Of a DNA stretch of 64,000 bases, positions 1 to 64,000 are shown in pieces. Both the position numbers and the translations under genes were made by a program. The stretch is from Mycolicibacterium alvei (lineage in GTDB: Bacteria > Actinomycetota > Actinomycetes > Mycobacteriales > Mycobacteriaceae), in assembly GCF_010727325.1 (NCBI RefSeq), contig NZ_AP022565.1, positions 1,302,001 through 1,366,000 of the forward strand, read 5' to 3'. Below the pieces are notes generated by a model. That model was not told the origin of the DNA and made no database searches. It worked only from the letters and a program-made list of their open reading frames with translations. Within the stretch, counting starts at the first letter, position 1; the number at the start of each line of letters is the position of its first letter.

Positions 1-567
1 ATCCGCGAGATCGGCGATGCGGTCGGGTTGACCTCGACTTCGTCGGTCGCCCACCAGTTGCGCACCCTGGAACGCAAGGGCTACCTGCGTCGGGATCCCA
101 ACCGCCCGCGCGCGGTCGACGTACGTGTCGCCGACGATCCGTCGCCCACCGCTCTGGTGTCCACCGACGTGGCCGGTTCCGATGCGCTTCCCGAGCCGAC
201 CTTCGTGCCGGTGCTCGGGCGTATCGCCGCGGGCGGTCCCATCCTGGCCGAACAGGCCGTCGAGGACGTCTTCCCGCTACCGCGCGAACTGGTCGGCGAA
301 GGGTCGCTGTTCCTGCTCAAGGTCGTCGGCGACTCGATGGTCGATGCCGCCATCTGCGACGGCGACTGGGTGGTCGTGCGCCAGCAGAGTGTGGCCGACA
401 ACGGAGACATCGTGGCAGCCATGATCGACGGCGAAGCCACGGTCAAGACGTTCAAGCGGACCCGCGGTCAGGTCTGGCTGATGCCGCACAACCCGGCATA
501 TGAGCCGATCCCCGGCAACGACGCCGCGGTGCTCGGCAAGGTTGTCACCGTGATCCGCAAGATCTGA
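1..567 (+). CDS. lexA: LexA SOS repressor (5' end lies before the window)
   Basis: This is the SOS-response repressor, a DNA-binding protein that cleaves itself when activated by RecA. The frame is open from base 1, so the N-terminus is missing, but the recognition helix ([16 protein letters not shown]) is present. The S24 peptidase domain shows the Ala-Gly cleavage bond in RIAAGGP, the nucleophile Ser in [10 protein letters not shown] and the general-base Lys in TVKTFKR. The protein ends in a TGA. It is convergent with the LGFP gene. A matching LexA operator lies upstream of recA at 21133-21148, so the repressor and a main target are both in this window. Identity is very secure; only the 5' end is unseen. 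Confidence 0.97.
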
Positions 568-576
568 CCGTCCGGC

Positions 577-609
577 GGGCCCGGTTGCACCGGATGGCGG
601 CCCGGGCCC
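577..609. terminator. GC-rich hairpin between convergent lexA and LGFP genes
   Basis: GGGCCCGG at 577-584 pairs with CCGGGCCC at 602-609 across a 17-nt loop. It lies between two convergent stop codons and could terminate both genes. There is no T-run, as is common for mycobacterial terminators. Confidence 0.5.
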
Positions 610-615
610 TACCGC

Positions 616-2934
616 TCAATCCGTGCGCACGAATCCGTTCGTACGGGCGAATTCCTCACTGGCAAACCAGATCTCGGCCACTGCATCGTCGTACTCACTG
701 CTGTCGGGCGCCCAGTATCGGCCGGACTTGGTGTCCGCCTTGATCGGATAGCCCTCCGGCGCGCGGTTCGGGTCCTCCAACGGTAGGTGGATCGCGGTGG
801 CACTGGGTATCTCGTCGAGTTCGATGGCGGCATGGCGCCCGCTGTGCGCCTCACTGCTGTAGGCCTCACCGCTGTAGGCCTCCGCCTCGGTGATGACGCG
901 GGTGGGCGCGGTGTCCACGTTGTCCTGATCGCCCGGCACCAGTCCGCTCAGCGCCGCGAAAGCCCCGGCCTCGCGCATCCCGCCGACTGCACCGCCGAGC
1001 GACCGGGTGTCCGGCGGGTTCTCGTCTACGAGCTCCGCTTCGAAGTCATCGACGTCGTCGTCTTCGGCGACTTCCTCGAAGTCGGCGTCGATGGGCGTAT
1101 CGAGGTCTTCGTCGTCGAATCCATCGTCCTCGAAATCGTCGTCTTCATCGTCATAGTCGGATTCGAAGTCGTCATAGTCGTCAAAGCCCTGCTCCGGGCC
1201 GGCCAGCCGCGAGGAATCCTCCGGCGGTTCCTCGTCCTCGCCCGGTGCCCCGTAGCCGCCGGCCGCTCCGTGCGGGGCGGCCCACTGACTGACCGGGATG
1301 GCGATGTCGGTGGGCTCGTCGTACGGAGATGCCGCACTCGTCGATTGCTCGCCGGGTTCGGCGAACCGCGTCGTCGCGACCTCGCCGCCATAGGCAGCGC
1401 TCGGCCCGTAGTCGTTCGCCACATCGGACCCGCGATCATCGCGATACTCGTCGCGGTCGTACCCACCCGATCCATACCGAGCATCGCCGTATCGGTCCTC
1501 GTCATAGGACGAAGCCTTGGGGCCGTCGGCGTAGTCGTCGTCGAACGGGTCATGGTCGAAGTCGTCATCGCCACCGGCGCGGCGACGGTGCCAGAGCGCA
1601 GCCCCCACGATCAGCCCGGCGAGCAGCACGACCGGGACCACCGCGATCAGCCACCACCAGCTCCAATGCCAGGAGAACGGCTTCTTGGTGTCCGTACCGG
1701 AGGGCTGCGGCGCCGTGGCCGGGGTCTGTCCGAGTCCAGGAACCTCCAGTCCACTCAGTTCGGAGGCGAGTTTCGACGGCTCGGTGGTGAACGCGTTGGA
1801 GTCGCGGTCCCACGAGATCGCTCCCCCGCTGAAGCGCTGGCTGATGACACTGCCGTCTTCGGTCTGGTCGGCCATGGGGGCGCCCAGTGCGCCCTTCGCG
1901 CCACCGAGCTTCTCCCAGGCCGCGTTCATCGCACCACGCACGATCACCGCGCCGTAGTCGGGAGTCCAGAAGATGACGGGGTTGTCGGCAGCCGCGAACG
2001 TGCTGATCCTGCTGTTGGGGCCCAGACCGCCCTCGGTTTCGCCGGCGGTCGGGAAGCCCAGATCACCTTCGGGACCACCGACGCTTTCGTACTTCTCGAG
2101 CAGCTGACCGGTGATGGCATTGGCTCCGGTGGCCGGGCTGTAGAAGATCGTGCCACCGGCGTACTTCTGGCCGAACCCGCCGTCGCCGATCGGATACTGG
2201 TCGCCGTCCTTGGCTCCCAGTGGTCCCATCGCGCCACCTGCCGCGCGACGCGCGGCGGCGATCGCCGAAGCGGGATCCGACGGTACGTCCAGGTCGGCAA
2301 GCTGACCGGCCAGTTCCGGTGGTTCGGTGGTGAATGCCTTCGTCTTGCGGTTCCAGGAGATCTCACCGCCGGTGAACTTCTGTGAGATCACATCGCCGTT
2401 GAACATCTCGTCGTCCGCGGGGACGCCCAGCACCCCCGCGGAGCCACCGAGCTTGTCCCATGCGGCATTGACGGCGCCCCGCACCACGCGGGCACCGGTG
2501 GACGGAGTCCAGAAGATGACCGGGTGGTCCGGCGCGCTCAAGGTCGAGTTGCGGCTGTCGGCAGCACGCCCGGCGCCCTCGTCGATGGTGGGGAATCCCA
2601 GATCGCCGTCCGCTGCACCACCCAACGACTCGTACTTTTCCAGGATGGCGCCCTGCATGAAGTGGGCACCGGTCGCCGGGGTGAAGAACATCTTCCCGCC
2701 GGCGAAGTTCTGAGCGAAGCCGGAACCGGCCGCGTACACACCGCCCTGCCTCGGGCCCAGCGGACCGCCGTCGCCGCCGTTGGATTCCCAGGCGGCGACG
2801 ATCGCGGCATCGGCATCCGCCTCGGGGGTGGCCGAGGCCACCGCCGGCACCATCAAAGCAGCGACGATGAGTGCGAGCAGGCCGACCGCCAACCGCAATA
2901 CGGCCGCATTCAGCCTCACTCCCGGCCTAGTCAT
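616..2934 (-). CDS. LGFP-repeat cell-wall protein with acidic cytoplasmic tail (Rv2721c-like)
   Basis: The start is the ATG at 2934, preceded by a GGGAGGG ribosome site, giving about 772 residues. An N-terminal hydrophobic signal (about residues 15-34) leads to an extracytoplasmic region of LGFP repeats. These are seen as DLGFPT, GVLGVPA, GPLGAKD, DLGFPT and GALGAPM units, alternating with VIFWTP blocks. A single transmembrane helix (WSWWWLIAVVPVVLLAGLI) follows, then a long, very acidic Asp/Glu-rich tail. LGFP repeats are thought to bind the mycobacterial arabinogalactan or mycolate layer. The order lexA then this gene matches Rv2720-Rv2721c. A role in the envelope is inferred; the exact function is unknown. 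Confidence 0.85.
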   Translation of the reverse strand: MTRPGVRLNAAVLRLAVGLLALIVAALMVPAVASATPEADADAAIVAAWESNGGDGGPLGPRQGGVYAAGSGFAQNFAGGKMFFTPATGAHFMQGAILEKYESLGGAADGDLGFPTIDEGAGRAADSRNSTLSAPDHPVIFWTPSTGARVVRGAVNAAWDKLGGSAGVLGVPADDEMFNGDVISQKFTGGEISWNRKTKAFTTEPPELAGQLADLDVPSDPASAIAAARRAAGGAMGPLGAKDGDQYPIGDGGFGQKYAGGTIFYSPATGANAITGQLLEKYESVGGPEGDLGFPTAGETEGGLGPNSRISTFAAADNPVIFWTPDYGAVIVRGAMNAAWEKLGGAKGALGAPMADQTEDGSVISQRFSGGAISWDRDSNAFTTEPSKLASELSGLEVPGLGQTPATAPQPSGTDTKKPFSWHWSWWWLIAVVPVVLLAGLIVGAALWHRRRAGGDDDFDHDPFDDDYADGPKASSYDEDRYGDARYGSGGYDRDEYRDDRGSDVANDYGPSAAYGGEVATTRFAEPGEQSTSAASPYDEPTDIAIPVSQWAAPHGAAGGYGAPGEDEEPPEDSSRLAGPEQGFDDYDDFESDYDDEDDDFEDDGFDDEDLDTPIDADFEEVAEDDDVDDFEAELVDENPPDTRSLGGAVGGMREAGAFAALSGLVPGDQDNVDTAPTRVITEAEAYSGEAYSSEAHSGRHAAIELDEIPSATAIHLPLEDPNRAPEGYPIKADTKSGRYWAPDSSEYDDAVAEIWFASEEFARTNGFVRTD

Positions 2935-3037
2935 GCGCCCTCCCCCGCTCGTTCGGCAAAGTTTCCGTAGAGATGTCCCGCCCGACAACTCTGCTTCAGC
3001 ACGTGACGATAACCAAGGAACGCGGCCGATCATGACC

Positions 3038-3084
3038 AAAAAAGCCCCAATATCTGGGTCCGACGGCCCAGATTTGGGGCTTTT
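3038..3084 (-). terminator. Rho-independent terminator of fadE20
   Basis: Read on the minus strand just after the fadE20 stop, an AAAAGCCCCAAATCTGGG arm folds back on its complement across an 8-nt loop, with one bulged base. The stem is about 18 bp and is followed by TTTTTT. A classic U-tailed terminator like this is uncommon in mycobacteria. Confidence 0.88.
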
Positions 3085-3114
3085 CGGGGCCTCGCGCCGA
3101 GTTAAGCGGGGAAA

Positions 3115-4275
3115 TCAGACGCCCAAACCGCGTCCGATGATCTCCTTCATGATCTCGGTGGTGCCGCCGTAAATGGTCTGAACGCGGGCGTCCAGGTAGG
3201 CCCGCGCGACCGGATACTCGCGCATGTACCCGTATCCGCCGTGCAACTGCAGACAGCGGTCGATGAGGCTCACCTGCTTCTCGCTCGAGTACCACTTGGC
3301 CATCGCCGCCTGCTCCACGGTGAGCTTCTCATCGAGGTGCAAACGGATGAACTCGTCGACCATGATCCGCACCACGGTGGCTTCGGTCGCCAGTTCGGCC
3401 AGCAGGAACCGGCTGTTCTGGAAGCTGCCGATGGGCTTGCCGAACGCCTTGCGCTCCTTGGTGTACTGCACCGTCTGCTCCAGAACCGCCTCCATCGCCG
3501 CGGCGGCCATGATCGCGATCGAGATGCGTTCCTGCGGCAGGTTCTGCATCAAGTAGACGAAACCCTGGCCCTCCTCACCGAGCAGATTCTCCACGGGCAC
3601 CTTGACGTCGGTGAACGACAGCTCGGCGGTGTCCTGGGCGTCCAGACCGATCTTGTCCAGATGCCGTCCGCGTTCGAAGCCCTCCATCCCCCGCTCCACC
3701 ACCAACAGCGAGAAGCCAAGGGCACCCTTCTCCGGGTCGGTCTGAGCGACGACGATCACCAGATCGGAGTTGATGCCGTTGGTGATGAACGTCTTCGACC
3801 CGTTGAGCACGTAGTGGTCACCGTCGCGGACCGCGCGGGTCTTGATGCCCTGCAGGTCACTGCCCGTGCCGGGCTCGGTCATTGCGATCGCCGTGATCAA
3901 TTCCCCGGTGCAGAACTTGGGCAGCCACCGCTGCTTCTGCTCCTCGTTGGCCAGCCGCAGCAGGTAGGGCGCGACGACGTCGTTGTGCAGGCTGAAACCG
4001 ATGCCGCTGTAGCGGCCGGCCACGGTCTCCTCGCAGACGATCGTGTTGTACCGGAAGTCGTCGTTACCGCCGCCGCCGTACTCCTCGGGCACCGCCATGC
4101 CGAGAAAGCCCTGCTTACCAGCCTCCAGCCAGACACCACGGTCGACGATCTTGTCCTTCTCCCACTGCTCGTGGAACGGCGCCACATGCTTGTCCAGGAA
4201 CGCCCGGTACGACTCGCGGAACAGCTGGTGCTCCGGCTCGAACAACGTGCGTTCGTACTTCACAACACTGCCCAT
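3115..4275 (-). CDS. fadE20: Acyl-CoA dehydrogenase FadE20
   Basis: This FAD-dependent enzyme introduces the alpha-beta double bond in acyl-CoA, the first step of beta-oxidation. It has 386 residues, the usual length for the family and the same as M. tuberculosis FadE20. The start ATG at 4275 has a GGAGGT ribosome site. Family signatures are AMTEPGTGSDLQGIKT (flavin and substrate region), the TFITNG segment, and a C-terminal LHGGYGYMREYPVARAYLD followed by IYGGTTEIMKEIIGRGLG. It is followed by a strong terminator and is divergent from a molybdoenzyme gene across a 99-bp gap that holds a palindromic operator candidate. Substrate chain length cannot be read from sequence. The name rests on family plus its position next to hflX, as in Rv2724c-Rv2725c. 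Confidence 0.9.
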   Translation of the reverse strand: MGSVVKYERTLFEPEHQLFRESYRAFLDKHVAPFHEQWEKDKIVDRGVWLEAGKQGFLGMAVPEEYGGGGNDDFRYNTIVCEETVAGRYSGIGFSLHNDVVAPYLLRLANEEQKQRWLPKFCTGELITAIAMTEPGTGSDLQGIKTRAVRDGDHYVLNGSKTFITNGINSDLVIVVAQTDPEKGALGFSLLVVERGMEGFERGRHLDKIGLDAQDTAELSFTDVKVPVENLLGEEGQGFVYLMQNLPQERISIAIMAAAAMEAVLEQTVQYTKERKAFGKPIGSFQNSRFLLAELATEATVVRIMVDEFIRLHLDEKLTVEQAAMAKWYSSEKQVSLIDRCLQLHGGYGYMREYPVARAYLDARVQTIYGGTTEIMKEIIGRGLGV

Positions 4276-4319
4276 GGTGTGACCTCCGGTACTGGTTACG
4301 GATTTGGAGGCCAACCTAT

Positions 4320-4337
4320 ACCAACCGGGTGGTTGGT
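4320..4337. promoter_or_regulatory. Palindromic operator candidate between fadE20 and the molybdoenzyme
   Basis: ACCAACC-GGGT-GGTTGGT is a perfect 7-bp inverted repeat with a 4-bp centre. It sits about 45 bp upstream of the fadE20 ATG and just upstream of the molybdoenzyme promoter. The size suits a TetR-type dimer. The cognate regulator is not visible here. Confidence 0.5.
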
Positions 4338-4362
4338 CAGCTCCGGGGAGGGTCGCCGACCG

Positions 4363-4368
4363 TAAACT
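4363..4368 (+). promoter_or_regulatory. -10 element for a leaderless molybdoenzyme transcript
   Basis: TAAACT fits the mycobacterial TANNNT consensus and lies 6 nt before the ATG at 4375, so transcription probably begins at the start codon. No Shine-Dalgarno sequence is needed or seen. Confidence 0.55.
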
Positions 4369-4374
4369 CGGACC

Positions 4375-6663
4375 ATGCCCCGGTCGCCCGCGAGCCTCGC
4401 GCACTGGGGCGCCTTCACCGCCGACCTCGCCGGCGGTGACATCGCCGCCGTCACGCCGATGTCCGGCGACACCGACCCCTCCCCGTTGCTGGGCAACCTC
4501 GCGGGCTCGATCCGGCACCGCTCCCGCGTCGCCGGACCCGCGATCCGTCGCGGCTGGCTGCGCCACGGCCCCGGCCCCAGCGCCGAGCGGGGTGCCGACG
4601 AGTACGTCGCGGTGTCCTGGGACGAGCTCACCGAATTGTTGGCCGACGAGCTGCGACGGGTCGTGGACACCCACGGCAACGAGGCGATCTACGGCGGCTC
4701 CTACGGCTGGGCCAGCGCCGGGCGCTTCCACCACGCCCAGAGTCAGGTGCACCGCTTTCTGAAAATGCTCGGCGGCTATACCTTTTCCCGCCATTCCTAC
4801 AGCCTGGGCGCGACCGGGGTGATCATGCCCCGGGTGGTCGGAACCCACGACGACCTGTTCAAACGCTCCACCGACTGGGATGTCATCGCCGAACAGACCG
4901 ACCTGCTGGTGTGTTTCGGCGGTGTCGCGCTGAAGAACACCGGCATCAATCACGGTGGCACCACGGCTCATCCGGCCCGCGACGCGCTGCGGCGGATGCG
5001 TGAGCGCGGTGGGCAGATCGTGTCGCTGAGCCCACTGCGCGACGATGTCGACGGTGACTGCCGATGGCTGGCTCCGGTACCCGGCACCGACGTCGCGGTG
5101 ATGCTCGCGCTGGCCCACGTCCTGGCTACCGAAGGCCTGGCCGATCTGGATTTTCTCGACACGCACTGCACCGGATACCAGCGGTTCGAGCGTTACCTGC
5201 TGGGCCGCGACGACGGCGTCGCCAAGACCCCGGAGTGGGCGTCGCGCCTCAGCGGTCTGCCCGCCGGGGAGCTGAGGGCACTGGCCCGGCGCATGGCCAC
5301 CGCGCGCACCCTGGTCACCGTCAGTTGGTCGCTGCAGCGGATCCGGCACGGCGAGCAGGCTCCGTGGATGGGACTGACCCTGGCAGCCATGTTGGGCCAG
5401 GTGGGTATCCCAGGAGGTGGTTTCGGGCACGGCTACGGCTCGATGAACGAGCCGGGGTTGCCACCGCTGCGCTGCGGCCTGCCTGTGCTGCCGCAGGGCC
5501 TCAACCCCGTGCAGACATTCATCCCGGTGGCCGCCGTCACCGACATGCTGCTGCAGCCGGGGCAGCCGTTCGACTACAACGGCATGCAGCTGACCTACCC
5601 GGACATCAGATGCGTGTACTGGGCCGGCGGCAATCCGTTCCACCACCACCAGAACATTCCGCGATTGCGCCGGGCCCTGGCCCGGGTCGACACCATCGTG
5701 GTGCATGACCCGTACTGGACGGCGATGGCCAAGCACGCCGACATCGTGGTGCCCTCGACCACGGCCTATGAGCGAGAGGACTACTCGGGTTCGCGTAACG
5801 ACCCGCTGCTGGTGGCCATGCCCGCGCTGACGCAGCCGTATGCCGACTCCCGCGACGACTACGCCACATTCTCGGCGTTGGCCGAGCGGCTCGGGTTCGG
5901 CGAAGAGTTCACCGAGGGCCGCACGGCGCGGCAGTGGCTGGTCCACATGTATGAAAAGTGGTCTGCCGGGCTGGATTTCGAGGTGCCCGGATTCGATGAG
6001 TTCTGGGCCGCGGGACACCTGCGACTGCCCACCGAACCGGGGCTGACGCTACTCGCCGATTTCCGGGCCGACCCGGTCGGGCACCGACTGGCCACCCCGA
6101 GCGGCCGTATCGAGATCTTCTCGCACGCCATCGACGGGTTCGGCTACGACGACTGCGCCGGCCACCCCCGGTGGTACGAGCCGACGGAGTGGCTCGGCGG
6201 CGAGCGCGCCCGGACCTATCCGTTGCATCTGCTGGCCAACCAACCCGCCACCCGCCTGCACAGCCAACTCGACGGCGGCGCCACCAGCCAGTCATCGAAA
6301 GTCCAAGGGCGCGAACCGATCCGGATCCACCCCGACGATGCGGCGGACCGCGGACTCGCCGGCGGCGACGTGGTGCGGGTGTTCAACGACCGCGGGGCGT
6401 GCCTGGCCGGGGTGGTGATCGACGACCGGTTGCGTCCTGCGGTCGTGCAGCTGTCCACCGGGGCATGGTTCGACCCGGCCGATCCGGCCGACCCCGACGC
6501 GATGTGCGTGCACGGGAACCCCAACGTGCTGACCGAGGATGTCGGCACGTCGTCGCTGGCGCGCGGCTGCACCGGGGCCCATGTCCTGGTGCAGATCGAG
6601 AAGTTCGCTCACCCGCTGCCGCCGGTGCGGGCGCACCGACCACCGGTGATCCGGACCCGCTGA
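4375..6663 (+). CDS. Molybdopterin oxidoreductase, DMSO/biotin-sulfoxide reductase family
   Basis: This 762-residue protein has the full catalytic length of the BisC/TorA branch, whose members reduce S- or N-oxides using a bis-MGD molybdenum cofactor. The GGSYGWASAGRFHHAQSQ segment with SRHSYSLGAT is typical of the Ser-ligated DMSO, TMAO and biotin sulfoxide reductases. No N-terminal Cys cluster motif is present, so no [4Fe-4S] is expected, which also fits that branch. Later signatures are GGNPFHHHQN, YEREDYSGSRNDPL and the C-terminal molydopterin-dinucleotide-binding domain (LLANQPATRLHSQLD onward). There is no Tat signal, so it is probably cytoplasmic, as BisC is. It stands alone without a membrane anchor gene. 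The substrate is not known. Confidence 0.85.
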   Translation: MPRSPASLAHWGAFTADLAGGDIAAVTPMSGDTDPSPLLGNLAGSIRHRSRVAGPAIRRGWLRHGPGPSAERGADEYVAVSWDELTELLADELRRVVDTHGNEAIYGGSYGWASAGRFHHAQSQVHRFLKMLGGYTFSRHSYSLGATGVIMPRVVGTHDDLFKRSTDWDVIAEQTDLLVCFGGVALKNTGINHGGTTAHPARDALRRMRERGGQIVSLSPLRDDVDGDCRWLAPVPGTDVAVMLALAHVLATEGLADLDFLDTHCTGYQRFERYLLGRDDGVAKTPEWASRLSGLPAGELRALARRMATARTLVTVSWSLQRIRHGEQAPWMGLTLAAMLGQVGIPGGGFGHGYGSMNEPGLPPLRCGLPVLPQGLNPVQTFIPVAAVTDMLLQPGQPFDYNGMQLTYPDIRCVYWAGGNPFHHHQNIPRLRRALARVDTIVVHDPYWTAMAKHADIVVPSTTAYEREDYSGSRNDPLLVAMPALTQPYADSRDDYATFSALAERLGFGEEFTEGRTARQWLVHMYEKWSAGLDFEVPGFDEFWAAGHLRLPTEPGLTLLADFRADPVGHRLATPSGRIEIFSHAIDGFGYDDCAGHPRWYEPTEWLGGERARTYPLHLLANQPATRLHSQLDGGATSQSSKVQGREPIRIHPDDAADRGLAGGDVVRVFNDRGACLAGVVIDDRLRPAVVQLSTGAWFDPADPADPDAMCVHGNPNVLTEDVGTSSLARGCTGAHVLVQIEKFAHPLPPVRAHRPPVIRTR

Positions 6664-6770
6664 AGCCGTTGGGCGAGCATCACTTCGGCCGTTTGCCCGT
6701 GAACTGTTGCGTGCCGGTGCAAAGATCCCCTCAGCGCTGACGAGGGGTCGGCGGAAGGAGATCCGGGCCG

Positions 6771-8324
6771 ATGCGATTCTCACCCCGTTCTGCCGCCAGG
6801 TCACTGCTGGTGGGCGCCGTAGCTGTATCCGGCTCGGTCGTCATCGGCCTGACGCCCATCGGCACGGCGGCAATCGGCCTGGTGGTGGCGGTGACGCCAC
6901 TCGTCGTACCCGGGACCGGGACCCCGAACCCGCAGAACTCCAACAACTACATGGCCAACGCCGTCTCGTACTACGTCCAGCCAAGCGGCAGCTGTGGCGC
7001 CGAGGACTGCGCGGCCCCGGTGGCAATCCCCTACATCGCCCAGTTCTGGCCGTTCCCATTCGAGGGCTGGGGCGGTCTGGAGGGCGCGAAATGGAACGTA
7101 TCGGTCGCCAGCGGGGTCACCCGGCTGACCAGCGAACTCGTCGGTGCCAACAATCCGAGTGGGACGCATCCGGTGACGGTGTTCGGCTATTCGCAGGGCG
7201 CCACGGTGGCCAGCATCGTCAAAGCCAACCTGGCGGACCTGACCGATGAGCAGAAGGCGAACCTGTCCTTCGTCCTGATCGGGAACCCGAACCGGCCTGA
7301 CGGCGGACTCTTCGAGCGGCTTGCGATCCTGGGCACGGTCCCCATCCTCGACGCGACGTTCGGACAGCCCACACCGACGGACACCGGCATCGAAACCCAC
7401 GACATCGCACTGCAGTACGACGGGGTGGCCGATGCGCCATCGTGGGTGCTCAATCCTCTCGCCCTGCTGAACGCGTTGGCCGGCTTCCAGTACGTGCACG
7501 GCACCTACCTGGATCCCCGCGGCGACGATCCGGCCGACGCAACACCGTACGGCTACACCGCCGAGCAGGTGCAGGCCGCGCTCGAGAACGCCGAAGCCGA
7601 TTGCAGTGCGGCGACCCACTGCCAGCAGCACGGTGACACGTACTACATCACCCTGCCCGCCAAGACCCTGCCGATCATGCAACCGTTCCTCGACCTCGGT
7701 GCGGCCACCGGCACATCGGCGCTGGTGATACCGATCGTCGACCTGGTCTCACCGATCACCCAGACCTTGATCGAGACCGGTTACACCCGAACCGACTACG
7801 GCAAACCGACGCCGTTCCAGCTGCTGCCGAACTTCAACCCGGTCAAGCTGGCATCGGATTTGATCAACGACATCCCCGAAGGCATCAACGCGGCACTCAA
7901 CCCCGGGCTCGATCCACTGCCCGGATGGACCGATCCGACGCAGTCCGGCGTTACCGCCCGAGTGCCGGACACCGCGGACAACACTGTTGTCGAGACCACG
8001 AAGGTCGCCGCCACATCCGATGACAAGCCGCTTCGGCGACTGGCCACGCTCGCCGAGTCCGGGACAGCGCTGACCGCGTCCGACGACGGCACGACGGCCG
8101 TGAAGCAGCGTCCGTCCGTGCCGAAAGCCCTGGGCCTCAAGGGGCATCCGGCTCGTGACATGGCGAAGTCGATCCGAAGCACCGTGCGCAAGGCGCTGGG
8201 CCAGGACGGCGCGAAGGACAACGACAAGGATCGTGCCGAGGCAAAGAACACCGGCAACAAGAACACCGGCAACAAGGACACCCGCAGCAAGACCAGCAGC
8301 AACAAGAAGAAGCCGGCGGCCTGA
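6771..8324 (+). CDS. Exported PE-PPE-domain serine hydrolase
   Basis: The 517-residue protein starts at an ATG behind an AAGGAG site. A hydrophobic N-terminus (about residues 10-48) probably acts as a signal or anchor. The alpha/beta-hydrolase part matches the PE-PPE domain: GTGTPNP, FWPFPFEGWGGLEGAKWNVSV and the nucleophile elbow GYSQG with Ser141. Such domains are related to cutinases and act as esterases in characterised mycobacterial proteins. The C-terminus (about residues 400-517) is low-complexity and very basic, ending in repeated NTGNK units and a Lys-rich tail that could bind the wall or nucleic acid. There is no PE or PPE N-terminal domain. The substrate is unknown. Confidence 0.82.
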   Translation: MRFSPRSAARSLLVGAVAVSGSVVIGLTPIGTAAIGLVVAVTPLVVPGTGTPNPQNSNNYMANAVSYYVQPSGSCGAEDCAAPVAIPYIAQFWPFPFEGWGGLEGAKWNVSVASGVTRLTSELVGANNPSGTHPVTVFGYSQGATVASIVKANLADLTDEQKANLSFVLIGNPNRPDGGLFERLAILGTVPILDATFGQPTPTDTGIETHDIALQYDGVADAPSWVLNPLALLNALAGFQYVHGTYLDPRGDDPADATPYGYTAEQVQAALENAEADCSAATHCQQHGDTYYITLPAKTLPIMQPFLDLGAATGTSALVIPIVDLVSPITQTLIETGYTRTDYGKPTPFQLLPNFNPVKLASDLINDIPEGINAALNPGLDPLPGWTDPTQSGVTARVPDTADNTVVETTKVAATSDDKPLRRLATLAESGTALTASDDGTTAVKQRPSVPKALGLKGHPARDMAKSIRSTVRKALGQDGAKDNDKDRAEAKNTGNKNTGNKDTRSKTSSNKKKPAA

Positions 8325-8333
8325 CGCTCGCGC

Positions 8334-9743
8334 TCAGAAGGTGGCGAACTCGCTCAGGCTCGCGGCCAACGCCATGGGCACCCGCGCCTTGATCCGCGTG
8401 CCGTCGGCAGTGTGCTCGGTGGCGTCCACCCGGCCGTCGGCATGCACCTTCGCCACCAGATCCCCGCGGTCGTAGGGAATCGTCACATCCACGGTGGCGT
8501 CGGTGGGAGGGATCATCTCGGCCATCCGGGACCGTAGCCGATCCAGCCCGTCGCCGGTATGCGCCGAGACGAACACGGCGTCGGGTAGCGCACGCCGCAG
8601 CGAGGCCAGACCGAGGTCGGTGGCCGCGTCGATCTTGTTGACCACCAACAACTCCGGCGGTGGCGCGATGTCGTACTCGGCGATCACCTCGTTGACCACC
8701 TGCCGTACCGCGTTGATCTGCGCCAGCGGATGTTCGTCGGCACCATCCACCACGTGCACCAGCAGCTCGGCGTCGACCACCTCTTCCAGAGTGGACCGGA
8801 ATGCCTCGATCAACTGGGTCGGCAGGTGCCGGACGAAGCCGACGGTGTCGGTCAGTACGAACGGCCGTCCGTCGTCGAATTCGCCACGCCGCGTGGTGGG
8901 TTCGAGCGTGGCGAACAGGGCGTTCTCCACCAGCACGCCGGCCCCGGTCAGTGCGTTGAGCAGGCTCGACTTGCCGGCGTTGGTGTAGCCGACGATGGCT
9001 ACCGACGCAGCTTCCGAGCCCAGCCGTCGGCTGCGCTGGGTGTCGCGGATCTTCTTCATGTCGCGAATCTCGCGGCGCAGCTTGGCCATCCGCTCCCGGA
9101 TGCGGCGGCGGTCGGTTTCGATCTTGGTCTCACCGGGTCCACGGGTGCCGACGCCACCACCGGCACCGCCGGCGCGACCGCCGGCCTGGCGCGACATCGA
9201 TTCACCCCAGCCGCGGAGCCGGGGCAGCATGTACTCCATCTGCGCCAACGACACCTGTGCCTTGCCCTCCCGGCTGGTGGCGTGCTGAGCGAAGATGTCC
9301 AGGATCAACGCCGTGCGGTCGATGACCTTGACCTTGACCACTTTCTCCAGCGAGTTGAGCTGCGCAGGTGAGAGTTCGCCGTCGCAGATGACGGTGTCGG
9401 CGCCGGTGGCCAGCACGATCTCGCGCAGTTCGATGGCCTTGCCCGAGCCGATGTAGGTCGACGGGTCGGGCTTGTCCCGGCGTTGGATGAGCCCCTCGAG
9501 TACTTCCGAACCGGCGGTCTCGGCGAGTGCGGCCAACTCGGCCAAGCTGGCATCGGCGTCGGCCGCGCTGCCATCGGTCCACACGCCGACCAGGACCACC
9601 CGCTCCAGCCTCAGCTGGCGGTATTCGACCTCGGTGACGTCGGTGAGTTCGGTGGACAACCCGGCGACGCGGCGCAGTGAGGCGCGGTCTTCGAGGGCGA
9701 GCTCACCGGTGCTGGGGATGACGGGATGTTCTGGATGTGTCAT
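8334..9743 (-). CDS. hflX: Ribosome-associated GTPase HflX
   Basis: This 469-residue GTPase binds the large ribosomal subunit and splits stalled or hibernating ribosomes. In mycobacteria it is linked to hypoxia and macrolide tolerance. An N-terminal HflX domain carries YIGSGKAIELRE, then a coiled, basic segment with GTRGPGETKIETDRR. The G domain has the P-loop GYTNAGKS at 252-259, switch II DTVG at 299-302 and the NKID specificity motif near 355. It precedes dapF and miaA in reverse order on the same strand, as in Rv2725c-Rv2727c. The 45-bp gap to the dapF end suggests a shared or read-through transcript. Confidence 0.96.
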   Translation of the reverse strand: MTHPEHPVIPSTGELALEDRASLRRVAGLSTELTDVTEVEYRQLRLERVVLVGVWTDGSAADADASLAELAALAETAGSEVLEGLIQRRDKPDPSTYIGSGKAIELREIVLATGADTVICDGELSPAQLNSLEKVVKVKVIDRTALILDIFAQHATSREGKAQVSLAQMEYMLPRLRGWGESMSRQAGGRAGGAGGGVGTRGPGETKIETDRRRIRERMAKLRREIRDMKKIRDTQRSRRLGSEAASVAIVGYTNAGKSSLLNALTGAGVLVENALFATLEPTTRRGEFDDGRPFVLTDTVGFVRHLPTQLIEAFRSTLEEVVDAELLVHVVDGADEHPLAQINAVRQVVNEVIAEYDIAPPPELLVVNKIDAATDLGLASLRRALPDAVFVSAHTGDGLDRLRSRMAEMIPPTDATVDVTIPYDRGDLVAKVHADGRVDATEHTADGTRIKARVPMALAASLSEFATF

Positions 9744-9788
9744 ATGTACTTACAGATTGTCACGTGGATCGGGCCGCGCGCACTCCAA

Positions 9789-10670
9789 TTACGCATGGGC
9801 GGCACTCCACCACACGGGGCTGAGTTCGCCGCGCGCCACCAGTACCGAGGGCCCGCGCAGATAGCTGGTGGACTCGGTGATCGTCACGGTGACCTCACCG
9901 CCCGGGATGCGCACCCGCAATATCCCGGTGTCGGCACCCTGGTGGGCCAGCGCCGCGAGTGCGGCCGCAACAGTGCCGGTACCGCATGAGCGGGTCTCGC
10001 CGACGCCCCGCTCATGCACACGCATCGACACCGCGCCGTCGACCGGTGCGGTCAGGACCTCGACATTGACGCCGTCGGGGAACAGTTTCGGGTCGAAGGA
10101 CACCGGCGCCGCGACGTCGAGGGCCGCCAGTTCGTCCTCGGTCAGCCCGACACAGGCCAGGTGCGGATTGCCCACGTCGACGGCCACTCCGCTGACGCTG
10201 CGGCCCCCGACCACGGCGGTGCCCGTACCGAACTGGTTCGCCTTGCCCATCTCGACGGTGACGTCCGCGGTGGTGGCGTCGACGCTGTGCAGCACGACCG
10301 GGCGGGGGCCGGCCAGCGAGCCGACCACGAACTCGTCAGCCGATTCCAGCCCGGCGGCCCGCAGGTAGTGCGCGAACACCCGCACGCCGTTGCCGCACAT
10401 CTGCGCGATCGACCCGTCGGCATTGCGGTAGTCCATGTACCAGTCGGATACTGCCACGCCGTCCGGAAGTCGTTCGAAAACCCCGGCGGCCTGCGCGGCA
10501 CCGGCCGTCGTCACCCGCAGTACGCCGTCGGCGCCGAGGCCGCGGCGTCGGTCGCACAGCGCGGCCACCGCGGCCGGCGTCAGCGACAACGCGGCGTCGA
10601 GGTCGGGCAGCACCACGAAATCGTTCTGGGTGCCGTGCCCCTTCGCGAAAGGGATCGAGCCGAAGATCAC
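9789..10670 (-). CDS. dapF: Diaminopimelate epimerase
   Basis: DapF converts LL- to meso-diaminopimelate, needed for lysine and for peptidoglycan cross-links. The two catalytic cysteines are present: Cys92 in [10 protein letters not shown] and Cys229 in [15 protein letters not shown] place the start at the GTG at 10670, 4 nt beyond the miaA stop, giving 293 residues beginning [17 protein letters not shown]. The [10 protein letters not shown] block is the true conserved N-terminus of mycobacterial DapF. The open frame continues upstream into miaA sequence, but that extension has no family similarity. It is coupled to miaA. Confidence 0.95.
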
Positions 10671-10674
10671 CTGA

Positions 10675-11592
10675 TCAGGATACGTGCCGCCACGCCCGCA
10701 GTGCGTCGTGCACCAGGCCCTCGGCCGCACCGTCCAGCCACACCACTCGGTGGTCACGCCGGAACCAGGACCGTTGCCGGCGCACATACCTGCGGGTGCC
10801 GATGAACGTCGGCTCGCGAGCCGCCGAGCCGTCTCCCCCGGCATCCAGGTCGGCCAGCACCTGCGAGTAGCCGAGTGCGCGCGCCGCGGTGACGCCGTCA
10901 CGCAGCCCGCGGCCGCTCAGCGTGCGCACCTCATCGACCAGCCCCTCGTCGAACATCAGGTCCGTCCGCTGTTCCAGACGTTGATCGAGAATGGCGGTGT
11001 CCCAGTCCAATCCGATGATCGCAGTGTCCCAACGGGGTGCACCGATGGCCGGCGCCGAGGCGGCGAACGGCTGACCGGTCAGCTCCACGACCTCCAGAGC
11101 CCGCACGATGCGCCTGCCGTCGGTCGGCAGGATCGACGCCCCCGCCGCGGGATCCACCCGGGTCAGTTCGGCGTGCAGTGCGGCCACCCCCACCTCGGCC
11201 AATCGGAGCTCCCACCGGGCCCTCACCTGCGGGTCGGTGGCGGGGAACGTCCATTCGTCCAGCAGCGACTGGATGTAGAGCATGGAACCGCCCACGATCA
11301 CCGGGACCGCGCCGCGCGCCGCAATGGCCTCCACGTCGGCCGCGGCATCCTGCTGGTAGCGGGCCACCGTCGCGGTCTCGGTGACGTCGAGGACATCGAG
11401 CTGATGGTGCGGGATGCCGCGCCGCTCGGCGACCGGCAGCTTCGCGGTGCCGATGTCCATACCGCGGTAGAACTGCATCGCATCGGCATTCACGATTTCG
11501 CCGCCCAGTTGCTCGGCAACCGCCAATGCCAAGTTCGATTTCCCGGTGCCGGTGGGCCCGATGATCGCGATCGGCCGGGTCACGGCAGCCAT
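10675..11592 (-). CDS. miaA: tRNA dimethylallyltransferase
   Basis: MiaA adds a dimethylallyl group to A37 of tRNAs that read UNN codons, the substrate for MiaB in this same window. It has 305 residues. The P-loop [13 protein letters not shown] spans residues 12-19, followed by the family signatures [20 protein letters not shown] and [14 protein letters not shown]. Near the C-terminus are [11 protein letters not shown] and the [15 protein letters not shown] tRNA-contact region. The start overlaps the preceding hypothetical gene by 13 bp, and dapF follows after 4 nt. Confidence 0.97.
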
Positions 11593-12266
11593 TCGCCGAC
11601 GAAGTAGCCGACTCCGTACGGCGCTCCACGGTAGCGCTCCCGGGCCGAGCTCGTTCCAGGTTCGGCCAGTCCGGCCAGCACCTGGTAGGCCACCCTGCCG
11701 AGCACGGTCTCGGGCAGCTCGGCCAGCGCCGAGAGGTCGCCGGTGGCCAGTGCGTCGTCGAGTTGCTGTTGGACCGGCAGCGAGTCCGGATCATGCCCGC
11801 CGGGGGCTGCCGGGGTCAGAGTATTCACCCCGTCGGCGACGACGAGGACGCCGACGGGATCCGGGGATTCCTCAATTCGGGCGCGCAGGGCGCGGCCCCG
11901 CGCCAATGCGTCGCCGACCGGGTGCGCGGAAGCGTAGGTATGCACCTCGATGTCTGTGCCGGGCGTGGCCTGCCCGCGGATCCACCCGGCGACCAGCGCA
12001 CACAGCGGCAGCTCGACCGGCTCTCCCCCGGGCCCGGGGCCGAGAGCCACCGGGACGTCGACGCCGTAGCCGGCGAAGGTCCCGACGCAGTCCGGCCCGT
12101 ACACCGCATCATCGGGGCCGACCCCGATCGCCAGCCAGCGTGACGGCAGCGAGCCCGCCGCGGTGAGGACGGACTCGCGGAGGTCAGCCACCTCGACCGC
12201 GGCCGCACCCACAAGTTGGGACACCAGAACCGGGGTGGCGGGAACGATCGCGATGGCGTTCAGCAC
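11580..12266 (-). CDS. Conserved mycobacterial protein, LigB-like fold (Rv2728c-like)
   Basis: This 228-residue protein has no assigned function. Its place just upstream of miaA-dapF matches Rv2728c. The layout (N-terminal [12 protein letters not shown], a central [13 protein letters not shown] strand, then a [15 protein letters not shown] helix) resembles class III extradiol dioxygenase (LigB) folds. The usual metal-ligand histidines are not clearly kept, so a dioxygenase activity is doubtful. Translation is coupled to miaA by a 13-bp overlap, which suggests a role near tRNA modification or simple operon conservation. The fold assignment is inference. Confidence 0.7.
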
Positions 12267-12494
12267 CTCACCAAACTAGTGCGCGACCCCTGGTTCGCCT
12301 CGCGCCGAGGGCCGGTAGGACGCCCGGAACGGCGGATTCCGGACACCGCCGGGGCGAGTTTGTCAGGACATTGCGACTAAAGGCGTGCGCACGGCACAGC
12401 ACGACCTGCTTGAATAGCGGACAAAAGCGACAGCATCAGGCGCCGCGTCGCGCGGCAGATGCGCGGGCAACCGTGCGGAGTACGAGGAGCGGAT

Positions 12495-13850
12495 ATGACA
12501 ACTAGTGAGCCAGGCGAAGCCACCCCCCAGCCGGCGTCCGGGCCCACACCGAGGCCCACTCCTACGCCTGCCCCAAGGCCCGGACCACCCCGCCCGGCAC
12601 CCCGCCCCAGCCGGGTCGCCCCGGTGGTTGCGGTGGCGCCATCCAGCGATCCACGCAAATTCGGGCGGGTGGACGACGACGGCACGGTGTGGTTGGTCAC
12701 CGGATCCGGCGAGCGTGTCATCGGCTCGTGGCAGGCCGGTGACACTGAATCGGCGTTCGTCCACTTCGGCCGACGCTTCGATGATCTGCACACCGAGATC
12801 GCGCTGCTGGAACGCCGGCTGACTTCCGGTACCGGGGATGCCCGCAAGATCAAGTCTGCGGCGGCGTCCTTGGCCGAAAGCCTGCCCACTGCAGCAGTTC
12901 TCGGTGATGTGGAGGCATTGAGCTCGCGGCTGACCGCCATCCTGGAACATGCCGATGCCGCCGCGGCGACCGAGCGGGCCCAGCGCGACGAGCATCGCGC
13001 CGCCCAAACGGCACGCAAGGAGGCACTCGCCGTCGAGGCCGAGGATCTGGCGGCCAATGCCACGCAGTGGAAATCCGCGGGTGACCGTCTGCGCGAGATC
13101 CTCGATGAGTGGCGCACGATCACCGGGCTGGACCGCAAGATCGACGATGCCCTGTGGAAGCGCTACTCGTCGGCCCGCGAAACGTTCAACCGCCGTCGCG
13201 GCTCGCACTTCGCCGAACTGGACCGTGGCCGGGTCGGCGCCCGTCAGGCCAAAGAAGCGCTGTGCGATCAGGCCGAGCAGCTGTCCGGCTCGACCGATTG
13301 GGGCGCCACCGGCGCCGCCTTCCGCGATCTGCTGACCCAGTGGAAGGCCGCCGGACGGGCTTCCAAGGATGTCGACGACGCGCTGTGGCACCGGTTCAAG
13401 GCCGCTCAGGACACGTTCTTCGGGGCCCGAAACGCCGCCCACGCCGAACGTGACACCGAGTTCAAGGCGAATGCGACCGCCAAGGAAGCACTGCTGGCCG
13501 AGGCCGAGAAGATCGATACGACGGATCTGGATGCGGCCCGTGCGGCATTGCGCACGATCGGCGACAAGTGGGACGCGATCGGCAAGGTTCCCCGCGAGCG
13601 CGCCGCCGATCTGGAGCGACGCCTGCGCAACGTGGAGAAGAAGATCCGCGACGCTCCGACGGGCGGTGTCGATCCCGAGGCCCAGGCTCGCGCCGACCAG
13701 TTCCGCTCACGTGCCGAGCAGTTCGAGAAGCAGGCCGAGAAGGCCGAGGCCGCCGGCCGCGCCAAGGACGCGGCCGAGGCCAGGGCCAGTGCCGAACAGT
13801 GGCGTCAGTGGGCCGACGCCGCGGCCGCCACGCTCGGAGAGCGCAAGTAG
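12495..13850 (+). CDS. DUF349 coiled-coil protein (Rv2731-like)
   Basis: The start is the ATG at 12495 behind a GAGGAG site, giving 451 residues, close to the 450 of Rv2731. A Pro-rich N-terminus (about residues 8-45) is followed by a compact segment ([21 protein letters not shown]). Repeated DUF349 helical units follow, each with a W-K/D-aromatic signature: [35 protein letters not shown] and [20 protein letters not shown]. The C-terminus is Ala/Glu-rich coiled coil. Proteins of this family have no proven enzymatic role; E. coli YicC/DUF349 members are loosely tied to stationary phase. It is divergent from the Rv2728c-like gene. Confidence 0.85.
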
Positions 13851-13878
13851 CACCTGAGGGCTGGGGGGATAACCCTGG

Positions 13879-14514
13879 CTAGGTCTGATCCGGCTGGTCC
13901 GGCTTCTCGCCGGTGGTGTCGGGCTTGCCGGCGCCCCTCTCGGTGTCGCCGGGCAGGGGCATGCCGAGCACGCTGCGCTGCTGATGCTGCGCGGCGTCAC
14001 GGCGCCGGTCCTCTTCGGCCGCCAGCTGCAGCGCGGTGCGCGACCACACCACGCGGGCCCAGTGGAACGTCAGCACGATCACGGCCAGCCAGCCGATGAT
14101 CAGCCCGATTCCGGGGCCGGGATGCCCCGCGGCGGTCTGCCGCGACCACACCGCAAGCATGCCGAGCGCACTGGCCACCGCCGAACCCGCCAGGGCCGTC
14201 CAGGCCAGCGCCCAGCGGCGAGTGATCAGCGCCAGGGTGGAGAACCCGACCGAGAACACCAACGCCAACCAGGTGAACACCCGCGACGGCAGCGAGATGC
14301 CGTCGTTCAGCGCCGTGGCGTCACCGACCAGGACGTCGAACCCCTTGGTTGAACCCGTGTGCGGCAGCACGAACGACAGCAGCACCACGAACACCAGGAT
14401 GGCCACGACCATCGCCCGCGGACCCGTGTCGAACTCGCGGGTGACCTTGCGTTCGACGGCGGCCAGGTCGTCCTTGAACCGATCGAAGTCGCGTTCGTTG
14501 CTCAACAGCCACAT
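13879..14514 (-). CDS. Four-pass membrane protein (Rv2732c-like)
   Basis: The 211-residue product begins with a charged cytoplasmic stretch ([20 protein letters not shown]). Four hydrophobic helices follow, at about residues 33-53, 78-98, 103-124 and 136-156. The C-terminal tail (about 160-211) is Gln/Arg/Asp-rich and disordered. It overlaps the miaB 3' end by 13 bp and so is co-translated with it, as Rv2732c is with Rv2733c. No catalytic motif is visible and the function is unknown. Confidence 0.78.
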
Positions 14515-16073
14515 CCTTCTGATGACGGCGAGGTTTCCGGCGCACCGATCCGCGGCAGGCCGAGGCCGACACCGGTTCGCGGGCGCCGCCCCGCCTCATG
14601 GGCGTCACCGGCGCGGGTACGCCGATGCGTGGTCAATGGGGCGTCGGCGATCAGATGGTGCGGCGCGGCGCCGGTCACCGTGGTGGTCACGATGTCGCCG
14701 GGCCGAATGTCGGTGTCGCCGGGGGCGAAATGCACGAGCCTGCCATCGCGAGCCCGTCCGGACATGCGGGCGGTGGCGGCGTCCTTGCGCCCCTCTCCGG
14801 TGGCGACCAGCAACTCGACTTCCCGGCCCACCTGAGCTTGGTTCTCTTCCCACGAGATTCGCTCCTGCAGGTCGATCAGGCGTTGATAACGTTCGCTGAC
14901 AACCGCTTTGGGCAACTGGTCGGGCATCTCGGCGGCCGGGGTGCCGGGCCGGATGGAGTACTGGAAGGTGAACGCGGTGGCGAAACGGGCCCGCTCGACG
15001 ACGTCGAGGGTGGCCTGGAAATCTTCCTCGGTCTCGCCGGGGAACCCGACGATCAGGTCGGTGGTGATCGCGGCATGGGGAATCGCGGCCCGGACCTTGT
15101 CGATGATGCCCAGGTACCGGTCGGCCCGGTAGGAACGGCGCATCGCCTTGAGGATGCGGTCCGAACCGGACTGCAGCGGCATGTGCAGCGTCGGGCAGAC
15201 GTTGGGGGTCTGCGCCATCGCCTCGATCACATCGTCGGTGAACTCGGCGGGGTGCGGTGAGGTGAAGCGCACCCGCTCCAACCCGTCGATGTCACCGCAG
15301 GCGCGCAGCAGCTTGGCGAACGCACTGCGGTCGCGGGGTACATCCGACCAGTTCGTCGGGTCCTCGCGCAAGCGCTCGTCCGCTGCAAATGACACCCCGT
15401 AGGCGTTGACGTTCTGGCCCAGCAGGGTGACCTCGAGCACGCCTTGGGAGGCCAGGGTCTGCACCTCGGCCAGGATGTCGCCGGGCCGGCGGTCGACCTC
15501 CTTGCCGCGCAGGGACGGCACGATGCAGAAGGTGCAGGTGTTGTTGCAGCCCACCGAGATCGACACCCAGGCGGCATAGGCGGACTCCCGCGTCGCGGGC
15601 AGGGTGGACGGAAACTCCTGCAGTGCTTCGACGATCTCGACCTGGGCGGCCCGGTTGTGACGGGCCCGCTCCAGCAGCGTGGGCAGGGACCCGATGTTGT
15701 GGGTGCCGAACACCACGTCGACCCAGGGCGCGCGGCGCAGGACCGAATCGCGGTCCTTCTGGGCCAGGCAACCGCCGACGGCGATCTGCATGTTCGGATC
15801 GGACTGCTTGCGCGGGGCCAGGTGGCTGAGGTTGCCGTACAGCTTGTTGTCGGCGTTCTCGCGCACCGCACACGTGTTGAACACAACGATGTCGGCGTCG
15901 GTGCCTTCGGGGGCACGCCGGTAGCCGGCGTCCTCCAGCAGGCCGGACAGCCGCTCGGAGTCGTGCACGTTCATCTGGCAGCCGTAGGTGCGGACCTGAT
16001 AGGTACGCACGGAGCTGCCCTGCGCCGTCGACTCCGCGCGCAACCGCTCGTCGGCCGCGTCACGGTTCACCAT
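14502..16073 (-). CDS. miaB: tRNA-2-methylthio-N6-dimethylallyladenosine synthase
   Basis: MiaB is a radical-SAM methylthiotransferase that completes the ms2i6A37 modification begun by MiaA. The N-terminal UPF0004 domain holds three cluster cysteines ([22 protein letters not shown]). The radical-SAM domain has CNNTCTFC, and a C-terminal TRAM domain (about the last 70 residues) binds tRNA. I chose the ATG at 16073 (523 residues). A GTG three codons upstream (16082) is possible but lies too close to the GAGG. The longer open frame reaching 16220 is not conserved coding. Confidence 0.95.
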
Positions 16074-16160
16074 CGTCGTCACGGCCTCAATGGTACGGAG
16101 CCGCCGGAAACGGCAACGCGGCGCATTCGCGAGATCCGGGCAGGCCGGACCTTCGCTGGG

Positions 16161-16166
16161 TAAGGT
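16161..16166 (+). promoter_or_regulatory. -10 element before the glu operon
   Basis: TAAGGT fits TANNNT and sits 8 nt before the ATG of the ATP-binding subunit, consistent with a leaderless or nearly leaderless mRNA for the four-gene importer. Confidence 0.45.
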
Positions 16167-16174
16167 CACCTGCC

Positions 16175-16960
16175 ATGGGTAGCCCCGGCGAGCAGCCGCA
16201 GGTCGACGACGCCGCGACACCAGACGTGCCGATGATCTCGCTGTCGGGGGTCAACAAACACTTCGGCTCGCTGCACGTACTCAACGACATCAACCTCGAT
16301 GTGGGCCGTGGCCAGGTGGTGGTGGTGCTCGGCCCGTCGGGATCGGGCAAATCCACGTTGTGCCGCACCATCAACCGGCTGGAGACCATCGATTCGGGCC
16401 GCATCGCGATCGACGGTCACGTGCTGCCTGCCGAGGGCCGGAAGTTGGCCCAGCTGCGTTCGGATGTCGGCATGGTGTTCCAGTCCTTCAACCTGTTCGC
16501 GCACAAGACAATTCTGGAGAACGTCACGCTCGCCCCAGTGAAGGTGCGCCGCCGGTCCAAGGCACGGGCCCGGGAGAGTGCGATGGTGCTGCTGGACCGC
16601 GTCGGGGTGGCCAACCAGGCCGACAAGTACCCCGCGCAACTGTCGGGTGGTCAGCAGCAACGCGTGGCGATCGCACGCTCGCTGGCGATGAACCCGAAGG
16701 TCATGCTGTTCGACGAGCCCACCAGCGCCCTGGATCCCGAGATGATCAACGAGGTCCTGGCCGTGATGACCTCACTCGCCGGCGAGGGCATGACGATGGT
16801 GGTGGTCACCCACGAGATGGGCTTCGCCCGCCGGGCCTCGGATCGCGTGGTGTTCATGGCCGACGGCGCCATCGTCGAGGACGCAGCACCGACCGAGTTC
16901 TTCGACAACCCGAAATCCGATCGCGCCAAAGATTTTCTCGGCAAGATCCTTCATCACTGA
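16175..16960 (+). CDS. gluA: Glutamate/glutamine-type ABC importer, ATP-binding subunit
   Basis: This ATPase powers a polar-amino-acid importer. Of its 261 residues, Walker [10 protein letters not shown] is at 53-61, the Q-loop is in MVFQSFNLF, the ABC signature is LSGGQQQR, Walker B is [14 protein letters not shown], and the switch His is in [10 protein letters not shown]. These match the PAAT/GlnQ subfamily. It heads a four-gene operon (ATPase, lipoprotein, two permeases) in the order of Corynebacterium gluABCD, which also sits near recX-recA. A shorter start at Met20 is possible. Glutamate versus glutamine specificity is inferred from family and position. Confidence 0.9.
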
Positions 16961-16984
16961 CGCTCCGCCGAAAGGACCCCGAAC

Positions 16985-17797
16985 ATGCCCTCCGCACCGT
17001 TCAAATTGATCGGTACCGTCGCGCTCGCGATCGCACTCCCCTTCGCCGCGACCGCCTGCGGTGGCGGTAGCGACTCCAGCAAGATCGTCATCGGCACCAA
17101 ATACGACCAGCCCGGACTCGGCCAGAAGAAGCCCGACGGCACCATGTCCGGGTTCGACGTCGACGTCGCCAAGTACGTGGCCAACGAACTCGGCTACCCC
17201 GAGGACAAGATCGAGTGGAAGGAAGCCCCCTCGCCGCAGCGCGAGACGCTGATCCAGAACGGTCAGGTCGAATACATCGTCGGGACCTACTCGATCACCG
17301 ACGCGCGCAAGGAGAAGGTCGACTTCGCCGGCCCGTACCTGCTGACCGGGCAGAGCCTGCTGGTCCGCGCCGACAACACCGACATCACCGGGGCAGCCTC
17401 GCTGGAGAACAACAAGAAGCTGTGCTCGGTGTCGGGCTCCACCCCGGCGCAGAACATCAAAACCACGTACCCGAAGGTGCAGCTGCAGCAGTTCGACACC
17501 TATTCGGCGTGCGTCGACGCGCTCAAGAACGGCATCATCGACGCGGTGACCACCGACGAGGTGATCCTGGCCGGCTTCGCCGCGCAGAGCCCGGGCACCT
17601 TCAAGATCGTCGGTGACACGTTCTCCGAGGAGCGTTACGGCATCGGCCTGAAGAAGGGCGACAGCGAACTCCGCACGAAGATCAACGACGCGATCGAGAA
17701 GATGGAGTCCAGCGGCGCCTGGAAGGAAGCGTTCGAGCGCAATCTCGGACCGGCCGGCATCCAGACCCCGGCGCCACCCGCCGTCGACCGCGGCTGA
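16985..17797 (+). CDS. gluB: Amino-acid ABC importer, substrate-binding lipoprotein
   Basis: The 270-residue precursor has a signal peptide ending in the lipobox AATAC, with Cys25 to be lipidated. The mature protein is a family 3 solute-binding protein: IVIGTKYDQPGLG, GFDVDVAKYVANELG, VEYIVGTYSITDARKEKVDF and YGIGLKKGD are typical. It captures glutamate-like amino acids outside the membrane and delivers them to the GluC/GluD permease pair. It lies 24 bp after the ATPase gene. Ligand identity is inferred. Confidence 0.92.
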   Translation: MPSAPFKLIGTVALAIALPFAATACGGGSDSSKIVIGTKYDQPGLGQKKPDGTMSGFDVDVAKYVANELGYPEDKIEWKEAPSPQRETLIQNGQVEYIVGTYSITDARKEKVDFAGPYLLTGQSLLVRADNTDITGAASLENNKKLCSVSGSTPAQNIKTTYPKVQLQQFDTYSACVDALKNGIIDAVTTDEVILAGFAAQSPGTFKIVGDTFSEERYGIGLKKGDSELRTKINDAIEKMESSGAWKEAFERNLGPAGIQTPAPPAVDRG

Positions 17798-17818
17798 GCC
17801 GGGGGTAGCGCGCCGACC

Positions 17819-18499
17819 GTGGAGATTTTCGACGCACACCGCGATCAGATACTCGCGGCGTTCTGGACCACGATCCAGCTGACGGTGTATTCCGCGATCG
17901 GTGCGCTGGTCCTCGGCACGGTGCTCGCCGCGATGCGACTGGCCCCGACGCCGGTGATGAACTGGCTCGGCGCCGCGTACGTGAACATCGTGCGCAACAC
18001 GCCGTTGACGCTGATCATCCTGTTCTGCTCATTCGGTGTCGGCCAGACATTGGGCATCACCCTGGTCGACCCGCATTCGTCGACATCGATCGCGGACAGC
18101 AACTTCCGTCTGGCGGTGCTCGGATTCACGGTCTACACCGCCTCTTTCGTGTGTGAGACGGTGCGCTCAGGCGTCAACACGGTTCCACTGGGCCAGGCCG
18201 AGGCCGCCCGGTCACTGGGTCTGAGTTTCGGGCAGAATCTACGGATCATCCTGCTGCCCCAGGCCTTTCGAGCGGTGATCATTCCGCTGGGGTCGGTGCT
18301 GATCGCGCTGGTGAAGAACACCACCATCGCCTCGGCGATCGGGGTGGCCGAGGCCGCACTGTTGATGAAGGAGATGATCGAGAACACCGCTGCGTTGATG
18401 ACAGTCGGCGTGATCTTCGCCACCGGGTTCGTGATCCTGACGCTGCCACTGGGGCTGGCGTTCGGATGGTTGGGTAAGAGACTGGCGGTGGCACGCTGA
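17819..18499 (+). CDS. gluC: Amino-acid ABC importer, permease 1
   Basis: This is one of the two channel-forming subunits. It begins with a GTG at 17819 and has 226 residues. Around five hydrophobic helices are present, and the His/Glu/Gln TM family signature is seen as RNTPLTLIILF with the EAA loop GQAEAARSLGLSFGQNLRIILLPQ, which docks on the ATPase. Its TGA overlaps the next ATG by one base, so the two permeases are made in step. Confidence 0.92.
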   Translation: MEIFDAHRDQILAAFWTTIQLTVYSAIGALVLGTVLAAMRLAPTPVMNWLGAAYVNIVRNTPLTLIILFCSFGVGQTLGITLVDPHSSTSIADSNFRLAVLGFTVYTASFVCETVRSGVNTVPLGQAEAARSLGLSFGQNLRIILLPQAFRAVIIPLGSVLIALVKNTTIASAIGVAEAALLMKEMIENTAALMTVGVIFATGFVILTLPLGLAFGWLGKRLAVAR

Positions 18500-19395
18500 T
18501 GGGCAACGCGTCCGTTCTCTTCGATGCCCCGGGCCCACGGGCTCGGATCCGCAACGGCATCCTCACGGCGCTGACCGTGGTCGTCGCGGCAGTGCTCGCG
18601 GGCTTCGTGATCTCGCGGATGGCGGAGAAAGGTCAGCTCACCAGCGAGAAATGGAAACCTTTCCTGACCGCCGACCTCTGGCAGACGTACGTTCTGCCCG
18701 GTGTGCAGGGCACGCTGACCGCCGCGGCGATCTCCATCGTGCTGGCCGGGATCCTCGGCGTGCTGCTCGGGGTGGGCCGACTGGCACCGATTGCGCCGAT
18801 CCGGTGGGTCTGCGGCGTGACCGTGGAGTTCTTCCGGGCCGTGCCGGTGCTGATCATGATGATCTTCGCGTACTTCCTCTACGCCGTGTACGACACGTTC
18901 CCGTCCAAGCATCTGGCGCTGGCCGGCGTGATCACGGGTCTTACGCTCTACAACGGTGCCGTGATCGCCGAAATCGTGCGGGCGGGCGTCAACACGCTGC
19001 CGCGCGGGCAGCGGGAGGCAGCAGCTTCGCTCGGCATGTCGTGGGCACAGACGATGCGGTTGATCCTGCTGCCGCAGGCGATCACCGCAATGCTGCCGGT
19101 GCTGGTGTCACAACTGGTGGTGGTGCTCAAGGACACCGCGATCGGTTACCAGATCACCTTCGTGGAGATGGTGCGGCAGGGCACGGTCATCGGATCGGCA
19201 TACGGCAACTACCTGCCCGCACTGATCGTCATCGCCATCTTGATGATCACCGCGAACTTCACATTGTCGTGGTTGGCCACCTGGCTGGAACGGCGACTGC
19301 GCCGATCTGATCGCGGTCCTGCACCGATGGAGGCCGAGGCCGTCGAGCAGGAAGGCGCACCGGGCGCGCAGGTGTTGCACACCCAGCGGGACTGA
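18499..19395 (+). CDS. gluD: Amino-acid ABC importer, permease 2
   Basis: The second permease has 298 residues, with an N-terminal cytoplasmic extension and helix, then the conserved core FFRAVPVLIMMIFAYFL and the EAA loop GQREAAASLGMSWAQTMRLILLPQA. A charged C-terminal tail of about 35 residues follows the last helix (LTLSWLATWLE region). It ends the operon and is followed by a perfect 12-bp hairpin shared with recX. Confidence 0.92.
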   Translation: MGNASVLFDAPGPRARIRNGILTALTVVVAAVLAGFVISRMAEKGQLTSEKWKPFLTADLWQTYVLPGVQGTLTAAAISIVLAGILGVLLGVGRLAPIAPIRWVCGVTVEFFRAVPVLIMMIFAYFLYAVYDTFPSKHLALAGVITGLTLYNGAVIAEIVRAGVNTLPRGQREAAASLGMSWAQTMRLILLPQAITAMLPVLVSQLVVVLKDTAIGYQITFVEMVRQGTVIGSAYGNYLPALIVIAILMITANFTLSWLATWLERRLRRSDRGPAPMEAEAVEQEGAPGAQVLHTQRD

Positions 19396-19406
19396 GCTCG
19401 GAAAGA

Positions 19407-19442
19407 GCGGGTATAGCGACACAATGCGGCCGCTATACCCGC
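19407..19442. terminator. Bidirectional terminator between gluD and recX
   Basis: GCGGGTATAGCG at 19407-19418 pairs perfectly with CGCTATACCCGC at 19431-19442 over a 12-nt loop. The right arm includes the recX stop codon. No T-run follows. Confidence 0.72.
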
Positions 19443-19996
19443 CGGCGCTCCCGCTCGCCGGCCAGCTCGTCCCTGACCACGTCGAGGGCCATCGACTGGT
19501 GGTAGCCGCGACGAGCCAGCATGCCGACCAGCCGGCGGGTCACCTTCACGTCGCCGTCCTCGGCGTCGAGGCGCTCACGACGCAGCTTGTCGCGGACCAA
19601 CTGTTCAGCCCGCTGCCGTTCGGCAGCTGGGTCCAGATCGGCCAGTGCGGCGTCGATGACCTCCTTGTCGACGCCCTTCTTGCGAAGCTCGACGGCCAAG
19701 GCGCGCTTGCCTTTTCCCGAGTTGGCATGCCGGGACCGCACCCACTGTTCGGCGAAGTCCTCGTCATCGATCAGGCCCACCTCGGCAAGCCTGTCGAGGA
19801 CCTTGGCGCTGAGCTCTTCTTCGTAACCCCGTTTGGTGAGCTGTTCGATCAACTCTGCGCGGGTGCGGGCCCGCACGGTGAGCAGGCGCAGGCAGACGTT
19901 CTTGGCCTGTTCCTCGCGTTTGCGAGGATCCTGCGTCTGCTCCCCCTCGGGCGTACCCGACGGCTCAGAAGTCAACCGGGGCGGGAAGGACGTCAT
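19433..19996 (-). CDS. recX: RecA regulator RecX
   Basis: RecX binds RecA filaments and inhibits strand exchange and ATPase activity. The 187-residue protein has the three-helix repeat pattern of the family: [21 protein letters not shown], then [16 protein letters not shown], then a C-terminal repeat ending [25 protein letters not shown]. Its start lies inside the recA 3' end, a 32-bp overlap, as in other mycobacteria, so it is co-transcribed and probably translationally coupled with recA. Confidence 0.96.
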
Positions 19997-21020
19997 CAGC
20001 CTTCACTTCGGCGGTCACGACAGCACCGATGCCGAGCTTTTCCTTGATCTTCTTCTCGATCTCGTTGGCGACATCGCCGTTCTCCAGCAGGAACTTGCGG
20101 GCATTCTCCTTGCCCTGGCCCAGCTGCTCGCCCTCATAGGTGAACCAGGACCCGGACTTGCGGATGAAGCCGTGCTCGACGCCCATGTCGATGAGCGAGC
20201 CCTCGCGGCTGATGCCGTGGCCGTACAGGATGTCGAACTCGGCCTGCTTGAACGGCGGCGAAACCTTGTTCTTGACGACCTTGACGCGGGTCCGGTTACC
20301 GACCGCGTCGGTGCCGTCCTTGAGCGTCTCGATGCGGCGGACGTCGAGGCGTACCGAGGCGTAGAACTTCAAAGCCTTACCGCCCGTGGTGGTTTCGGGC
20401 GAGCCGAACATCACGCCGATCTTCTCGCGGAGCTGGTTGATGAAGATCGCGGTGGTGCCCGAGTTGTTCAGCGCACCGGTCATCTTGCGCAGTGCCTGGC
20501 TCATCAGGCGGGCCTGCAGACCGACGTGGCTGTCGCCCATCTCGCCCTCGATCTCGGCACGGGGCACCAGGGCCGCCACCGAGTCGATCACGAGGATGTC
20601 CAGCGCGCCCGAGCGCACCAGCATGTCGGCGATCTCCAGTGCCTGCTCACCGGTGTCGGGCTGGCTCACCAGCAGTGAATCGGTGTCCACACCGAGCTTC
20701 TTGGCGTACTCGGGATCCAGGGCATGCTCGGCGTCGATGAACGCCGCGATGCCGCCGGCAGCCTGGGCGTTGGCCACCGCGTGCAGCGCCACCGTGGTCT
20801 TACCCGAGGATTCCGGGCCGTAGATCTCGACCACGCGGCCACGTGGCAGGCCACCGATGCCGAGAGCCACGTCCAGAGAGATCGAACCGGTGGGGATCAC
20901 CGAGATCGGCTGGCGCACCTCCTCGCCGAGGCGCATCACCGAGCCTTTACCGAAGTTCTTGTCGATCTGGGCCATCGCCAGCTCGAGCGCTTTTTCGCGA
21001 TCAGGGGCCTGTTGCGCCAT
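19965..21020 (-). CDS. recA: Recombinase RecA (no intein)
   Basis: RecA pairs homologous DNA and triggers LexA and other SOS cleavage. It has 351 residues. Walker [10 protein letters not shown] lies at 68-75, Walker B is in [15 protein letters not shown], and the loops [19 protein letters not shown] and [21 protein letters not shown] bind DNA. The [17 protein letters not shown] region is continuous, so the intein found in M. tuberculosis RecA is absent. The upstream gap carries both a LexA box and a RecA-NDp promoter. It is divergent from the hydrogenase gene hypA. Confidence 0.98.
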
Positions 21021-21074
21021 GATGGTGCCTCTCCAAGTAGTCGTGTTGACCGGTGATCCGATCGGTTGGCCGTG

Positions 21075-21097
21075 ACGTTAGGCCAGGGCACCGACAA
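21075..21097 (-). promoter_or_regulatory. RecA-NDp promoter of recA (LexA-independent DNA-damage promoter)
   Basis: On the minus strand, TTGTCGGTG, an 8-nt spacer and TAACGT exactly match the published RecA-NDp pattern TTGTCRGTG-N8-TANNNT, which is driven by PafBC/ClpR in mycobacteria. The transcript would start near 21068, about 48 nt before the recA ATG. Confidence 0.88.
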
Positions 21098-21132
21098 CTC
21101 CGGATCTCCGCTCGAACACCGCCCACAGTAAA

Positions 21133-21148
21133 GCGAACACCTGTTCGA
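21133..21148. promoter_or_regulatory. LexA operator (SOS box) of recA
   Basis: Read on the minus strand, TCGAACAGGTGTTCGC matches the mycobacterial SOS consensus TCGAAC-N4-GTTCGA at all but the last base. It lies about 113 bp upstream of the recA start and about 75 bp before hypA. Confidence 0.9.
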
Positions 21149-21221
21149 CTCAAGCGGACACGCCGTGCGCACGGCGAAACGGGCCTATCGTGGGAGCATC
21201 CGGCCCGGAGACGGGGCAGCG

Positions 21222-21551
21222 ATGCACGAGATGGCGATCACCCAGAGTGTTGTCGACGCGGTGTGCGAGCACGCCGCCGGCCGCCGTGTGCACAGCGTGA
21301 AGCTCGAGGTGGGCGCGTTGTGCGCGGTCGTCCCGGACTCCATGCTCTTCTGCTTCGACCTGGTCACCCAGGGCACGGTGGCCGATGGTGCCCGCCTCGA
21401 CCTCGACATCCACCCGGGAGCGGCCCACTGTCGCAGCTGCGGAGCGCAGTTCGGCCTGCCCGATCTGATCCTGTTGTGCCCGTGCGGAAGCGCCGACGTC
21501 GAGGTGACCGACGGCCGGGAACTGCGGATCCTCTCGATGGAAGTGAGCTGA
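21222..21551 (+). CDS. hypA: Hydrogenase nickel-insertion protein HypA
   Basis: HypA works with HypB to put nickel into the hydrogenase large subunit. The start is fixed by the invariant N-terminus MHEM, whose His2 binds nickel. The protein has 109 residues. The zinc site is Cys70-x2-Cys73 with Cys86-x-Cys88, so the second pair is spaced CxC (CPCGS) rather than the CxxC of enterobacterial HypA. The open frame upstream is noncoding. It opens the maturation and structural gene cluster and ends 1 nt before the hypB ATG. Confidence 0.93.
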   Translation: MHEMAITQSVVDAVCEHAAGRRVHSVKLEVGALCAVVPDSMLFCFDLVTQGTVADGARLDLDIHPGAAHCRSCGAQFGLPDLILLCPCGSADVEVTDGRELRILSMEVS

Positions 21552-21552
21552 C

Positions 21553-22329
21553 ATGTGCGCAACCTGCGGCTGCGGTCAGGACGGGGCCGTCATCACCCTC
21601 GCCGGTCATGACCATCCCCACGACCATCCCCACGACCACGAGCACCCCCACGGCGACCATCAACACACCGAGACCGTCTCGCTGGAACAGAAGGTGCTGG
21701 CCAAGAACGACCTCATCGCCGAGCAGAACCGGCAGTGGCTGGCCGAACGCGGCATCCTGGCGCTCAACATCACCAGTTCCCCGGGTGCGGGCAAGACGAC
21801 ACTGCTCGAACGGACCATCCGCGAGCTCGGCGCGAACCGCACGGTGACGGTGATCGAAGGCGACCAGGAGACGCTGCTCGATGCCGACCGGATCCGGGCC
21901 GCGGGAGCCCGTGCGGTTCAGGTCAACACCGGCGCGGGATGTCACCTGGACGCCGCGATGATCCACCGGGCGCTGGAAAGCCTCGATCCCGACCCGGGGT
22001 CGGTGCTGTTCATCGAGAACGTCGGCAACCTGGTCTGCCCGGCACTGTTCGATCTCGGCGAATACAGCAAGGTCGTTGTCGTATCGGTGACCGAAGGCAC
22101 CGACAAACCGTTGAAGTACCCGCACATGTTCGCCGCGGCGGGCCTGGTGATCCTCAACAAGATCGACCTACTCCCCTACGTCGACTTCGATCTTGAAACC
22201 TGTTGCCGCCATGCACGATCCGTCAATCCCGGCGTCACGATCCTACCGACGTCGGCCACTCGCGGCGACGGGCTCGACGCCTGGTATGCCTGGATTGACG
22301 CACAGGTAAACACCACGCAGGCGCACTAG
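21553..22329 (+). CDS. hypB: Hydrogenase nickel-delivery GTPase HypB
   Basis: The 258-residue protein has three parts. The N-terminus has a CxxCGC nickel motif (MCATCGCG). A His-rich nickel-storage segment spans residues 19-38. The SIMIBI GTPase domain has P-loop SPGAGKTT at 76-83, VIEGDQETLLDA, the Cys-His metal site in GAGCHLDAAM, IENVGNLVCP and LNKIDLL. GTP hydrolysis drives nickel handover together with HypA. It immediately follows hypA. The full-length His-rich form suggests nickel storage as well as delivery. Confidence 0.97.
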   Translation: MCATCGCGQDGAVITLAGHDHPHDHPHDHEHPHGDHQHTETVSLEQKVLAKNDLIAEQNRQWLAERGILALNITSSPGAGKTTLLERTIRELGANRTVTVIEGDQETLLDADRIRAAGARAVQVNTGAGCHLDAAMIHRALESLDPDPGSVLFIENVGNLVCPALFDLGEYSKVVVVSVTEGTDKPLKYPHMFAAAGLVILNKIDLLPYVDFDLETCCRHARSVNPGVTILPTSATRGDGLDAWYAWIDAQVNTTQAH

Positions 22330-22333
22330 CCCG

Positions 22334-22403
22334 TTGACAAGACAACCACCCAGGAAACTATCCCGGAGTTTGAGGTCTCAAGCAGGCCGCGCGCGGCTAA
22401 GCT
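22334..22403 (+). promoter_or_regulatory. Possible internal promoter before hhyS
   Basis: The 119-bp gap between hypB and hhyS contains a consensus TTGACA at 22334-22339. A weak TATCCC lies 19 bp further on, and a TAAGCT at 22398-22403 fits TANNNT. These could give the structural genes their own transcript. The spacing is not ideal and no regulator site is recognisable. Confidence 0.35.
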
Positions 22404-22448
22404 CGAGCCATTGGGGCCGTCAGCCCTGGCCCCGGAAAGCTGTGACCT

Positions 22449-23504
22449 ATGCCAACCGAGGCAGCAGTCAAAGCAGAAGAGGCACTGATCCACGTGCTGT
22501 GGATCAATGCCGGTCTGAGTTGTGATGGCGATTCGGTGGCGTTGACTGCCGCCACCCAACCGAGCATCGAGGAAATCGCCCTCGGGGCGCTTCCCGGTCT
22601 GCCCAAGATCGCCGTCCATTGGCCCCTGATCGACTTCGAGTGCGGACCGAGCGGGGGCGCCGACGATTTCCTGTCGTGGTTCTTCAAGGCCGAACGAGAT
22701 GAACTGGAGCCGTTCGTCCTGGTCGTCGAGGGATCCATCCCGAACGAGCAGCTCAAGAACGAAGGCTACTGGTGCGGGTTCGGCAACAACCCCGCCACCA
22801 ATCAACCGATGACCACCAGTGAATGGCTGGATCGGCTGACGCCCAAGGCCACCGCCGTGGTGGCGGCGGGTACCTGCGCCTGCTACGGCGGGATTCACGC
22901 CATGGCAGGCAATCCGACCGGAGCCATGGGGGTGCCCGACTATCTCGGTTGGGACTGGAAGAGCAAGGCGGGCATCCCGATCGTCTGCGTGCCCGGTTGC
23001 CCCATTCAGCCCGACAACCTCTCCGAGACGCTGACCTACCTGCTCTACTTGGCCACCGACCAGGCACCGATGATCCCCCTCGACGAGTCGTTGCGGCCCC
23101 GGTGGCTGTTCGGCAACACCGTGCACGAGGGGTGCGACCGAGCCGGCTACTACGAGCAGGGCGACTTCGCTACCGAGTACGGATCACCGAAATGCATTGT
23201 GAAACTGGGCTGTTGGGGTCCGGTGGTGAAATGCAACGTGCCCAAGCGGGGCTGGATCAACGGTATCGGCGGCTGCCCGAACGTCGGCGGCATCTGCATC
23301 GGGTGCACCATGCCCGGGTTCCCGGACAAGTTCATGCCGTTCATGGACGAACCGCCGGGCGGCAAGGTGTCCACCACAGCCTCGGCGATGTACGGATCGG
23401 TGATCCGCAACCTGCGTCGCGTCACCGCACGCACCCTCGACAAAGAACCCCGGTGGCGCCACCGCGGCACGACCCTGGACACCGGGGCGAAGCGCACCTG
23501 GTAG
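22449..23504 (+). CDS. hhyS: Group 1h [NiFe]-hydrogenase small subunit
   Basis: This subunit carries three iron-sulfur clusters that take electrons from the active site. It has 351 residues. The proximal-cluster motif reads Cys25-Asp-Gly-Asp28 instead of CxxC, with further ligands in GTCACYGG and VPGCPIQPDNL. Asp28 in place of a cysteine is the mark of oxygen-insensitive group 1h (formerly group 5) enzymes. Medial and distal ligands lie in NTVHEGCDRAGYYE, KCIVKLGCWGPVVKC and GGCPNVGGICIGCTMPGFPD. There is no Tat signal, so the enzyme stays in the cytoplasm. Adjacency to recA matches the M. smegmatis Hyd2/Hhy locus. Confidence 0.95.
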   Translation: MPTEAAVKAEEALIHVLWINAGLSCDGDSVALTAATQPSIEEIALGALPGLPKIAVHWPLIDFECGPSGGADDFLSWFFKAERDELEPFVLVVEGSIPNEQLKNEGYWCGFGNNPATNQPMTTSEWLDRLTPKATAVVAAGTCACYGGIHAMAGNPTGAMGVPDYLGWDWKSKAGIPIVCVPGCPIQPDNLSETLTYLLYLATDQAPMIPLDESLRPRWLFGNTVHEGCDRAGYYEQGDFATEYGSPKCIVKLGCWGPVVKCNVPKRGWINGIGGCPNVGGICIGCTMPGFPDKFMPFMDEPPGGKVSTTASAMYGSVIRNLRRVTARTLDKEPRWRHRGTTLDTGAKRTW

Positions 23505-23601
23505 TGCCGGGTGCGTCCCGCCACCTGCCTTCCCACCGCTGCCGCTACCCCGGACGTCGAGAACTTCGGTATCGCAGCGCATTCCAGGAAAGAGAAGATC
23601 G

Positions 23602-25398
23602 ATGACGACCACAATTCCCGGGCCCTCACAGGCGACACGCGAACCAGGTCAGCTGGTGGAGATGTCGTGGGATCCCATCACCCGCATCGTCGGCAGCCTC
23701 GGCATCTACACCAAGATCGACTTCGCGAACCGCGAGGTGGTCGAGTGTCACAGCACCTCGTCGATCTTCCGCGGCTACTCGATCTTCATGAAGGGCAAGG
23801 ACCCTCGCGACGCACACTTCATCACCAGCCGCATCTGCGGGATCTGCGGGGACAACCACGCGACCTGCTCGTGCTACTGCCAGAACATGGCCTACGGGGT
23901 CAAACCCCCGCATCTGGGCGAATGGCTGGTCAACCTCGGTGAGGCCGCGGAATACATGTTCGACCACAACATCTTCCAGGAGAACCTGGTCGGCGTGGAC
24001 TACTGCGAGAAGATGGTGTCCGAGACCAACCCGAGCGTGCTGGCCAAGGCGGAGAACACCGCCGCGCCGCACGCCGACGCGCACGGCCACCGCACGATCG
24101 CCGACATCATGCGCGCGCTCAACCCGTTCACCGGTGAGTTCTACCGGGAGGCACTGCAGGTCAGTCGGTGGACCCGGGAGATGTTCTGCCTGATGGAAGG
24201 CCGCCATGTGCACCCGTCGACGCTCTACCCGGGCGGCATCGGGACCACCGCGACCATTCAGCTGATGACCGACTACATGACCCGACTGATGCGCTACGTC
24301 GAGTTCATGAAGAAGGTCGTGCCGATGCACGACGATCTCTTCGACTTCTTCTACGAAGCCCTGCCCGGCTACGACCAGGTCGGCCTGCGGCGCACCCTGC
24401 TGGGATGCTGGGGTTCCTTCCAGGATCCCGAGGTCTGCAACTTCGCCTACAAGGACATGGAACGTTGGGGCGACGCCATGTTCGTCACCCCCGGTGTGGT
24501 GGTCGACGGAAAACTGCTGACGCACTCGCTGGTCGACATCAACCTCGGGATACGAATCCTGTTGGGCCACAGCTACTACGACGACTGGACCGACCAGGAG
24601 ATGTTCGTCAAGACCGATCCGCTCGGTAATCCGATCGACCGGCGCCATCCGTGGAACCAGCACACCAACCCCAAGCCGCAGAAGCGCGATTTCGACGAGA
24701 ACTACAGCTGGGTGATGTCGCCACGGTGGTATGACGGCAAGGATCATCTCGCCCTCGACACCGGCGGCGGCCCACTCGCGCGACTGTGGTCGACCGCGCT
24801 GGCGGGCATGGTCGACATCGGCTATGTCAAGGCCACGGGCAGCAGTGTGCAGATCAACCTTCCCAAGACTGCGCTCAAGGGCCCGGTCGAGTTGGAGTGG
24901 AAGATCCCGGCCAAGGGCAGCAACACCATCGAACGCAATCGAGCCCGCACGTACTTCCAGGCGTATGCCGCCGCCTGCGCCCTGCACTTCTGCGAGAAGG
25001 CGCTCACCGAGATCCGTGCCGGCCGCACCAAGACATGGGAGCGTTTCGAGGTTCCCGACGAGGCGATCGGGTGCGGCTTCACCGAGGCGGTGCGCGGGGT
25101 GTTGAGCCATCACATGGTGATCCGCGACGGCAAGATCGCGAACTATCACCCGTATCCACCGACACCGTGGAATGCCAATCCACGCGACAGCTACGGCACC
25201 CCGGGCCCGTACGAGGACGCGGTACAGGGCCAGCCGATCTTCGAGGAGAACGACCGGGAGCACTTCAAGGGCATCGATGTGATGCGTACGGTGCGCAGTT
25301 TCGATCCGTGCCTGCCCTGTGGCGTCCACATGTACCTGGGCGAAGGGAAATCACTGGACCTGCTGCACTCCCCCACCCAAACCGCCACCGGGGAATGA
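23602..25398 (+). CDS. hhyL: Group 1h [NiFe]-hydrogenase large subunit (precursor)
   Basis: This subunit holds the Ni-Fe(CN)2CO centre that oxidises H2, in this group at atmospheric concentrations. It has 598 residues. The L1 motif RICGICGDNHATCS has the bridging cysteines Cys79 and Cys82. The L2 motif DPCLPCGVH gives Cys570 and Cys573. Twenty-two residues follow His576 and should be clipped by the maturation protease after nickel insertion, since that gene lies 3.7 kb downstream. The N-terminal SWDPITRIVGSLG strand is typical. The spacing to hhyS is 97 bp. The very high affinity is known for the group and not proven here. Confidence 0.96.
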   Translation: MTTTIPGPSQATREPGQLVEMSWDPITRIVGSLGIYTKIDFANREVVECHSTSSIFRGYSIFMKGKDPRDAHFITSRICGICGDNHATCSCYCQNMAYGVKPPHLGEWLVNLGEAAEYMFDHNIFQENLVGVDYCEKMVSETNPSVLAKAENTAAPHADAHGHRTIADIMRALNPFTGEFYREALQVSRWTREMFCLMEGRHVHPSTLYPGGIGTTATIQLMTDYMTRLMRYVEFMKKVVPMHDDLFDFFYEALPGYDQVGLRRTLLGCWGSFQDPEVCNFAYKDMERWGDAMFVTPGVVVDGKLLTHSLVDINLGIRILLGHSYYDDWTDQEMFVKTDPLGNPIDRRHPWNQHTNPKPQKRDFDENYSWVMSPRWYDGKDHLALDTGGGPLARLWSTALAGMVDIGYVKATGSSVQINLPKTALKGPVELEWKIPAKGSNTIERNRARTYFQAYAAACALHFCEKALTEIRAGRTKTWERFEVPDEAIGCGFTEAVRGVLSHHMVIRDGKIANYHPYPPTPWNANPRDSYGTPGPYEDAVQGQPIFEENDREHFKGIDVMRTVRSFDPCLPCGVHMYLGEGKSLDLLHSPTQTATGE

Positions 25399-25401
25399 CA
25401 C

Positions 25402-26313
25402 ATGCCGCTCGCCCCGACGCCGTTCCCGGACGACTCTGACGACGACACACGGTGGCGCACGGCGGGTGATCGGATCGGGCGCCTGCTGGACGCCGGCAGT
25501 GCCGGGGGTGCTCGTGCGCGGGCGAACGCAGAGCAGCTCGTACGCGAACTCACCGACCTCTACGGCGCGGCGCTGGGACGGCTGCTGCGGATTGCCACCG
25601 ACCACGCGCCGGACGAGACGACTGTCGCCGAGGCCGTGGCCGCCGACAACCTGGTGGCCAGTCTGCTTCTGGTGCACGGGCTGCATCCGTATCCGGTGCA
25701 CCGCAGGATCTCCGACGCACTCGACGGTGTCCGGCCCTACCTCGGATCCCATGGTGGTGATGTCGATCTGATCGAGGTCGACGGCCCGGTGGTGCGGTTG
25801 CGGTTCACCGGGAGTTGCAAGAGCTGCCCGTCCTCGGCGGCCACGCTCGAGCTGGCTGTCGAGGACGCGGTCCGGGCGGCCGCGCCGGAGATCTCGTCGA
25901 TCGACGTCGTCACCGACGCCCCCGAGCCGAAGCTGTTCTCCGCCGAGTCCCTGCTGGCCCGGGTGCACCCCGATGGGCACCGGCACGCCACCTGGCGGCC
26001 GGTCCCGGCTCTCGACGAGTTGGCCGCCGGCGAGCTCGGCGGGTTCGAGGTCGACGGCACCGCGGTGCTGGCCTGTCGGATCGGTGCCCAGTTGTTCGCC
26101 TACCGGGATCGCTGCCCGCAGTGCACCCGGGGGCTGGCCGGCGCCACGCTGACCGGCTCGGTAGTGCACTGCCCGCACTGCGATTCCGGTTTCGACGTGG
26201 TGCATGCCGGGATCGGCGCGGACGACGGGTCCGGTGTGCACCTGGAACCGGTACCGCTGCTGGTTCGTGACGGCGTGAGCTCGATCGCCCTGGCCGACGA
26301 GGTCGTATCGTGA
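25402..26313 (+). CDS. hhyE: Hydrogenase-associated iron-sulfur protein: NifU-like plus four-Cys Rieske-like domain
   Basis: The 303-residue protein has an N-terminal helical part (1-105). A NifU C-terminal-like domain follows (about 106-172), with Cys139-x2-Cys142 in GSCKSCPSS. Residues 198-300 form a Rieske-like domain whose ligand positions are all cysteine: Cys238-x2-Cys241 and Cys257-x2-Cys260. A classic Rieske has two His and two Cys. It begins 3 nt after hhyL. HhyE and HucE of M. smegmatis are reported as iron-sulfur proteins needed for H2 oxidation, so it is likely an electron relay from HhyS to the quinone pool or a cluster donor. The symbol is by position and domain content. Confidence 0.82.
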   Translation: MPLAPTPFPDDSDDDTRWRTAGDRIGRLLDAGSAGGARARANAEQLVRELTDLYGAALGRLLRIATDHAPDETTVAEAVAADNLVASLLLVHGLHPYPVHRRISDALDGVRPYLGSHGGDVDLIEVDGPVVRLRFTGSCKSCPSSAATLELAVEDAVRAAAPEISSIDVVTDAPEPKLFSAESLLARVHPDGHRHATWRPVPALDELAAGELGGFEVDGTAVLACRIGAQLFAYRDRCPQCTRGLAGATLTGSVVHCPHCDSGFDVVHAGIGADDGSGVHLEPVPLLVRDGVSSIALADEVVS

Positions 26314-26942
26314 CCGGGCCGCTGGACGTGCTGGCCCGCGTCCGCGCCGCGGCACCGGGACCGCGCCGGGACGGCCAGAGCTGTGAAATGTGCGCCGAGC
26401 CGATCGCCGAGCCGCATCAACATGTGGTCAATGTGGTGGGGCGACAACTGATGTGCGTCTGCCGAGGGTGCTACCTGCTGTTCACCGACAGCCACGCCCA
26501 ACTGCGCTACCGCGCCGTCGGCGACCGCTACCTGAGCTTCCCCGGCTTCGCCCTGGACCGGCGGGCGTGGGAGGCACTGCAGATCCCGGTCGGTCTGGCC
26601 TTCTTCTTCCGCAACTCGGCACTGTCACGCGTGGTGGCGTTCTATCCCGGCCCCGCCGGGGCAACCGAATCCGAACTGCCACTGGACGGCTGGGCCACGA
26701 TCCGGCGTTCCGACCCGAGAGTCGACCTCATCGCCGAGGACACCGAAGCCCTGTTGGTCCGGATCGGCGACGACGAGACCGGGCCACCCACCTGCCATGT
26801 GGTGCCGATCGACACGTGCTACGAGTTCGTCGGACGGCTGCGGATGTTGTGGCGGGGATTCGACGGTGGCCAGGACGTACGCAACTATGTCGACGGGTTC
26901 TTCGACCGTCTCGCCGACCGCAGCAAGCCGGTGACGCGATGA
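26310..26942 (+). CDS. DUF5947 protein, hydrogenase-linked zinc-ribbon-like
   Basis: The 210-residue protein starts at a GTG that overlaps the previous stop (GTGA). Its N-terminus has a metal-binding pattern: Cys25-x2-Cys28, His36 and His38, then Cys49-x-Cys51-x2-Cys54. The rest is soluble alpha/beta with no catalytic motif I recognise. DUF5947 genes occur beside group 1h hydrogenases in actinobacteria, which suggests a maturation, cluster-assembly or electron-transfer partner. The function has not been shown. It is coupled to its neighbours on both sides. Confidence 0.75.
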   Translation: MTGPLDVLARVRAAAPGPRRDGQSCEMCAEPIAEPHQHVVNVVGRQLMCVCRGCYLLFTDSHAQLRYRAVGDRYLSFPGFALDRRAWEALQIPVGLAFFFRNSALSRVVAFYPGPAGATESELPLDGWATIRRSDPRVDLIAEDTEALLVRIGDDETGPPTCHVVPIDTCYEFVGRLRMLWRGFDGGQDVRNYVDGFFDRLADRSKPVTR

Positions 26943-27598
26943 CCGCACCCCCGGCCGACGCCACCTCCGACGTCACGTTCGCCATCCTCGACATGGCACC
27001 CGAACCGTATGCGGTGAGCCCGATCCTGTCCGCCCGGATCGGCATCACCGCCCCCGGCGATACCCCGGTACACGCGATCGCGCTGCGCTGCCAGATCCGC
27101 ATCGAACCGGGACGGCGGGACTACACCGACGAGGAAGCCGCCGGGTTGCTCGACCTGTTCGGCCCACGCAACCGCTGGGGCACGACACAGCACACCTTCC
27201 TGTGGCAGCACAGCACCGCGATGGTGCCCGGATTCACCGGCACCACCGACATCGAACTCCTACTGGCCGCCACCTACGACTTCGACGTCGCGGCGGCGAA
27301 GTATCTGCACGCCCTACGCGACGGTTCGGTGCCACTGCGGTTCCTGTTCAGCGGCACCGTCTTCACACCGGGCACCCGCGGATTCGCGGTCTCCCAGATT
27401 CCCTGGGACCGGGAGGATCAGTTCGACATGCCGGTGGCGGTGTGGCAGAAGCTGATGGCACAGCACTTCCCCAACACCGGGTGGTTGCGCCTCGGCCAGG
27501 ACACCCTCGATGAGTTGGTTTCCTACAAGACCCGCAGAGGCATGCTGTCGTTCGACGAGGCGATCGACACCCTGCTGGCCGGGCAGGAGATCCGATGA
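26939..27598 (+). CDS. DUF6084 protein, hydrogenase-linked
   Basis: The start is the ATG at 26939, overlapping the previous TGA by four bases (ATGA). It gives 219 residues. A longer open frame in the same phase reaches back through the DUF5947 gene, but only the part from this ATG resembles a protein family. The product is soluble and beta-rich (FAILDMAPEPYAVSPILSAR, IALRCQIRIEP), with a helical C-terminus. It has no Cys pairs for clusters. DUF6084 is found in the same actinobacterial hydrogenase loci. The role is unknown; a chaperone-like or scaffold job is only a guess. Confidence 0.75.
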   Translation: MTAPPADATSDVTFAILDMAPEPYAVSPILSARIGITAPGDTPVHAIALRCQIRIEPGRRDYTDEEAAGLLDLFGPRNRWGTTQHTFLWQHSTAMVPGFTGTTDIELLLAATYDFDVAAAKYLHALRDGSVPLRFLFSGTVFTPGTRGFAVSQIPWDREDQFDMPVAVWQKLMAQHFPNTGWLRLGQDTLDELVSYKTRRGMLSFDEAIDTLLAGQEIR

Positions 27599-28908
27599 GC
27601 ACCCCCCTCGATCAGGTCCGCGCGGTCGCCGACGCCGTGCTCTACGAGGGCTATCTGCTCTACCCGTACCGGGCCGACACGGCCAAGAACCAATGTCGTT
27701 GGCAGTTCGGTGTTCTCGGCCCGGAAGGCGCGCAACGGTCCGGCATCGGCGAGGACAGTTCGCTGTCGGCCCAACTGCTGGTGCGCGGGCACGGTCAGAT
27801 CTCGGTCACGCTCCGGTTCCTGCAACTGCAACGCCGCACGGCCGAACGTCGTCGTGACGCCGGCACCTTCGAGCCCGTCGACGAACTCACCGCCGCCGGG
27901 CGGTCGTGGCTGAGTTGGGACGAGGCCGTGGAATGTCAGATGCCGCTGGGCCCCTTCGACATCGCCGGCCTGCGGGTCCCCCGGGCCATGCCGATCTCGG
28001 TCGGTCCGGGCACCGACATCGAGAATGTCGAGGGCGGCCGGCTCGTCCGGAGTCGCCGCGGTCTGCACGGCGAGTTCACCATCGGGGCCGACCCCGTCGA
28101 CGGACTACTGCGGCTCACCATGACGGTACGCAATCGTGCCGCACCCGCGCGGGACAAGAACGAGGCGATCGCGGTGTCGTTGATCGGCACCCACCTGATC
28201 ACCGAGATCACCGACGGCGCTTTCATCTCGCTGCTGGAGCCCGATGAATCCGCTGCCGCAGCGGCAGAGCGCTGCGCGCAGCATCGGTGCTTCCCGGTGC
28301 TCGCCGGGCCGCGCGGCACGCACCACGTGATGCTCGTTTCGCCGATCATCCTCTACGACCATCCCGAGATCGCCGAACAGAGCCGGGGCGAACTCTTCGA
28401 CTCATGCGAGATCGACGAAATCCTCACGCTGCGGGTCATGACGATGACCGACGAGGAGAAGATCAGCGCCCGGGCCACCGATCCTCGGGCCGCCGCGATC
28501 ATCGACCGGTGCGAGTCGATGTCGCCGGAGGCGATGCTCGGCCTGCACGGTGTCCTGCGTGATCCGCATGCCGAGGACCCCCGTCTGATTCCGGAGATCC
28601 CCGACGGTCTCGACTGGTGGGATCCGTTGGCCGACAATGCCGTCGATCCCACTGTCGATGCGGTGGTGATCGACGGGGTACGGGTGGGCCGCGGCAGCCG
28701 CGTGCGGTTGCACCCGTCCCGCCGGGCCGACGCACAGGACATCTTCTTCGCCGACCGCATCGCGCAGGTGGCCTCGGTCCACGAGGACGTCGAGGGCCGA
28801 CACCATGTCGGAGTCGTACTCGACGACGACCCGGCCGCCGATCTGCACCAGTGGTACGGCCGCTACCTGTACTTCGGCGCCGACGAAGTCGAGCCGCTAC
28901 CGCGCTGA
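27595..28908 (+). CDS. 437-residue hydrogenase-associated protein of unknown function
   Basis: The ATG overlaps the previous TGA (ATGA). The N-terminal half is beta-rich and starts with YEGYLLYPYRADTAKNQ, then WQFGVLGP. The C-terminal 80 residues (VIDGVRVGRGSRVRLHP through YLYFGADEVEPL) look like a small SH3-type barrel. Several Cys occur singly, without a cluster motif. I know no named function. It is the largest unknown of the island and is expressed with the structural genes. It could be a large-subunit assembly chaperone, but nothing in the sequence proves it. Confidence 0.75.
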   Translation: MSTPLDQVRAVADAVLYEGYLLYPYRADTAKNQCRWQFGVLGPEGAQRSGIGEDSSLSAQLLVRGHGQISVTLRFLQLQRRTAERRRDAGTFEPVDELTAAGRSWLSWDEAVECQMPLGPFDIAGLRVPRAMPISVGPGTDIENVEGGRLVRSRRGLHGEFTIGADPVDGLLRLTMTVRNRAAPARDKNEAIAVSLIGTHLITEITDGAFISLLEPDESAAAAAERCAQHRCFPVLAGPRGTHHVMLVSPIILYDHPEIAEQSRGELFDSCEIDEILTLRVMTMTDEEKISARATDPRAAAIIDRCESMSPEAMLGLHGVLRDPHAEDPRLIPEIPDGLDWWDPLADNAVDPTVDAVVIDGVRVGRGSRVRLHPSRRADAQDIFFADRIAQVASVHEDVEGRHHVGVVLDDDPAADLHQWYGRYLYFGADEVEPLPR

Positions 28909-28920
28909 GAGGAGTTCGAG

Positions 28921-29040
28921 ATGGAAGTTGTGGGTTGGATCACCGTCATCGTCGTCGCGACGGTCGTGGTGGCCGGGGTACTGGTCGGGGTCCGGTCGAT
29001 CCCGGACGCCCGGCGATACCTGAAAATGCGGCGCATGTAG
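28921..29040 (+). CDS. 39-residue single-pass membrane protein (DUF6893-type)
   Basis: An ATG at 28921 with a strong AGAGGAG ribosome site 12 bp after the previous stop opens a 39-codon frame ending in TAG. The product is one hydrophobic helix (about residues 6-24, ITVIVVATVVVAGVLVGV) followed by a positively charged end, PDARRYLKMRRM. The basic C-terminus predicts N-out/C-in topology. Small proteins of this shape, grouped as DUF6893, occur in actinobacterial hydrogenase clusters. It may anchor the otherwise soluble hydrogenase or HhyE at the membrane. It is easily missed because of its length. Confidence 0.8.
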   Translation: MEVVGWITVIVVATVVVAGVLVGVRSIPDARRYLKMRRM

Positions 29041-29071
29041 CGGAGGGGATGGGATCACGTCTTCAGTTCTG

Positions 29072-29536
29072 GTGGCCGGCATCGGCAATATCTTTCTCGG
29101 TGACGACGGATTCGGTCCCGAGGTGATGCGGCGTCTGCCGACGACCATGGCGGATGCCGATGTTCGATTGTGCGACTACGGGATTCGGGGCGTACACCTG
29201 GCCTACGATCTGCTCGACGGCTGGGATTCCCTCATCCTGGTAGACGCGTTGCCGAGCCGGGGCTGTGCCGGGGCATTGCACGTGTTCGAGGTCGACGGGG
29301 AAAGCCATTCGGGTGCTCCGGGTCTGGACGCGCACACGATGGATCCCGCTGCGGTATTCGCCAGTATGCGGGCGCTCGGGGGCAGCCCGCCCTACACCGT
29401 CGTCATTGGTTGTGAGGTGGCCACCGTGGCTGACGGTATCGGGCTCTCGGAGCCCGTTGCTGCCGCGATTCCCGGCGCCGTAGCGGCGGTCGAAGCCGCC
29501 GTGGCGCGGTTGTCGGCCCCGGTCAGGGAGGGCTGA
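29072..29536 (+). CDS. Hydrogenase maturation endopeptidase (HycI/HybD/HupD family)
   Basis: The enzyme removes the C-terminal peptide of HhyL once nickel is bound. The family start GIGNIFLGDDGFGPEV has the metal-ligand Asp, and YGIRGVHLAYDLLDGWD and LILVDALPS are typical. The GTG at 29072 gives 154 residues but removes the first residues of strand 1. The phase stays open upstream through ATC-ACG-TCT-TCA-GTT-CTG. A GGAGGGG site at 29042-29048 is best placed for the ATC at 29054, giving an N-terminus TSSVLVAGIGN. The true start is therefore uncertain and may be non-canonical. The end is followed 3 nt later by hypC. Confidence 0.87.
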   Translation: MAGIGNIFLGDDGFGPEVMRRLPTTMADADVRLCDYGIRGVHLAYDLLDGWDSLILVDALPSRGCAGALHVFEVDGESHSGAPGLDAHTMDPAAVFASMRALGGSPPYTVVIGCEVATVADGIGLSEPVAAAIPGAVAAVEAAVARLSAPVREG

Positions 29537-29539
29537 GTC

Positions 29540-29794
29540 ATGTGCCTCGGAATCCCCGGCCAGGTGGTGCAGATGCTCCCGGGCTACGGCGACCAGCTCG
29601 CACTCGTCGACGTCGCGGGCGAGCACCGCAAGGTCAATGTCGGCATGCTGCCCGAGGCGACCGTGGCACCGGGTGACTGGGTGATCATCCACATGGGTTT
29701 CGCCGTGGAGAAAACCGATCGTGCCGGGGCCGACGCCGCGATGCGGGGCCTGCAGCTCCTGGGCCGGGGCGCTGACAGCGAGGTGCCACCGTGA
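29540..29794 (+). CDS. hypC: Hydrogenase maturation chaperone HypC (first copy)
   Basis: HypC carries iron with HypD while CN and CO ligands are added, then hands it to the large subunit. The invariant N-terminus MCLGIPGQV, with Cys2 as iron ligand, sets the start. The protein has 84 residues, ending in a Gly/Arg tail. WVIIHMGFAVEK is the conserved barrel strand. A second hypC lies at 35385. Its TGA overlaps the hypF GTG. Confidence 0.95.
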   Translation: MCLGIPGQVVQMLPGYGDQLALVDVAGEHRKVNVGMLPEATVAPGDWVIIHMGFAVEKTDRAGADAAMRGLQLLGRGADSEVPP

Positions 29795-32088
29795 CCGCTC
29801 GGCGCCGGCTGCGTATCGGCGTGCACGGAGTCGTCCAGGGCGTGGGGTTCCGGCCGTTCGTCTACACCACCGCGGCCGCGCTCGGGCTGACCGGCTCCGT
29901 GTGCAACGACAGCTCCGGTGCCGTCATCGAGGTCGAAGGTGCCCCCGGCGATCTCGAGACGTTCCTGCACCGGCTGCGTGCCGACCCGCCCGTTCTGGCG
30001 GTAATCGAGTCGATAGAGACCCGGCCGATGCCCGTCTGCGGCGGCACCGGGTTCATCATCGCCGATACCTCCAGGGCCGGCGGTGGCCGCACCCTGGCCT
30101 CCCCCGACGTAGCGATGTGCGGTGAATGTGCTGCCGAGCAACGGGATCCGTCCAACCGCCGGTACCGGCACGCGTTCATCAACTGCACCAACTGCGGGCC
30201 CAGGTTCACCATCATTGCCGCACTGCCCTATGACCGCGACGCCACCACGATGGCGCGCTTCGCGATGTGCGCCGAATGTGCGCGCGAGTACGCCGACCCG
30301 GCCGACCGGCGCTTCCATGCGCAGCCCGTGTGCTGCCCGAACTGCGGCCCGACGCTGCAGTGGGACGACGAATCCGGTGCGCTCACCGGGGCGCCCGCGC
30401 TGCAGCGCGCCAGGCGCCTGCTGGCCGACGGAGCGATCCTCGCGGTCAAGGGCATCGGCGGCTACCACCTCGCCTGCGACGCCGCGAACCCGACCGCGGT
30501 CACCGAACTTCGGCGGCGTAAACGCCGGGGCGACAAGCCGTTCGCGGTGATGGTTGCCGATCTGCCCACCGCCCGCCAGATCGCCGAGGTCGACGACACC
30601 GCGGCCCGGGTGCTGTGCGGACCGCAGCGGCCCATCGTGCTGCTGCCCCGGTTGCCGGGCGCCCGGGTCGCCGAGGCGGTGGCGCCCCGCAATCCCGACC
30701 TGGGAGTCCTACTCGCCTACACGCCACTGCACACGCTGCTGTTCGGGCTCCCCGGTGATGCGCCCGGCCCGGCGGTGCTGGTGATGACGTCGGCCAATCT
30801 CAGTGGTGAACCGATCTGCTTCTGCGATGACGACGCGCGTCGCCGGCTGTCCCACATCGCCGACGGCTGGCTGATGCACGACCGCGAGATCCTGGTGCCC
30901 TGCGACGATTCGGTGGTCCGGGTCGCCGACGGCCACGAGCTGGCCATCCGCAGATCCCGGGGGTACGCCCCGTTGCCGGTGGCCCTGCCGGTCGCGGTGC
31001 CGCCGACCCTGGCGGTCGGCGCCGATCTGAAGAACACCGTCGCGGTGGCCGACCATCGCTATGCCTGGTTGAGCGCCTACATCGGCGACATGGACAGTCT
31101 GGCCACGTTGTCGGCATTCGAGCGCGCAGTCCACCACCTGGAGGCACTGACCGGCGTCGAACCCGAAACCCTGGTCTGCGACGCGCATCCGGGATACCGG
31201 TCGAGTGACTGGGCGCATCGCAACGCCGGGACCCACCCGGTGAGGACGGTCCAGCATCACCACGCCCATATCGCCTCGGTGATGGCCGAACACGGCCTGG
31301 ACGGGACGCAGCAGGTACTCGGATTCGCCTTCGACGGAACCGGATACGGTCCCGACGGCACCGTATGGGGTGGCGAGGCGCTGGTCGCCGACTACAAGAG
31401 CTATTGGCGGGTGGCCCATCTCACGCAGGTCCCGATGGCCGGCGGTGATGTCAGCGTGCTGCGCCCCTACCGGATGGCGCTGTCCCATCTGTGGGCCGCC
31501 GGGCTGCCGTGGGATCCCGATCTGCCGCCGGTCCGCGCGTGCCCGGACGCCGAACTCCGGACTCTGGCAGCGCAACTGGCCACCGGTACCGGCTGCATTC
31601 CGACCTCGAGCATGGGCCGGTTGTTCGACGCGGTGTCGGCGTTGATCGGGGTGCGACAGACAGTTGCCTACGAGGCTCAGGCCGCCATCGAGTTAGAAGG
31701 GATCTCACGTGGCGCAGCGGCGGACGCTCGCCGGTATGCGTTCGAGGTGGACTCGGGTGCATCACCTGTCACCATCGACCCGGCGCCCGTGCTCGCGGCG
31801 ATCATCACCGACCTGCGCGGCGGTGTGACACCAGCGGTGATCGGTGCCCGGTTCCACCGTGCCGTCGCCGGGCTGATTGCCGACCTCGCGATCGCACTGG
31901 TGGATGCGAACGGCTGCGCAGGGCAGCCCGTGGCGTTGTCCGGCGGGGTTTTTCAGAACCTCCTGCTCCTGCGCCTGACCGTGGCCGAACTGCGGGAACA
32001 CGGCCTGGACGTGATCACCCACCGCCGGGTGCCGCCGAACGACGGCGGTCTCGCCCTGGGCCAACTACTGGTCGGGAATGCGGGGTGA
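29791..32088 (+). CDS. hypF: Carbamoyltransferase HypF
   Basis: HypF turns carbamoyl phosphate into carbamoyl adenylate and passes the carbamoyl group to HypE, the source of the cyanide ligands. The 765-residue protein has an acylphosphatase domain (about 4-90, VHGVVQGVGFRPFVY). Two zinc fingers follow (MCGECA, CTNCGP, MCAECA, CPNCGP, about 108-185), then a YrdC-like domain (GIGGYHLACDA, FAVMVADL, about 200-380). The C-terminal Kae1-like transferase domain has HHHAHIASVMAEHGL and LSGGVFQN. The GTG start overlaps hypC by 4 nt. Confidence 0.97.
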   Translation: MTARRRLRIGVHGVVQGVGFRPFVYTTAAALGLTGSVCNDSSGAVIEVEGAPGDLETFLHRLRADPPVLAVIESIETRPMPVCGGTGFIIADTSRAGGGRTLASPDVAMCGECAAEQRDPSNRRYRHAFINCTNCGPRFTIIAALPYDRDATTMARFAMCAECAREYADPADRRFHAQPVCCPNCGPTLQWDDESGALTGAPALQRARRLLADGAILAVKGIGGYHLACDAANPTAVTELRRRKRRGDKPFAVMVADLPTARQIAEVDDTAARVLCGPQRPIVLLPRLPGARVAEAVAPRNPDLGVLLAYTPLHTLLFGLPGDAPGPAVLVMTSANLSGEPICFCDDDARRRLSHIADGWLMHDREILVPCDDSVVRVADGHELAIRRSRGYAPLPVALPVAVPPTLAVGADLKNTVAVADHRYAWLSAYIGDMDSLATLSAFERAVHHLEALTGVEPETLVCDAHPGYRSSDWAHRNAGTHPVRTVQHHHAHIASVMAEHGLDGTQQVLGFAFDGTGYGPDGTVWGGEALVADYKSYWRVAHLTQVPMAGGDVSVLRPYRMALSHLWAAGLPWDPDLPPVRACPDAELRTLAAQLATGTGCIPTSSMGRLFDAVSALIGVRQTVAYEAQAAIELEGISRGAAADARRYAFEVDSGASPVTIDPAPVLAAIITDLRGGVTPAVIGARFHRAVAGLIADLAIALVDANGCAGQPVALSGGVFQNLLLLRLTVAELREHGLDVITHRRVPPNDGGLALGQLLVGNAG

Positions 32089-32092
32089 AGCC

Positions 32093-32842
32093 ATGACCGC
32101 ACTGCCGACACAGCAACTGCCCACCGGATACCAGCTGTTCGCCCGGTACGCCTTCCCACCCAACGAACTCGGGTACTGCGGCCCCCCGGGTCCGGCAGCG
32201 CAGCCCGGGGACAACACGGCCGAGTTTGCGTCACACGCCCGGGAATTCGACGGAGCCTGGCCCTATCTGCACGCCATCGCCGAGGCGATCGGCGCCGACC
32301 CGCTGGACGCCGAGGTGGTTCAGGGCTATTGGGTCGGCGGACCGCTGCTGGACCGGGTGGATCCGGGCAACCTGCTGGCCCAGTTGCGCGCGGCGTTCCG
32401 GGGCCAGGTGACCGGAGGGCTGGACACCGTGACCGCCGGCCGGACCGGTGCCGGCGCGGCGCTGGCCCACCACAGCTTCCACGTGTTCGTCGTGTACCCG
32501 TGGATCCGGTTCCTGGGACGCGACCCCGGCACCGCGATGCATGTGCTGCAGAACTGCCGGATCCGTTGGGGCACAGTCACGGCCGTCGAGGATGAGCACG
32601 TCGTCGTCGAATCCGTCCCGGTGCTGCTCACCGACGGCCGCCTGAGCCTCGGTGCGCCCGTCACCGAACGGGTCCGGTGGAGCCGGGACGGGAAGTCCCT
32701 GACGAAGATGCCCGCACCGGGTGACACCGTGTCCGCGCACTGGGATTGGGTGTGCGACACGCTGATGCCAGGCCAGGCCACAGCGCTGGCCGACGCCACC
32801 CGCGCCACCCTCGACCTGGTCAATACAGGAGGTCGACCATGA
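32093..32842 (+). CDS. DUF6390 protein, hydrogenase-linked
   Basis: The ATG at 32093 gives 249 residues (an upstream in-phase start at 32078 is less likely). The protein is soluble, with GYQLFARYAFPPNELGYCGPP at the start, a conserved AHHSFHVFVVYPWIRFLG block and a VLQNCRIRWGTV strand. The family is known only as DUF6390 in uptake-hydrogenase loci. The HHSFHVFVVYPW motif has His residues that could bind metal, but no role is proven. The next gene's ATG overlaps its stop. Confidence 0.75.
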   Translation: MTALPTQQLPTGYQLFARYAFPPNELGYCGPPGPAAQPGDNTAEFASHAREFDGAWPYLHAIAEAIGADPLDAEVVQGYWVGGPLLDRVDPGNLLAQLRAAFRGQVTGGLDTVTAGRTGAGAALAHHSFHVFVVYPWIRFLGRDPGTAMHVLQNCRIRWGTVTAVEDEHVVVESVPVLLTDGRLSLGAPVTERVRWSRDGKSLTKMPAPGDTVSAHWDWVCDTLMPGQATALADATRATLDLVNTGGRP

Positions 32843-33600
32843 GTACCACGACACCGGCCGTCACCACACCGACGGCTACCGGGCCTCCGGGCGCGCCGTT
32901 CGTGGACAAGGATCTGGCCGCCGATCTGTCCACGGCAGCACTGGATGTGGCCCGAAAGTTCCACGACGGCGCCACCCTCTGGGTCATTGCGCCCCAATGG
33001 GAACCCCACGCCCATCACGTGGCCGTCGAGTTCGTCCACCCGGTCATCGTCGGCAAACGCGCACTGCCCTCGGTCGCGCTGGTCGAACCCGATCCGGTAG
33101 CCCAGGCCAGGGTCGCCAGCCAGCCCGGAGACCTGCTCCTGGCGGTGGCCTCGGCCGACCAACCGGCGGCGATCGATGCCATGCGGCGCGCCGCCGCATG
33201 GGGCGTCACGACGCTGTGGATCGGCTGCGGCCCGCGTCCCCCGGCCGGTGCCGCCCACCACGTCCTGTGGGTCGACTCCGACGACCCGATGGTCCCGGCC
33301 ACCGGCCGGTTCGTCCTGATCTATCACTTGCTGTGGGAGCTCACCCACGTGTGCTTCGAACATCCCGGCCTGCTGACGCCCACACCCGAAGACACCGCGC
33401 CGGGTTGCGTCACGTGCGGTGACGAAGGGCGCCTGGCCGAAGTCCTGATCGCACCCACCGAAGCCGATGGGCGGGCACTGGTCCGCAGTGCTGCCGGAGA
33501 GGAATGGGTGGACAGCGCCATGCTCGAACACGTCACCGTCAACGACCTGATCCTGATTCACGCGGGTACGGCGATCGCGATGCCACCGGAAGGTAGGTGA
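32839..33600 (+). CDS. SIS-like domain fused to HypC-like domain
   Basis: The start is the ATG at 32839, with GGAGGT nearby and a 4-nt overlap with the DUF6390 stop. It gives 253 residues. Residues 20-175 resemble a sugar-isomerase (SIS) fold of the GmhA type, ending in LIYHLLWELTHVCFEHPG. The C-terminal 75 residues begin CVTCGDEGRLAEVLIA and continue with NDLILIHAGTAIA, which matches the HypC/HupF small barrel. This suggests a third HypC-class chaperone tethered to a SIS-like module. No active-site Ser/His set for isomerase chemistry is evident. Confidence 0.78.
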   Translation: MSTTTPAVTTPTATGPPGAPFVDKDLAADLSTAALDVARKFHDGATLWVIAPQWEPHAHHVAVEFVHPVIVGKRALPSVALVEPDPVAQARVASQPGDLLLAVASADQPAAIDAMRRAAAWGVTTLWIGCGPRPPAGAAHHVLWVDSDDPMVPATGRFVLIYHLLWELTHVCFEHPGLLTPTPEDTAPGCVTCGDEGRLAEVLIAPTEADGRALVRSAAGEEWVDSAMLEHVTVNDLILIHAGTAIAMPPEGR

Positions 33601-33604
33601 CGTC

Positions 33605-34279
33605 ATGACCGAGATCGAGAGCACCGGCTTCCTCTACCCGTTCATCGAATCCGAAGAGACGGATATCCGTGCGCTGCTCGACGACCTGGCGGCCTCAGCA
33701 CGCGGCAAGGCCACCGAAAGCGCACGGCTGCAACAGGAATCGCTGCAGGAGTACGCCACGGCCCTGAGCGCGGCCGGCGCCGCCATGGCCGATCGGTTCC
33801 TGCGCGGCGGCCGCCTGTACACCCTGGGAAACGGCGGCAGCTCCACCGACGCGGCCACCCTGGCCTCCCTGTTCAGTCGGCCCGCGAGGGGAAGGCCGGT
33901 GGCGGCCTGGTCGCTGGCCGCCGACGAGGCCGTGGTCACCGCCCTGGGCAACGACGTGGGATTCGACCTGATCTTCAAACGCCAGATCATCGCCCACGCC
34001 CGCGATCGCGACATCGCCATCGCGCTGTCCACGTCGGGTAACTCCGAAGACCTCATGACGGCCATCTCCGAGGCCAAGTCGCGCGGCGTACTCACCATCG
34101 GATTCTCCGGGCACGACGGCGGCCGCATGGCGATCGAGTCCGGTGAATCCGGGGATCTGGACTTCTGTTTCACCGTGCACAGCCAGAGCATTCATCGCAT
34201 CCAGGAGAGCCACGCGATGCTCGGTTACCGGCTGTGGACAGTGGTGCAGGACCACATGGCACGGGCGTACGCATCATGA
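33605..34279 (+). CDS. SIS-domain protein, GmhA (sedoheptulose-7-phosphate isomerase)-like
   Basis: The 224-residue protein has the SIS fold of phosphoheptose isomerases: LYTLGNGGSSTDAATLASLF, ALGNDVGFDLIFKRQI, IALSTSGNSEDLM and the C-terminal HRIQESHAMLGYRLWTVVQDH. These hold the phosphate-binding Ser/Thr loops and the catalytic Glu/His region. GmhA makes heptose precursors in Gram-negatives, but no other heptose genes are near. Placement between the SIS-HypC fusion and hypE, with 4-nt and 1-nt gaps, points to a hydrogenase-related role instead. That role is unknown. Confidence 0.8.
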   Translation: MTEIESTGFLYPFIESEETDIRALLDDLAASARGKATESARLQQESLQEYATALSAAGAAMADRFLRGGRLYTLGNGGSSTDAATLASLFSRPARGRPVAAWSLAADEAVVTALGNDVGFDLIFKRQIIAHARDRDIAIALSTSGNSEDLMTAISEAKSRGVLTIGFSGHDGGRMAIESGESGDLDFCFTVHSQSIHRIQESHAMLGYRLWTVVQDHMARAYAS

Positions 34280-35367
34280 GTACCTCGACCGCGGCTCAAC
34301 GCGAGGACCGCGTACTGGAGCGGATCGAGAAGTTCCGGCAGCGGCGCCCACGCCTGATCGACGACGTCGTGACTCTCGCGCACGGCGCCGGCGGGAAATC
34401 CTCAGCGGCACTGGTCGATGCGGTCTTCGTCGAGGCCTTCCGCAACCCCGAGCTCGAACAGCTCGGGGACGCCGCCCTGCTGCGTACCCCGTCCGGTGAC
34501 ACGCTGGCGTTCTCCACCGATTCGTATGTGGTTGCGCCCCATCGCTTCCCAGGCGGTTCCATCGGGCACGTCGCAGTCCACGGAACCATCAACGACCTGG
34601 CGGTCTCGGGCGCCCACCCGCAATGGCTCTCGGCGGGCTTCGTCATCGAGGAGGGCTTCGCCATCGCCGAGCTGCGCGAGATCGTCGCCGACATGAGCGA
34701 GGCCGCCGCGCGGGCCGGAGTCCAGATCGTCACGGGCGACACGAAAGTCGTCGGCAAGGGCGCAGCCGATGGCATGTACATCTGTACCGCCGGCGTCGGC
34801 ATCGTGCCGGCGGGCAGGCGGTTGTCGCGGGATAACGTCCGCACCGGGGACCGGGTCCTGCTCTCGGGCACGATCGGCGACCACGGCATGGCGGTCATGC
34901 TGGCCCGCGGTGACCTGGCCATCGATGCCGACATCGTCTCCGACACCGCGCCTCTGCACGAACTGGTCGAGATCCTGCTGGCCGCCGCACCATCCACCCG
35001 CTGGATGCGTGACGCCACCCGCGGAGGTGTCGGCACGGTGTGCAACGAACTGGCCAAGGACTCACCGTTCGCGGTGATTCTCGACGAGGCAAGCATTCCC
35101 GTCGAGCCACAGGTTGCGGGTGCCTGCGACCTACTGGGCATCGACCCGCTGTACGTCGCAAACGAAGGCAAATTCCTCGCGATCGTCCCGGCCGACGAGG
35201 CCGACGCCGCGGTCACCGCGCTGCACGCGCACCCGCAGGGCGCCCGGGCCACGGTGGTCGGCGAAATCGTCGCGGAGCCGCCCGGAATCGTCGCGCTGCG
35301 GACCGCCTTCGGCGGCAGCCGGATCGTCGACATGCTCGTGGGCGATCCGCTCCCCCGGATCTGTTAG
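34276..35367 (+). CDS. hypE: Carbamoyl dehydratase HypE
   Basis: HypE accepts the carbamoyl group from HypF on its C-terminal cysteine and dehydrates it with ATP to a thiocyanate, the cyanide donor. The ATG at 34276 overlaps the previous TGA, giving 363 residues. PurM-like signatures are HGAGGKSS, STDSYVV, GHVAVHGTINDLAVSGA and MRDATRGGVGTVCNEL. The protein ends PRIC with the essential C-terminal Cys. Confidence 0.97.
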   Translation: MSTSTAAQREDRVLERIEKFRQRRPRLIDDVVTLAHGAGGKSSAALVDAVFVEAFRNPELEQLGDAALLRTPSGDTLAFSTDSYVVAPHRFPGGSIGHVAVHGTINDLAVSGAHPQWLSAGFVIEEGFAIAELREIVADMSEAAARAGVQIVTGDTKVVGKGAADGMYICTAGVGIVPAGRRLSRDNVRTGDRVLLSGTIGDHGMAVMLARGDLAIDADIVSDTAPLHELVEILLAAAPSTRWMRDATRGGVGTVCNELAKDSPFAVILDEASIPVEPQVAGACDLLGIDPLYVANEGKFLAIVPADEADAAVTALHAHPQGARATVVGEIVAEPPGIVALRTAFGGSRIVDMLVGDPLPRIC

Positions 35368-35384
35368 GTGAAAGGAGCAGTCTC

Positions 35385-35657
35385 ATGTGTCTGGGCATTC
35401 CCGGCCAGGTCGTCGACATCGTCGACGCCGAGGCCCACCTCGCCAAGGTCGATGTCAACGGGGTACGCCGGGTCATCAGCGTGCGTCTGCTCGCCGACGA
35501 CAACCTGCAGGTCGGTGACTGGGTACTGGTGCACGTCGGGTTCGCGATGGCCAAGATCGACGAACGCGAGGCGACGCTGACGCTCGATCAGGTCCAGAAA
35601 ATGGGTGCCGACTACACGACGGAGATCGACGCCTTCAATTCCTCCGAAATCGCCTGA
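35385..35657 (+). CDS. hypC: Hydrogenase maturation chaperone HypC (second copy)
   Basis: The 90-residue protein starts MCLGIPGQVVDIVD at an ATG behind AAAGGAG. Cys2 and the barrel strand WVLVHVGFAMAK are conserved. It shares the MCLGIPGQVV start with the copy at 29540 but differs in the middle and has a longer helical C-terminus. It is 17 bp before hypD, its direct partner, so this copy is probably the HypD-bound one. The long open frame extending upstream through hypE is not coding. Confidence 0.95.
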   Translation: MCLGIPGQVVDIVDAEAHLAKVDVNGVRRVISVRLLADDNLQVGDWVLVHVGFAMAKIDEREATLTLDQVQKMGADYTTEIDAFNSSEIA

Positions 35658-35674
35658 CTCAAAGAGGTGTCCGC

Positions 35675-36799
35675 ATGAAGTTCGTCGACGAATTCCGCGA
35701 CCCGGCGGCCGCCCGCGCCCTGGTGAAAGCAATCACCGAGCTTGCCGCCGGTGACGAGTTCAAGTTCATGGAGGTCTGCGGCGGCCACACCCACACCATC
35801 TACCGACACGGGATCGAGCATCTGCTCCCGGAGTCGATCGAACTGGTCCACGGGCCCGGATGTCCGGTGTGCGTGATACCCATGGGCCGGGTGGACGACG
35901 CGATGTGGCTGGCCGAACAGCCCGGCCTCATCTTCACCACGTTCGGCGACATGATGCGGGTACCCGGATCGAACGGCAACCTCATCGAGGCCAAGGCCCG
36001 GGGTGCCGACGTCCGGTTCGTCTACTCACCCCTCGACGCACTCAAGATCGCCCGCGACAATCCCGACCGCCATGTGGTGTTCTTCGCGGTCGGGTTCGAG
36101 ACGACGGCGCCGTCCACTGCCGTCACGCTGGTGCGCGCCCGCGCACTCGGCGTCGACAACTTCAGCGTGTTCTGCAACCACGTCACCATCGTGCCGCCGA
36201 TCAAAGCCATCCTGGAGTCACCTGACCTGCGACTCTCGGGATTCCTCGGGCCCGGTCACGTCTCGACCGTCGTGGGCCTGCGCCCGTACCGCTTCGTCCC
36301 CGCCGTCTACCACAAACCGATCGTGGTGGCGGGCTTCGAACCGCTCGACATTCTGGCGTCGGTGCACATGCTGCTGCGCCAGATCCGCGACGGCCGCTGC
36401 GAGGTGGAAAACCAGTACACCCGCGTGGTGCGGCCGGAGGGCAACACCGCGGCACTGAAACTGATGGCCGAGACCTTCGAACTACGCCCACACTTCGAAT
36501 GGCGCGGGCTCGGTTTCATCTCGCAGAGCGCGCTCAAGATCCATCCCGACTACGCCGGCTATGACGCCGAGCTGATCTTCGAGATGCCCGGGGTGCGGGT
36601 TGCCGATCCGAAGGCCTGCCAATGCGGTGAGGTGCTCAAGGGCGTCATCAAGCCATGGGAGTGCAAGGTTTTCGGGACGGCCTGCACACCGGAAACCCCG
36701 ATCGGTACCTGCATGGTGTCCCCCGAGGGCGCCTGCGCGGCCTACTACAACTTCGGCAGATTGCATCGCGAAACCGCGCAGTTGTTGCTGCGGCATTAG
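35675..36799 (+). CDS. hypD: Hydrogenase maturation factor HypD
   Basis: HypD is a [4Fe-4S] protein that, with HypC, holds the Fe(CN)2CO unit during assembly. Signatures in the 374-residue protein are MEVCGGHTHTIYRHG (active Cys), HGPGCPVCVIP, GFETTAPSTA, CNHVTIVPP and FLGPGHVS. The C-terminal cluster cysteines lie in ACQCGEVLKG, WECKVFGTAC and GTCMVSPEGACAAYY. It is the last gene of the island and is convergent with a small membrane gene after 10 bp. Confidence 0.97.
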   Translation: MKFVDEFRDPAAARALVKAITELAAGDEFKFMEVCGGHTHTIYRHGIEHLLPESIELVHGPGCPVCVIPMGRVDDAMWLAEQPGLIFTTFGDMMRVPGSNGNLIEAKARGADVRFVYSPLDALKIARDNPDRHVVFFAVGFETTAPSTAVTLVRARALGVDNFSVFCNHVTIVPPIKAILESPDLRLSGFLGPGHVSTVVGLRPYRFVPAVYHKPIVVAGFEPLDILASVHMLLRQIRDGRCEVENQYTRVVRPEGNTAALKLMAETFELRPHFEWRGLGFISQSALKIHPDYAGYDAELIFEMPGVRVADPKACQCGEVLKGVIKPWECKVFGTACTPETPIGTCMVSPEGACAAYYNFGRLHRETAQLLLRH

Positions 36800-36809
36800 C
36801 GATGTGAGA

Positions 36810-37058
36810 TCAGCGGCGCCAGTTCGGGAAGTTGTCCAGATCCCGCAGCGTCATCACGAACCCGAATGCGCCGACCCCGATGGCCAGGAAGTATCCGATG
36901 GCCGCCTGCCATCCGCTCAGAGTCGACGCGACCAACCAGCACAGCAGAACTGCCGCGATAACGAGCAGCACACCGTAGAGAGGTGTCCGCATCGGATGGT
37001 CACCGAGAGCCATAACTCCGGTATACGCCGAAAACGCGACGAGGAAAAGACCCGTCAA
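36810..37058 (-). CDS. Small membrane protein, up to 82 residues, unknown
   Basis: The product has two or three hydrophobic helices (about 2-17, 27-47 and 53-72) and ends DLDNFPNWRR. The longest start is a TTG at 37058, which gives an intact first helix. An ATG at 37013 (67 residues) is the alternative and would lose it. No family is recognised. It lies on the same strand as the DUF3046 gene, just outside the hydrogenase island. Confidence 0.6.
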   Translation of the reverse strand: MTGLFLVAFSAYTGVMALGDHPMRTPLYGVLLVIAAVLLCWLVASTLSGWQAAIGYFLAIGVGAFGFVMTLRDLDNFPNWRR

Positions 37059-37073
37059 CTCCCCAGGGGCGGT

Positions 37074-37268
37074 TCACCACTGATCGCGTGGGACATCGAA
37101 GTCGGCGCACAACGCCCGCCACACACTGCGCGGCTCCACTCCGTCCTCGATGGCCTGCGCGGCCGTACGGCCCTGGAGAGCAGTGAGCACGTGGTCGACG
37201 AGCAGCGAACGACCCCGCGCCGCGCCGAACTGGCCGTCCACGAGCTCATTGAATTCGGTCAACCGCAC
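37074..37268 (-). CDS. DUF3046 protein (Rv2738c-like)
   Basis: This 64-residue soluble protein starts MRLTEFNELVDGQFG and ends with the VWRALCADFDVPRDQW block, a clear DUF3046 pattern. In M. tuberculosis the homologue is the immediate upstream neighbour of recA. Here the whole hydrogenase island lies between them. It overlaps the glycosyltransferase gene by 10 bp, so the two are co-translated. The function is unknown. Confidence 0.88.
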   Translation of the reverse strand: MRLTEFNELVDGQFGAARGRSLLVDHVLTALQGRTAAQAIEDGVEPRSVWRALCADFDVPRDQW

Positions 37269-38440
37269 GGGCCCAACCTACCCAGTGCGTCATGGCACAC
37301 CCGTACCGGATCTGCCACCTCGGACAGCGAGGCGCCGGCGCGCTGCGCGGCCGCGCGGTGGGTGGAGGACCCGAGCACGGCGCCGACCGCGGCAGTCAGC
37401 GAATCCCCGGATAGCGGCCGCACCAGCCGACCACTGCCCTGGCGCACAACGCGATTGGCGATCTCCCATTGATCGCCGCCGCCGGGAACCAGCACCATCG
37501 GCACACCCGCGAGCAGGGTCTTGGACACGATGCCGTGACCGCTGCCGCAGATCACCAGATCGGCATGGCAGAGCAACTCGTCCTGACGACCGAGCCCCAC
37601 CGCCGCCCACGGCGGCACCTCGACATCGGCCCCGCCGAGTCGCGACACCACCACCCGGGCGCCGTCCGGCAGCGTCGCACCCGGACGCAGCGACTCCAGC
37701 GCCAGTTCCGCCATGCCCTGCGCCCCGGTGGTCGCGGTGGACGGAGCCACCATCACGACCGGCCCCGAACCCGGTGGCACGGTCAGCACCCTGTCGGTGG
37801 GCTCGAAATGCAGGGGACCCACCACCACGGCCTCGGCCGGCCAATCCGGGCGCGGCACCTCCAACGCCGGCAGGGTGGCGATCAACCGGCGTAACGGGCC
37901 GGGGTCCTGCGTGGGCAGCCCGATCTGGGTCCGGACCGCGGCCCGCTCGGCCATACCGGCCCGCACCGACCTGGCGGTCAGCGCACGCATGACCGCGTCG
38001 CGCAGTCGCCCCCGGAGGCCGACGCCCGGAGCCAGCCCGCTGCCCACCGGCGGCAACCCCTTCGAGGGCAGGTACAGCGGATGCGGGCTGAGCTCGACCC
38101 ACGGCACCCCGAGCAGCTCGGCGGCCAGACCGCCGCAGGCGGTGATCACGTCGGAGACCACCAGATCCGGCCGCAGTTCCTCCAGGACGGGCACGTTGAG
38201 CTGCGCCATCCGCCCGGCACGCTGGTGAATCTTGGCCCCGGCGTCGGCATCGTCGTCGTCCTCGGTCGGATCGAGGCCGGCGAGTTCGACCGCGTCGATG
38301 CCGGCGTCCCGCGCGGTATCGAGCCATTCCACCCCGGTCAGCAGGGTCGGGGTATCCCCCGCGGCCAGGAACTTCAGGCACAACGCCAGGGCCGGGAAGG
38401 CATGTCCGGGATCGGGTCCGGCGACCACAGCTACGCGCAC
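37259..38440 (-). CDS. Glycosyltransferase, MGT/UGT-like GT1 family (Rv2739c-like)
   Basis: The 393-residue protein begins with a GTG at 38440. The N-terminal acceptor domain starts VAVVAGPDPGHAFPALAL. The C-terminal donor-binding domain has LVICGSGHGIVSKTLLAGVPMVLVPGGGDQWEIANRV, the form of the GT1 signature that binds nucleotide sugar. Such enzymes glycosylate lipids or natural products. M. tuberculosis has the orthologue in the same position. Acceptor and sugar are unknown. The catalytic His of GDxH is GGDQW here, which is normal for MGT-type enzymes. Confidence 0.85.
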   Translation of the reverse strand: MRVAVVAGPDPGHAFPALALCLKFLAAGDTPTLLTGVEWLDTARDAGIDAVELAGLDPTEDDDDADAGAKIHQRAGRMAQLNVPVLEELRPDLVVSDVITACGGLAAELLGVPWVELSPHPLYLPSKGLPPVGSGLAPGVGLRGRLRDAVMRALTARSVRAGMAERAAVRTQIGLPTQDPGPLRRLIATLPALEVPRPDWPAEAVVVGPLHFEPTDRVLTVPPGSGPVVMVAPSTATTGAQGMAELALESLRPGATLPDGARVVVSRLGGADVEVPPWAAVGLGRQDELLCHADLVICGSGHGIVSKTLLAGVPMVLVPGGGDQWEIANRVVRQGSGRLVRPLSGDSLTAAVGAVLGSSTHRAAAQRAGASLSEVADPVRVCHDALGRLGPCG

Positions 38441-38481
38441 CGGCCTACCCTGCCACAGCCATTCCCCACTAGGCTGCGGGC

Positions 38482-38925
38482 ATGGCAGACCAATCCACCA
38501 CCGCAGCGCAGACCCCGGCGACGTCTGTCAAAACGGTCGAGACGTTCCTCACCGCGCTGCAGGAGCAGGATTTCGATACCGCCGAGAACGCGCTGGCGCA
38601 GAACCTCGTCTACCAGAACGTCGGTTTTCCGACCATCTACGGTCGCAACCGTGCCATCAAGGTCTTCCGCTCGATGCCGAAGTGGATGGGCTTCGAGGTG
38701 AAGATTCACCGGATCGCCGCCGACGGCGCCTCCGTGATCACCGAGCGCACCGACGCCCTCACGTTCGGGCCGCTGCGCGTGCAGTTCTGGGTGTGCGGGG
38801 TTTTCGAAGTCTATGAGGGCCGAATCACCCTGTGGCGGGACTACTTCGACATGCTCGACTTCCTCAAGGCGACCCTGCGCGGCTTGGCCGGTGTGGTCAT
38901 CCCGTCGCTGCGAACGTCCCTGTAA
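38482..38925 (+). CDS. ephG: Epoxide hydrolase EphG (limonene-epoxide hydrolase type)
   Basis: EphG opens epoxides, including sterol and fatty-acid epoxides, by a one-step mechanism. In the 147-residue protein the catalytic triad is Arg89 and Asp91 (ITERTDAL) with Asp120 (WRDYFDM), matching Arg99/Asp101/Asp132 of Rhodococcus LEH. The enzyme is a small NTF2-like cone, probably a dimer. A TAGGCT -10 element lies 6 nt before the ATG, so the mRNA is likely leaderless. Rv2740 is the syntenic match. Confidence 0.93.
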   Translation: MADQSTTAAQTPATSVKTVETFLTALQEQDFDTAENALAQNLVYQNVGFPTIYGRNRAIKVFRSMPKWMGFEVKIHRIAADGASVITERTDALTFGPLRVQFWVCGVFEVYEGRITLWRDYFDMLDFLKATLRGLAGVVIPSLRTSL

Positions 38926-38932
38926 CGGCGGT

Positions 38933-39763
38933 TCAGGCGCGGCGCAGCTGACCAAGTTCGTCGAACGCCTGCGCCCACCCGACCAGACGATCGGTGGCGC
39001 CGGTCAACTCATTACGGTAACGCTGCTGTGACAGCGGTGATGCCGCGGCCTGGCCGCTGTTCACCGTCGACACCAGTTGGGCTGCAGCAGTGACCATTTC
39101 GTTGTACTGCCGCACGCCCTGACCGAGCTGGGCGGTGAAGGCGTTGATGGTCGGCAGCAGATGCTGGCGCGACTGCGGCGCATTGGCGATCGCGCGCTCC
39201 ATCGAGACCACCTCGGTCGCGGTGGCCGCCATCGTCCGTGCGGTCCGGTTGGCCGCCACGGTGAGTTCCCGCAGTTCGCCGGCCGGCAGCATCCGCCCGC
39301 GCTCCAGAACACCGAGCAGCGAGAACATGCCCCGCTCCGAGGCCATCAGCGCCGCCATCGGCTGACGGGCAGCCGAGCCCCACGGCGGCAACCGACGTGC
39401 CGAGACCGGCCGCTCCACCGGGAGCGGTTCGGCGCGCAGCCATCGGTAACGCAACCACAACAACGTCGCCGGGAACGCCGCACCCGCCGCGATCGCGCCG
39501 GTGATGATCAGGCCCCAGACCGGTGTGCTCCACGACGCCAGCAGCGCCGTCGCGAGCACCCAGAACCCACTGGACAGAGTGAAGAACACCGCGAGCCGCA
39601 ACGCCCACCGCCGCTTGCGCAGCAGCTTTGCGCGCGGATCAGCGGCGGCGCTGAGCTTCTCGGTCAGAGCCCCCGACAGGTCTGCCGCGGTATCGATCCC
39701 CCGTTGCACCAACGACTTCCAGGCGTCGGTGCGACGGGTCTTGGTAACCATGATCTGGGGCAC
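38933..39763 (-). CDS. pspM: Psp-system membrane protein PspM (Rv2743c-like)
   Basis: PspM anchors the mycobacterial phage-shock response at the membrane with PspA and ClgR. The 276-residue protein has two adjacent helices (about residues 55-105, LAVFFTLSSGFWVLATALL then IITGAIAAGAAFPATLLWL) and a long helical C-terminal domain. The start is a GTG at 39763, 9 bp after the pspA stop. An ATG four codons later is also possible. The gene order clgR-pspA-pspM is conserved. Confidence 0.87.
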   Translation of the reverse strand: MPQIMVTKTRRTDAWKSLVQRGIDTAADLSGALTEKLSAAADPRAKLLRKRRWALRLAVFFTLSSGFWVLATALLASWSTPVWGLIITGAIAAGAAFPATLLWLRYRWLRAEPLPVERPVSARRLPPWGSAARQPMAALMASERGMFSLLGVLERGRMLPAGELRELTVAANRTARTMAATATEVVSMERAIANAPQSRQHLLPTINAFTAQLGQGVRQYNEMVTAAAQLVSTVNSGQAAASPLSQQRYRNELTGATDRLVGWAQAFDELGQLRRA

Positions 39764-39771
39764 TCGAATCT

Positions 39772-40587
39772 CTACTGGCCGAGCGGTTTTTCCGGGGCGG
39801 CCGGGGTTTGGTTGGTCGCCGGGGTGGCCGGCGTGGTCTGGGAGGCACCTCCGCTGGGCAGCGCATCGCCACGCATCGAGGCGCGGATCTGCTCGAGCCG
39901 GGAGTGGCCGGCCATCTGGACGCTGGCCTGCTGCACCTCCATCATGCGGCCCTGCACGGAGTTCTGCGCCAGCTCGGCCTCACCCATGGCGTTGGCATAA
40001 CGACGTTCGATCTTCTGGCGCACTTCATCGAGGCTCGGGGTGTTACCCGGTGCGGCGACCTCACTCATCGAGCGCAGCGAGGCGCTGACCTGCTCCTGCA
40101 TCTTGGCCTGCTCGAGCTGGGACAGCAGCTTGGTGCGTTCCCCGATCTTCTGCTGCAGCATCATCGCGTTCTGCTCGACAGCCTTCTTGGCCTGCCCGGC
40201 CGCCTGTAGCGCCTGGTCGTGCAGCGCCTTGAGGTCCTCGACGCTCTGCTCGCCGGTGACGAGCTGGGCGGCGAACGCCTCGGCGGCATTGGTGTACTCG
40301 GTCGCCTTGGCCGCGTCGCCGGCGGCGGTGGCCTGGTCGGCCAGTGTCAGTGCCTGCCGGACGTTGGCCTGCAGCTTCTCGATGTCGGCGAGCTGGCGGC
40401 TGAGCCGCATCTCCAGCTGGCGCTGGTTGCCGATCACCTGGGCGGCCTGCTGGGTGAGTGCCTGGTGCTGGCGCTGCGCGTCCTCGATGGCCTGCTGGAT
40501 CTGCACCTTCGGATCGGCGTACTCGTCGACCTTGGAGCTGAACAGCGCCATCAGGTACTTCCACGCCTTGACGAACGGATTGGCCAT
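39772..40587 (-). CDS. pspA: Phage-shock protein A, 35-kDa antigen (Rv2744c)
   Basis: PspA is an ESCRT-III-like coiled-coil protein that stabilises the cell membrane under stress and binds ClgR. The 271 residues start [23 protein letters not shown], an amphipathic membrane helix. A long coiled coil follows from about 25 to 215, and a flexible Thr/Ala/Pro tail from about 235. It lies 214 bp after clgR and is the main effector of the operon. Confidence 0.96.
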
Positions 40588-40801
40588 GGGTTCGTTCCGC
40601 CTTATCTGTCGGGCTTGTCGGTCGGGTCCTTGATCGGACCTCGTGCTTCAGGGTGCCGCAATTCCTCTGATGCCAACTTATCGGTTCTGGGCAGGCAGCC
40701 ACAGTCCCGCGGGCTGTTCGCATGGGCGTTTCTGCGAAAATTCGCACACCCACCGACGAGGAGCGCTCGGTCCGGCGTCGCGGCGTTGCCTCAGGCCACG
40801 A

Positions 40802-41143
40802 TCACGCGACGGCCATGACCGCGGCCTGCGGGATGACCACCTTGGTCGCGGCATCGATGTGGGCGACATTTGCATGGGCCGGCACCTTGACGGCGGCACT
40901 GGCGTGTTCACGCTCGGCCATGTTCTCGCCCGCATCGGTGAGTACCCGCGAGAGCGGGACTTCCAGGGCGTCGCAGATGGCGCTCAGCAGTTCGCTGGAG
41001 GCCTCTTTTCGACCGCGCTCCACTTCGGAGAGGTAGCCGAGACTCACCCGCGCCGCGTCGGATACTTCGCGCAGGGTGCGCCCCTGCTCGGTGCGGGCAT
41101 GACGAAGCACGTCGCCAATCACCTCGCGCAGCAATGTCGTCAT
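40802..41143 (-). CDS. clgR: Transcription activator ClgR
   Basis: ClgR activates clp protease, psp and its own genes after envelope stress. The 113-residue protein has a Cro/C1-type HTH (about 14-68, [27 protein letters not shown] core). Its C-terminus ends AVMAVA, a nonpolar tag that is typical of ClpP1P2 degradation signals. A GAAGGAGA site precedes the ATG, and a near-perfect SigE promoter lies upstream. It is the first gene of clgR-pspA-pspM. Confidence 0.95.
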
Positions 41144-41185
41144 CGCGTCTCCTTCGCTTCGCCTGTCGCAGGTTCGCTAACTGAC

Positions 41186-41214
41186 CAACGCCGCCGGTCG
41201 CAGCTTGGTTCCCG
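41186..41214 (-). promoter_or_regulatory. SigE-type promoter of the clgR-psp operon
   Basis: On the minus strand GGGAACC is followed after 16 nt by CGTTGG, which fits the mycobacterial SigE pattern GGAAC-N15-16-CGTT. The transcript would start about 35 nt before the clgR ATG. SigE control of clgR is known in M. tuberculosis. Confidence 0.82.
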
Positions 41215-41232
41215 AAGGGCCCGGGATCTCGG

Positions 41233-41721
41233 TTACTGGTTCTCGACCAGGAACCGCAGCCGGGCGATCGCCTCGTCGACCGCACCGCGGCGGATGTCCC
41301 AGCGGGAGCCGGGTAGGGACAGTTCCATGACCTCGGTGTCGACCGGGCCGGCCAGGCCGATGAACACCGTGCCCACCGGGTGTCCGCCGTGCGGTTCCGG
41401 ACCCGCCACGCCGGTGAGGCCGATACCCCAGGTCGCTGAGCAGCGCTGTCGGGCACCGACCGCCAGCGCCCGCGCCGTCGGCACCGCGACCGGACCGACC
41501 GCGTCGAGCACCTGGGGAGCCACTCCGGCCAGCCAGATCTTGGTGTCCTCGTTATAGGTGATCAGGCCGCCCTGCAGCACCGCACTGGCTCCGGTCACCC
41601 CGGCCAGCGTCGCCGCGAGCAGTCCGCCGGTCAGCGACTCGGCGGTGGCCACGCTCTGCGAGCGCACCGTCAGGTCGGCGACCAGGGCCCTGGCGTCCTC
41701 AGTGAGCAGCGGATCGTCCAC
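41233..41721 (-). CDS. CinA C-terminal domain protein (NMN deamidase PncC-like)
   Basis: The 162-residue protein is the stand-alone CinA C-terminal domain, which in PncC converts nicotinamide mononucleotide to nicotinate mononucleotide. Signatures are VATAESLTGGLLAATL, GLITYNEDTKIWLAGV and GLTGVAGPEPHGGHPVGTVFIGL, with the catalytic Ser/Thr/Lys network. There is no N-terminal MoaB-like domain. It overlaps the end of pgsA by 23 bp. NAD salvage is inferred from family. Confidence 0.9.
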   Translation of the reverse strand: MDDPLLTEDARALVADLTVRSQSVATAESLTGGLLAATLAGVTGASAVLQGGLITYNEDTKIWLAGVAPQVLDAVGPVAVPTARALAVGARQRCSATWGIGLTGVAGPEPHGGHPVGTVFIGLAGPVDTEVMELSLPGSRWDIRRGAVDEAIARLRFLVENQ

Positions 41722-42304
41722 GCGAGTCCCTGATGGCGGACATGACGTAGTCGACGCCGGTGAGCACGGTCAGCACCACCGCGGCCCACATGATCAGCCA
41801 GGCGATGTCGAGCCACACATCGGACCACGCATACAACGGCAGGATGAACAACCCGATGGCCACGGCCTGCACCAATGTCTTGAGCTTGCCGCCGCGACTG
41901 GCCGGGATCACGCCGTGACGTAGCACCGCGAACCGCAGGACCGTGATCCCTATCTCCCGGATCAGCACCACCACGGTGATCCACCACGGCAGGTCCCCGA
42001 GCATCGACAGGCCGATCAGTGCCGCCCCGATCAGGGCTTTGTCGGCGATCGGATCGGCCAGTGTGCCGAACTCGGTGATCATCCCGTAGCTGCGGGCCAA
42101 CGCCCCGTCGAGATGGTCGGTGATCACCGCGACTGCGAACACCGCGAAAGCTGCTATTCGCCAGCTGGTTTCATGCCCGTCGCCGACGAACAGAAATGCC
42201 AGGAACACCGGAACGAGCACCATCCGCACACCGGTGAGCATGTTGGCGAGGTTAGCCACGCGCGCACGCGGGACCACCGGATCGGTAGAAGGTTGGCCCG
42301 GCAC
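41699..42304 (-). CDS. pgsA: CDP-alcohol phosphatidyltransferase PgsA3
   Basis: This membrane enzyme makes phosphatidylglycerol phosphate or a related phospholipid. The CDP-alcohol motif is complete (DHLDGALARSYGMITEFGTLADPIADKAL), with all Asp ligands. The GTG at 42304 gives 201 residues, VPGQPSTDPVV onward, and lies 6 nt after a TATTCT -10 element, so the mRNA is likely leaderless. The longer open frame has no ribosome site. It is divergent from argA and corresponds to Rv2746c. Which phospholipid it makes is not settled. Confidence 0.9.
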   Translation of the reverse strand: MPGQPSTDPVVPRARVANLANMLTGVRMVLVPVFLAFLFVGDGHETSWRIAAFAVFAVAVITDHLDGALARSYGMITEFGTLADPIADKALIGAALIGLSMLGDLPWWITVVVLIREIGITVLRFAVLRHGVIPASRGGKLKTLVQAVAIGLFILPLYAWSDVWLDIAWLIMWAAVVLTVLTGVDYVMSAIRDSRGRSAAH

Positions 42305-42310
42305 CGCAAC

Positions 42311-42339
42311 AGAATATCGGTTGCCGGAACCGATACTCT
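42311..42339. promoter_or_regulatory. Back-to-back leaderless promoters for pgsA and argA
   Basis: On the minus strand TATTCT (42311-42316) is 6 nt before the pgsA GTG at 42304. On the plus strand TACTCT (42334-42339) is 7 nt before the argA GTG at 42347. Both fit TANNNT. The start codons are only 42 bp apart, so the two promoters must overlap. Confidence 0.6.
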
Positions 42340-42346
42340 TGCGGCT

Positions 42347-42868
42347 GTGAACCCAGGCAGTGTCGAGTCGCGCCAGCACCCTGTAGTCCGCCGCGCCCGC
42401 ACGTCCGATGTTCCGGCGATCAAGAGCCTGATCGACGTCTATGCGGGCAAGATCCTGCTGGAAAAAAACCTGGTGACGCTGTACGAGGCGGTGCAGGAAT
42501 TCTGGGTGGTCGAACTCGGCGGGGAGCTCGTCGGATGTGGCGCTCTCCATGTGCTGTGGGCCGACCTCGGCGAGGTACGCACCGTGGCCGTGCACCCGAA
42601 GGTTCGCGGTACCGGCGTCGGGCATGTGCTCGTGGAGCAGTTGCTCGACGTTGCCCGCGACTTGCACCTACGACGGATCTTCGTGCTGACCTTCGAGGTC
42701 GACTTCTTCGGTAGGCACGGTTTCGAGGAGATCGAGGGGACTCCGGTGACCGCCGAGGTGTACGAGGAAATGTGCCGCTCGTACGACACCGGTGTGGCGG
42801 AGTTCCTCGACCTGTCCTACGTCAAGCCCAACACCTTGGGCAACACCCGGATGTTGTTGGCGCTCTAG
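42347..42868 (+). CDS. argA: N-acetylglutamate synthase, GNAT family
   Basis: This enzyme acetylates glutamate with acetyl-CoA, the first step of arginine synthesis. The GTG at 42347 gives 173 residues, one short of M. tuberculosis ArgA (Rv2747). The GNAT core is ELVGCGALHVLWADLGEVRTVAVHPKVRGTGVGHVLVEQLL, with the acetyl-CoA-binding RGTGVG loop. The C-terminal FFGRHGFEEI completes the fold. It lacks the kinase-like domain of E. coli ArgA, as is normal here. The mRNA is probably leaderless. Confidence 0.92.
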   Translation: MNPGSVESRQHPVVRRARTSDVPAIKSLIDVYAGKILLEKNLVTLYEAVQEFWVVELGGELVGCGALHVLWADLGEVRTVAVHPKVRGTGVGHVLVEQLLDVARDLHLRRIFVLTFEVDFFGRHGFEEIEGTPVTAEVYEEMCRSYDTGVAEFLDLSYVKPNTLGNTRMLLAL

Positions 42869-42883
42869 GCGTCCTCTATCCGC

Positions 42884-42940
42884 CGAAACGGTATTCCAGC
42901 AGGCGCTCACTCGCAAAAACCCTGCCGGAATACCGTTTCG
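42884..42940. terminator. 20-bp inverted repeat, bidirectional terminator argA/ftsK
   Basis: The arm at 42884-42903 (CGAAACGGTATTCC...) pairs with 42921-42940 at 19 of 20 positions over a 17-nt loop. It lies exactly between two convergent genes. It is long and lacks a T-run. Confidence 0.85.
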
Positions 42941-42943
42941 ACG

Positions 42944-45517
42944 CTAGAACTCCTCGTCCTCGGCGTCGTCGCCGTTGGCGTCGGACCCACCGCGGATCAG
43001 CATCAGCGTGCCGGCCAACTCGTCGGGTTTGACGAGGACCTCACGCGCCTTCGACCCCTCGGACGGACCGACGATGCCGCGGGTCTCCATGAGATCCATC
43101 AGCCGGCCCGCCTTGGCGAACCCGACCCGCAGCTTGCGCTGCAGCATCGAGGTGGACCCGAACTGCGAGGACACCACCAGTTCGACGGCCTGCAGGAGGA
43201 CGTCCATGTCGTCGCCGATGTCGGGGTCGACGTCCTTGCGCTCACCCGCCTTGACCGCGGTGACACCCTCGACGAACTCCGGCTCGGCCTGGGTCTTGGT
43301 GGCCTCGACGACGGCGTGGATCTCTTCGTCGGTGATGAACGCACCCTGCATACGCAGCGGCTTGTTGGCGCCCATCGGCAGGAACAGGCCGTCGCCCATA
43401 CCGATCAGCTTCTCGGCACCGGGCTGGTCCAGGATGACGCGGCTGTCGGTGAGCGACGAGGTCGCGAATGCGAGCCGGGACGGCACGTTGGTCTTGATCA
43501 GACCGGTGACGACGTCCACCGACGGCCGCTGGGTGGCCAGCACCAGGTGGATGCCTGCGGCGCGGGCTTTCTGCGTGATGCGCACGATGGCGTCCTCGAC
43601 GTCGCGCGGCGCGGTCATCATCAGGTCGGCGAGCTCGTCGACGACCGCCAGGATGTACGGGTAGGGCTTGTAGACCCGCTCGCTGCCCAGCGGCGTGCTG
43701 ATCTCGCCGGAACGCACCTTGTCGTTGAAGTCATTGATGTGGCGGACCCGGGACGCCTTCATGTCCTGGTAGCGCTGTTCCATCTCCTCGACCAGCCAGG
43801 CCAGTGCCGCCGCGGCCTTCTTGGGTTCGGTGATGATCGGCGTGATGAGGTGCGGAATACCTTCGTACGGGGTGAGTTCCACCATCTTCGGGTCGATCAG
43901 GATCATCCTGACCTCTTCCGGGGTGGCCCGCGCCAACAGTGAGACCAGCATCGAGTTGACGAAGCTGGACTTACCGGAGCCGGTCGAACCGGCCACCAGC
44001 AGGTGCGGCATCTTGGCCAGGTTCGCCGAGACGAAGTCGCCCTCGATGTCCTTGCCCAGGCCGATCACCAGCGGGTGGTGGTCGCGGCGCGTCGACGGGG
44101 CGGTGAGCACGTCGGACAGCCGCACCATCTCGCGGTCGGAGTTGGGCACCTCGATGCCGACGGCGGACTTGCCGGGGATCGGGGCCAGCATGCGGACGCT
44201 TTCGGTGGCGACCGCGTAGGCGATATTGCGGTGCAGCGCGGTGATCTTCTCGACCTTGACGCCGGGCCCGAGCTCGACCTCGTAGCGGGTGACGGTCGGG
44301 CCGCGGGTGCAGCCGGTCACGGCCGCGTCGACCTTGAACTGCTCCAGCACCGAGGTGATGGAGTCTTCCATCTGGTCGTTGGCGGCGGTGCGCAGCTTCG
44401 GCGGATCGCCGGCGATCAGCAGGTCGAGCGACGGCAGCGTGTAGGGGCCTTCGATCACCCGGTCCATGACCAGGGTGTCGTCGGTTTTCGGTTTGCTCTC
44501 GGCCTTCTTGCGGCGAGGTTTGACCGCCGGCTCGGGGACGGTCGGTGCGTCCTCGGACAGCGGGTAGTTGTCCATCGGAGTGCCGGTCGGCGCCTTCGGC
44601 GCCTCGATGGCGGCTGTCGGCCAGGTCTGGGCCTGCGTGTCGCCGCGCGACGTGTCGTCGTCGTAGTAGCCGTCGGACAGATCGTCGTAGTCGTCGTCGA
44701 GATCGGACCCGTCGTACTCGCCGTCGTCGTACTCGCCGTCGTCGTACTCGTCGTCGTAGTCATCGTCGTGGAACGCCCGCGTGCTGAACATGTGCTGCAG
44801 GGTCGAGGGCACCTCGCGGATGGTCGTGCCCGTGATGAGCAACAAACCGAACAACACGCCCATGAACAGCAACGGTGCGGCGATCCACTCGGTCAGGCCG
44901 TCGGACAGGGGTCCGCCGATGGCGAAGCCGATGAATCCGGCGGCGTGCTGTCGTGCGATCGGATCCTGCGGCGATCCCGACCACAGGTGCCACAGGCCGA
45001 GCATCGGCAGCGCGATCATGGCCGATCCCAGGATCAGCCGGGGCCGCGCCTCCGGGTCCGGCTCGGTGCGCATCAGCACGACGGCGATGACGCCGAGGAT
45101 GACGGGCGTGAGCACCACCGGCCCACCGATCAGGGTGCGCAGGGCGGTGTCGATCCACTGCCCGACCGGGCCGGCCGCGTGGAACCACGAGCTGGCGGCG
45201 ACGACGACCGCGATGCCGAGCAGAGCGAGGGCCAGGCCGTCACGACGATGACCGGGTTCGATATCGCGGGCGCGGCCCACCGAGCGGGCGGTCGAACCGG
45301 CGCCCTTGGCGAGCATCAACCACCCCGCGCGAGCGCCCTGACCGAGCTTCTGTCCGGCGGCCGAGACCGGCGAGTGCTGTGGCCGGCGAGCGGGCTTGCG
45401 CCGTGGCGCAGCCGGGCGACCCTTACGGGCCGGTGCCTGACGCCGCGAACCGCCCCGCGGGCTGGCGTTCGACCTGCTCGAACGCGCTCCGGATCGGCCG
45501 GCGGTCTTGTTAGCCAT
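42944..45517 (-). CDS. ftsK: DNA translocase FtsK
   Basis: FtsK pumps DNA at the septum and activates XerCD during chromosome segregation. The ATG at 45517 gives 857 residues. It starts with a Arg/Lys/Ser-rich tail (residues 3-60). Four transmembrane helices follow (about 95-280), then a highly acidic Asp/Tyr-rich linker encoded by GAC repeats. The RecA-like motor has Walker A VAGSTGSGKSSF and Walker B ILAVVDELADLMM. The gamma DNA-reading domain sits at the C-terminus (LLQRKLRVGFAKAGRLMD). It is convergent with argA. Confidence 0.97.
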   Translation of the reverse strand: MANKTAGRSGARSSRSNASPRGGSRRQAPARKGRPAAPRRKPARRPQHSPVSAAGQKLGQGARAGWLMLAKGAGSTARSVGRARDIEPGHRRDGLALALLGIAVVVAASSWFHAAGPVGQWIDTALRTLIGGPVVLTPVILGVIAVVLMRTEPDPEARPRLILGSAMIALPMLGLWHLWSGSPQDPIARQHAAGFIGFAIGGPLSDGLTEWIAAPLLFMGVLFGLLLITGTTIREVPSTLQHMFSTRAFHDDDYDDEYDDGEYDDGEYDGSDLDDDYDDLSDGYYDDDTSRGDTQAQTWPTAAIEAPKAPTGTPMDNYPLSEDAPTVPEPAVKPRRKKAESKPKTDDTLVMDRVIEGPYTLPSLDLLIAGDPPKLRTAANDQMEDSITSVLEQFKVDAAVTGCTRGPTVTRYEVELGPGVKVEKITALHRNIAYAVATESVRMLAPIPGKSAVGIEVPNSDREMVRLSDVLTAPSTRRDHHPLVIGLGKDIEGDFVSANLAKMPHLLVAGSTGSGKSSFVNSMLVSLLARATPEEVRMILIDPKMVELTPYEGIPHLITPIITEPKKAAAALAWLVEEMEQRYQDMKASRVRHINDFNDKVRSGEISTPLGSERVYKPYPYILAVVDELADLMMTAPRDVEDAIVRITQKARAAGIHLVLATQRPSVDVVTGLIKTNVPSRLAFATSSLTDSRVILDQPGAEKLIGMGDGLFLPMGANKPLRMQGAFITDEEIHAVVEATKTQAEPEFVEGVTAVKAGERKDVDPDIGDDMDVLLQAVELVVSSQFGSTSMLQRKLRVGFAKAGRLMDLMETRGIVGPSEGSKAREVLVKPDELAGTLMLIRGGSDANGDDAEDEEF

Positions 45518-45676
45518 GCCCGCAAGCCTAGTCGCATATGCCCCATATTCACCATCTGCAACACGGGTCACAAGAGGGTATCGAATGACACTTAGCCATA
45601 CGAACCGATTCCACGGGCTCATCGCTTAGGGTGGACACTCGTCCAGTTTCGGCACTCATCGAGGAGTTCTGCACCT

Positions 45677-45994
45677 ATGCCTGTTGTCGTCGTCGCCACC
45701 ATGAAGGCCAAGCCCGAATCCGTCGACGCTGTGCGCGAGGCCTGCACCAACGCGGTCGCAGCCGTCCACGAGGAGCCCGGTTGCCAGCTGTATTCGCTGC
45801 ATGAGGCCGACGGCACCTTCGTCTTCGTCGAGCAGTGGGCCGACGCCGATGCCCTCAAGGCCCACAGCACCGCTCCGGCGATCGGCGCCCTGTTCGGCTC
45901 GATCGGCGAGCTGCTCGACGGCGCCCCCGATATCAAAATGTTGCAACCCGTCGTCGCGGGTGATCCCGGCAAAGGACAGCTGCGGGCCGGCTGA
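45677..45994 (+). CDS. ABM-domain monooxygenase-like protein (Rv2749-like)
   Basis: The 105-residue ferredoxin-like protein resembles small cofactor-free monooxygenases (antibiotic biosynthesis monooxygenase family): VVVVATMKAKPESVDAVREA, CQLYSLHEADGTFVFVEQW and HSTAPAIGALF. It is probably dimeric. The substrate is unknown. Its TGA overlaps the first ATG of the 32-bp repeat array, which links it to the SDR gene. Rv2749-Rv2750-Rv2751 have the same order. Confidence 0.87.
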   Translation: MPVVVVATMKAKPESVDAVREACTNAVAAVHEEPGCQLYSLHEADGTFVFVEQWADADALKAHSTAPAIGALFGSIGELLDGAPDIKMLQPVVAGDPGKGQLRAG

Positions 45995-46124
45995 TGAGCG
46001 CTTGCGCGAAGAAGAGAACGCACTGATGAGCGCTTGCGCGAAGAAGAGAACGCACTGATGAGCGCTTGCGCGAAGAAGAGAACGCACTGATGAGCGCTTG
46101 CGCGAAGAAGAGAATGCACTGATG
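45992..46124 (+). repeat. Four 32-bp tandem repeats encoding overlapping 10-codon mini-ORFs
   Basis: Four copies of a 32-bp unit (TGATGAGCGCTTGCGCGAAG...) start at 45992, 46024, 46056 and 46088. A fifth TGATG at 46120 begins the SDR gene. Copy 4 has one C-to-T change. Each unit opens with TGATG, a stop overlapping a start, and spells the peptide [10 protein letters not shown]. The array is thus a chain of four translationally coupled mini-ORFs linking two enzymes. MIRU elements in M. tuberculosis also join genes by overlapping small ORFs, but the unit here is shorter. Copy number probably varies between strains. Confidence 0.95.
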
Positions 46125-46949
46125 CCCACGAACGCTCCCCTGGCCGGGAAGGTCGCCTTCATCACCGGCGCCGCGCGCGGCCAGGGGCGGGCCGAGGCCC
46201 TGCGACTGGCCGCCGACGGGGCCGACATCATCGCGATCGATCTGTGCGAACAGATCGAATCGGTGCCCTATCCCCTGGCCACGCCCGATGATCTGGCCGC
46301 CACGGTCAAGCTCGTAGAGGAAGCGGGTGGCCGGATCGTGGCCGCACAGGCCGATGTCCGTGATGAGCGGGCTCTGCAGGCGGCGCTTCAGACCGGGGTG
46401 GACCGGTTCGGCCGGCTCGACATCGTCGTCGCCAACGCCGGGATCGCCCCGATGCAATCGGGCCCCGACGGCTGGCGCGACGTCGTCGACGTGAACCTGA
46501 CCGGCGTACACCACACCGTCGAGGCGGCGATTCCGATCATGGTCGCCCAGGGTGACGGCGGGTCGATCGTGTTGATCAGCTCGGCGGCAGGACTGATCGG
46601 CGTGGGCGGCGGCGACCGCGGCTCACTGGGCTACACCGCGGCCAAGCACGGTGTGGTCGGGCTGATGCGGGCCTACGCCAACTTCCTTGCTCCCCACAGC
46701 ATTCGGGTCAACACCATCCACCCCACCGGGGTGGACACACCGATGATCAACAACGAGTTCACCCGCGGGTGGCTGAAACACATCGCCGAGGAACTCAACG
46801 CGCCAACCGATTTCGCCAACGCACTTCCCGTGCAGGTGGTACAGGCCGAGGACATCGCCAATGCGGTGGCCTGGCTGGTGTCGGATCAGGCGCGTTACGT
46901 CACGGGTGTGACACTTCCGGTCGATGCTGGCATCGTCAACAAACGATGA
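46122..46949 (+). CDS. Mycofactocin-type SDR oxidoreductase (Rv2750-like)
   Basis: The start is the ATG at 46122 at the end of the repeat array, giving 275 residues. The Rossmann motif is TGAARGQG at 15-22. The catalytic residues are Ser154, Tyr171 and Lys175 (GYTAAKHG). The insert [18 protein letters not shown] is the mark of the mycofactocin-coupled SDR subfamily, which holds NAD tightly and uses the redox cofactor mycofactocin. The substrate is unknown. The stop overlaps the methyltransferase ATG. Confidence 0.9.
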
Positions 46950-47815
46950 GCAACCCCGTCGCCGCAACCGCCGTCGGCCCGATGGTGCTGGCCGCCGTCG
47001 AGCAGTACGAGCCGGTGCAGCGACGGTTGGTCGACGACGACATGGCGCTGTCGTTCCTGCCGCCTGGGGTGCGGGCCTTCACCCGCGCCACGCGTTGGTC
47101 GGTCGTCCGCCGGCTTCTGGTCCGGGCCACCGAACGCTCGGGCCCGGGGTTATGGGCGAATCTGGCCTGTCGCAAGCGCTACCTCGGCGACAAGCTCACG
47201 CAGGCGTTGTCGGATATCGACGCCGTGGTGATTCTCGGCGCCGGTCTGGATACCAAGGCCTACCGACTGGCCCGGCACAGTGCGATCCCGGTGTTCGAGG
47301 TGGACCTGCCGGTCAATATCGAGCGCAAACGCTCAGTGGTGCACCGCACGCTGGGACCCGTGCCCAGCTCGGTGCACCTGGTGCCGGTGGATTTCGAACA
47401 TGACGATCTGGCCGCCGAACTCGCCAGGCACGGCCACCGCGGTGAACACCGCACCTTCTTCGTCTGGGAAGGCGTGACGCAGTATCTGACCGCCGACGGT
47501 GTCAGGTCGACGTTCGAGTTCCTGCATTCGGCGGCACCGGGAAGCCGGTTGGCATTCACCTACGTCCGCAGTGATTTCATCGACGGCACCAACCGCTACG
47601 GGGCCGAATCGTTGTATCGGCGGTTCCGCGTTCGTAGCCGGCTGTGGCAGTTCGGGCTGGACCCAGACCAGGTGGCGTCGTTCATCGAGCCCTACGGCTG
47701 GAAGTTGATCGAACAGGCTGGGCCCGAGTACCTCACCTCGCACTACATTGCACCGTCCGGCCGGAAGCTGACCGCCTCACAGGTGGAATGGACCGTTTAC
47801 GCCGAAAAGCGCTAG
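46946..47815 (+). CDS. SAM-dependent methyltransferase, leucine carboxyl MTase family (Rv2751-like)
   Basis: The ATG at 46946 overlaps the SDR stop (ATGA), giving 289 residues. The SAM site is [16 protein letters not shown] with the acidic VFEVDLPVN, and [10 protein letters not shown] is the family signature. The family is very large in mycobacteria, and targets are mostly unknown. The open frame upstream within the SDR gene is noncoding. Co-expression with the SDR and ABM proteins suggests one small-molecule pathway. Confidence 0.88.
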
Positions 47816-48056
47816 CAGGCAACCAGCACGTCGAGTTCGGTGTCGTCACGCCCCGCAAGGTCTTCAGCCATCGGACAGATCCCTTTCAACGCCGGTCGCA
47901 TGCCTGGCCCTAGTTTCTACAACATGTTCTTGTATAAACTCTAACCATGATCACCACGCCGATCCACCTCGGGTGGACGCGGGTGGTTTCGGCAAGCCGG
48001 CAGGAGCCTGTTGGCTGCAAAATTGGCCGAGAAGTCGGCTCGATGGGAGGTATGTG

Positions 48057-48491
48057 ATGAATGCCGGTCTGGCTGTCGCGGTCGCGGTTGCCTTCTGCTG
48101 GCTGGGGATGGTGCTGGCGATCTCGTTCATCGAGGCGCCGCTGAAGTTCCAAGCCCCGGGCGTGACGTTGCAGATCGGACTCAGCATCGGGCGCAGGGTT
48201 TTCCGCGCGCTCAACGCGGTGGAGACCGTATTCGCCGTCGTCCTCATCGTGATATTCGCCATCGACCGTCCGTCACCCGCCGTGATCGCGGCCTTCGCGA
48301 TCGCCCTCGTGGCCCTTGCGGTGCAATTGATCGCGGTGCGGCCCAAGCTGATTCAGCGTTCTAACGCTGTACTCGCCGTGGCCCCGGGCGAAGAGGCGGA
48401 TTCACGTTCGCAGGCGCACTACTACTACGTCGGGTTCGAGCTCATCAAGGTGATCGCGCTGCTGGTCGGCGGAGCCCTGCTACTCGGTTAG
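48057..48491 (+). CDS. Four-helix membrane protein, unknown
   Basis: The ATG at 48057, 7 nt after GGGAGG, gives 144 residues. Four hydrophobic helices lie at about 3-25, 52-72, 75-95 and 120-140. An IEAPLKFQAPG loop follows the first. A charged loop with EEADSRSQAHYYYVG precedes the last. No function is known. The gene's TAG overlaps the rnj stop on the other strand by two bases. The 240-bp gap before it holds an AT-rich ACAA-N7-TTGT dyad at 47919-47933 that could be an operator. Confidence 0.65.
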   Translation: MNAGLAVAVAVAFCWLGMVLAISFIEAPLKFQAPGVTLQIGLSIGRRVFRALNAVETVFAVVLIVIFAIDRPSPAVIAAFAIALVALAVQLIAVRPKLIQRSNAVLAVAPGEEADSRSQAHYYYVGFELIKVIALLVGGALLLG

Positions 48492-50163
48492 ATCTCGATG
48501 ACGGTCGGGACGATCATCGGCTGGCGTCGATAGGTCTCGCCCACCCACTTGCCCACGGTGCGCCGGACGGCCTGGGCGATCCGGTTCGGGTCGGTGATGT
48601 TATCGGCGGCAAGGCTTTCCAACTCCCGCTCGACATTGCGGGCGACCGACTCCAGCGCCTTCGGATCCTCGGAGAACCCCCGGGAATGCAGATGCGCCGG
48701 CGCGGCGAGCTTTCCGGTCTCGCGGTGGATGACGACCGTCACCGCCACGAAACCCGAGGACAGGATGAGGCGTTCACCGAGCGTGGCGTCGCCGACATCC
48801 CCGGTGATCAGACCGTCGACGAACATCTTGCCGACAGGTACTGCACCGGAGATGGAGGCCTTACCGGCCACCAGGTCCACACTTACGCCGTTCTCGGCCA
48901 GCACGATGTTTTCTTGCGGCACCCCGGTGCTGGCGGCCAGCGCCGCATTGGCACGCATGTGCCGCCAGGTGCCGTGCACCGGCATCACGTTGCGGGGCCG
49001 CACCCCGTTGTAGAGGAACAGCAGCTCACCCGAATAGGCGTGGCCGGAAACATGAACGCGCGCTTGGGCGTTGGTGACGACGCGGGCACCGATCTTGGCC
49101 AGTGCGTCGATGACGCCGTAGACCGCTTCCTCATTGCCCGGGATCAGCGACGAGGACAGGATGATCAGATCGCCCGCGGTCAGCGTGATGCTGCGATGCT
49201 CGCCGCGCGACATCCGCGACAGCGCGGCCATCGGCTCGCCCTGCGTTCCGGTGGTGATCAGCACGACCTTCTCGGCCGGCATCATCTCGGCCGCACCGAT
49301 GTCGAGGATGTCGGAATCGTCGACCTTCAGGTAGCCCAGCTCGCGGGCGATGCCCATGTTGCGCACCATCGACCGTCCGACGTACGAAACCTTCCGGCCC
49401 AGCGCCACGGCCGCATCGGTGATCTGTTGCACGCGATCGACATTCGAGGCGAAGCAGGCGACGATGACCCGGCCCTCGGCACCGCGGATCAGCCGATGCA
49501 GCGTCGGGCCGACCTCGCTCTCCGACGGGCTGACACCCGGGTGTTCGGAATTGGTCGAGTCACACAGGAACAGGTCGACGCCGGCATCGCCGAGCCGCGA
49601 CATACCCGGTAGGTCGGTGGGACGGCCGTCGAGCGGCTGCTGGTCGAGCTTGATGTCACCGGTGTGCAGGACAGTGCCTGCGCCGGTGTGGATCGCGACG
49701 GCCAGACAACCCGGGATCGAGTGGTTGACCGCGAAGTACTCGCATTCGAAGACTCCGTGCTGGCTGCTCTGCCGTTCGGCGACCTCGACGAATACCGGCT
49801 TGATCCGGTGTTCTCGGCATTTCTCGCGGATCAGCGCGATGGTGAACTTCGAGCCGACCACCGGAATATCCGGACGCAGCTTGAGCAGGAACGGGATCGC
49901 CCCGATGTGGTCCTCGTGGGCATGGGTGACGACGAGCGCCTCGACGTCGTCGAGACGGTCCTCGACGTGCCGCAGGTCCGGCAGGATCAGGTCGACGCCG
50001 GGTTCGTCGTGCCCGGGAAAGAGCACCCCGCAGTCCACGATGAGCAATCGGCCCAGGTGCTCGAAGACCGTCATGTTGCGGCCGATTTCGCTGATTCCGC
50101 CCAGCGCGGTGACTCGCAGACCGCCGGTGGCAAGGGGCTTGGGGGGTGCGAGTTCGGTGCTCA

Positions 50164-50164
<1 letters not shown>
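48488..50164 (-). CDS. rnj: Ribonuclease J
   Basis: RNase J is a metallo-beta-lactamase-fold enzyme with 5'-3' exo- and endonuclease action in RNA maturation and decay. The zinc motif HAHEDH is at 81-86, preceded by the LGGISEIGRNMTVFEHLG strand. FLCDSTNSEHPG and the beta-CASP GTQGEPMAAL are present. The start is a GTG at 50164, sharing one base with the dapA stop. It has 558 residues, as in Rv2752c. Confidence 0.96.
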
Positions 50165-51842
<1,678 letters not shown>

Positions 51843-51945
51843 CCGCCCACCCTACTGTCGAGCCGTCGACGGGCCGAAGCAGCGCGCCGACTTCTCCCCC
51901 TCCACAGCGCGCCACGCTCCTAACCCCTCCACATAACCCCTCCAC

Positions 51946-52010
51946 AGCGCGCCGACTTCTACCCCTGGGCTGTGGTTCGGCCAGACTCACGACCCTGCGG
52001 TGGAAAACGG
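51946..52010. repeat. Dispersed palindromic repeat, copy A (degenerate)
   Basis: About 65 bp (AGCGCGCCGACTTCTACCCC...GGAAAAC) closely resemble 56541-56602. A 15-bp piece, AGCGCGCCGACTTCT, also occurs at 51881-51895, and GCCACGCTCCTA occurs twice nearby (about 51911 and 52035). The 130-bp zone 51843-51971 is a patchwork of such fragments with no gene. Confidence 0.65.
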
Positions 52011-52056
52011 CGGCCGTTCACCCAAGCCCGCCGGGCCACGCTCCTACAATCACCTG

Positions 52057-52110
52057 ATGTCCGGCGCTGTCCCGTTCGCACCGCTACCCCACACCGGTTC
52101 GCAGTGCTGA
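52057..52110 (+). promoter_or_regulatory. Possible leaderless 17-codon upstream ORF before the transporter
   Basis: A perfect TACAAT -10 (52045-52050) is followed 6 nt later by an ATG. This opens a 17-codon frame (MSGAVPFAPLPHTGSQC) whose TGA lies just past the transporter's GTG at 52104. If transcription starts at the ATG, the leader peptide would be translationally coupled to the transporter. Confidence 0.45.
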
Positions 52111-52967
52111 TCGGCGTGGCCGCCGCGCTGCTGGCGTGTCTCGGCTATGGGACCGCGTCGGTGCTGCAGTCCTATGCCGCGGGCCATTCCGTTGACGGCA
52201 TCACGCCCGAGCGCGGCCCCACCATGCGGTCGACGGTCACCGCGATGCTCGCCCCGATCTTCATCGCGGGAATGGCGCTCGACCTTCTCGGCTTCGTGGG
52301 CAGCCTGGTCTCCGCCCGGTTGATCCCGCTGTTCCTGTCGCAGACGATCATGAGCGCCAATCTGGTGGTGACCGCCGTGTTGAGCATCTTCGTGCTCCAT
52401 GTCCGGCTACATCGGCGTGATTGGACCGCGATCGCCATAGTTCTTGCGGCGCTGTGCATCCTGGGAGCCACTGCCGGTCGGCTGGGCGACCACGATCCCG
52501 GCGCGCTCATGCATTGGGGTGTGCTGACAGGGTCGGCGATCATTCTGGGCCTGGGTGTGGCGCTGGTCCGCCTCCTCGGGAGGAAGGCTGCCGTACCTGC
52601 GGGTCTGATCGCCGGCGTGCTCTATGGGGAGATGGCGGTGGCAATTCGCGTCGTCGACGGCCTCGACCCGCTGAATCCCAAGGTGCTCCTTGCCGATCCG
52701 GCGACGTGGGCCGTTCTGGTCGCCGGTCTCGGTGGCTTCTACCTGTTCACCGTTGCCCTGCAGGTCGGGTCGGTCAACGGTGTCGCCGCGGCGCTGGTGG
52801 TCGGCGAAACCGTGGTGCCCGGCATCGTGGGCGTGGTTCTGCTGGGCGACGCCTCGCGGCCGGGCTACGGCTGGCTGGTGGCCGTCGCGTTTATCGCAGC
52901 CGTCGCCGGCGCCGTGGCGCTCGCGTTCTCCAGCGCCGCCGAGTACGAGCGGGCGAAGAGTTCGTAG
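52104..52967 (+). CDS. DMT/EamA-like multi-pass transporter
   Basis: The GTG at 52104 is the first in-phase start after the likely promoter, giving 287 residues. The open frame reaches 51972 but crosses repeat sequence. About nine to ten hydrophobic helices are present, e.g. GVAAALLACLGYGTASVLQ, LDLLGFVGSLVSARLIPLF and AALVVGETVVPGIVGVVLLG. The two-half layout resembles drug/metabolite exporters. The substrate is unknown. The ribosome site is weak, which fits coupling to the upstream ORF. Confidence 0.75.
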   Translation: MLIGVAAALLACLGYGTASVLQSYAAGHSVDGITPERGPTMRSTVTAMLAPIFIAGMALDLLGFVGSLVSARLIPLFLSQTIMSANLVVTAVLSIFVLHVRLHRRDWTAIAIVLAALCILGATAGRLGDHDPGALMHWGVLTGSAIILGLGVALVRLLGRKAAVPAGLIAGVLYGEMAVAIRVVDGLDPLNPKVLLADPATWAVLVAGLGGFYLFTVALQVGSVNGVAAALVVGETVVPGIVGVVLLGDASRPGYGWLVAVAFIAAVAGAVALAFSSAAEYERAKSS

Positions 52968-53033
52968 ACGCCACACGTCCGCCTGCGATGCAGCGTGGAG
53001 GAACGCAAGTATGACCGGAGAGGAAGTAGACCT

Positions 53034-53357
53034 TTGCCAATGCTCGCACGCCTGAGCGATCTTGACACCCGGGTCTGGTCCACAGCCACATGGGCGGCAC
53101 CGTTCACTACCCAACTGATCTTGGGCGTGATGTTTGCCCTGTGGCGGCTATTGGGCAGACAACCCTTTGAGCTGCATGGCTTCCCACTCTTCCTGGTCAT
53201 CGCATCAGTCACAACACTGGCAGCCACGCTGGCCGCTATTCCACTTCTAACCTCTCGGTCGTCGCGTGCGCACGGACTCGCCATCGGTATCGCGGGCTCA
53301 TCGGCCGTCGTCGCCCTGGGCGGAATTGTCTACGGCTTCTGGATCATCCGATGGTGA
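53034..53357 (+). CDS. Small membrane protein, unknown
   Basis: I chose a TTG at 53034, 8 nt after GGAGAGGAAG, giving 107 residues. An ATG two codons later (53040) is equally plausible. Three hydrophobic helices lie at about 22-45, 55-75 and 82-103, with LGRQPFELHGFPLF between the first two. No family is recognised. The next gene begins before this one ends, so the pair probably forms one membrane unit. GC content looks slightly lower than in the backbone genes. Confidence 0.6.
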   Translation: MPMLARLSDLDTRVWSTATWAAPFTTQLILGVMFALWRLLGRQPFELHGFPLFLVIASVTTLAATLAAIPLLTSRSSRAHGLAIGIAGSSAVVALGGIVYGFWIIRW

Positions 53358-53662
53358 GTGGCGATGGAACAGCCGACGCCGTTGAGGGGCGATACGGTCC
53401 AGCCGGCTTCTCGGCTGCACTAACAACCATTCTTTTGGTGGACTTCTTAACGTGGATCTGTCTTCCGTGGATCGTCGTGGTGATCTTTTTCCTCGCCCCG
53501 TTCTTCCTGCTCACATTGGCGGTGAGCGCCATAGTCGCGCGGCGGACCGAAAGGGCCGGGCAGGTCGGTCGCGGGATATTCATCGGAACGTTGGCCGGAC
53601 CGCTCTCACTCCTCATTTATCTACCCGCCTTCCTCGTGGCGAGCACGCTGGGAATTCTTTAA
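53351..53662 (+). CDS. Small membrane protein, unknown, partner of the previous gene
   Basis: The 103-residue product has a soluble N-terminus of about 20 residues and two long hydrophobic regions, about 22-62 and 78-103. It overlaps the previous stop by 7 bp. It ends 23 bp before the IS element target site. No function is known. Confidence 0.58.
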   Translation: MVSGDGTADAVEGRYGPAGFSAALTTILLVDFLTWICLPWIVVVIFFLAPFFLLTLAVSAIVARRTERAGQVGRGIFIGTLAGPLSLLIYLPAFLVASTLGIL

Positions 53663-53682
53663 GGCCAAGTCCACGTTCAGCA

Positions 53683-53685
53683 GGC
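53683..53685. repeat. Left target-site duplication (GGC) of the IS element
   Basis: GGC directly flanks the left end of the element and is matched by GGC at 55043-55045. IS3-family elements typically duplicate 3-4 bp. Three bases can agree by chance (about 1 in 64). Confidence 0.6.
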
Positions 53686-53715
53686 TGATCCGCCCCGGCA
53701 TGTCGGGAGGTTCTC

Positions 53716-54662
53716 TTATCTGAGTGCCTCCTCGGCATGAGGGTGCCGTTGGCGATGGTAGTAGAGCGCTTCGGCCCGATCGGGGGTCAGGTCCTGGCAG
53801 TAGCCGTTGGGTCGCTGACGGTTGTAGAAGGCCACCCATTCGGCGGTCCCCAGCGCCAGTTCGGTGGCACCGGGATAGAGCGGCTGGCGGTCGATGAGTT
53901 CGGTCTTGTAGCTGCTGTTCACCGATTCGGCCAGAGCATTATCGAAACTATCCCCGACGGATCCGACTGAAGGCAGGATCCCCTCAGCGGCCAGACGTTC
54001 GGTGAACGCGACCGCGGTGTATTGCGAGCCCGCGTCGCTGTGGTGGATAAGTGAATCCAAAGATGCTGCACCCGAACGCTTTCTGGTGTCGATAGCGTGG
54101 TCGATCGCATCGGTCACCAGCTTCTGGGTCATCTCGGTAGCCACCTTCCAACCCACGATCTTGCGGGCATAGACATCGGTGACGAACGCCGTGTAGGCGG
54201 CACGAGTCCGGCAGTAGGTGAAATCGGCCACCCACAATCGGTCAGGCGCACCGGCGACGAAATTACGCCGGACCCGATCCGGGGCTCGCGTCGCTGCCGG
54301 ATCGGCGACGGTGGTGCGCACCCGCCGGCGCTTGCACGCACCCCGCCAACCCATCTCCCGCATGACCCGTTCCACGACACAGCGCGATACGTCGATACCA
54401 TTGGTGCGCAATACAATCCATGTTTTACGAGCGCCCAGGACTCGGTACAGACTCTGCGATTGGCGAAGCTGCCAGATCGCATCGATCACCTGCGCATCGG
54501 CCCAGTCGGCTTTCGAGGGCCCTGACGGGCGCGGTGGGCGTAATACGTCGACGGGGCGATCGTGACGCCGTACTCGGAAAGCACAGCGCACATCGACTCG
54601 ACACCCCACTTGAGACCATCAACGCCCACCCGCATGTGCTGGTGGGCGCTGATGAACTCCAC
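53716..54662 (-). pseudogene. IS3 transposase OrfB, interrupted by a 1-nt frameshift
   Basis: The DDE integrase-type catalytic domain is complete: LWVADFTYCR, HHSDAGSQYTA and SFDNALAESVNSSYKTE give the D, D and E. The N-terminal part (VVEFISAHQHM through APSTYYAHRARQ) is read in the -1 phase relative to orfA, as IS3 frameshifting expects. It then falls out of phase with GPSKADWADAQVIDAIW at about 54515-54526. The length 947 bp is one short of a multiple of 3, so one base in the GGGCCC run seems missing. The continuous frame starting at 54609 begins with unrelated residues. A sequencing error is an alternative. Confidence 0.85.
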
Positions 54663-54664
54663 GA

Positions 54665-54991
54665 CTACTGAGAGGGCCGGTCGAGCTCGGCGGCGAAGAA
54701 AACCGAGGCCGCCTTCAAGATCGCGTTGGCCCGCTTGAGTTCGGCATTCTCCCGGCGCAGCTTGCGCAGGACCTCGGATTCCTCGCTGGTCTGCCCCGCC
54801 CGAGAGCCGGCGTCGATCTCAGCCTGGCGAACCCATTTGCGCACCGTTTCGGCAGTACCGACGCCCAGCAGGTCAGCAACCCGGCCCATCGCCTCCCACT
54901 CCGAAACTGTCTCGCTGCGCAGATCGGCCACCATCTGCACCGCCCGCACCTTCAGCTCGTCTGGATACCGCCTCGATGACTTCGATCCCAC
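54665..54991 (-). CDS. IS3 transposase OrfA
   Basis: The 108-residue protein has the transposase_8 helix-turn-helix: YPDELKVRAVQMVADLR, then LLGVGTAETVRKWVRQAEID. A leucine-zipper coiled coil follows (ESEVLRKLRRENAELKRANAIL, residues about 70-92). It binds the terminal repeats. It is intact and begins 21 bp inside the right inverted repeat. OrfB follows in the -1 phase. Confidence 0.93.
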   Translation of the reverse strand: MGSKSSRRYPDELKVRAVQMVADLRSETVSEWEAMGRVADLLGVGTAETVRKWVRQAEIDAGSRAGQTSEESEVLRKLRRENAELKRANAILKAASVFFAAELDRPSQ

Positions 54992-55042
54992 GTGCCCATC
55001 CTTCCCAACGGAAGAACTCTCCAGACACGCCGGGGCGGATCA

Positions 55043-55119
55043 GGCTGCCCACCGATGCACTCAGTGCGCTGTCCGAGGTACCCGGTGACGAGGTCACCGA
55101 GGTGGCCGCCGCGTCCTGA
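55043..55119 (+). pseudogene. 3' remnant of a reading frame next to the IS element
   Basis: Just outside the right IS end, one phase reads LPTDALSALSEVPGDEVTEVAAAS and then stops at a TGA (55119). If the IS and one GGC are removed, the phase continues leftward through WEFFKAKSTFSR. The stretch has coding-like codon use but no recognisable family. It may be a gene tail cut by the insertion or a chance open stretch. Confidence 0.3.
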
Positions 55120-55238
55120 TCCGGACTTGTCGGACCCTTCGTCTTTACTGTCCTGTTCCCCGGACACCGGGCGGCGGGTTCACAGCTTGGACCCTGCCCC
55201 GCCACCGGCGCCTACCACCTGACAAGGAAGGCTCTTCG

Positions 55239-55679
55239 ATGCTACGCAGATTCGCCGGCGCCATCATTGCCGCCGCAAGCATGATCACCCTGGCTGGTTG
55301 TGTATCGCCGGACCGCGTCTCTACGAATCCCACCGACACACCGCGGTGGGATGCCGGGTCGTCGTCGACACCGTCCCCGGCCGCATTGCCACCCACTCCA
55401 TCCGATTTCGTCATCGGCGTGGTCGTCACCGAGCAGAAATGTTACGGCTCGGCCGGCTGCAATTACCGCTACACCATCAACCCGCAATACGTGAGCCCAA
55501 AACCGCTGCCGGAGAAGACGACCGTGGTCTTCAAGGTGACCGGTGGCGATCAGGATCAGGTCGGCAATTTCACCATCGACGCCGACGGAACGGCGACCTT
55601 CGACCGGGAGACCGGCATTTCCGGCCCGGAAGGTGCTGACCTGCAAGCCACCGTCACGCAGATCCTCCCTGGGCGCTGA
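55239..55679 (+). CDS. Exported lipoprotein, unknown
   Basis: The 146-residue precursor has a signal peptide ending in the lipobox TLAGC, with Cys21 as lipidation site, and an AAGGAAGG ribosome site. A Ser/Thr/Pro linker (about 25-55) leads to one beta-rich domain (VIGVVVTEQKCYGSAGCNYRY) with two Cys that could form a disulfide. No family is recognised. It is followed by two paralogous small genes on the same strand. Confidence 0.72.
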   Translation: MLRRFAGAIIAAASMITLAGCVSPDRVSTNPTDTPRWDAGSSSTPSPAALPPTPSDFVIGVVVTEQKCYGSAGCNYRYTINPQYVSPKPLPEKTTVVFKVTGGDQDQVGNFTIDADGTATFDRETGISGPEGADLQATVTQILPGR

Positions 55680-55774
55680 CCGTGCTGCGAGCATCAAGAC
55701 CACCGCCAATGGCCCTGCAGCGCACCATATCTGAACCAGAGCGAACGACGGCAGTAGTCACGAGAGGAACGATC

Positions 55775-56056
55775 ATGCGTTACGAGATGTTGGACCTGGT
55801 CCGCGAACGCGCCAACGAGAAAGACTGGGACCTGATCTTCGACAGCGGCCCCAGCGCGGAATACCGCACCATGGTGTGGGACCACCCGCTGCTGGGCGCG
55901 GCCGGTCCGGCAATGGAACTGGAGATCGTGTTCAGCCCGGACGGCCGGATCGTCTCCTCCGAGCGACGCCGGGGCGGCATCACCCACAAGTGCATCAAGT
56001 CCGCCGATGCATTCGCTTCAACTGAGGTCTATCTCGAAGCGCTGCAGATGATCTGA
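55775..56056 (+). CDS. 93-residue protein, first of a tandem paralog pair
   Basis: The start is the ATG that begins MRYEMLDLVRER, matching its paralog. An open frame reaches 55682 but has no similarity there. The protein is small and soluble, with two motifs: ERANEKDWDLIFDSGPSAEYRTMVWDHPLL and SPDGRIVSSERRRGGITHK. It is about 75% identical to the next gene. The function is unknown. The duplication includes the GAGGAACGAT ribosome-site region. Confidence 0.75.
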   Translation: MRYEMLDLVRERANEKDWDLIFDSGPSAEYRTMVWDHPLLGAAGPAMELEIVFSPDGRIVSSERRRGGITHKCIKSADAFASTEVYLEALQMI

Positions 56057-56247
56057 GCCACCCAGGCCGACGAAATGGTCGCTGATCGAGGGGCAGCGAC
56101 CATTTCGTCCACCTCACCGTCCCCCGATCGGTGGATAGACAGGTCGTCCGGCGGTAGACCGATCAGCGGACAGACGCCGGATGCCGCTTCAACCAAACTT
56201 GACCTACCCACAGTCAGATACGCACCGCAGAGCGACAGAGGAACGAT

Positions 56248-56529
56248 ATGCACTACGAGATGCTGGACTTGGTCCGCGAACGCGCCAACGAGAAAGACTG
56301 GGACCTGATCTTCGACAGTGGCCCCAATGCGGAGTACCGGACCATGGTGTGGGAACACCCACTGCTCAGCGCCACCGGCGTGGTCACGGAATTGGAAATC
56401 GGGTTCAGCCCCGACGGTCGCATCGTCTTCTCCGAAAGACGACGCGGCGGCGTCCCCCACAAACGCGTCAAGCCCGACCATGCCTTCGCCTCGACCGACG
56501 TCTGCCTGGCCGCCCTGCAGATGATCTGA
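56248..56529 (+). CDS. 93-residue protein, second of a tandem paralog pair
   Basis: This copy, MHYEMLDLVRER..., has the same length as its neighbour and keeps NEKDWDLIFDSGPNAEYRT and SPDGRIVFSERRRGGVPHK. It differs mostly in the middle (SATGVVTELEIGF) and at the end. The 191-bp spacer is unlike the coding sequence. Recent duplication with early divergence is likely. The function is unknown. Confidence 0.75.
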   Translation: MHYEMLDLVRERANEKDWDLIFDSGPNAEYRTMVWEHPLLSATGVVTELEIGFSPDGRIVFSERRRGGVPHKRVKPDHAFASTDVCLAALQMI

Positions 56530-56540
56530 CCCACCTTCAC

Positions 56541-56602
56541 CGCGCCGTTTTCGACCCCCGGGCTGCTGTTCGACGACCACCACGACCCGGGTGTCGAAAA
56601 CC
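56541..56602. repeat. Dispersed palindromic repeat, copy B
   Basis: GTTTTCGACCCCCGGG at 56547-56562 pairs with the complementary arm at 56584-56601 with one mismatch, over a 20-nt loop. The whole region aligns with 51946-52010. It lies just after the second paralog and may end its transcript. Confidence 0.72.
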
Positions 56603-56627
56603 ACGAGCTGTCGCGCAAAATCGACCC

Positions 56628-56657
56628 TTGACCTAATTACGTGACGCATCGTAACTT
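56628..56657 (+). promoter_or_regulatory. Promoter and operator of the TetR gene
   Basis: TTGACC (56628-56633) and TAACTT (56652-56657), spaced 18 bp, form a SigA-type promoter ending 6 nt before the GTG start, so the mRNA is probably leaderless. The inverted repeat TTACG-N8-CGTAA at 56637-56654 lies between the two elements and overlaps the -10, the expected place for autorepression. Confidence 0.65.
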
Positions 56658-56663
56658 AATGGT

Positions 56664-57275
56664 GTGTCCTCGCTCACAGGCCCGGGACGGCCGCGTGATC
56701 CACAAACTCAGCGCGACATCATGCGCGCCACCCGTGACCTGCTGGCACGCAACGGCTACGACCAGCTGTCCATCGAGGCCATCGCCCGTGAGGCCGGCGT
56801 CAGTCGGCCGACCATCTACCGGCGCTGGCCCTCGAAAACCCACCTGGTCTTCGATGCCGCCTTCGACCAAGCCCCCGGTGGCGAACTCCTTTCACTCTCC
56901 GGAGATTTCGAGGCCGACCTGCGGAGTTTCACGTCCGCGGTGCTCACCTTCTGGCGCGATCCAGTGGTCGAGGCCGCCGCACTCGGCATCCTGACCGAAC
57001 GCCGCCGCGACCGGGCACTCCACATCAAGACCCAGCAACTGCTCGACGAGCAGACCAAGGGCGCCTTCCGCTCCCTGGTCGCCTCGGGCGTGGAGCAGGG
57101 CCGAGTCCGTCCCGATGTCGACGTCGAGATGGTCTACCAGACGTTGATCGGCACCGCGTTCTACACCGCCCACATGGAACCCGATGTCGATATCGACGAC
57201 ACCGCAGATCGATTGTGCTCCTTGCTGATCGAAGGGGCCGGACGTACCCAACCGCCACGGAAGGACCATCCATGA
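56664..57275 (+). CDS. TetR-family repressor
   Basis: The 203-residue protein starts at a GTG that follows the promoter with no leader. The DNA-binding domain (about 12-58) has ATRDLLARNGYDQLSIEAIAREAGVSRPTIYRRWPSK. The C-terminal part is a TetR ligand-binding domain with no known effector. Its stop overlaps the DUF1214 gene (ATGA), so it is the first gene of a four-gene unit that it probably controls. Confidence 0.9.
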   Translation: MSSLTGPGRPRDPQTQRDIMRATRDLLARNGYDQLSIEAIAREAGVSRPTIYRRWPSKTHLVFDAAFDQAPGGELLSLSGDFEADLRSFTSAVLTFWRDPVVEAAALGILTERRRDRALHIKTQQLLDEQTKGAFRSLVASGVEQGRVRPDVDVEMVYQTLIGTAFYTAHMEPDVDIDDTADRLCSLLIEGAGRTQPPRKDHP

Positions 57276-58348
57276 CCGACAGGGCCGAGCTGTCCGCAGC
57301 GTTCAACGCGCTGCTCGACGAGCTGCGAGGTATCGAGCAGAAACTGCTCACCGCCGAACCCGCACTGAGCGAACCCGACCTGCTCGACGGGTACCGCCTG
57401 GCCTTCAGCGTGCTGCGGGTCGCGGTCGACGCCTACGTGTGGGGTGACCGGGACAAGCCGATCCTGGTCGACGTCATCAGCCCGTACCTCAAATGGGGCG
57501 GCGACAACTCCGATGCCTTCTACCAACTGGCACCACTGAATCCAGCCCGCACCTACCGCGTCACCGGCAACCGCGGCGATGCGGTGTACCTGTCGATGAC
57601 GGTGTACGGCGGGCCGGGTGAAGGTCGCTACAGCGATCGCATCGTCGGCACCATCAACAACCGTGGCCTGGACTTTGACGAGGACGGGAACTTCGAGTTC
57701 ATCATGAGCCCCGATTCCCACCCGGGCGCCTGGCTCAAACTGGACACCGATGCTGAATTCGCTTTGACCCGTGACTATCTCAACGATCCCACCACCGACC
57801 GTCGACCGACATGGCGGATCGAGGCGCTCGATCCGCCGGCCCGGCGCTCGGACAGTGCAGCCGAACTGGCCCGCCGATTCGAGTACGCCAAGAACTGGTT
57901 GCACGAGCAGGTTTCGTTCCTACCCACCAAGGTGGAGCCCGCCAACCAGTTGCACCCTCCGTTCCCCGTCCCGCAGAACGCCTACGGATGGTCGGCCGCC
58001 GATGCGGCCTATGCGATGGGCGCCTACGAACTCGCGCCGGATCAGGCCCTGGTCATCGAGGGCACCTCACCGGAGTGCGTGTTCTGGAACCTGTGCCTGT
58101 GGAACCCGTTCCTGCACACCTACGACTACACCCACGAGCGGGTCACCATCAACGGCGCCCACGTCACCTACGAACCGGACGGCTCGTGGCGAATCGTCGT
58201 CAGCGACAAGGACCCGGGACACCCGAACTGGGTCTCGACGGCCGGCCGGTCCAAGGGCCTGATCTGGCTGCGCTGGTTCCTGCCCGACGAAACCCCCGCG
58301 CACCCCCAGTGCCGCGTCGTCGATGTCGCCGAGGTGGGCGCCCTGTGA
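57272..58348 (+). CDS. DUF1214-domain protein
   Basis: The ATG at 57272 gives 358 residues. The C-terminal DUF1214 domain is seen in YGWSAADAAYAMGAYELAPDQALVIEG and WNPFLHTYDYTH. The N-terminal region is helical with repeated ISPYLKWGGDNSDAFYQL. It is soluble, with no signal peptide. Function in this family is poorly known. Its position in a TetR-led cassette with a sulfotransferase and an oxidoreductase suggests metabolism of a hydrophobic small molecule. Confidence 0.8.
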   Translation: MTDRAELSAAFNALLDELRGIEQKLLTAEPALSEPDLLDGYRLAFSVLRVAVDAYVWGDRDKPILVDVISPYLKWGGDNSDAFYQLAPLNPARTYRVTGNRGDAVYLSMTVYGGPGEGRYSDRIVGTINNRGLDFDEDGNFEFIMSPDSHPGAWLKLDTDAEFALTRDYLNDPTTDRRPTWRIEALDPPARRSDSAAELARRFEYAKNWLHEQVSFLPTKVEPANQLHPPFPVPQNAYGWSAADAAYAMGAYELAPDQALVIEGTSPECVFWNLCLWNPFLHTYDYTHERVTINGAHVTYEPDGSWRIVVSDKDPGHPNWVSTAGRSKGLIWLRWFLPDETPAHPQCRVVDVAEVGAL

Positions 58349-59607
58349 CCACCAGCACCCAACGTCCCGCGCCGATCCGGTTCGACGACCTGGCCAACCC
58401 GGTGTATCCCCCGGCAGCCCAACCGATCCGCGACGGACTGGCCGCCTACGCAGCGAATCTCGAGCTGAACCCGGAAGCGCTGCTGACGGCCGCCGCCGAG
58501 CGGACCGGTCTGGACGATTTCGGCGACCCGGCATTCCGGGAACGTCTCGACGTGCTCTGCGCCGCACTGCGTGACGAGGCGGGTCTGTCCGACACCGGAC
58601 TGGGCATCGTGTTCGAGCAACTGGTGGGCAACCTCGTCAACCGGTTGCGGTTGGAGGCGCTCATCGCCGACCATCCCGAGATCGAGGGCATCGAGATCGA
58701 GCGGCCGATCATCATCTGTGGCCTGCCCCGAACCGGGACCACGCACCTACACAACCTGCTCGCCGCGGACCCCGCACTGCGCCATCTGCCCTACTGGGAG
58801 AGCCTCGAACCGCTGCCGGGCCCGGGTGAGGACAGCCCACAACCGCGCCGGGACCGATGCGGCGCCGGCCTGGAACTGGTGAATACCTCACTGCCGGAGT
58901 TTCGGCGGATGCATGACATGACCGTTGAACATGCCCACGAGGAGATCCAGCTCCTGGCCAACGACATCTCCGGCATGCTGTTCGAAACCACCTATTACGT
59001 GCCGAGTTTCGTCACCCACTACAAGGCACACGACCAGTCGGCGTCCTACGCGTACCTCAAGCGCAGTCTGCAGGCGATGCAATGGTTGCGCGGCGGGTCC
59101 CGCTGGGTACTCAAATCACCCCAGCACCTGGAGCAGTTCCCCACCCTGGCCGCCACCTTCCCCGATGCGACTTTCATTGTCACCCATCGTGATCCGGTCG
59201 AGGTGACCCTGTCGATGATGACGATGATCTGCTACGCGACGCGGATGGCGGTGACCCGTCCCGATGTGGCGAAGCTGACCGGCCACTGGCTGAACCGCAT
59301 CGACGATCTGCTCGCCGGCTGTATCCGGGATCGCGATGCGCTGCCCGCCGGGCAATCCATCGACGTCCGGTTCGACGACTTCATGGCCGACGAGCGGGCC
59401 ACCCTGGCCGACATCTACCGACTCGCCGACCAGCCTTTCGGCGACGACGTCCGCGCCGCGATGAGCGACTTTCTCACCGAACACCCCCGCGGACGTTACG
59501 GGGGCGTCATCTACGACGCGGCCGACCTGGACCTCGATCCGGCCGCCCTGGCCGAGCGGTTCCGCGCCTACCGGGAACGCTTTCTCACCACCACGGAGGA
59601 CAAGTGA
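58345..59607 (+). CDS. Sulfotransferase family protein
   Basis: The GTG at 58345 overlaps the previous stop (GTGA), giving 420 residues. The PAPS 5'-phosphosulfate loop is GLPRTGTTH at 126-134. The 3'-phosphate-binding region is FIVTHRDPVEVTLSMM, and WVLKSPQHLEQFPTL is typical of the bacterial branch. The open frame upstream within the DUF1214 gene is not coding. The acceptor is unknown; mycobacteria use such enzymes on lipids and sterols. Some family members lack measured activity. Confidence 0.9.
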   Translation: MTTSTQRPAPIRFDDLANPVYPPAAQPIRDGLAAYAANLELNPEALLTAAAERTGLDDFGDPAFRERLDVLCAALRDEAGLSDTGLGIVFEQLVGNLVNRLRLEALIADHPEIEGIEIERPIIICGLPRTGTTHLHNLLAADPALRHLPYWESLEPLPGPGEDSPQPRRDRCGAGLELVNTSLPEFRRMHDMTVEHAHEEIQLLANDISGMLFETTYYVPSFVTHYKAHDQSASYAYLKRSLQAMQWLRGGSRWVLKSPQHLEQFPTLAATFPDATFIVTHRDPVEVTLSMMTMICYATRMAVTRPDVAKLTGHWLNRIDDLLAGCIRDRDALPAGQSIDVRFDDFMADERATLADIYRLADQPFGDDVRAAMSDFLTEHPRGRYGGVIYDAADLDLDPAALAERFRAYRERFLTTTEDK

Positions 59608-60677
59608 ATCACCCAGCACCACAGCCTATCTCGGCGGAAGCCTGGGTGGCCACCGCGCTCGGCGAGCCCACCGAGGTACTGGAACGCCAAATCGTGGAGG
59701 TGCGGGCACCCGGCCCCAACGAAGTCCGCGTCGCGGTCCGCGCGTTCTGCCTGAACTTCAACGACATCGACATCATCAAGGGGCGTTACACCACGCTGCC
59801 GCTGCAGCCGCCGTTCGTACCGGGAATGGAAGCGGTCGGCGTGGTCGAGAGCGCGGGCCTGGGCGCCGAACACCTGGTCGGCCGCCGCGTCGTCGGGATC
59901 CCGGTGATGGCGTTCGGTGGGTATGCGTCCTACGCCATCGTCGACGCCGCGACAGTGCTCGATCTGCCGGACTGGGTCAGCGACGTCGACGGCGCCGCCC
60001 TGCACTACCCGTTCCATCTGGGCTGGTTCGCACTACGCGAACGCGGCCGGTTGAAGCCCGGCGAGACGTTGCTGGTGCACGCGGCGGCCGGCGGCACCGG
60101 GTCGGGCGCTCTGGTTCTCGGAAAGGCACTGGGCGCCAGGGTGATCGCCACCGCCGGCAGCGACGAGAAGCTCGAGTTCTGCCGGAAGCTGGGTGCCGAC
60201 CATGTTGTCAACTACCGCAACAGCGGCTGGGTCGATGAAGTCATGGACCTCACCTACGGCCACGGTGTGGACGTCGCGTTCGACGCGGTGGGCGGCAGCG
60301 TGACGACGGATACGTTCCGTTGCATGGGATTCAACGGCCGCCACCTGATGGCCGGGTTCGCCGAGGACATCGCACTGGAGGATGGCGACTACATCTCGCC
60401 GCGTCCGATCGCCTACGGCAACTTCGACGTGTGCGGGGTGTGTCTGGTCTATGTGACCGATCCGCTGGCCGTCCGCCGCACCCTCGGGTTCAACTGGCCC
60501 GCCCGCTCCGAGGGCCTCGATGCCCACGTGCGGATTCTCGAGCTGATGCGTACCGGCCGGCTCCAGACCGTGGTGGGCGACAACGTGGCCTGGGACCAAC
60601 TGCCACAGGCACTGGCGCGGATGGCTGCCCGCGAGACCACCGGACGTTTGGTGGTGACTACCGGCGCACACGACTGA
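59604..60677 (+). CDS. Zinc-free MDR oxidoreductase, quinone-reductase-like
   Basis: The GTG at 59604 overlaps the sulfotransferase stop, giving 357 residues. The GroES-like domain has LNFNDIDIIKGRYTTLP and PFVPGMEAVGVVE, and the Rossmann domain has LLVHAAAGGTGSGALVLGKALGA. Zinc ligands of alcohol dehydrogenases are missing, which places it with NAD(P)H:quinone oxidoreductases and enoyl reductases. It ends the TetR cassette. Confidence 0.88.
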   Translation: MNHPAPQPISAEAWVATALGEPTEVLERQIVEVRAPGPNEVRVAVRAFCLNFNDIDIIKGRYTTLPLQPPFVPGMEAVGVVESAGLGAEHLVGRRVVGIPVMAFGGYASYAIVDAATVLDLPDWVSDVDGAALHYPFHLGWFALRERGRLKPGETLLVHAAAGGTGSGALVLGKALGARVIATAGSDEKLEFCRKLGADHVVNYRNSGWVDEVMDLTYGHGVDVAFDAVGGSVTTDTFRCMGFNGRHLMAGFAEDIALEDGDYISPRPIAYGNFDVCGVCLVYVTDPLAVRRTLGFNWPARSEGLDAHVRILELMRTGRLQTVVGDNVAWDQLPQALARMAARETTGRLVVTTGAHD

Positions 60678-60702
60678 CCCCGCGTTACCGCTGCGCCGCC
60701 GC

Positions 60703-61902
60703 TCATTCCAGTGCGCGGCGCAGCGCGCCGGCGAGATCGCCTCGCTGCCCGACCGTGACGTCGTCCACCCCGAGCCACGCGGCCATCGACCGCAACTCCC
60801 CCGCCAACGCATCGGCCACCCGAAACCGGTCCTGACCGTCCTCGGTGTACGCACCCAGCACCTGTAGCGCCCCGTCGGTGCGTTTCAGGTCCACCCGCGC
60901 CACCAATTCCCCGTCGAGCAGGAACGGCCATACGTAGTAACCGAATTGGCGTTTGGGTGCGGGCGTGTAGATCTCGATGCGGTAGTGAAAGTCGAACCAA
61001 CGCTCCACCCGGGGGCGGAAGAAGATCAACGGGTCGAACGGGCACAGCAGGGCCGTCCCGCGGTCACGGCGCGGCACCGTCTGACCCGCACGCAGGTAGG
61101 CCGGGGTGCCCTCGACCTCGACAGGCTCAAGCTCCCCGTCGGCCACCAGCTTGGCGATCGCGGGCTTGACCCGTTTGGCCCCCATCCGGAAGTAGTCGCG
61201 GATGTCGGCTTCGGTGCCGATGCCCAGCGCGGTGGCCGCGCGCAGGGCCAGCTCCCGAACCGCCTCCTCGTCGTCGACCGTTCGGGCCACCACCTCCGGT
61301 GGCAGCACCCGTTCGGTGAGGTCGTAGTGCCGGGCGAAGCCGACGCGCGTCGCCGTCGTCAGAACTCCCGAGGACCACAGCGCCTCGGCCACCCACTTGG
61401 TCTCGCTGCGGTCCCACCACGGTCCCTTGCGGCCGCGCGGCTCGGATTCCAGGTGCGCTTCGATCTGGCCGGCGGTGGACGGCCCGAGCTCGGCGACCGC
61501 AGCCACGATGTTCTCAGCCAGCCTGGGGTTCTTCCGGACGATCTCGGTGCCCCACCGGCCGTGGGTGTACTCCCGCATCCGCCACCGCAGCAGCGGCCAA
61601 TCCTCGACCGCCATCAACGCAGCCTCATGTGCCCAGTACTCCACCAGAAGTCGCGGAGAACGCGCGCTGTGCGACCACGCGGCCCGGTCCAGCGTGTCAC
61701 GGTCGTACGGTCCCAGCCGACTGAACACCGGCGCGTAATGCGCCCGCACCGCCACCGAAACCGAGTCGAGTTGCAGCACCTGAATCCGGGCGATCAACTT
61801 ACGCAGATGCGCACGGGTGACCGGGCCGCGGGGTTTGGGGTCATGAAACCCCTGTGCGGCGACGGCGATGCGGCGGGCCTGCGCGGTGGTGAGGGTAGCC
61901 AC
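60703..61902 (-). CDS. YcaQ/AlkX-like DNA glycosylase, winged-helix (HTH_42)
   Basis: YcaQ-type glycosylases unhook interstrand cross-links and remove alkylated bases. The 399-residue protein has the catalytic QxD motif as Gln44-Leu-Asp46 (VLQLDSVSV). Three winged-helix units follow, with KRVKPAIAKLVADGELEPVEVEG in the second, and the family C-terminus CPFDPLIFFRPRVERWFDFHYRIEIY. The start is a GTG at 61902. Family activity has been shown in E. coli and Streptomyces, not for this protein. It is convergent with the TetR cassette. Confidence 0.82.
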   Translation of the reverse strand: MATLTTAQARRIAVAAQGFHDPKPRGPVTRAHLRKLIARIQVLQLDSVSVAVRAHYAPVFSRLGPYDRDTLDRAAWSHSARSPRLLVEYWAHEAALMAVEDWPLLRWRMREYTHGRWGTEIVRKNPRLAENIVAAVAELGPSTAGQIEAHLESEPRGRKGPWWDRSETKWVAEALWSSGVLTTATRVGFARHYDLTERVLPPEVVARTVDDEEAVRELALRAATALGIGTEADIRDYFRMGAKRVKPAIAKLVADGELEPVEVEGTPAYLRAGQTVPRRDRGTALLCPFDPLIFFRPRVERWFDFHYRIEIYTPAPKRQFGYYVWPFLLDGELVARVDLKRTDGALQVLGAYTEDGQDRFRVADALAGELRSMAAWLGVDDVTVGQRGDLAGALRRALE

Positions 61903-61948
61903 GCCGCCATCGTTCCCTACGCGACCGACAAGTGCGAAGGCCGGCGGG

Positions 61949-62440
61949 CTACAGCGCCCGCACGTAGCTGCAGAACCGGTAGCGCAGCCCTGAGCCGCTG
62001 GTCAGCCAGTCCCCTGAGACCCGGGTCCAGGAATCGTCGAGCACCGGCGCCATCGCGTCGCCCTCGGCGGGCGGCAGATCGATGTCGATCTCGGTGACCT
62101 CACAGCGGTCGGCGAACGGGAGGGCCTGGGCATAGATCTGCGCTCCGCCGATCACCCAACCCCGAAAGACGTCGTCGAGTCCGGTCAGTACCTCGGCGCC
62201 TTCTGCGACGTACCCGGGGTTGCGGGTGATGACGACGTTGCGCCGACCCGGCAACGGACGGACCTTGGCCGGCAGGGACTCCCAGGTCCGCCGGCCCATC
62301 ACCACGGTCTGTCCGAGGGTGAGCTGCTTGAATCTGGCCTGATCCTCCGGCAGCCGCCACGGAATCCCGTTGTCGCGGCCGATGACGCCCGTGCTCGACT
62401 GCGCCCAGATCAGCGCCAGCCGTCGAAGATCACCGGTCAT
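61949..62440 (-). CDS. folA: Dihydrofolate reductase
   Basis: This NADPH-dependent enzyme regenerates tetrahydrofolate and is the trimethoprim target (dfrA in mycobacteria). It has 163 residues. [27 protein letters not shown] holds the catalytic Asp, [12 protein letters not shown] and [13 protein letters not shown] bind NADPH. The ATG overlaps the thyA stop by 4 nt, so dTMP synthesis and folate recycling are made together. Confidence 0.97.
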
Positions 62441-63237
62441 ACAGCGACGGGCGCCTTGATCGCCGGATGTGGGTCGTAGTTCAGAATCGCGATGTCCTCA
62501 TACTCGTAGTCGAAAATCGAATCACGTTGAGCCAGAACAAGTTCTGGGTAAGCCCTGGGCTCCCTGCTGAGCTGCAGGGCCACCTGCTCGACATGGTTGT
62601 CGTAGATATGGCAATCCCCGCCGGTCCAGACGAACTCACCGACGCCGAGCCCCGCCTGCGCGGCCATCATGTGGGTCAGCAGGGCGTAGCTGGCGATGTT
62701 GAACGGCACCCCCAGGAACAGGTCCGCACTGCGCTGATACAGCTGGCAGGACAGCTTCTGGTCGGCGACATAGAACTGGAAGAAGGCATGGCACGGCGGC
62801 AGCACCATCTGGGGGATCTCGCCGACATTCCACGCCGAGACGATGTTGCGTCGCGAATCGGGGTCACGCTTCAGCAGATCCAGCGCATTCGAGATCTGGT
62901 CGATGTGCTCACCCGAGGGCGTCGGCCACGACCGCCACTGCACCCCGTAGACCGGGCCGAGGTCACCTGTCTCACTGGCCCATTCATCCCAGATCGTCAC
63001 GCCACGGTCTTGCAACCACCGCACGTTCGAGTCGCCGCGCAGAAACCACAGCAACTCGTAGATCACCGATTTGGTGTGCACCTTCTTGGTGGTGATCAGC
63101 GGGAAACCGGCCGCCAGGTCATACCGCAGCTGATGTCCGAACACGCTGCGGGTGCCGGTTCCGGTGCGATCGGATTTCGGCACCCCCTGCTCACTCACCA
63201 ACCGCAGTAGGTCCTCGTAGGGCGTCGGGATCGGCAC
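62437..63237 (-). CDS. thyA: Thymidylate synthase (ThyA)
   Basis: ThyA methylates dUMP with methylenetetrahydrofolate, giving dihydrofolate, which FolA recycles. It has 266 residues. The nucleophile is Cys149 in [12 protein letters not shown]. The [25 protein letters not shown] and [17 protein letters not shown] blocks are conserved. It heads the thyA-folA pair and is divergent from the dienelactone hydrolase. A flavin-dependent ThyX is also present in this window. Confidence 0.98.
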
Positions 63238-63279
63238 ACCCTCAGCTTACGTGCCCTCACGGGGAGTAGAACGGTAGCC

Positions 63280-64000
63280 ATGCCGACCACAAAGGACGCC
63301 ATCACCACGCCCGCCGGGACCTGCCCGGTCACGTTTGTCACCCCGGACGGCGCAGGTCCGTGGCCGGGAATCGTCATGTATCCCGACGCGGGCGGGCCGC
63401 GTGCCGCATTCGACCAGATGGCCGCCCAACTGGCCGACTACGGCTATGCCGTGCTGGTACCCGACATGTACTACCGCGACGCGGGTTGGGCACCGTTCAA
63501 CATGGCCACAGTATTCGGTGACCAGGCCGAACGTCAGCGCCTGTTCTCGATGATCAAGAAGGTGACCCCCGAGTTCATGGCGGCCGACGCGGGAGCGTTC
63601 TTCGACTACCTGCAGTCCCGGCCCGAGGTCAGCGGGGACAGGTTCGGTACCACCGGTTATTGCATGGGCGGGCGGACATCACTGGTGGTCGCCGGTCGGG
63701 TACCCGACCGGGTGGCGGCCGCGATGTCATTCCACGGCGGCGGGCTGGCCGCCGACGATCCGGGCAGCCCGCACCTGCTCGCCGACCAGATGCAGGCTGC
63801 GGTGTACGTCGGCGGAGCGCAGGGCGACGCGTCGTTCACCGCTGAGCAGGCCAAGACCCTCGATGATGCCCTCACCGCCGCCGGTGTCGAGCACACCATC
63901 GAAACCTACGCGGCCGCACACGGTTTCGCCGTCCCGGACAACGCGCCGTATGACGAGGCGGCCGCGAAACGGCATTGGGACGCGATGGAGAGGTTCTTCG
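63280..64000 (+). CDS. Dienelactone hydrolase family protein (3' end beyond the window)
   Basis: The ATG at 63280 begins MPTTKDAITTPAGT and the frame stays open to the window end, about 240 residues. This alpha/beta-hydrolase has a Cys nucleophile, Cys128 in GYCMGG, with Asp183 and His214 (AAHGF) as likely triad partners. PGIVMYPDAGGP and YAVLVPDMYY are family-typical. Such enzymes open lactone rings or cleave esters. It matches Rv2765, downstream of thyA. The substrate is unknown. Confidence 0.92.
   Translation, partial: MPTTKDAITTPAGTCPVTFVTPDGAGPWPGIVMYPDAGGPRAAFDQMAAQLADYGYAVLVPDMYYRDAGWAPFNMATVFGDQAERQRLFSMIKKVTPEFMAADAGAFFDYLQSRPEVSGDRFGTTGYCMGGRTSLVVAGRVPDRVAAAMSFHGGGLAADDPGSPHLLADQMQAAVYVGGAQGDASFTAEQAKTLDDALTAAGVEHTIETYAAAHGFAVPDNAPYDEAAAKRHWDAMERFF

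What the first reader, a model, noticed from the sequence alone, without database searches (positions are those of the whole stretch)
45992..46124. Tandem array of four overlapping 10-codon mini-ORFs linking two enzyme genes
Each 32-bp unit starts TGATG, so every stop overlaps the next start. The ABM gene stop runs into mini-ORF 1, and mini-ORF 4 runs into the SDR start. All four encode [14 protein letters not shown] peptides (copy 4 has Met for Thr). Because 32 is not a multiple of 3, the phase changes in each unit, yet each unit resets it through TGATG. This looks like a repeat built to expand without breaking translational coupling, similar in idea to MIRU in M. tuberculosis but much shorter. 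Copy number could tune SDR expression.
Basis: partly seen in the sequence, partly recalled or inferred. Interest (0 to 1): 0.75.

Follow-up and report, generated by a model that had tools for sequence, protein, structure and literature searches.

The report
Stop-start mini-repeat spreading between mycobacterial genes
Between two enzyme genes of a mycobacterium lie four copies of a 32-base repeat that also sits at dozens of other gene junctions across the genus; each copy's stop codon overlaps the next start codon, so ribosomes are likely handed from the first gene to the second however many copies are present.

Summary
Its core (GATGAGCGCTTGCGCGAAGA) is dispersed through the host genome (20 copies at 11 places at one mismatch or less) and through 101 of 148 sampled genomes of the genus, up to 82 copies each; the reversed-pattern control found none there. 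It mostly sits where a gene ends: in 91 of 118 clusters of loci with a clear frame, the upstream gene is in the frame that stops at the repeat's own TGA. Orthologous junctions show empty, 1-, 2-, 3- and 4-copy states; this junction itself goes from 0 to 4. The tandem pitch at junctions is mostly 32 nt (49 of 60 clusters), which makes each mini-ORF end on the next start. A minority lie in frame inside genes, where the pitch is mostly 33: in miaB an 11-residue insert is present in 13 of 29 genomes, doubled in two. Best reading: a very short MIRU-like repeat, transparent to translation, probably relaying ribosomes by stop-start re-initiation. Unlike MIRUs the unit is 32 bp; homology to MIRU could not be tested. 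What moves it is unknown; the one transposase family tested (Y1) shows no link. Tuning of SDR expression is untested.

The parts
45677..45994 (+). ABM-domain gene (105 aa); its TGA stop (45992-45994) overlaps the first mini-ORF start
   Evidence: sequence
45993..46024 (+). repeat unit 1 (GATGAGCGCTTGCGCGAAGA core + 12-nt tail AGAGAACGCACT)
46025..46056 (+). repeat unit 2
46057..46088 (+). repeat unit 3
46089..46120 (+). repeat unit 4 (tail AGAGAATGCACT, one base different)
45994..46026 (+). mini-ORF 1 [10 protein letters not shown], stop TGA overlaps ATG of mini-ORF 2
46026..46058 (+). mini-ORF 2 [10 protein letters not shown], same overlap
46058..46090 (+). mini-ORF 3 [10 protein letters not shown], same overlap
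46090..46122 (+). mini-ORF 4 [10 protein letters not shown], stop overlaps the SDR start codon
46122..46949 (+). mycofactocin-coupled SDR gene (275 aa), ATG at 46122-46124

Best explanation
This is four tandem copies of a dispersed 32-bp repeat that sits mostly at the stop/start junction of neighbouring genes, where each copy ends the reading frame before it and opens the next one, so that ribosomes are predicted to pass from the ABM gene to the SDR gene by repeated termination and re-initiation whatever the copy number. Shown by sequence: the dispersal, the junction placement and frame, empty versus filled orthologous junctions, copy-number differences between species, the overlapping mini-ORFs, and in-frame copies inside some genes. 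Inferred: that the unit spreads as a mobile or copied element (mechanism unknown), that arrays grow and shrink by local duplication and deletion, that ribosomes translate the mini-ORFs, and that selection keeps insertions that do not break translation. I regard it as a mostly selfish or neutral translation-transparent repeat; an effect of copy number on SDR level is possible but untested.
For: Dispersal: own genome 14 exact and 6 one-mismatch core copies at 11 places; genus 101 of 148 genomes at 1 mismatch or less, up to 82 copies (G144), reversed control 0 in all 148. Placement: upstream coding frame is the TGA frame in 51 of 57 clear arrays (86 arrays in all) at named loci, against 19 of 1305 clear control GATGA sites in the same loci; 170 of 211 clear arrays in a larger set (284 arrays, 73 unclear); 91 of 118 after collapsing related junctions (153 clusters, 35 unclear). 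Empty/filled: this junction 4 (own), 2 (G020), 1 (G140), 1 (G127) of 30 genomes fetched, with a clean TGATG or TAATG overlap in 9 of the 22 without a copy; hisD|hisC filled in 7 of 29 with 1, 2 or 3 copies, empty TAATG in G118, G020, G134; PIM acyltransferase|pimA filled in 9 of 30, empty TGAGCCATG in G118. Turnover: at least 3, 6, 3 and 9 presence/absence changes on a 29-genome tree at the ABM|SDR, hisD|hisC, pimA and miaB sites. Relay geometry: of 288 mini-ORFs with a readable stop in junction arrays, 251 stop on an overlapping ATG, GTG or TTG. Pitch 32 in 49 of 60 junction clusters; multiples of three in 4 of 6 in-frame against 9 of 60 junction clusters, Fisher p 0.012. Local duplication: 12-nt tails of pitch-32 arrays 87% identical within arrays (203 pairs), 50% between (2775 pairs).
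Against: No translation or expression data exist here. The element does not regularly bring a better ribosome site: computed anti-SD pairing at the downstream start, on junctions picked by hand, is -4.2 in three filled and -10.4 in the fourth at ABM|SDR against -3.4 to -6.1 in ten empty; weaker when filled at hisC (-2.0 to -8.8, six) than empty (-10.7, seven); at pimA -4.9 to -7.6 filled (nine) against -5.2 in the two nearest and -5.7 to -9.3 in five more distant empty ones. In the own genome only 5 of the 11 places with the core at one mismatch or less have the clear TGA frame upstream; the rest are in frame (2, one of them an N-terminal extension), antisense (1), frame 1 (1) or unclear (2). 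Eleven of 60 junction clusters have another pitch, 7 of them 33, where mini-ORFs run on instead of stopping at each unit. 37 of 288 mini-ORFs do not end on an overlapping start, among them the own pimA copy, whose TAG lies two bases before the ATG. In 4 of 48 named arrays with both frames clear the downstream gene is on the other strand, where no relay is needed. No mobilising enzyme was found, and each species is represented by one genome, so variation within a species was not seen.
Confidence: 0.73

Rival explanations
1. An ordinary local minisatellite (VNTR) made by replication slippage, with the overlapping mini-ORFs a by-product of a TGATG-containing unit.
For: Copies inside one array are nearly identical and their tails are locus-specific, so array growth is probably local slippage or recombination.
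Against: The same 20-bp core lies at many unrelated junctions in 101 of 148 genomes and single copies fill junctions that are empty in relatives; slippage alone cannot seed new loci. Frame and pitch are strongly biased.
Confidence: 0.08
2. A REP-like element spread by a RAYT or other Y1 transposase.
For: Short, dispersed, many copies, often near gene ends.
Against: Y1_Tnp (PF01797) matches in 7 of 20 element-rich genomes (6 over the cut-off) and in 4 of 20 genomes without the element; 13 of 20 element-rich genomes have none. The single 32-nt unit has no stable hairpin (-3.2 kcal/mol, z 0.91).
Confidence: 0.05
3. A regulatory leader: the mini-ORFs act as a cysteine- or arginine-sensing attenuator or ribosome-stalling relay for the downstream gene.
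For: Each mini-ORF at a 32-nt pitch is 10-11 codons with one Cys (or its replacement) and several basic residues; at hisD|hisC the downstream gene becomes separated from its strong native SD.
Against: The same unit precedes unrelated genes (hisC, pimA, SDR, moaE-like); the Cys codon is often changed (CGC, GGC) between loci; at 33-nt pitch or in frame 0 the peptide is different; no Rfam match and no significant fold (z -1.02 to 0.91).
Confidence: 0.06
4. A copy-number rheostat kept by selection: array length tunes SDR translation.
For: Copy number varies 0-4 at this locus. Precedent elsewhere: repeat length upstream of M. tuberculosis fpg1 correlates, modestly, with its mRNA level (PMC2734929, abstract and passages read).
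Against: No expression data here; the sister genome G123 lost or never had the array, and 22 of the 30 genomes fetched have no copy at this junction; nothing distinguishes tuning from tolerance.
Confidence: 0.2

Closest known systems
MIRU (mycobacterial interspersed repetitive units, Supply et al. 1997, itself not read)
   Same: Dispersed in mycobacteria, sits at start codons between genes with an internal ORF coupled to the neighbour, tandem copies vary (review PMC12548453, passages read; PMC3914561, passages).
   Different: MIRUs are described as 46-101 bp (77/53 bp at senX3-regX3, passages of PMC4213456 and PMC2453075) and, in PMC4213456, as existing only in M. leprae and the M. tuberculosis complex; this unit is 32 bp, common in other mycobacteria, and matched in four further families of the order. 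Sequence homology to MIRU could not be tested.
Rickettsia palindromic elements (RPE)
   Same: Short repeats inserted in frame in protein-coding genes, like the miaB and other in-frame copies here (review PMC10969869, passages).
   Different: RPEs are about 150 bp and palindromic; here 33 bp, no stable hairpin, and the main habitat is the stop/start junction.
REP/RAYT and MITE-type intergenic repeats
   Same: Short, dispersed, extragenic bias.
   Different: No stable hairpin and no Y1 transposase association; terminal inverted repeats were not searched for separately.
VNTR minisatellites
   Same: Tandem arrays with variable copy number.
   Different: Dispersed core with a preferred reading-frame relation to the upstream gene.

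Membership tests
MIRU | many dispersed copies in a mycobacterial chromosome | tested here: met
MIRU | located at gene junctions with an internal ORF overlapping the neighbours' stop and start | tested here: met
   (majority of copies, not all)
MIRU | tandem copy number varies at a locus | tested here: met
   between species only:
MIRU | unit length 46-101 bp | tested here: not met
   32 bp; length range from PMC3914561
MIRU | sequence homology to the MIRU consensus | not testable with these tools
   published ETR-D primer gave no exact match in 396 genus genomes, so no M. tuberculosis MIRU was in hand
REP/RAYT | hairpin-forming palindrome | tested here: not met
   unit folds at -3.2 kcal/mol, z 0.91
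REP/RAYT | presence tracks a Y1 transposase | tested here: not met
   7 of 20 rich against 4 of 20 empty genomes
Rickettsia palindromic element | in-frame insertion in conserved protein genes | tested here: met
   miaB 13 of 29; minority context, 11 of 118 clear clusters in frame 0
Rickettsia palindromic element | about 150-bp palindrome | tested here: not met

The most novel reading that the evidence does not exclude
A minimal self-spreading repeat about 32 bp long that survives because it is safe to translate in whatever frame it is met: it stops and restarts the ribosome at junctions with a 32-nt pitch, reads through as DERLREE inside genes with a 33-nt pitch, and relays ribosomes through chains of 10-codon ORFs, up to at least 19 units in one relative. 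It would be the shortest known translation-relay element, and a pool of both stop-start couplers and new protein loops.
Probability: 0.45. Interest if true: 0.82.

Novelty: new variant of a known kind. Interest (0 to 1): 0.68.

Why it matters
It gives a large natural series of the same operon junction with 0 to 4 (elsewhere 19 or more) re-initiation steps, so the cost and reach of termination-re-initiation in bacteria could be measured directly. If it works as read, MIRU-like junction repeats are not special to the tuberculosis complex and can be as short as 32 bp. In miaB the same repeat adds an 11-residue stretch, once or twice, to a conserved enzyme. It could also serve as a typing marker for non-tuberculous mycobacteria.

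Tried and rejected
Shine-Dalgarno supply: tested whether the unit brings a better ribosome site; no consistent gain. RNA structure and Rfam: nothing. Y1 transposase: no association; other transposase families were not tested. Phage or plasmid origin: no exact core match in viral contigs, no match in the phage collection, one weak Caballeronia plasmid match, E 0.4. Letter searches of the open paper library for the core, its complement, a variant and the peptides found no paper; topic searches gave MIRU typing papers and the reviews cited; in what I saw of them (listings, and passages of six papers) none describes this unit; subscription papers are not held, so it may be in print elsewhere. Attempt to find a MIRU-bearing M. 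tuberculosis genome by a published primer: only one-mismatch sites in 17 of 396 genomes, none exact. The 20 extra ABM|SDR junctions were picked mostly for long matches past the ABM end, so they are not a fair sample; 8 of the 20 could not be parsed and were dropped; of the 12 parsed, G027 has one copy, G026 and G098 a diverged one, G032 a degenerate one, 8 none. In the tree count diverged copies at ABM|SDR (G053, G081), G062 (no SDR found beside its ABM gene) and the unparsed miaB of G081 (match length fits no insert) were scored as absent. The sets behind include loci of families f2 and f12 and were gathered from several searches.

Full report
WHAT IS THERE. The array is exactly as described. 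Four 32-bp units lie at 45993-46120 between an ABM-domain gene (45677-45994) and a mycofactocin-coupled SDR gene (start 46122). Each unit opens with GATG, preceded by T, so every TGA overlaps the following ATG by one base. The mini-ORFs read [10 protein letters not shown] three times and [10 protein letters not shown] once.

IT IS A DISPERSED FAMILY. The 20-bp core GATGAGCGCTTGCGCGAAGA has 14 exact and 6 one-mismatch copies at 11 places in the own genome (26 matches at up to 3 mismatches, reversed control 1). Other places include hisD|hisC, a phosphatidylinositol-mannoside acyltransferase-like gene|pimA, and two copies 32 bp apart before a moaE-like gene (names from the sequence context and my own knowledge). 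In the genus 101 of 148 genomes have at least one match at 1 mismatch or less, up to 82 in G144; the reversed control is 0 in every genome. In the order 51 of 298 genomes match. 0 of 20 genomes from other genera of the same family match, but genomes of four other families do: many in f2, four in f12, one in f6 (14 copies), and two single matches in f4. In f12 the 32-bp pitch recurs, with at least 19 units in one array (L297). In most of the f2 loci read, the core is the 3' part of a longer unit repeating at 75-93 bp.

WHERE IT SITS. I trained a codon model on the window and asked which frame is coding in the 150 nt before each array. At named loci 51 of 57 clear arrays (86 in all) have the upstream gene in the frame that hits the repeat's own TGA (in TGATG or in ATGA); in 1305 clear control GATGA sites of the same loci it is 19. 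In a larger set of 284 distinct arrays it is 170 of 211 clear. After collapsing junctions with related upstream flanks it is 91 of 118 clear of 153 clusters; 11 are in frame 0, which reads DERLREE straight through. These sets were assembled from several searches and are not a random sample. In the own genome 5 of the 11 places have the clear TGA frame; others are an N-terminal extension, an in-frame copy, one antisense array, one in frame 1, and unclear ones.

EMPTY AND FILLED SITES. ABM|SDR is syntenic in the genomes read. Among 30 fetched: own 4 copies, G020 2, G140 1, G127 1; G053 and G081 have diverged copies, G008 is unclear, G062 has no SDR found beside it, and 22 are without, 9 of these with a plain TGATG or TAATG overlap. 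G027, a more distant genome, has one copy. hisD|hisC: 7 of 29 filled, with 1 copy (5, one of them with a frame-changing extra base), 2 (G062) or 3 (G076). Near empty relatives have TAATG or GTGA with hisC's strong SD directly upstream, so an insertion puts the mini-ORF where hisC used to start. pimA: 9 of 30 filled, nearest empty sites TGAGCCATG and TGACCATG; here the own mini-ORF ends on TAG two bases before the pimA ATG, close but not overlapping. The sister genome of the window's, G123, lacks the ABM|SDR array. On a 29-genome tree from gap-free columns of three loci the least number of presence/absence changes is 3, 6, 3 and 9 for the four sites. Gains and losses cannot be told apart there.

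IN-FRAME COPIES. In miaB a 33-bp insert ([15 protein letters not shown], 11 residues) lies between [11 protein letters not shown] and the conserved FAKLLR-like stretch in 13 of 29 genomes; it is absent in the other 16 and doubled in G062 and G144. A triple 33-bp array forms an N-terminal extension at G000:C1:1178582.

PITCH. At junctions the pitch is 32 in 66 of 86 tandem arrays (49 of 60 clusters); in frame-0 arrays it is 33 in 5 of 7 (4 of 6 clusters). Multiples of three are commoner in frame: Fisher p 0.0075 by array, 0.012 by cluster, on few in-frame cases. A pitch of 32 puts frame 1 of one unit into the TGA frame of the next, so each mini-ORF ends on the next start; 33 keeps an open frame open. 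That is the pattern expected if insertions and expansions survive only when translation is preserved. Of 288 mini-ORFs with a readable stop at junctions, 251 end on an overlapping start; for the last unit of an array it is 119 of 147 (13 without ATG and 20 running out of the stretch set aside).

HOW IT PROBABLY WORKS. Ribosomes ending the ABM gene at TGATG would restart on the overlapping ATG, make a 10-residue peptide, stop on the next TGATG, and so on to the SDR. The anatomy supports this; no translation was measured. The unit does not systematically improve SD pairing, which makes coupling, rather than fresh initiation, the likelier route at hisC. Tails are 87% identical within and 50% between pitch-32 arrays, so arrays probably grow by local duplication after a single arrival. 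What brings the first copy is unknown; a Y1 transposase is not it on present evidence.

KNOWN OR NEW. The principle is that of MIRU: a review (PMC12548453, passages read) states that MIRUs appear mobile, insert at start codons and carry an ORF coupled to the gene. That they enter sites written DTGA is recalled from Supply et al. 1997, which I did not read. This unit fails the MIRU length criterion, and homology is untested, so I call it MIRU-like, not a MIRU. A separate 77-bp unit with the same overlap habit exists in these mycobacteria. I found no paper with the core or its peptides in the open library.

I corrected the SD ranges, the number of other families, the own-genome placement count and the fold z-range, and lowered confidence from 0.74 to 0.73 because only 5 of 11 own-genome places have the clear TGA frame.

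Noticed in passing
G000:C1:3624701 (L305); L308, L316, L333: A second junction repeat: a 77-bp unit (GTGAGGATCGCAGCGAGG...AGCGAGGACCGGAGCGA...GAGTCGAGCC|ATGA) with overlapping ATGA, single in the own genome before a pknA-like gene, tandem at 77 bp in G027, G066 and G076. Its length equals the classical MIRU, in genomes not known to be of the tuberculosis complex.
   Followed up: partly
L297 (G189:C82:34800-35800): At least 19 tandem 32-bp units (core GATGAGCGCGTGCGCGAAGA) in a genome of another family, running into the start of a gene that reads like an ABC ATPase.
   Followed up: partly
L284-L295 (family f2): In most of these loci a composite 75-93-bp unit whose 5' part resembles the 77-bp unit and whose 3' part is the 20-bp core, as if two repeat families had fused or split.
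   Followed up: partly
G000:C1:1317361 and L340-L369: 11-residue in-frame repeat insert in MiaB in 13 of 29 genomes, two copies in G062 and G144.
   Followed up: yes
G000:C1:1410455-1410564: Four 30-bp in-phase units (core GATGAGCGCTCGCGCGAAGA) on the strand opposite to the apparent coding frame of a gene.
   Followed up: no
L424-L428: A start-less variant of the core, GACGAGCGCTTGCGCGAGGA, in tandem arrays of pitch 31-33, up to 8 units in G086; some follow a gene in frame 0.
   Followed up: partly
44654-44769: GTC-rich 12/15/30-bp coding repeats (Asp/Tyr-rich acidic stretch) in the long FtsK-like (by my reading) ORF on the minus strand.
   Followed up: no
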